Shown: positions 1-24,144 of the stretch, one piece after another
Numbering within the stretch: the first letter of the stretch is position 1
Layout of the letters: each line of letters opens with the position of its first letter
IMG/VR virus record: IMGVR_UViG_3300020371_000054
Coordinates: 1-24,144 of that record
Source of the DNA: a virus
Reading direction: 5' to 3' (one strand)
DNA length: 24,144 bases
Translations under genes and position numbers: made by a program
The notes under the pieces: model-generated
What the model saw: the letters and a program-made list of their open reading frames with translations, nothing else
Database searches by the model: none
Told to the model about the DNA's origin: nothing

Positions 1-683
1 GGTGCCTCGTCATTACCACCAGTTTGACCAGTGTTCATTGCCTGATACATATTGGCACCGAAGTACCTATATGAATCTTTCTGTACAATAACACCAGGAG
101 ACCATAGGGTTCCTGTATTATTTGCGTAAGTCTTTAAGTTTGGTGCTCTGAAGTTAGCATCTGGAGTAACAAAGTTATCAATATCCAGGTTTAGAATTCT
201 CGCCGTATCAGAAATGATAGACGTGGATGTTCTAATAGCACCGTTGATGTCAAGTTCAAAGTCAACCGAGTCAAGGAATGCAGTTGCAGTTGCACCAGAA
301 CCACCGCCGCCAGAAATAGTTACGTTAGGAGCAGTAGTGTATCCACTGCCAGGATTGTTAACAGCAATAGATGTTACTTTTCCATTAAAGGTAAAAGCAG
401 ATGCTAGAGCAGTAACTCCTCCTGGTGTTCCTGGTGGATCAATAATAACATCAGGGTTTACAGTAAATCCAACACCTGCTGTATCAAGTTCAATATTATT
501 AACTCTTTGTCCTGTTCTGTTAATACCAACACGAGGTAATTGAGTTGCAGAATCTAGTTCGGTACGAAGAACTTCACGTTCATCCGCTCCTGTACCAATC
601 CTAATAGACGCTTCATTATCACCGATGATCTTAGGGTTTACACCTCTAAGCTTCTCTTTATCGGAATTAATATGAAAACTCAT
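1..683 (-). CDS. Fibre-like structural protein, 5' part (3' end outside window)
   Basis: Reading from ATG 683, 227 codons are open to the left edge. The protein begins [22 protein letters not shown], followed by [31 protein letters not shown] GxGY module follows at about 89-133 ([19 protein letters not shown], then [15 protein letters not shown]). A segment [20 protein letters not shown] leads to [32 protein letters not shown] at the edge, which resembles the LYEVTTAGTTG module of the 1,793-residue protein. An in-frame TAG 36 bases upstream excludes an earlier start. GGGA about seven bases before the ATG is a plausible ribosome site. The N-terminal type is known in cyanophage fibre or neck-region proteins; the exact role is unknown. 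Confidence 0.85.
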
Positions 684-718
684 GGTGTTCCCGTGCCCTT
701 GACTTTTTTCCTATCTTA

Positions 719-726
719 TATTTAGC
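719..726 (-). promoter_or_regulatory. Probable late promoter box before the left-edge gene
   Basis: GCTAAATA on the minus strand matches NATAAATA at all but one position. It lies in the 44-base gap and ends 35 bases before ATG 683, nearly the same spacing as the two perfect boxes before gp8 (38) and the DUF4815-type gene (34). The shared spacing is the main support. Confidence 0.5.
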
Positions 727-727
727 A

Positions 728-1228
728 TCAAGCCCAGTCAATGCTTATAACTTGAGTGAATGCTACCCACTTAATTGTTGACGTTGTTCCCGCTCTAGTT
801 GTATCGTAACTAAAACGATTTAATGCACCGAGTGGTTGAATATTCCATGTTTCTCCTGATGGAATATCATCCTTAATTACTGTTTGAAAACTTGATAGTA
901 CGTTGGTATTACCAGATCCATCACAGTATAATGCAGTCTCAAATTTTGCTGCATAAACAGTTCCAACTTCATTAACTCCAATAATATTTCCAGTGATAAA
1001 ACTCATAGTGCTATTAGCAATAGGAATTTGACCACCAGATCCATCCAAATCTAATGTTGATGTATTCAGACCTCTAAGAATAAAAGTTGATCCTTTACTA
1101 TCAGTGAAATTACTATTCTTGATTTCTAGTGTGTTGATATCCTTTGCATTACGCAATTCATCAATGACTGTGGTCTTCTCTACAGAAAAACCACCTGCAG
1201 AGTCAAATTTTTCTAGAGTTGTTGCCAT
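728..1228 (-). CDS. 166-residue virion structural protein, function unassigned
   Basis: The N-terminus (MATTLEKFDSAGGFSVEKTTVIDELRNAKDI) resembles short structural proteins found next to fibre genes in T4-like cyanophages. The middle is beta-rich. The C-terminal half (VGTVYAAKFETALYC...NRFSYDTTRAG...IKWVAFTQVISI) is a compact beta domain with one Cys. Its general pattern (a VxxAxx strand, a long loop, a basic-aromatic strand, a final VxxI strand) recalls the C-terminal domain of the preceding 1,793-residue protein, but the identity is too low to call homology by eye. ATG 1228 is four bases after the upstream stop, with AAGGGA eight bases before the start. A role as a fibre tip or connector is possible; no T4 equivalent is assigned. 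Confidence 0.88.
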   Translation of the reverse strand: MATTLEKFDSAGGFSVEKTTVIDELRNAKDINTLEIKNSNFTDSKGSTFILRGLNTSTLDLDGSGGQIPIANSTMSFITGNIIGVNEVGTVYAAKFETALYCDGSGNTNVLSSFQTVIKDDIPSGETWNIQPLGALNRFSYDTTRAGTTSTIKWVAFTQVISIDWA

Positions 1229-1232
1229 TTGT

Positions 1233-4200
1233 TTATCCCTTAGTGACGTTAGATACGATAGTTACGACTACATTATTACCATTTGGAACTGTGCTTCCGA
1301 TTGTAAAGTTCAATCTTACAAAGTTAGTTCCAGTGACTTCAAAAGAAACATCAATAAGTTGATCACCTGTTCTGATGTTTCCATATTCAGTGTGGAATAC
1401 ATCTGTGCTATTATCTAGGATTCCAAACTCAAAGAATTCCTTTGCACCAGTAACACTATCTTCTGCAACAACAACTGTCTTTGCTCCATTGTTTGTTCCA
1501 ACATCGTAAATATTAGAACCTCCATTATTGACAGTTCCTTTTGTTAAAGTAACTTTTTCAGTTAGAATTCTAACGTCAGCTAATTCAAACTCTTTTAGAT
1601 CACCATCAAAAACTTTAACTCCAGTAAATGTACCTGTTCCAAAACCAGTATTAAAGTATACATCGCCTTGATCATCCAATCTTAATACTGGGTCAACGGT
1701 AACACCAGCAGAAAGACCAAGATCAAAGTATTGCTTACTTGTGTGTAAGAATGTAATACTAGAGTTAGTGTTATCCAGAGTTGTTTCTGCACTATTGAAT
1801 GTCATCAAGTTTGCAGTAATTTCAAACTCATTACTTGTCTGAGATCTAATAGTATCTACAGAGAAGAAGTCCATAGCAGTTGGAGTCAACTGTACGCTAT
1901 TAGTTCCATCATTATAGAAGTATAGAATATTTTCATTAGCGCCAGGAGTGGACTCTGGAATAATGTAAGTGTTCTGATCAACGTCTTTAACACCACCAAG
2001 AGATCCCCAGTTATTGTTATCATCGTAACCTTCAAACTGACTAGAAGTTGTGTTGAATCTAATAGAACCAGCTTGTGGTGCTCCTCTTGTTAGGTCTGTG
2101 CCAACAGGAACAACAAATGTGCTATCACTATTACAAACAATCTTCTGACCAGCATTTGGTTGTAGAATTAAATCTGAAATATCTGTAGAAATTGTATTGT
2201 TTGCAAGTCTTAGATCTTGGTTGATGCTAAGAGGGGTGTCTTGTGTAGGTCCAATTCTAATTTCTTCAATGTCTTCAAAAGTTAGAGGTGCAACACCAAG
2301 ACCCCAGAAAGTGAGAACTGCAGAACCATTTGGTTGTGCTCCAGAAGTATGTGATGGTTCACTACCAGATGTACCTGTAGTACCTGCAGTTGTTACCTCA
2401 TAAAGATTATTTTTATATTTTAAATAATCACCAACAGAAACTGGTGCATTAGCAGTCCAGTCAAGATATGCTGGTGCGCTAGTGTTAGTAGAAGAAATAT
2501 ATTTGTTGGATCTGAATTCTAATCTAGTTGGAGTAAACTTAACAGTGTTAATGTTGTCATTAATAAACCAAAGGGTGTTATCATTAGCACCAATAGTTTG
2601 CTCTGCCAAGATGTATGTGTTACCATCCAAATCTCGGACACCACCAAGAGAAGACCATGCACTAGCAGTAGAACTATAACCTTCGTATTGATTGGAATCT
2701 GTATTGAATCTAATTTGACCACTAACAGCGGTGAGCGGTCTTTGTGCAGTATCACCAACAGGAACAGCAATTGCTGTTGTTGCATTAACAGTTACAACTT
2801 GGTTTGTTGCTGGTTGCAATACAATTGAAGTATTTGCTTGCGATGTAACTGTATTGTTATTAATGAATAGAGTATCATTAATATTCAGTTGACCAAACGT
2901 CTTAATTTCACCTGATGTTTCTAGAGAACCAGTTGAGTTTGTAATACTAAGAGCACCACATGAAGTATTGCTATTTAAATTAATAGAGGAACCTTGTAGG
3001 GTTAATGCAGACTGTGATGTAACCTGTGGTACTTGAATACTGCTTGAAGCAACAATAGTGCTTAAATTCAGTGAAGTAGCAGTAATAGCGGTGATACTTG
3101 CAGAATTCGCAGATAAAGTTTGTGAAGAAACTTGACCATCTGCAACGTTGAATGTTGCTTGATCCGTTGATGTAACATCAGAAACTCTAATTTCAAATCC
3201 AGATCCAAATGTTTTTGGATTATTTGGATCCATAGTGATTACTGCTTCAGCACCATCTGGTCCACCTTCATTCGCGTGACCTTCTCCACCAATACCACAA
3301 TAGTAGTAAAGACTTGGCGTGTTTGCTGTAACAAGAATATCTAAAGTTCCTTGCTCTCTAGTTACACCATTTGTATACTCGGTGCCAGAGAATTGTAGTG
3401 TAACTGCACCACTAACATCTGGTAGTTGTGTTAGTGTAATCTGTGTTAAACTATCAACAGATTCAACTAAAGTATTTGATGCAACTTGACCAGCTCCTGC
3501 TGTAGAAGTTACAACCATGCCAACAACAATTCCTGTTGTATCTGCAACTGTAATAACTCTAGAGTTTACATCAAGAGTAGAAGAAATATTTTCTACAAGA
3601 CTTGGTGGATTGATACCATCTGGGAATGTACTTAGTGAGAACTGGTGAGCACTATTAGATGCATCAGATAGATCAAACCTGTATGTAGATCCAACATACA
3701 TCGTAATGTTTGGAGTCTTTTGAGATCCGTTACCATCTCCAAGATCAATATAGAATCTTGAGTCTGATGTTCCAGCAACGTCTACTGTATAAACTGGAGT
3801 TGTTGTTCCGACTTTGATTATGCTATCACCAGCTGCAACAGATGCACCACCAGTTAATACGGTAACACTAGAAATATTACCACCTGCAGTAATTCTTTCA
3901 ACAATTTCTAAATCATCCGTAGAACTTACAGAGTCTGCAGTTAAAGAGAGGTCGTGTGTTGGAGAAGTACCACCAATTAAATTACCAGCAACAGTAATTG
4001 CATCACTTTGTGTATATTCTCCACCAGGATTATTTACTTGAATTGTGAGAATATCACCCTGACTACTTCTTTCAATATCTAACGTTAGTCCAGTACCAGT
4101 TCCGCCAGTAGTTGCTACTCCTGTAAAAGTTCCTGCTTCATCACTGGTGAAGTTTAAATCAATAGTGTTACTTGCTAAAGCAGGTAGATCCATTACAACA

Positions 4201-6614
4201 GTTGTGCTATTTGTAATAGATGCAATTTTTGCTAGAGGATCAATATTTCCACTAGTAGATACTTCCTGAACAAAATCGCCAACACTAATTCCTGTTGTAC
4301 TAGAGAGACCAGTAATAGTGGTATTGCCTGAGGTAGTAGTACCAGAAAGAGGTCCAGTTATTGTGGGTGTGATAGTTGGAGCACTTACTGTGCTAACATT
4401 ACTTACAGCACCATCTCTAACTTTAATTGAATCACCAACTGCTAAAACTGAATCTGCAATAGTCTGTGTAAATGAAATTTCTTGTACTGCTCTAGAAAGA
4501 ACCGTAAAGATATTTGGTTGAGTTAAAAGTTCTGCTTGAATAGTGAGAACATCATCTACTGCATAACCATTTCCTTCATCAGCAAGAGTTACACTTTCAA
4601 CAACACCTAATGTATCAACACGATATTGGAAATCTGTAGTTGGATCACCAAAAGGTGGAACAAAGTTTACTACAATAGGACCAGGAGATGTTGGTTGTGT
4701 AGATAATTGAATTGTTGTAGCGTTGAGAACGTCACCAACAGTTGTGTTATCTGCAAGTACACCAGTACCAGAAACTTTTTCAATGGTATCTCCAATAGAA
4801 ATTCCTGCTGTACTTGCAACAGTAATGTTATTGAGATCTTGGGATACAAAGTATACATTGATAGCACCAGAACCAGTTGCTCCAGTGTTCATCGTAATTT
4901 GTGTTGCGCTATCAATGCTTTGAATTACCGCAGTGTTATCCAGAGTACCTATATCACCTCCACTGGTGAAGCAATACATTCCAACTTCTAAACCAGAAGT
5001 ATCTGCAATAATTAAAACAGGATCTCCAGCAGTTGCATTAGATGCTTGTGTTGCTGTTTGACCAGGAGCATAAGTTGAAATATTGGCAACTGCTTTTGGT
5101 AGTTCTAGTAAGTCGGTAGCAACATATCCTGTACCATAAGCATCAAATTCTAGATCAGATACACGACCAGGATCTGTATTTACGGTAAACTGGAATCCAC
5201 TACCTCCGCCACCACCAACATCACTATCATTGATAGTAAGTACATCATTCAAGTTATAGTCAATACCTTGTGTGGTAACATCAACGGTGTTTACTGTACC
5301 TGTGAATACTACATTGCTGATAGTATATAAAAATCCACTATTACCACCAACATCAGATGATTTAACGTAAAGCGTATCTCCTGCTCTGTATCCTGTTCCC
5401 TCATCAACAAAACTTAGTGAAGTGACAGCTCCACCAGAGACTGTTAAGTCTGCATATGCACCAGTACCAAAGTTTCCTTGAGCACCAGCATTAACGTTAA
5501 TGTTACCACCAGCAGGACCCATGTTTGGGTGGTTAGCACAATCATATCTAATTTGAACACCAACAGGTGCATTTGGTTTAATAATTAGATCAGAGAAAGA
5601 ACCTGCTTGACCAGCATTTCCTCTCGTGTAGAATGTATAGATCTGAGAATCTAATGCGCCACCCGCTGCTGTTTGGAAACCAATTCTATGCTCACTTGAA
5701 GGATTTCCTGGGTTAGCACCCTGTAGAGAAGGGTCCGACATGTCAAACACATACGTGTTTCCTGGGACAAGGTTTAATGTTGGTTGTGTAACACCATCAA
5801 TTACATAAATGGCGTTTGGTTGTCCTGCTTGCCCAGCATTTGGGTTTGCAATAGCTGTAACAACAAACGTCTGTGCAGGCGAACTGTGTAATTGTACAAA
5901 TGGATATGTATTATCTGTTCCGCCAGTACCACCGTTAGTAATGCTACCAGAAATTGTAGAAGTACCAGTGATGTTTAATGTTGCTTGTGCTCCAGAACCA
6001 CTACCTCCTTGTAATGGTACATTTGTATAACTGCCAGGAACATATGCACTACCAGCGTTTGTGATGTCGCCCTCTAAAGCATCAACAGTAAATGTTGCCT
6101 GAGCTCCAGATCCAGTGCCACCAACTAGAAAAATACTTGCATAGTTTCCAGGAACATATCTGGTTCCTGTATTAACTACAGTACCTTGGAATCCTGCAAC
6201 ATCAACAGTTACAGTTGCATTATCACCACTACCACCAATTAAGGGAATGTCACTGTATTGTCCACCATCATATCCAGTACCATTATTGGTGATACTTAAA
6301 CCACCTTGATTCAAAGACTGTTTTCTTACAATAAAGTCTTTGAATGATACAATATTTGATAATGATGCATCAAAGATTTTTTTGCTACCAGAAACAAATC
6401 CAAATGTTCCGAGAGCAGATTTAAAAATACCGAGAGTTGCATCAGATGTAAACGCTAGTGACGGAGCATTTTTTGTTCCATCACCTAACCTAAGATTACC
6501 AGTAGATAGATCGGTTCCACCAGAACTAATCTGGAAAAGATTGGCACCAATTTCATTAATTTTTAACCTCTGCTGTTCAAAGGTATCGCTTCTTGCTACA
6601 TTAATTGCTGGCAT
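1233..6614 (-). CDS. Giant mosaic fibre/baseplate structural protein (1,793 residues)
   Basis: The N-terminus (INVARSDTFEQQRLKINEIGANLF, then GDGTKNAPSLAFTSDATLGIF) is a common attachment segment of cyanophage fibre-like proteins. Next come tandem GxGY repeats (about 104-240), a cupredoxin-like domain (about 245-378; H309, C359, H362, M365), further GxGYxxxDxL beta repeats, VGxxV-type repeats (a-d at about 524-588, 588-651, 757-823, 1010-1076), and a second cupredoxin-like domain (about 952-1135) interrupted by VGxxV copy d. The last third has two copies of a GQIRFNTDSNQYEGY...LGGVRDLDGNTYIL module (about 1244-1365 and 1462-1588), with a LYEVTTAGTTGTSGS module between them. The C-terminus (about 1690-1793) resembles the T4 gp9 C-terminal domain as I recall it (TEYGNIRTG... 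compared with SEYAVMRVG...). ATG 6614 overlaps the preceding gene by 14 bases; GAGAG about 11 bases upstream is a modest ribosome site. It is probably an externally exposed virion protein. Confidence 0.85.
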   Translation of the reverse strand: MPAINVARSDTFEQQRLKINEIGANLFQISSGGTDLSTGNLRLGDGTKNAPSLAFTSDATLGIFKSALGTFGFVSGSKKIFDASLSNIVSFKDFIVRKQSLNQGGLSITNNGTGYDGGQYSDIPLIGGSGDNATVTVDVAGFQGTVVNTGTRYVPGNYASIFLVGGTGSGAQATFTVDALEGDITNAGSAYVPGSYTNVPLQGGSGSGAQATLNITGTSTISGSITNGGTGGTDNTYPFVQLHSSPAQTFVVTAIANPNAGQAGQPNAIYVIDGVTQPTLNLVPGNTYVFDMSDPSLQGANPGNPSSEHRIGFQTAAGGALDSQIYTFYTRGNAGQAGSFSDLIIKPNAPVGVQIRYDCANHPNMGPAGGNINVNAGAQGNFGTGAYADLTVSGGAVTSLSFVDEGTGYRAGDTLYVKSSDVGGNSGFLYTISNVVFTGTVNTVDVTTQGIDYNLNDVLTINDSDVGGGGGSGFQFTVNTDPGRVSDLEFDAYGTGYVATDLLELPKAVANISTYAPGQTATQASNATAGDPVLIIADTSGLEVGMYCFTSGGDIGTLDNTAVIQSIDSATQITMNTGATGSGAINVYFVSQDLNNITVASTAGISIGDTIEKVSGTGVLADNTTVGDVLNATTIQLSTQPTSPGPIVVNFVPPFGDPTTDFQYRVDTLGVVESVTLADEGNGYAVDDVLTIQAELLTQPNIFTVLSRAVQEISFTQTIADSVLAVGDSIKVRDGAVSNVSTVSAPTITPTITGPLSGTTTSGNTTITGLSSTTGISVGDFVQEVSTSGNIDPLAKIASITNSTTVVMDLPALASNTIDLNFTSDEAGTFTGVATTGGTGTGLTLDIERSSQGDILTIQVNNPGGEYTQSDAITVAGNLIGGTSPTHDLSLTADSVSSTDDLEIVERITAGGNISSVTVLTGGASVAAGDSIIKVGTTTPVYTVDVAGTSDSRFYIDLGDGNGSQKTPNITMYVGSTYRFDLSDASNSAHQFSLSTFPDGINPPSLVENISSTLDVNSRVITVADTTGIVVGMVVTSTAGAGQVASNTLVESVDSLTQITLTQLPDVSGAVTLQFSGTEYTNGVTREQGTLDILVTANTPSLYYYCGIGGEGHANEGGPDGAEAVITMDPNNPKTFGSGFEIRVSDVTSTDQATFNVADGQVSSQTLSANSASITAITATSLNLSTIVASSSIQVPQVTSQSALTLQGSSINLNSNTSCGALSITNSTGSLETSGEIKTFGQLNINDTLFINNNTVTSQANTSIVLQPATNQVVTVNATTAIAVPVGDTAQRPLTAVSGQIRFNTDSNQYEGYSSTASAWSSLGGVRDLDGNTYILAEQTIGANDNTLWFINDNINTVKFTPTRLEFRSNKYISSTNTSAPAYLDWTANAPVSVGDYLKYKNNLYEVTTAGTTGTSGSEPSHTSGAQPNGSAVLTFWGLGVAPLTFEDIEEIRIGPTQDTPLSINQDLRLANNTISTDISDLILQPNAGQKIVCNSDSTFVVPVGTDLTRGAPQAGSIRFNTTSSQFEGYDDNNNWGSLGGVKDVDQNTYIIPESTPGANENILYFYNDGTNSVQLTPTAMDFFSVDTIRSQTSNEFEITANLMTFNSAETTLDNTNSSITFLHTSKQYFDLGLSAGVTVDPVLRLDDQGDVYFNTGFGTGTFTGVKVFDGDLKEFELADVRILTEKVTLTKGTVNNGGSNIYDVGTNNGAKTVVVAEDSVTGAKEFFEFGILDNSTDVFHTEYGNIRTGDQLIDVSFEVTGTNFVRLNFTIGSTVPNGNNVVVTIVSNVTKG
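1850..2885 (-). repeat. Two copies of the IRFNT...EGY...SLGGV(R/K)D module with a spacer module
   Basis: Copy one (about 2520-2885) has VPVGDTAQRP, GQIRFNTDSNQYEGY, SLGGVRDLDGNTYIL and TPTRLEF. Copy two (about 1850-2230) has VPVGTDLTRG, GSIRFNTTSSQFEGY, SLGGVKDVDQNTYII and TPTAMDF. Each starts with a short beta-helix-like run ending ILQP or VLQP. Such segments are common in trimeric fibre shafts. Confidence 0.8.
3205..3770 (-). other. Cupredoxin-like domain 2, interrupted and lacking the Met ligand
   Basis: VGSTYRFDLSDASNSAHQFS (H990) and LYYYCGIGGEGHANEGG (C1106, H1113) mirror domain 1. The spacing becomes Cys-x6-His, and the position equivalent to M365 is E1116 (HANE in place of HPNM). Between the two halves sits a VGMVV-type repeat (about 3385-3585), as though inserted in a surface loop. 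Confidence 0.6.
3385..5045 (-). repeat. Dispersed VGxxV beta repeats (four copies)
   Basis: Four segments of about 60-68 residues share the form (T)xxIxVxxTxGIxVGMxVxx...(I/V)xSIDSxTQITL...(I/V)xVxF. They lie at about 4850-5045, 4660-4850, 4145-4345 and 3385-3585. A fifth copy, TVTSTENIAVGMFV...IVSIDSDTQITLNN, is in the gp7-like protein near 21890-22045. Confidence 0.75.
5480..5880 (-). other. Cupredoxin-like domain 1 with a complete H-C-H-M set
   Basis: The segment has PGNTYVFDMSD, then SSEHRIGF, then IRYDCANHPNMG. H309, C359, H362 and M365 reproduce the order of type 1 copper ligands (His, Cys, His, Met), although Cys-x2-His-x2-Met is tighter than in plastocyanin (Cys-x2-His-x4-Met). The beta-rich pattern and the YxC...NHPxMG end are those of phage and marine cupredoxin-like domains. 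Copper binding is inferred, not shown. Confidence 0.65.
5890..6305 (-). repeat. Tandem GxGY beta repeats at the start of the 1,793-residue protein
   Basis: Three full units and one partial unit of about 38-42 residues: LSITNNGTGY...IGGSGDNATVTVD, TVVNTGTRYVPGNY...GGTGSGAQATFTVD, DITNAGSAYVPGSY...GGSGSGAQATLNI, then SITNGGTGGT. The similarity is also clear in DNA, for example the stretches near 5981-6013 and 6094-6126. Confidence 0.85.
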
Positions 6615-6807
6615 TTTGGATTAGCTCTCTTAGTAAGGACTTGATCTCAGAGACATCATTCTTCAATTTATTTATGTCCTCTAACGCGGAACCCAACTGT
6701 TTAGATTTACGTCTTGCTTCAATAGCAGAATCGTCCAAATTCAAGATGGCACCTGTGGTCTCGTCTCTGACAAGACCATCATGCCCTTCAACTTTGATAT
6801 AACTCAT
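6601..6807 (-). CDS. Small conserved T4-like phage protein with C-terminal coiled coil (68 residues)
   Basis: The N-terminal segment SYIKVEGHDGLVRDETTGAIL is of a kind I recognise in small uncharacterised proteins of marine T4-like phages. The second half (LGSALEDINKLKNDVSEIKSLLRELI) has hydrophobic residues spaced as in a coiled coil. ATG 6807 lies eight bases after the stop of the giant upstream gene, and no Shine-Dalgarno sequence is visible (TAATTCCGCGCATG), which suggests translational coupling. Its last 14 bases overlap the start of the next gene. The function is unknown; its place between two giant structural genes suggests a minor virion or assembly protein. Confidence 0.85.
   Translation of the reverse strand: MSYIKVEGHDGLVRDETTGAILNLDDSAIEARRKSKQLGSALEDINKLKNDVSEIKSLLRELIQNASN
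6669..6676 (-). promoter_or_regulatory. Possible internal late promoter box before the 1,793-residue fibre-like gene
   Basis: CATAAATA on the minus strand fits the cyanophage late consensus NATAAATA. It lies inside the small 68-residue gene, ending 54 bases before ATG 6614. The distance is longer than for the other boxes in the window (34-38 bases), so this is tentative. Confidence 0.45.
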
Positions 6808-6815
6808 GCGCGGAA

Positions 6816-9800
6816 TTAGAATGCAGCAACTGCTCTGATGTCTTGTACCTTAGGAACATATGCAGGATCGTCACCAGTCATCACAACTTTGATAGAGAAG
6901 GATGAGAATTCTGGTAGATCTGCTACACTGAACTTCAGGTCTTGGTAAGAAGATTGCTTCTCAACAACACTAGAAATACTGTTCTCTGGTGTAGCAACTT
7001 CAAATGTATCTGGTTCTCCATTTGTATTGAAGTATACCCAATCAATGTTTTCAATATCTTCCTGACTGGATGCTTTCTTGATTCTGTATAGAACTTTCAA
7101 GTTAGCGATATCCTTAACATTTGCAAGGAGATGTACATCAATTGCAGTGGCAGGACTTTGAATTGCCACTTCTTTAGTTACATACTTAGCAACAGAAGAA
7201 CTGTTCTTGGATGTATCTTCAGCAACAAAGTCAATACCATTTGCATAAGTTACTTTACCAACTTCAAGATACGACGCCTGATCATTTGGTTGATCTGGGT
7301 ACTTGACAAAATCTCCTACACGGAAGATGTCCTGTAATTGATCTGTGGTTACAGCGTTTCTGCTATACAAAACATTATCAATAATTCTTCCATTGAAGTC
7401 ATCATTGATTGGATTGACATCAACCTTTAGAGTTAGTTTTTGTGTTTGACTATTCCAGATAGTTGTCTTACCTGTAATTCTGTTGTCATATGTTTCTAAG
7501 ATAACAGATGGATTACGTGCTACAATAGTTGCAGCATCATCAATACTGAAGAAGATCTGTGTTGGATTAGAGTCAACACTAACAGCAGTCAAAGCAGGTT
7601 GATTTGCAAGATCTACCGTCTCTCCTTTTTGGAAGAACTGACTTGTCTTAACTCTTACATATACAGTAGCACCATCAACTCTTGCGATTGTGCCAGTTGT
7701 CTTAGTGGTCTGACCTTTAATAGTCTGACCTGCCTGAATCTCTGTTGTTTGCTGTCCAGTTAAGGAGAAAGAATATACAGGATAGAACTCAATAATTTGA
7801 TCTCTTCTACCATATCTGTCTTCTGTTCCCACTGGATTTTCAATTCTATTGCTTATAGTTTTGACAGTAGCACTAGAAAGATCAATAATTGGTGAGAGAT
7901 AACTTACCGTAGAAGAAAGATCCATCTTATATCTTAGAGACTCACTCATTGAGTTGAGAGTTTCGTTAATATCAGATGCAACTAATTTCTGATTAGTAAA
8001 GTAATGTGGTTCATTAAGGAACGTTCTTTCATATTCGCTTTGTGAATATGATGTATAGTTTGTAGTATTGGAATCTACAGGAATAATGTTAGTAGTTTTA
8101 ACTGAAGTATCCAGTTTTGTTCCAGTAAATGTTAGATAATGAATTTGTGGATATAGAGTTTCAAACTTTCTGTTGTGAGAAGCATAAACTTGATCTCCTC
8201 CACCAATAGAATTACCTGCTGCTCTGGAAGTAGATGTGATATTGTAAGTATCAATACCAGAGTTTGTAACTTGGAATAGAGTGCTGTTTAGAATAGAAGA
8301 TGTAATACCACCTGTTTCTAAAGCAGTTCTATAGAATACATATGAATTTCCTCCATCTTCAAATCCATGGTCTCTATGATTGACTTTAAGAATAGAGTTG
8401 TTGTTCTTAAAGAGTTTAGATGTAGAATTAGTGTTTGCACTAGCATTAGTTTCAAATGGGTTGCTATCCAGTAATTCATATCCAAGTCCACCATTTTTCA
8501 GTTCTAGTGTAGCTGGTTTTGTAATATCAAACTCAGCACGATAGAGTTTAAACTTAAGGTCTTCAAAGATATCTTCGGTCCAACTCTCCGTATTTTGAGA
8601 ACGATAAACAGAACCTAGAGATGGTTGTGTAGTAATTACCGTGCTGGTAGCAATATCAGTCTCTCCAAGTTTAGAAGACCATATCTTGTAATCAATAGAA
8701 TCTGTCTCAACAACTAGAGCATACTCGGTGTCATTCTGTAGATATACAGGATAATCAAACGCGAAATGTGTTGGGGTTGTGGATTGTGTAACTCCCTCTT
8801 GATCGGTCGCTACGCCCATTCTAACCGCTGGAGTGTTGATCTCAATGAACGTTTGGATTTCGCATCCTCCAGCGCCATTGCCGACGCCTCTGACGACAAC
8901 AGAAGGTGCTTCTGTATATCCAAATCCAGGTAGAGAAACTTCTGCATTATAAATCTTACCACCAGAAACCTCAATACTTGCAGTAGCAGTAGATCCACCA
9001 GGGAGTTGTGGACTCTCAATGGTTAGAATTGCACTATCATAGTTGAGACCAGGATTAGTAATTCTTAAACCAGATAGTTTACCACTATCTTTTGCAATAG
9101 CAAGAACAAAATCTGTACCATCTTTTGCATTCGCTTCAGTAACAGAAGGAATAATTAGATCTTCGTTTTGAACAAACGATTTACCATTGTGGTTGCTTAA
9201 TACAACTGTGTAAACTTGCTCGTTAGTTAGACTATACTTACCAGATGCAGTCGCGACCAGTTCTACATTGTTTTTATCAAAAATTTGTAGAATGGGACCA
9301 GACGCAGAAGAGGAAGCACCTGTTACACTTTCTCCCTTGTAAACTGCCATGTTGCCACTTGCAAAACACTTAAGGAAAGTGTTTGGAGATAGTGTCTTTT
9401 CAGAACCAGGAATAATATTTTTGCCTGGTTTTTCAGCATCTACGTTAGTAATATATGCTTTGACTGGAATGTTAGTGCTCTTGGTATTGAAGAACATGTC
9501 AACACCAGTTACAAAACAACCACCATCAAAGTTTTCAACTTTGAAAGTTTGTGCAAGAGGATTGGGTCTTACAGGATTATCAGTATTGCTTTCAATTAAC
9601 TGAACACCTTCATTAGACTTGAAGTAGGATGGTTTTGTTGATACAATGCTAGCAGGATTTTCTGGAAGAGCACCAGTAGCATAGTATTTTACTTCAGTGT
9701 AACTTTCAACTTCTTCTTTAGCAGCATTGCTGCTGCTAGTAGTAAATCTGAATGTTAGAATACCAGCAGTGAAGTTTAATTCTTCAGAATCTTTATCGTA

Positions 9801-12800
9801 AGATACTGTATCTACATCACCCGTCCAAGTAGCATTTTCACTCGGTGCATAACCAGCAGGAAGAATAATAGTACCACTTGCATTACCATATTCATCGGTA
9901 ATTACTTCTCCATTAAATGCAGATGGGGAGTTACCTGCAATTCCACTAAACCTTAAGTCTGGATTGACCCAGCGACCAATGTTTCTACCTTCCAAGAATA
10001 CATAAATTCTTGTGTTTGGCTTCATTCTTCCAATAGTAAACTTGATAGGAATACTTCTTGCGAAGAAAGAAAGTGCTGTGGAGATTTGTCTACCGTTTAC
10101 ATTCTTAGTCGCAATACCTTTACCAACTTCATTATTCTGAGGACTAATGTTAGAAGAACTACCTACAGATGCAGCTTGGACAGATGTATTTGCAACTTGA
10201 CTGTTTACTCCACCAAGAGAATTAATGGAAGTGAAAGAACTAGATGCACCAACCCAGTTAACAACGAAAGAATTATGTAGACTGGAGTATGCTTCTTTAG
10301 TATCTTCTTTTGCTAAGAAAATATTATACAAGTCAGTGTTTGTATCAACAACAACTGGTTCAATACTATCATCATACCAATGATCAACGTTAGGAGAAAC
10401 AGCACCATCTCCAACATACTGAAGAACTACGAATGGATTTGGGTTGATAGTAGAAGATGCAAAATCATTTCCTAGTAGTTTCAAAGAACTGTATGGTAGA
10501 GTTACCATATGTCCAGATTTCTTATAACCAGAAACTGCTCTTTGATCTTCTCTTACATTAACTTCAACCAGATCAATAGAATCTTCTTTAGATTGTGGAC
10601 GCAATACAGATTGCTGTGGATCTACAGCACAGAGATAATCAAGAGACTTGAGATTGCCAACACGATGTGCCTCAAAGTTATCAACAAAGAATCCAGACTT
10701 GAATCTATCAAGTCCAATTTCATCCTTAACTTGCATGTTAAGAGCTTGCTGCTCTAGAATGCTGAGTGTGGTATAATACTCAAGACGCTCAACACGCTTC
10801 TCTAATTTACCAATGTCGCGCATCGTATAACGACGATTATCTACACTGGTAAGTCTTACATCTTTGCTAGTTTTAGTGAATGCAGGAATATAAGCATAGA
10901 ATAGAGCAACTGCATCTTCAATTGGTTCTGGTTTAGATGGGTTGAGTGAAGAATTACCTTCTTTAACAACAAACTGACCCTTCTTATCCAAGAAAATGCC
11001 ATCAATACGATCTAGGTATTGAACTTGACTAAAGGAGAAGGTATATTCCAGATTCTTATCTGGCGCTGGGGTGGAAGAAACAACTGCTCCAGATCCAGCA
11101 AACGATCCTTGAGTAACCTCAAGAGTAGACTTATCCAAGAAACCTGGGATAATAGCAGTGCTATCTACCTTAGGTCTAAAGTCAATAACGTTCTTAAGTT
11201 GAACGATACCAAGAACAGAAGAATTGAAATCGGGAATCTCATCTTCAGAAACACCTGCTTCATGTAAATAACTGTCAATCGTGCAGAAGTCACCCTGGGA
11301 ATGTTCAAAGTAATCAAATGCAATAACTAGTTGTCCTGTAGTTTGTTCAAATCCTGGTTTTAGAACAATACGTGAAACGTCGTAGATTGTGTCTCTTTGA
11401 CCATTGTCAAATGTATATCTAGAAGTAACATCAGTACCAGAAATTAGATTACCAGATGTATCTACCTCGGGTGGTTGAGAAGAAGTTCCTTCATAAACAT
11501 ACTTAAGTTTAAATGCGTCTGCATAAGAGAGAATTTCTACTGCTTCACTATCATAGTCTAAACCTCTGAGTGGTACAATGCGATCACCAGCAGATGTAAT
11601 GACGATTCTCTTATTTCTTACAACTGTCTTAAGTCTTGGTTTTGCATTAGATACTTCCAGAGTTGCAGTCAACTTAAGTTTTGGATATGTTCCATTGGCA
11701 GGAATAGTTCCAAAGTAAGTTGTTGGTAACTGAAGACTGATGCTACCAGAGGTCAAACCACTAGCAGTGTCTGTAGCAGAAGAAATTTCAACAGCATCTT
11801 CAGAAACATATACGATATCACCTTCATCTAGATCTGGTGCATCACCAGGATCAAGAACGGTAATCATATAATTTTCTTCTGAAAATCTAGCAAATCTTTG
11901 AGTTCCAAATGGCAATTGTGCCGCAAATGTAATAATACCACCACCAGTAGATGCTGTGGTTACAAAATCTCTACGGAAGTAATACTTGATCTGTGTATCA
12001 TCACCACCAGCAGAAATACGAGATACTTGCTTGCTTCCTGTGTTATAAAGTAATGTTCCACTAGTAGAGTTTTCTACAATAGGACGTAACCTAACAATAC
12101 TTGTATTGGTTACGGGACCAGGAAGTGCAGTATCTAAGTAAATTCTTGTCTTATATGCACCACTCTGGATAGTTGCATATTGTACAATTGCTCTTACTAA
12201 ATTATTGTTATCATCAGAGAATTGAACAAGATCTCCTTGCTGTACAAAATTAGATGCATCAGCACTAAAACTTGTAGATTCAATGAACATAGATCCCTGA
12301 CTTCCAAAGAAAGTGAAATCAGTTACGGATTTAATCTCTGAATATGCTTGATCGTCAACAACAACATCTGCACTGAATACGTTCTCGTTACCAGCACCAT
12401 AAGAACAACCAAGAGATTTGACGTTTCTTGGTGTATAAGTTGTTACAGTATTTCTGAATAGAACTGGTACAATGGCAGCACCAGAGTTTGGATTACCAGC
12501 ACCAGCTGGTTGCTGAACCGTAACAGCAGGTGGTTGGGAATATTCAACGGTTACTGCAGATCTATTAAGAACTTGTGCTTTGTAAATTTTACCATCAACA
12601 GTCCTAGATAGACCAATCTTTGAACTGTCATATTCTAGACCATTGATTAATAGTGTAGCACCATCAGCATATCCAAGTCCTCTGTTTGGAATGACGAAGT
12701 GAGAAATAGTATTTTCTCTAGCAATTCTTACAGTATTGCCATTCTCGTCTTGGATAGTCTCACCTTGTCTAAACTCTCCAGAAAGAGTCTTAATGAATAA

Positions 12801-14912
12801 AATATTTCCAGTGGTATATACACCATTTGCAGGTCCTTCTACAACACCGTAAGCTCCACTATCAATACCAAATACATAATTACCTTCGTCAAATGCATTT
12901 GATCCTGATGGAATGGATTCTAGAATAATCTTAGTGAAGAACTGAGGATCAAAATAAGAGAATCCAAAAGTAGTATTATAAGCAGAAGTTCCTGCAGCAA
13001 GACGACCTCTAGAAAGAACGATATCAGAATCAGAATTAAATCCAGATCCTCTCTTCTTGAGGAAGAAATTACTTGGTTTTACCTTACCAATTACAGGAGT
13101 AATTGTTGGTGAATAGTCAACAATAAATCCAAACTCATTATTGTCAGAAGAAGCATCTGCTTCTGTCAAATAGATGCTTCTATTATATTGGTTATCCGAA
13201 AGGTCATTATCAATGAGTAGAGACTCTAATTCATTCTTAGGTCCAACAACAGTCAATTCCAAGAATTGAACAGATGTTGATGGGTTAATTAGTGGTTTGT
13301 TTGTTGTTGCAAATGATAGAGTTCTAAATGAACCTGTAGCAGATGGAGTTCCCTGATCTGTTCTAGTCTTAATATAGTATAATCTTGCGTAAGTCGTCTC
13401 TAATGTTGCGTCAGTAACAGAACCGATAAGATTGGTTGTGTTGGTGATTTGTAGAGTGATGGTTTTAATGCCATCATTAGGACCAAAATTAATACCTCTT
13501 CTACTAATAGTTTGTCTATGATCGGTAGATAGTTCAGTATTATTCAGACCAATAGATCCATCGTTAAATGTGGAATATAAGAATACATCTGGATATGCAG
13601 TAAGGTCAGATCCTTCCTTGTTTAGTGGTGGAGCACCAAAAACATTCGTAATACTGAAAGAGGGAAGACCTCTAGATTTCAATGTTACATTTTGAGTTTC
13701 AAGACTTTCTCTTGCTTTATTAATCTCAATATATTTTGTCTCTTTATTGACAATTTCATATCCCTTAACATATGCCTTACCAGGACCAATGCTAGCAACC
13801 ATTTTTCTGGAGGCTTCACTTGCATTGTATCCATTGTAAAGACCAAATTCGTCAGCAGCATAAAGACCTCTATTGCCGTCTTTTTGTGCCCACTCTCTGA
13901 TGTCTAGATCAAAATTGTCTACAACGTAATCACCAGATTCATCATAAGTTCTACGTGCTAGAGTTTGCTCTAGTACACTAAAGTCTGTAGAACTTACTTT
14001 GCTCTGTACCTGTCCTCTAGAAACAGTAAGTAATTGAATAAAATTCTTATCGGTAATTGCATTTAGAGCAAACTCTTTCAACTCTAGAGAAATCTTGAGT
14101 CTATGTGCGCCAGGAGCTGTGTAGTTTGCAGAACCAATAGAATTATCATATAAAGAAGCATCCTCTTCTGGAGTTACAATATCTTCTTTAATTGTAAAAC
14201 CAACTTTTGCAGATGGTTTATCATAGTATTCGTCAATGACTAACAATTCTTCGTCACAACGAACAAAGAAACCATTGACAAAGTAAATACCTTCTTCTAC
14301 TTTTACAGCAGAACCAAATCCCATTGCAGGACTTTCTAAAGAAGTTACTTCTTCAGTGTCGGGATTTGTAATTTCAATACTAGTAGGCAAAACACTACCG
14401 TCTGTACCAACAACTAGAAGTGGAGTGTTAACACCATCAACAACTTCTAGAGTTTCACCTTGACGGAAAGTGGGTTCTGTGTTGGAGTTGCCACTATTAA
14501 TGTAATTAACAAACAGAGTATCTGCAGTAGTTTCTGTTGCTAATTTGGAGGAGAGTACAGTTGCTTTAACACCAGAAGTTAAACCAATTAACTGTTGACC
14601 AATTAGTTGGGTAATATCATACTTTTTGTAAACAATATCATCGCCTTCGGATACAGCGACTTCAGATACAGAAGACAACTTAACATAGTCTAATTTTGTG
14701 TTTAGACCAACTTCTCCAGGGATAACAAGTTCTCCCTGTTTAAATGCGTATCTACCAAAACTCTCAATCTGATTTTGCAGAGTTGATTGTAATTGAGTTA
14801 GTTCTCTACTTTGAATAGAGTAACCAGGACGGAATAGAATCTTATAAAAATTCTTGTTCGCGTCAAAGTCCTCGTAATAAGGATTTACATTTAGGTTAGT
14901 CTTCTGTGGCAT
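6816..14912 (-). CDS. Giant DUF4815-type virion structural protein (2,698 residues)
   Basis: The N-terminus (NLNVNPYYEDFDANKNFYKILFRPGY, then SRELTQLQSTLQNQIESFG and GELVIPG) is the hallmark of DUF4815 proteins of T4-like cyanophages, large baseplate-associated structural proteins encoded after gp8. Further family-typical segments are FTIGRMKPNTRIYVFLEG at about 1622-1640, NPLAQTFKV...GCFVTGVDMFF at about 1782-1803, YALVVETDSIDYKIWSSKLG at about 2065-2085, and a C-terminus with FSIKVVMTGDDPAYVPKVQDIRAVAAF. A helical stretch, GKLEKRVERLEYYTTLSILEQQ, sits at about 1365-1390. GxGY beta modules occur at about 741-821 and 1946-2017, and several GEx(I/V) beta motifs are scattered through it. The start is ATG 14912 with GGAG four bases upstream (CGGAGTACAATG). 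It has its own late promoter. It sits where T4 has genes 9 and 10, but I see no convincing residue-level match to either, so the exact role is not assigned. Confidence 0.88.
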   Translation of the reverse strand: MPQKTNLNVNPYYEDFDANKNFYKILFRPGYSIQSRELTQLQSTLQNQIESFGRYAFKQGELVIPGEVGLNTKLDYVKLSSVSEVAVSEGDDIVYKKYDITQLIGQQLIGLTSGVKATVLSSKLATETTADTLFVNYINSGNSNTEPTFRQGETLEVVDGVNTPLLVVGTDGSVLPTSIEITNPDTEEVTSLESPAMGFGSAVKVEEGIYFVNGFFVRCDEELLVIDEYYDKPSAKVGFTIKEDIVTPEEDASLYDNSIGSANYTAPGAHRLKISLELKEFALNAITDKNFIQLLTVSRGQVQSKVSSTDFSVLEQTLARRTYDESGDYVVDNFDLDIREWAQKDGNRGLYAADEFGLYNGYNASEASRKMVASIGPGKAYVKGYEIVNKETKYIEINKARESLETQNVTLKSRGLPSFSITNVFGAPPLNKEGSDLTAYPDVFLYSTFNDGSIGLNNTELSTDHRQTISRRGINFGPNDGIKTITLQITNTTNLIGSVTDATLETTYARLYYIKTRTDQGTPSATGSFRTLSFATTNKPLINPSTSVQFLELTVVGPKNELESLLIDNDLSDNQYNRSIYLTEADASSDNNEFGFIVDYSPTITPVIGKVKPSNFFLKKRGSGFNSDSDIVLSRGRLAAGTSAYNTTFGFSYFDPQFFTKIILESIPSGSNAFDEGNYVFGIDSGAYGVVEGPANGVYTTGNILFIKTLSGEFRQGETIQDENGNTVRIARENTISHFVIPNRGLGYADGATLLINGLEYDSSKIGLSRTVDGKIYKAQVLNRSAVTVEYSQPPAVTVQQPAGAGNPNSGAAIVPVLFRNTVTTYTPRNVKSLGCSYGAGNENVFSADVVVDDQAYSEIKSVTDFTFFGSQGSMFIESTSFSADASNFVQQGDLVQFSDDNNNLVRAIVQYATIQSGAYKTRIYLDTALPGPVTNTSIVRLRPIVENSTSGTLLYNTGSKQVSRISAGGDDTQIKYYFRRDFVTTASTGGGIITFAAQLPFGTQRFARFSEENYMITVLDPGDAPDLDEGDIVYVSEDAVEISSATDTASGLTSGSISLQLPTTYFGTIPANGTYPKLKLTATLEVSNAKPRLKTVVRNKRIVITSAGDRIVPLRGLDYDSEAVEILSYADAFKLKYVYEGTSSQPPEVDTSGNLISGTDVTSRYTFDNGQRDTIYDVSRIVLKPGFEQTTGQLVIAFDYFEHSQGDFCTIDSYLHEAGVSEDEIPDFNSSVLGIVQLKNVIDFRPKVDSTAIIPGFLDKSTLEVTQGSFAGSGAVVSSTPAPDKNLEYTFSFSQVQYLDRIDGIFLDKKGQFVVKEGNSSLNPSKPEPIEDAVALFYAYIPAFTKTSKDVRLTSVDNRRYTMRDIGKLEKRVERLEYYTTLSILEQQALNMQVKDEIGLDRFKSGFFVDNFEAHRVGNLKSLDYLCAVDPQQSVLRPQSKEDSIDLVEVNVREDQRAVSGYKKSGHMVTLPYSSLKLLGNDFASSTINPNPFVVLQYVGDGAVSPNVDHWYDDSIEPVVVDTNTDLYNIFLAKEDTKEAYSSLHNSFVVNWVGASSSFTSINSLGGVNSQVANTSVQAASVGSSSNISPQNNEVGKGIATKNVNGRQISTALSFFARSIPIKFTIGRMKPNTRIYVFLEGRNIGRWVNPDLRFSGIAGNSPSAFNGEVITDEYGNASGTIILPAGYAPSENATWTGDVDTVSYDKDSEELNFTAGILTFRFTTSSSNAAKEEVESYTEVKYYATGALPENPASIVSTKPSYFKSNEGVQLIESNTDNPVRPNPLAQTFKVENFDGGCFVTGVDMFFNTKSTNIPVKAYITNVDAEKPGKNIIPGSEKTLSPNTFLKCFASGNMAVYKGESVTGASSSASGPILQIFDKNNVELVATASGKYSLTNEQVYTVVLSNHNGKSFVQNEDLIIPSVTEANAKDGTDFVLAIAKDSGKLSGLRITNPGLNYDSAILTIESPQLPGGSTATASIEVSGGKIYNAEVSLPGFGYTEAPSVVVRGVGNGAGGCEIQTFIEINTPAVRMGVATDQEGVTQSTTPTHFAFDYPVYLQNDTEYALVVETDSIDYKIWSSKLGETDIATSTVITTQPSLGSVYRSQNTESWTEDIFEDLKFKLYRAEFDITKPATLELKNGGLGYELLDSNPFETNASANTNSTSKLFKNNNSILKVNHRDHGFEDGGNSYVFYRTALETGGITSSILNSTLFQVTNSGIDTYNITSTSRAAGNSIGGGDQVYASHNRKFETLYPQIHYLTFTGTKLDTSVKTTNIIPVDSNTTNYTSYSQSEYERTFLNEPHYFTNQKLVASDINETLNSMSESLRYKMDLSSTVSYLSPIIDLSSATVKTISNRIENPVGTEDRYGRRDQIIEFYPVYSFSLTGQQTTEIQAGQTIKGQTTKTTGTIARVDGATVYVRVKTSQFFQKGETVDLANQPALTAVSVDSNPTQIFFSIDDAATIVARNPSVILETYDNRITGKTTIWNSQTQKLTLKVDVNPINDDFNGRIIDNVLYSRNAVTTDQLQDIFRVGDFVKYPDQPNDQASYLEVGKVTYANGIDFVAEDTSKNSSSVAKYVTKEVAIQSPATAIDVHLLANVKDIANLKVLYRIKKASSQEDIENIDWVYFNTNGEPDTFEVATPENSISSVVEKQSSYQDLKFSVADLPEFSSFSIKVVMTGDDPAYVPKVQDIRAVAAF

Positions 14913-14923
14913 TGTACTCCGCC

Positions 14924-14951
14924 AAATACTAGTATCTAGTCCCTAGTATTT
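14924..14951. repeat. 9-bp perfect inverted repeat overlapping the late promoter
   Basis: AAATACTAG (14924-14932) and CTAGTATTT (14943-14951) are perfect inverted copies separated by ten bases. The right arm overlaps five bases of the TATAAATA box. With a start point a few bases past the box, most of the right arm would not be transcribed, so a DNA-level site is at least as likely as an RNA hairpin. Confidence 0.7.
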
Positions 14952-14954
14952 ATA
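14947..14954 (-). promoter_or_regulatory. Late promoter box for the DUF4815-type gene
   Basis: A perfect TATAAATA on the minus strand begins six bases after the T tract of the gp8 terminator and ends 34 bases before the ATG at 14912. The placement straight behind a terminator marks a new late transcription unit. Confidence 0.85.
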
Positions 14955-14959
14955 GAGAT

Positions 14960-14987
14960 AAAAAAAATCCCCCGATCTCTCGGGGGA
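14960..14987 (-). terminator. Intrinsic terminator after gp8
   Basis: Minus-strand reading: TCCCCCGA, loop GAGA, TCGGGGGA, then eight T. The 8-bp stem (14980-14987 with 14968-14975) is perfect and capped by a GNRA-type tetraloop; the T tract is 14967-14960. It lies 20 bases past the gp8 stop and is the only strong intrinsic terminator I see in the window. Confidence 0.93.
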
Positions 14988-15007
14988 CTTAATAATATCT
15001 GTTTTAA

Positions 15008-16822
15008 TCAGAATTCAATGACTAGTTTGATGTCTTCAATCTGGTCAGGAGCACGAGTAATTAGACGACGGTTCTCAACGTAGATAACGTCACCAGAGTT
15101 GTTTTCAATCTCAGGTGCTGCTAGTCCACTTGCGAAAGTGACACCTAGTAGAGCAGAACTATATCCAGTGTCTACGTTACCAGAAGCAGCAGAGGACTCA
15201 CCAGTAATAGCATTAGCACCGTTGCTCTCAAATGCTCTTACAACACCTTGATCGGTGTGTGCATCATTGGTTTGAATGTACTTAAGAACACCAGCGGTAG
15301 AAGAACCACTATCAAGTGTCCAAGAAACAACTGTACCGTATGCAGTACCACCAGTTACAGTCTGAGTAATCTTCTCGTCAACAGAGAAGTCTGCAGTAGC
15401 ACCAGTGATCTTGACTGCTTTTAGTCCAGAGAGTGTGTCTGCAGTAGCAAAATCAGTGGTTCCCCAATCTAGTGGATCAGCGATGATACCAATACGACGG
15501 AAGTCGTTGTCTACAGGGAAGTCACCTGAACCTTCAGCATAGGTCAAGCGAATGTTAGTCATCACACGCTTACCGTTGAGTTCTGTCTCATGATCAGAAC
15601 CATGACCACCTTGTGGAGGAAGAATTACTTCAATAGAACCAGTTCCACCAGCAGGAGTTGCAACTGCAGTGTTTAGACCAGTGTCAGAGAACAAGTTGCC
15701 ATTGCCTAGAAGAACGTTAGCATAAGTATAACCCGATCCTCTTGCCTGAATTTCGCAGGAAGTAATAGATCCAGAACCATTTGTTACTAGTTGTACTACG
15801 CCACCAGTTCCATCGCCCTTGATGCTAGTATAAAGTGTCTGAGAAGCAGGAAGAGATGTTCCAGCATCTTCTAGAACAGCAACGTCACATGCACCTGCAA
15901 CTGCTTGTCCGACAACAGTAGTTCTGGTAGGATCTGCAGGAAGAACGATTGGCATGAAGTCAGAAGATAGGAACTTCAGAACGTCATCGGTTGGGATGGT
16001 GTACATGTACTTCCAAATGTAACCAGCACCAGTTGTCTCGGTATAGAGACCAGTTGATCCGTTATAGTTAGCACCAGAAGTTAAAGGTTCTTCGGTTGCG
16101 TTCTGACCAGTGGTGTTAGAAGGATCCTCTCCATTATAGAGGCACTTGAACACTTCATATGCCGAGTTCATTACATAGAACTTAGCATCAGCAATTGTTG
16201 TTTGACCTGTTGCAGTTTGCTTACCGATTTGACCACCGCCACCTGGGGTAGCAGAATAGTCAGGCTTCCACATGTCAAACTTAGGGTTAGCAACTAGATC
16301 CCAGTTGTAACGACGAACAACAGTTCTTGCGAATGCCGAAGTAATTCTCTTAGCAGCAATTAACTCGTCATAAAGAGAAATCTTCTCTCTTTGGTTATCT
16401 AGTGGTAGGGGTGGAACATCCTCAGTAGCGTAACGATATACACCAGAGACTGCAGTAGCACCAGTATCAGAACCTCCAGAACCGCCAGTTCTACCCTTTA
16501 GGTCAGAACCAAGAGGAGGAGCAGAGTTAACACCATTGCTGCCAAAAACGTCGGTCAGGAGGAGGGCACTATCATAAACTGCAGCAACTGTGGCACGGAA
16601 AGCGGTGGAACCATATGTTCCAACATACACTTCGTTTCCAACTACAAACGCCGTTGAGTTCTTCGTATGGATTTCTAGATATGCTCTCCAAGGTTGTGGT
16701 CGTCCCACAAAGAAGTACATTCTAGAACGCTGGTCGCTAGCGTCATTAGGACCTTCAGTTAGCGATTCCAGGAATTGTTTCGCGTTAAAGATGCGAAACT
16801 TATCAGAGATAATAGCAGCCAT
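15008..16822 (-). CDS. 8: Baseplate wedge subunit gp8, enlarged
   Basis: This is a baseplate wedge protein homologous to T4 gp8, which joins gp7, gp10 and other wedge proteins in the hexagonal baseplate. Conserved T4 gp8 signatures appear in the right order: DKFRIFNAKQFLESL and FFVGRPQPW near the N-terminus (T4 has SKFR...FGRSEPW), GAGYIWKYMYTIP at about 264-276 (T4 GDGYVWEYLFEIP), FRRIGIIADPL at about 440-450 (T4 FRQISIITNPL), and a C-terminus GDVIYVENRRLI...DQIEDIKLVIEF (T4 EMIYMENRPPI...DQTEEINILFTF). At 604 residues it is nearly twice T4 gp8 (334). The extra length includes a GxGY-type beta module at about 325-400 and a VDEKITQTVTGG...GTVVSW module at about 475-500. The start is ATG 16822; the upstream GGAA, 11 bases away, is a weak ribosome site. 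It follows the gp7-like gene by 59 bases and ends 20 bases before a strong terminator. Confidence 0.93.
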   Translation of the reverse strand: MAAIISDKFRIFNAKQFLESLTEGPNDASDQRSRMYFFVGRPQPWRAYLEIHTKNSTAFVVGNEVYVGTYGSTAFRATVAAVYDSALLLTDVFGSNGVNSAPPLGSDLKGRTGGSGGSDTGATAVSGVYRYATEDVPPLPLDNQREKISLYDELIAAKRITSAFARTVVRRYNWDLVANPKFDMWKPDYSATPGGGGQIGKQTATGQTTIADAKFYVMNSAYEVFKCLYNGEDPSNTTGQNATEEPLTSGANYNGSTGLYTETTGAGYIWKYMYTIPTDDVLKFLSSDFMPIVLPADPTRTTVVGQAVAGACDVAVLEDAGTSLPASQTLYTSIKGDGTGGVVQLVTNGSGSITSCEIQARGSGYTYANVLLGNGNLFSDTGLNTAVATPAGGTGSIEVILPPQGGHGSDHETELNGKRVMTNIRLTYAEGSGDFPVDNDFRRIGIIADPLDWGTTDFATADTLSGLKAVKITGATADFSVDEKITQTVTGGTAYGTVVSWTLDSGSSTAGVLKYIQTNDAHTDQGVVRAFESNGANAITGESSAASGNVDTGYSSALLGVTFASGLAAPEIENNSGDVIYVENRRLITRAPDQIEDIKLVIEF

Positions 16823-16860
16823 GGGTTTTCTGTTCCGACGTTGTTAATTTGTGCCTGAGT

Positions 16861-16874
16861 TATTTATATTTATA
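16861..16874 (-). promoter_or_regulatory. Two overlapping late promoter boxes upstream of gp8
   Basis: On the minus strand the gap reads CTATAAATATAAATAAC. It holds two perfect TATAAATA boxes, at 16867-16874 and 16861-16868, sharing two bases. TATAAATA is the T4 late promoter box, and NATAAATA is the form known in cyanophages. The box nearer the gene ends 38 bases before the gp8 ATG. No -35 element is expected for this promoter class. Confidence 0.8.
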
Positions 16875-16881
16875 GCAATAT

Positions 16882-19800
16882 TTAGGATATTGTAAATGGA
16901 ATGATCTCGTGAGTGGTATTGATAGAGTTGGGACCTCTCGTCAAAGTAACACCAGTAAATGATGTTGATGTCTTTCCAGTATATTGGAATACAGATCCAT
17001 TACTGGTAAAGGCATAACCAGTGGATGGGAATCCTGCAGTGCTTTGAGCATTGATAGTTCCAGAAAGACCACCAGTGCTTGCACTGATTGTCACTGGATT
17101 CTGAATTGATGGTGGCATCAAGTTGAAACGAGTACCAGACTTAGCAAAACTAGAGTCTGCTCTCTCAACAAAATCATCTAGGGTTATATCAGCAAAGTAG
17201 AAATTAAATTCTTGTATTGTTATTCCAGATACGCTATTTGCGCCATCATCAAAGATGTTATTATAGTGACTGAGTGTATGTCCAACATTAGTAACTTCAT
17301 AACTACCAATATAATCCAATTCACCTGCAGTAGCATTTCTGATAGCAATATCAGGTGCTGCACTTCTCAGTGCAACAAAGAATTCACCATTAATATCAAT
17401 CAGATCAACCTCATTTCCATTTCTTTGTAGTAATGGATCATTAATAAATGCACTTTCTTGGTATCTGTCAACAACGCCGCCAGGTGGTGGAGTCACTACG
17501 ACTTCAAATGCCTCTCTAGTAATAGAGAAGTCTGCAGGAGATGAAATTTCTCTCTGAGTATTTCTTTCAAATGCGATAGATGTAGCACCACCAGATGCCA
17601 TAGAGACATCGCTCTCAGACTCAATTGTAACAACACCAGCAGATGCAACAGATACAAGTTCAGGAATTTGTCTCAGGTATGTTCCAGCAACCCAATTTTG
17701 CTCTGTTGTTCCTTTACGATTTCTGAGAATATTGACGAATCTATCAGAAAGTTTACGGTTATAGTATACAATCTCATCACCAATTAGAAGTAGACCTTGT
17801 GGATCAAACTTAGTGGTGTCTGGGATGTATGCAATACTGTCACCAATATTAAAGTCAAGATCAAGATATGCAGCAGTCTCAAAGAAGTTGATATTACTAA
17901 TTGCATTGTTTGGAATCTCAATCTGCTGTGTCTGAGTAATTGCTCTGCTTACAGTAGAAATAGAGTTGAGAGAAACAATATCTTGAATCTCTGCAGAGAC
18001 AACAGTTGCTTCATAATCAAGAGTTCCAGCAATAACAGAGTCAGCAGAAGGATTATTATTGTATGCAATTTCAACATAATCTCTTTGAGGATCTAGTGCT
18101 CCACCTGTGGAGAATACCTCAACTTCTTTCAGATCAAAATCTCTTTCAATATTGATAGTTGCTTCATTAAGTTCACCAAATGTGACACTAGCAATAGAAG
18201 TGAGTCCAGAAAGACCAGATTCTTCAATTTCAGAAATAACAGATGTTGCAAGCATTCCACCCGTTTGAACGAATGGATTAACACCAACATTGATTAGAGA
18301 TACACCAATTCCTCTTTCGGAAAGAACATCAAATCTTCTGGTTGTAATTACTTTTGGTGCTTCTGTATATCCAGATCCACCATCAATAAGATCAACACTG
18401 ATTACTTGTCCTTTACTTACCAGAACATTTGCTCTTGCACCACCACCTTGTCCATTTTCTGGAATGAACTTAAGAACTGGTGGTGTATAGTATTGATATG
18501 CCGTTGGTTGTGTAATAGGATCATAACTACGCTGGTTCCACGATAGAGAAACTACAGATCCATTTTCAACAGTTGCAACTACAGATAGACCTTCACCTCT
18601 GGTAACTCCAGTGTAAGTCTCAATTGAGACTGCACCAAAGATATCGTCAGAAAGTTGCTCTCCTGGTCTACCATCTTTACTAGTGGAAATAGTAGGAAGT
18701 TTCTTGACTCTTCTGAATCCTTCTTCTCCTTCTACACGAATCTGATCGTTGTTTGATAGAGATACGAATGGTGGTTTGTATGTCTTACCATACGCAGTTC
18801 CAGACCATAAACCATTATCATCTAAAAGAAGTTTTCTACCAACATCATCAGTATTATAAGCAAGAGATGCATTTGAAATATCAGCATCCGCAATAATAAA
18901 TGTTCTGGTATAATATCCTCTTGGAACAAACGTAAAGTCTAGTCCTGATTCAATTTCTGCATTTTGACCCTTCAGGGAGAATGAAACGGTATTTCCATTT
19001 CTAATAGCAGCAGTCATTTCACCAAGAACATTATATGTTCCATTTGCTCTTTGTTGCCAAACGTGAATTGGAGATCCAATAGCATCTCCCATCCAATCAT
19101 ATCTCAAGAGATCATCTGCAACTGTAGTATCAAATGTAAATGTGCCTCTAGCAAAATAACTATCAGGTGCAAAATCATAAATGTTTAGAATCTGACCAAC
19201 ATCTCTACCATATAGGTAGCGCATGTCAATCTTCATTTCCTTTTTAATCGGAACATTAAATGTGATGTTTGGACCAGAAATAGTGTAAGAATATCCTTTG
19301 CGTTGAAGAACACCATCTAGGAAAACATAGAGATTATCTTCAGCTTCAATATTTTGTACTGTATAATCTAATACATCTAAAATCAAGAAAGGACCATTTC
19401 TTACACCATTTACTAGATCATAATCAATAGTAAGTCTCTTGTAATTACCAACACCAATACCTGCAACTTTTTCTACACAAGATGGTTCGCCAATAGTCTT
19501 AGCGCCAAGATCTTGATCCCAAATAGGAGCAACATCAAATTTGATCTTATTTGGAATTACAGTTCTATCAATTACATAAGAATCTTCTAATGGATAACCA
19601 TCAGTAAACTTAGGTCTCTGCAAGACAGCATTGAGTGTCAAGAATAGATCTTCATCTTCTTCTGTGTTTACAACAGTATTGTCATCCCAATAGAGTTCAA
19701 ACTCTTTTGTCTCACCATCAATGTAATCTGGAAGAGACTTTGTTACAGTTTCTCTTTGTAAAACATCTGCTAAGTTGTCATACAAAGAATCAACCGCAGA

Positions 19801-22800
19801 AATTACATTATTACACTCTTGTGCTGGTAGTAGTGGATCTCCAAGAATGTTATAGTTAGAATATGTAAGATCTGATGTCCAATTACCCGCTTTGTTTGAA
19901 TTTCGTGGAGTTTTTTCTACAAGTCCCCTGCCTTCTGTTATAATAGTATCAACAATGCTGTGGTAAGTGTTTAGAGAACTCTCAACTTCTGCACATGCAG
20001 GACTTACTGAATCAACTAGAACATTAGGATCAGTAAATTCTCCTTGGTTTTTCATTGCCGAAATCATTAAATCTTTTGCATATGCAAATGTTGCAACTGT
20101 TCCAGCAACATCAAAATTTCCAGAATAACTTGGTGAAGCATTACTATCAAGTAAAGTGTCTACCACATAACTAGAATCAGTTACTGTGAAATTTGAATTT
20201 AAAACAGTATATGAGATAGAAGATTGTACTACTGATGGTGTGAACGGTGTTAAAGTATATGATGTTGTTCTTACATCAGTGTAATCTTTAGAAGCATAAG
20301 TAAGACCTCCATATACTCCAATTCCAGAACCATCAACTAATAACTTAGCATGAACGTGTCTGAAAATGTTTGAAGCATTAGGTCTTGCAAATCCAGTAAG
20401 ATAAATGTGTTTGTCATTTGGAGCGATGTTAATACCATACCATATTTCAGTGCTGTTGTTACCACCATCAAGAGTTCTTATCCATTCAACATTAAGATCT
20501 GAATTAAATTTCACAGAGACTGGTGTGTATGAATCTACTCCAACAAGATTATCATACATAGTTCCTGCTGTGTAAACATTTCCTTCGGAATCTATTGTAG
20601 ATCTAGAAGCTGCAACGTAACCAAGTGAAGTTTCTGTAAATGTTTTTTGATTTATGATATTAAAGTTTGAGTCAGTTTCAATAACAAGTATACCAATTTG
20701 ATTTCTGCCATTAACTTGATCACGAACTTCATTACCAACGATAATATAATTACCATTAGATTTTCTATGAAGTCCATTAATACTAAATCCACTAGTAAAT
20801 CTCTTCTGCCAAATTATATTTGCATCTGAATCACAATAGACAATATTACTAGTGTCATCTTCATACAAGAATCCATAAAAACTATCATCAGATTCCATAA
20901 TTTGTGGGCGGATTAGTTTATCAAGTCCTTTTTCCCATACAATATCACCATCAGGATCTATTAGCATTATAGCATAAGATGGAGCAGAGAATTGCCCATA
21001 AGTTGTTGCTAAGAGTAAATTATCATTACTATCAAATCGGATTACAAATACTCTTTCTTGGTTTCCCTGAGAAGCATCAGTTGATGCTCCATATGTCTTT
21101 TGCCATACAAGATTTCCATCAGCAGTAAATTTAGCAATGTATATGTCACGACCTCCAATTCCTTCTGATCTTGTATTTCCAGCAACATATACATTACCTT
21201 GTTTATCAATTGATACTTCGGTTAATGATTCATAAGATGAACCATTCATCTCTTTTTGCCAAACAACTGTTCCATCAAAATTCCACTTAGCAACATAATT
21301 AGATCTTGAATTAGTATTTGTTGGTTGTATCATTCCAACAGTATAGTAATGAGTATCAGTTATGTTAGAACCATATGAAGATGCTTTAGAAGCTCCTGCT
21401 TTAATCCACATGTCCTGACGACCACGACCACTGTCATAGAATGATTGTTCTCCATATGGATAATCATTCTGTCTCCAATATAATTGTGCTCTTTCTACAA
21501 GTTTAAAGTTACCACCTAATTTAAGATGATACACATATGCATCTATAAGATTACCAATGTCTTCTTTGTTTGGAAGAGATCCCCATGCTGCTGATGGATA
21601 ATTTGTCTCTGACCAAGTTAAAGATTTTGATACAATATCATCTTTATTAAGATCAATCAACTCTCCTGCCTTGTAGAACATTCCATTGTTCAAAGCACTC
21701 CAACTAAATTTTGCTTGATCAGTTCCTGAGAATGATGTAGGTACAATAAATGTAGATCCAGGTGGTACAGCAAATGTATTGCCAGGTGCAACAGCAGCAG
21801 TATTGGTTGGAGAAGTAGATGAACCACTACCAGCAGTACCAGTTACAGGAGTGACACCAACTGGAGCACCACCGCCACCACCAGAGTTTGCTAATGCAGC
21901 ATTGTTGAGAGTTATTTGAGTATCACTATCAATAGAAACAATCTTTGTTCCAGAAGGATATGCTCTACCAGAACTTACAAACATACCAACTGCAATATTT
22001 TCAGTTGATGTTACTGTCATCTGACGGGATCCTTGAACATAAGAAATTCCAATGTCTATGTAATCCCAGTTACGAATTGCTAGTTTCGCAAGTCTAGATG
22101 CATAAGCAAAAATTCCAGTAGATTCTGTTCTATTATTTTGGATGTAAAGATAATCACTATTTGTATTGAATACAGAAGTATAATTAATAGTCTTTACATT
22201 TCCACCAAATCTAAGGTCGTGTTGGTAAGCATCTAGAATAGATCTGATATTTGCTTCATAATCATCTTGCTTTGTGCTCCAATCAAGAGTTGGATATATT
22301 GCTTTGGCGTATCCAATTGTCTCATTTACAATGAATCCAACATTTCTCTCAATCTGATTTGCAGAATCAATCCATGTACCACCACGCTGGAAGATATTCC
22401 TTATCTTCCTTAAGTATCTCGTATTATATTGTGCATCTTTGAACTGGAATACCTTACCGTAAAAAGTTACACCTTTATAGGATGTTACACCACCGCCATC
22501 ACCAGTTAATTTTGTTCCTGGTCCGAGTGGTGGAGCAGAGAAAACAATACGATCACCTGCAATATTATAAGAAACTCCAGGTTCTTGAAGAACACCGTCA
22601 AGTGTAACAATCAGACCTTTCTCACTTGCTGGGAAGAAAGGAACGCCAAGATCATTTAAGATTTGGAATGATGTTGTTCCTTGCAACCTTCCATCAGTAT
22701 CATAGTATCCATCAAATGGAGCAGCAAGAGTAAACTCAAATGCACGAACTTCATTGAAGTTAAACTCACTGGTAGCAGCAGTTCCCTGTGCTTTACGAAT

Positions 22801-24144
22801 TCTTTGATTCTGAACACTTTGAATAGACTGAGTGGTTACCTGCTTTGTGCTTTCAACCGTAATCTTATTTTTATCAGGATCCCAAAGTTGAATCACACTG
22901 AAGTGTGATGCCTTAGGAACTTCCACAGGCATTTCAGTGCTAGCTGAAGACTCAACATCAACTTGTCCAAACAGTTGGAATCCAGCAGGATGTGTTGTAG
23001 ACTTGATTAACTCACGCCATTGATCAATGGGTGTCTTTGATTTGACAACATAAGAGTAGTCTTGATAGAAGTAACTATCAGTAAGTTTCTGGTTAGATAC
23101 ACCAAGACGACCTTTATCCGAAGTGTAGTATCCAAGATTATCATAGAAACTTGTGACTTTTTCATTCAGGGTAGTCACGAAGATAGTTTTAACAGTTCCA
23201 CCAGACTTTGTTACTGCACCAACAATAGGCACATTCTGTCTGATAATTCCTCTTACTTCTCTGATCTTGAGTAAATTAGTTCCTTTTCTAAATTCACTAA
23301 CTTTTGCTCTGCAGACTTCTTGACCACCAAGTGTTTGTGTTACAATTTCTCCTACTTTGAAATTGTAAGAATTGCCAGTTAAAGATACTGTGTAATTAGA
23401 TGAGAATGTTGAAGATACTGTATTGTCTAAATGGAATGCCCCACCATTATCTGTAATCTTGATACTTTGAGGAACACCAATAGAAGAACTCTCAACAAAT
23501 GCTTTAACTTCACTTTCAACAATAATAATTTCAGGAGCATATGTGTATCCTCTACCAGGATTGGCAATTGTAATAGAAAAGATCTCTCCATTTCTAACGA
23601 CAATATTGAACTCTACACCAGATCCATCACCCTTTGTAACTACTACTTTTGGATTAACATAATTAGATCCAATATTTGAAATATTGACTCCAGTGATAGT
23701 TTGTGAAGCATCATCAAATAGAACTGTGGCAGATGCTCTATATGACTCAGTTGGATCAACACCAACAACAACTGGTGGTTTTCTATAGTTTAAACCTAAA
23801 TTGATAATACTAACATCATTAATACCACCAATAGCAAACTGTCCTGTGGTGGTATAAGAAATAGATCCAGAACCATCCCATAGTGGTTCACTTGGAATAT
23901 CATAAACAAAACGATCCGCAGTCACATAGTTGATAGTTTTTCTTCCTTGGAGTGGATCAGTTACAATCTTGAAAAATGCTCCTTCTGAATCTACTACGTT
24001 CTTTTTATCAAAATAATAGAAATTAGCAAAGTCAGTTCCTCTCTTTGTCTGATAGTTATTATCAGCGAGTCTAGAACCAAATCCAAACTTGACATCAGTA
24101 AATGCACCAGGGTTGCCAGGAAGAATTGTAGACTCTTGCTTTTC
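16882..24144 (-). CDS. gp7-like baseplate wedge protein, 3' part (5' end outside window)
   Basis: The frame is open from the right edge to a TAA at 16884-16882, giving 2,420 visible residues. A GTG at 23925 is not the start: the frame continues upstream without a stop and no ribosome binding site precedes it. I identify it with T4 gp7 from its place just before gp8 and from the segment DSYFYQDYSYVVKSK...HPAGF (HPAGF at visible residues 385-389), which resembles the SYYVMKIKS...HPVGF region near the T4 gp7 C-terminus as I recall it. T4 gp7 (about 1,030 residues) is a wedge subunit. Here about 2,000 residues follow that motif. In order: N-terminal GxGY beta repeats (about 105-210, before HPAGF); three DGVLQ-type modules (about 510-535, 1495-1527, 1598-1645); two copies of a DAYxxxLxxGGN domain (about 627-694 and 857-1365); a VGMFV repeat (700-752); a Gly/Ser/Thr/Pro linker (755-802); a predicted seven-bladed propeller (930-1285); two Cys-containing helices (about 1381-1465); a C-terminal GxGY motif; and two FPxxG...IxYtGK modules at the end. 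The gp7 assignment is an inference; the structural role is secure. Confidence 0.8.
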   Translation of the reverse strand, partial: EKQESTILPGNPGAFTDVKFGFGSRLADNNYQTKRGTDFANFYYFDKKNVVDSEGAFFKIVTDPLQGRKTINYVTADRFVYDIPSEPLWDGSGSISYTTTGQFAIGGINDVSIINLGLNYRKPPVVVGVDPTESYRASATVLFDDASQTITGVNISNIGSNYVNPKVVVTKGDGSGVEFNIVVRNGEIFSITIANPGRGYTYAPEIIIVESEVKAFVESSSIGVPQSIKITDNGGAFHLDNTVSSTFSSNYTVSLTGNSYNFKVGEIVTQTLGGQEVCRAKVSEFRKGTNLLKIREVRGIIRQNVPIVGAVTKSGGTVKTIFVTTLNEKVTSFYDNLGYYTSDKGRLGVSNQKLTDSYFYQDYSYVVKSKTPIDQWRELIKSTTHPAGFQLFGQVDVESSASTEMPVEVPKASHFSVIQLWDPDKNKITVESTKQVTTQSIQSVQNQRIRKAQGTAATSEFNFNEVRAFEFTLAAPFDGYYDTDGRLQGTTSFQILNDLGVPFFPASEKGLIVTLDGVLQEPGVSYNIAGDRIVFSAPPLGPGTKLTGDGGGVTSYKGVTFYGKVFQFKDAQYNTRYLRKIRNIFQRGGTWIDSANQIERNVGFIVNETIGYAKAIYPTLDWSTKQDDYEANIRSILDAYQHDLRFGGNVKTINYTSVFNTNSDYLYIQNNRTESTGIFAYASRLAKLAIRNWDYIDIGISYVQGSRQMTVTSTENIAVGMFVSSGRAYPSGTKIVSIDSDTQITLNNAALANSGGGGGAPVGVTPVTGTAGSGSSTSPTNTAAVAPGNTFAVPPGSTFIVPTSFSGTDQAKFSWSALNNGMFYKAGELIDLNKDDIVSKSLTWSETNYPSAAWGSLPNKEDIGNLIDAYVYHLKLGGNFKLVERAQLYWRQNDYPYGEQSFYDSGRGRQDMWIKAGASKASSYGSNITDTHYYTVGMIQPTNTNSRSNYVAKWNFDGTVVWQKEMNGSSYESLTEVSIDKQGNVYVAGNTRSEGIGGRDIYIAKFTADGNLVWQKTYGASTDASQGNQERVFVIRFDSNDNLLLATTYGQFSAPSYAIMLIDPDGDIVWEKGLDKLIRPQIMESDDSFYGFLYEDDTSNIVYCDSDANIIWQKRFTSGFSINGLHRKSNGNYIIVGNEVRDQVNGRNQIGILVIETDSNFNIINQKTFTETSLGYVAASRSTIDSEGNVYTAGTMYDNLVGVDSYTPVSVKFNSDLNVEWIRTLDGGNNSTEIWYGINIAPNDKHIYLTGFARPNASNIFRHVHAKLLVDGSGIGVYGGLTYASKDYTDVRTTSYTLTPFTPSVVQSSISYTVLNSNFTVTDSSYVVDTLLDSNASPSYSGNFDVAGTVATFAYAKDLMISAMKNQGEFTDPNVLVDSVSPACAEVESSLNTYHSIVDTIITEGRGLVEKTPRNSNKAGNWTSDLTYSNYNILGDPLLPAQECNNVISAVDSLYDNLADVLQRETVTKSLPDYIDGETKEFELYWDDNTVVNTEEDEDLFLTLNAVLQRPKFTDGYPLEDSYVIDRTVIPNKIKFDVAPIWDQDLGAKTIGEPSCVEKVAGIGVGNYKRLTIDYDLVNGVRNGPFLILDVLDYTVQNIEAEDNLYVFLDGVLQRKGYSYTISGPNITFNVPIKKEMKIDMRYLYGRDVGQILNIYDFAPDSYFARGTFTFDTTVADDLLRYDWMGDAIGSPIHVWQQRANGTYNVLGEMTAAIRNGNTVSFSLKGQNAEIESGLDFTFVPRGYYTRTFIIADADISNASLAYNTDDVGRKLLLDDNGLWSGTAYGKTYKPPFVSLSNNDQIRVEGEEGFRRVKKLPTISTSKDGRPGEQLSDDIFGAVSIETYTGVTRGEGLSVVATVENGSVVSLSWNQRSYDPITQPTAYQYYTPPVLKFIPENGQGGGARANVLVSKGQVISVDLIDGGSGYTEAPKVITTRRFDVLSERGIGVSLINVGVNPFVQTGGMLATSVISEIEESGLSGLTSIASVTFGELNEATINIERDFDLKEVEVFSTGGALDPQRDYVEIAYNNNPSADSVIAGTLDYEATVVSAEIQDIVSLNSISTVSRAITQTQQIEIPNNAISNINFFETAAYLDLDFNIGDSIAYIPDTTKFDPQGLLLIGDEIVYYNRKLSDRFVNILRNRKGTTEQNWVAGTYLRQIPELVSVASAGVVTIESESDVSMASGGATSIAFERNTQREISSPADFSITREAFEVVVTPPPGGVVDRYQESAFINDPLLQRNGNEVDLIDINGEFFVALRSAAPDIAIRNATAGELDYIGSYEVTNVGHTLSHYNNIFDDGANSVSGITIQEFNFYFADITLDDFVERADSSFAKSGTRFNLMPPSIQNPVTISASTGGLSGTINAQSTAGFPSTGYAFTSNGSVFQYTGKTSTSFTGVTLTRGPNSINTTHEIIPFTIS
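20050..22265 (-). repeat. Duplicated DAYxxxLxxGGN...FAYA domain; second copy split by the propeller
   Basis: Copy one has ILDAYQHDLRFGGNVK (near 22190-22250), a linker of about 20 residues, then FAYASRLAKLAIRNW (near 22065-22110). Copy two has LIDAYVYHLKLGGNFK (near 21500-21570), but its matching second half FAYAKDLMISAMKNQ lies near 20050-20095, about 1.4 kb further on. The propeller and a beta-rich segment lie between the two halves. The two halves align in the same order, so this looks like a tandem domain duplication whose second copy accepted a large insertion. Confidence 0.7.
20290..21370 (-). other. Predicted seven-bladed beta-propeller domain inside the gp7-like protein
   Basis: Seven consecutive units of about 45-55 residues are visible. 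Units start near DKQGNVYVAG-type strands and end with the strand pattern DGxxVWQK: VVWQKEM, LVWQKTY, IVWEKGL, IIWQKRF, IINQKTF, VEWIRTL and a last divergent unit ending GIGVYGG. The best unit reads IDKQGNVYVAGNT, then DIYIAKFTADGNLVWQKTYG, which is the classic form of bacterial SBBP-type beta-propeller repeats. The count of seven is by eye. Propellers of this family are usually binding platforms; no catalytic residues are evident. Confidence 0.8.

Follow-up and report, generated by a model that had tools for sequence, protein, structure and literature searches.

The locus described here raises the question of why a giant baseplate-locus protein of a T4-like cyanophage carries a beta-propeller, whether this propeller belongs to the conserved body of the protein or is an acquired module, and what it may do for the phage. 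The stretch of DNA analysed (the window, 24,144 nucleotides) comes from IMG/VR and is part of the genome of a T4-like cyanophage whose nearest named relatives are Kyanoviridae. The gene occupies 16882..24144 on the minus strand, as do all features of this gene given below, and is open at its 5' end at the window edge, so that the window holds the C-terminal 2420 residues of the protein. A contig almost identical to the window, L011 (99.95% identity; 3 differences over 6252 bases), supplied the N-terminus and brings the total to about 3869 residues, compared with 3446 for the corresponding protein of S-WAM2. In L011 the gene begins directly after the gp6 gene (PHROG 219), and its immediate downstream neighbour in the window is a gp8-like baseplate wedge gene (15008..16822, minus strand; PF09215 Phage-Gp8, 2e-11; PHROG 438, 1e-176). 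The order gp6, gp7 locus, gp8 was also found in S-WAM2 and S-RSM4. Because of this position and of matches to PHROG 4406 (virion structural protein), PHROG 2885 and PHROG 708, we assign the product as the gp7-locus protein. The PHROG 4406 match reached 3846 bits in the L011 protein (best stretch, residues 4-2384) and 1822 bits in the window protein (best stretch, residues 1356-2420), where it is broken up by the insert described below.

The first-pass annotation had called the protein gp7-like. While the gene order gp25-gp6-X-gp8 and the baseplate-wedge PHROG matches uphold that placement, no sequence homology to T4 gp7 was detected: a profile of the region around the HPAGF motif (residues 385-389; 22978..22992) had no match in the PDB at E<=10, and PF23786 (Baseplate_wedge) scored 13.8-17.1 bits against a cut-off of 27. 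Upstream of the window, the N-terminal part of the L011 protein contains a YHYH domain (residues 696-856; PF14240, 9e-31), from which the Sf-CH1b homologue takes its name. Downstream of gp8, a giant open reading frame (6816-14912) matched DUF4815 (7.5e-46) at a position annotated as 'virulence-associated' in relatives.

The propeller lies about 520 residues after residue 385, far downstream of HPAGF as had been noted. Alignments with relatives and their empty sites delimit an inserted cassette of 439 residues (904-1342; 20119..21435). The cassette consists of a seven-bladed beta-propeller proper (residues 912-1285; 20290..21411), placed by AlphaFold2, structural alignment with CylK and the SBBP family of Pfam, and a C-terminal tail (residues 1286-1342; 20119..20289), whose homologue in free-standing phage propellers is the 'SLTDxTPSLT' tail. 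The interval first assigned to the propeller, 20290-21370 (residues 925-1285), covers nearly the propeller proper, but the full module adds an N-terminal closing strand and a tail of ~57 residues. The blade cores are residues 920-967, 973-1019, 1031-1074, 1078-1116, 1120-1170, 1176-1226 and 1234-1285. Blades 1 to 4 end in DGTVVWQK, DGNLVWQK, DGDIVWEK and DANIIWQK, and blades 5 to 7 in SNFNIINQK, DLNVEWIR and the closing DGSGIGVYG. Thus the seven SBBP-like units proposed earlier are present, all in one minus-strand open frame. A propeller-family profile search gave 24.3 bits for SBBP (PF06739) in the window protein and 26.0 bits in the segment alone, against a curated cut-off of 20.5; in the longer L011 protein the score was 20.0 bits, slightly under the cut-off. 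AlphaFold2, with 12 input sequences, predicted the insert as a closed ring of seven four-stranded blades (model m674a254ee45e; pLDDT 84.3, pTM 0.87).

The nearest solved fold, according to Foldseek and VIA-align, is the C-terminal propeller of CylK (PDB 7RON; Z 33.3 over 347 residues, 21% identity), followed by other propellers, and insert residues 9-376 align end to end with this seven-bladed propeller. CylK was also the PDB match of the propeller segment by sequence (phmmer, 2e-20; family profile, 1e-53), and phmmer with the full visible window protein matched CylK in the propeller alone. In CylK, an N-terminal Ca-binding domain supplies the catalytic Arg105 (PMC8916777). Unlike CylK, the insert has no Ca-binding N-terminal domain, aligns to CylK residues 250-661 only, and is flanked by a helical domain. 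Among viral models the best match was an uncultured phage 'beta-propeller repeat protein', with the S-PM2 T4-GC 864 protein ranking sixth.

Comparison of presence and absence showed that the propeller is not part of the gp7 core, in agreement with the first-pass annotation. The site is empty (<=13 residues) in 78 of 80 IMG/VR relatives and in all eight named cyanophages compared (S-WAM2, S-RSM4, ACG-2014i, S-CAM4, S-B43, Sf-CH1b, S-H9-1 and ACG-2014h). The named phages align to about residue 890-906 and again from about residue 1339-1375, with at most about 50 residues of their own between. Only two loci among the 80 relatives carry the insert (439-440 residues): L016, on the contig of the near-clone L011, and L017, on the contig of one second lineage, L012. 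The insertion into the gp7-locus protein is clean and at one position. The earlier proposal that the propeller belongs to a general cyanophage-specific tail extension did not hold; it is instead a recent cassette within a conserved helical domain, found here in two lineages. The upstream half of the interrupted domain, with the HLxFGGN motif, is residues 817-892 (21469..21696; model helices 18-93), and the downstream half, a conserved alignment block, is residues 1346-1462 (19759..20109; model helices 547-663). A combined model of insert and flanks (m651ab0d209fc) is poor overall (pTM 0.45), weak outside the helices and unreliable in orientation; the free-standing propellers were left out of its alignment because they misaligned across the flanks, which weakened the model. 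Both flanks are helical in this model, with helices 81-93 and 547-565 bordering the insert, and we therefore place the insert in an inter-helix loop. BLAST cross-matches revealed two diverged copies of the helical 'HLxFGGN' domain in the window protein (residues ~589-691 and ~820-903), of which the second holds the insert, and a Gly/Pro/Thr-rich low-complexity linker (window 21736-21888) lies directly ahead of the interrupted domain.

To follow the history of the cassette, we compared the window with L012. The dS was 0.06 in the insert, about 0.14 in the immediate flanks and about 0.95 in the gene backbone, while gp8 and the gene after it had a pS of 0.59-0.64. The low-dS stretch comprises the insert and roughly 60-90 flanking codons. 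In 50-codon windows, synonymous divergence fell from ~0.5-0.6 per site outside to 0-0.26 within a tract common to both (residues ~816-1400; 19945..21699, edges approximate). Outside the tract, the nearest relatives of the window are mostly the empty-site loci L018-L022, with amino-acid identities of about 80-86% for three of the four backbone regions, whereas within it L017 is the sole near relative (95-96%). Likewise, a tree of residues 800-903 joined the window and L017 with support of 100, whereas the backbone tree grouped the window with empty-site phages (support 97) and did not pair it with L017. The low dS in the insert and flanks relative to the backbone shows, at the level of sequence comparison, that the cassette spread by recombination and was exchanged between lineages. 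An AU test of the regions outside the tract did not reject a single clade of the window and L017 (p 0.37), and thus one ancestral gain followed by later exchange is possible beside straightforward transfer. Constraint from an overlapping gene was rejected as a cause of the few synonymous changes, since every other frame of the insert contains 23-67 stops. The C-terminal end of the gene (window residues ~1966-2420) diverged from L012 faster than other backbone (pN 0.20-0.43).

Between the only two independent insert alleles in the data, a single pairwise comparison, about 109 differences change an amino acid and 19 are silent (dN/dS 1.85; bootstrap for pN<=pS, 0.003). In contrast, the flanks of the same tract have 8 changing and 16 silent differences (dN/dS 0.13-0.17; Fisher p 5e-7 against the insert). 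As a control, the propeller of S-CREM1 and contig L101 has 80 changing and 173 silent differences (dN/dS 0.15), consistent with purifying selection. Compared with neutrality, the excess over the whole insert has p 0.0003-0.11 depending on the assumed base composition, with p 0.07-0.11 under extreme AT-biased mutation. With the faces assigned by strand order from DSSP topology rather than from atomic coordinates, the top half of the propeller has a dN/dS of 2.33 and p 0.0008-0.027 under three base-composition models. Differing residues occupy 22 of 69 positions in top loops but 4 of 68 in bottom loops (p 1.3e-4) and 3 of 56 in outer strands; the bottom-loop conservation partly reflects a structural DxxG motif. 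Taken together, these alignments show an excess of amino-acid change on the assigned top face, and indirectly favour the idea of a receptor platform. The target of a diversity-generating retroelement would be expected to show a short variable repeat changed at template adenines, in a genome that also encodes a reverse transcriptase; in this genome fragment the differences extend along 1.3 kb, and 45 of the 128 have no A in either allele. K920R, the one amino-acid change that separates the window from its near-clone, likewise falls in the insert.

Scanning viral contigs for a motif recovered free-standing propellers, proteins of about 420-490 residues that align with the insert over its whole length. 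These SBBP propellers, on other marine viral contigs (L137, L152, L150, L126, L136, L140, L105 and L108), resemble the insert over its full length, with an N-terminal 'WI' strand, seven blades, a 'DGSLTGTYG' closure (general pattern 'DGSxxGxYG', common to both) and a Thr/Ser-rich tail. They differ in being separate genes outside the baseplate-locus protein and in having 22-27% identity to it. L126 and L137, the two contigs checked for neighbouring genes, carry tail-fibre or tail-fibre-assembly genes directly beside the propeller gene; L113 has two tandem propeller genes adjoining a tail-tube gene. Structural proteins of cyanomyoviruses also bear propellers (S-PM2 T4-GC 864, S-RSM4_037, ACG-2014h and S-H9-1). 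These are virion proteins of the same phage family, but they are remote in sequence and encoded in another gene block, and in S-RSM4, ACG-2014h and S-H9-1 the gp7-locus protein is empty at the site. One member of this propeller-containing block, the neighbouring protein gp175 of S-PM2, is described as a potential adhesin component (PMC9910659). S-CREM1_163 (L013/L156) and contig L101, like the window, have a propeller within the gp7-locus protein. The S-CREM1_163 propeller, however, occupies another site (residues about 1850-2230 of 5422) and is remote in sequence, as well as being under the constraint described above; it is probably a separate acquisition, which suggests repeated acquisition at the gp7 locus. 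Single-protein and two-sequence-alignment queries of viral contigs for further insert alleles returned only the same two contigs, and a search of genome contigs for a close donor found none, with only three remote bacterial or archaeal propellers matching. Five remote propellers, once aligned with one another, shared no block of sufficient conservation to serve as a query.

The reading that fits best, and that we consider probable though well short of certain, is that a complete propeller in an inter-helix loop of the scaffold, recombined through its flanks, acts as a diversifying host-recognition cassette. A propeller module of the kind separately encoded in other marine viral contigs would have been spliced into the loop, where the gp7-locus protein would serve as scaffold and hold it by both termini; homologous recombination through the conserved flanks would then pass it between lineages. 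The module would be displayed outward on the virion and would bind rather than cut. The proposed ligand side is the top face (the D-A and B-C loops plus inner strands), which may bind a variable host surface structure and be selected for amino-acid change, with the selection presumably coming from the host. Propellers of phage tails known or proposed to act in host recognition include phi11 Gp45 and phiKZ gp131C (PMC4901313, PMC6115969), the latter at the baseplate periphery (PMC4901313). We found no sequence match of the insert to either. Gp45, a trimeric spike platform, has five blades in contrast to the seven of the insert, and neither Gp45 nor gp131C is a loop insertion in a wedge-locus protein. 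S-PM2d081 gained an early mutation during coevolution with Synechococcus (PMC9910659). It has 3048 residues and matches the S-PM2 gp7-locus protein in L009, which is without the insert, and from this size we take it to be the same gene; host-driven change in the gp7-locus gene is plausible.

Against a host-recognition module stands the fact that the same gene works without a propeller in most relatives. It is conceivable, but rather unlikely, that the propeller serves in docking or assembly and binds another, variable protein of the phage, for instance a tail fibre, so that its changes track that partner and not the host. Propellers are common protein-interaction platforms (PMC8916777), and both the baseplate position at the gp7 locus and the tail-fibre genes beside free-standing relatives in the two checked contigs would suit such a role. 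However, closely related phages that share the locus assemble without the propeller, and fast change of one face is less usual at an internal contact.

An enzyme acting on a host surface polymer, for example a polysaccharide lyase, is improbable in our judgement. The Foldseek matches do include PL24 lyases and other carbohydrate-active propellers, but with TM 0.4-0.5 these matches are weak and fall far short of CylK, and the face that usually carries a propeller's active site varies between alleles, which is unexpected for a conserved catalytic centre. We consider it equally improbable that the insert is carried as a tolerated passenger, with relaxed constraint and near-neutral amino-acid differences. 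This would account for the absence of the insert from most relatives, and the whole-insert excess fits neutrality if the mutation model with the strongest AT bias is used. On the other hand, the frame is open, the cassette was recently transferred, the bottom loops, outer strands and blade motifs are strongly kept, and the top half exceeds neutrality in all three models.

Phage tails with propellers, and tail proteins that exchange domains, are already known. In the open-licence literature we found no paper that brings together cyanophage, beta-propeller and baseplate, and no description of a recombining, top-face-diversifying propeller in a gp7-locus scaffold. Which parts of the virion set the host range of marine T4-like cyanophages is largely an open question, and the propeller offers a precise and testable candidate. 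It is a separable domain of 439 residues for which a binding face is predicted, and nature supplies both a control, in the close relatives whose site is empty, and a second allele. The broader proposal, which we advance tentatively and hold somewhat less likely than not to be correct, is that the gp7-locus protein of T4-like cyanophages has a cassette site, a loop in a helical domain where phages exchange complete receptor-recognition propellers by way of homologous flanks and where the exposed face then diversifies, so that the baseplate scaffold itself, and not the tail fibres alone, may help to set host range. The cassette further illustrates how a structural protein of a phage can acquire an entire domain, and such gain offers a reason for the strong length variation among the very large baseplate-locus proteins of cyanophages.
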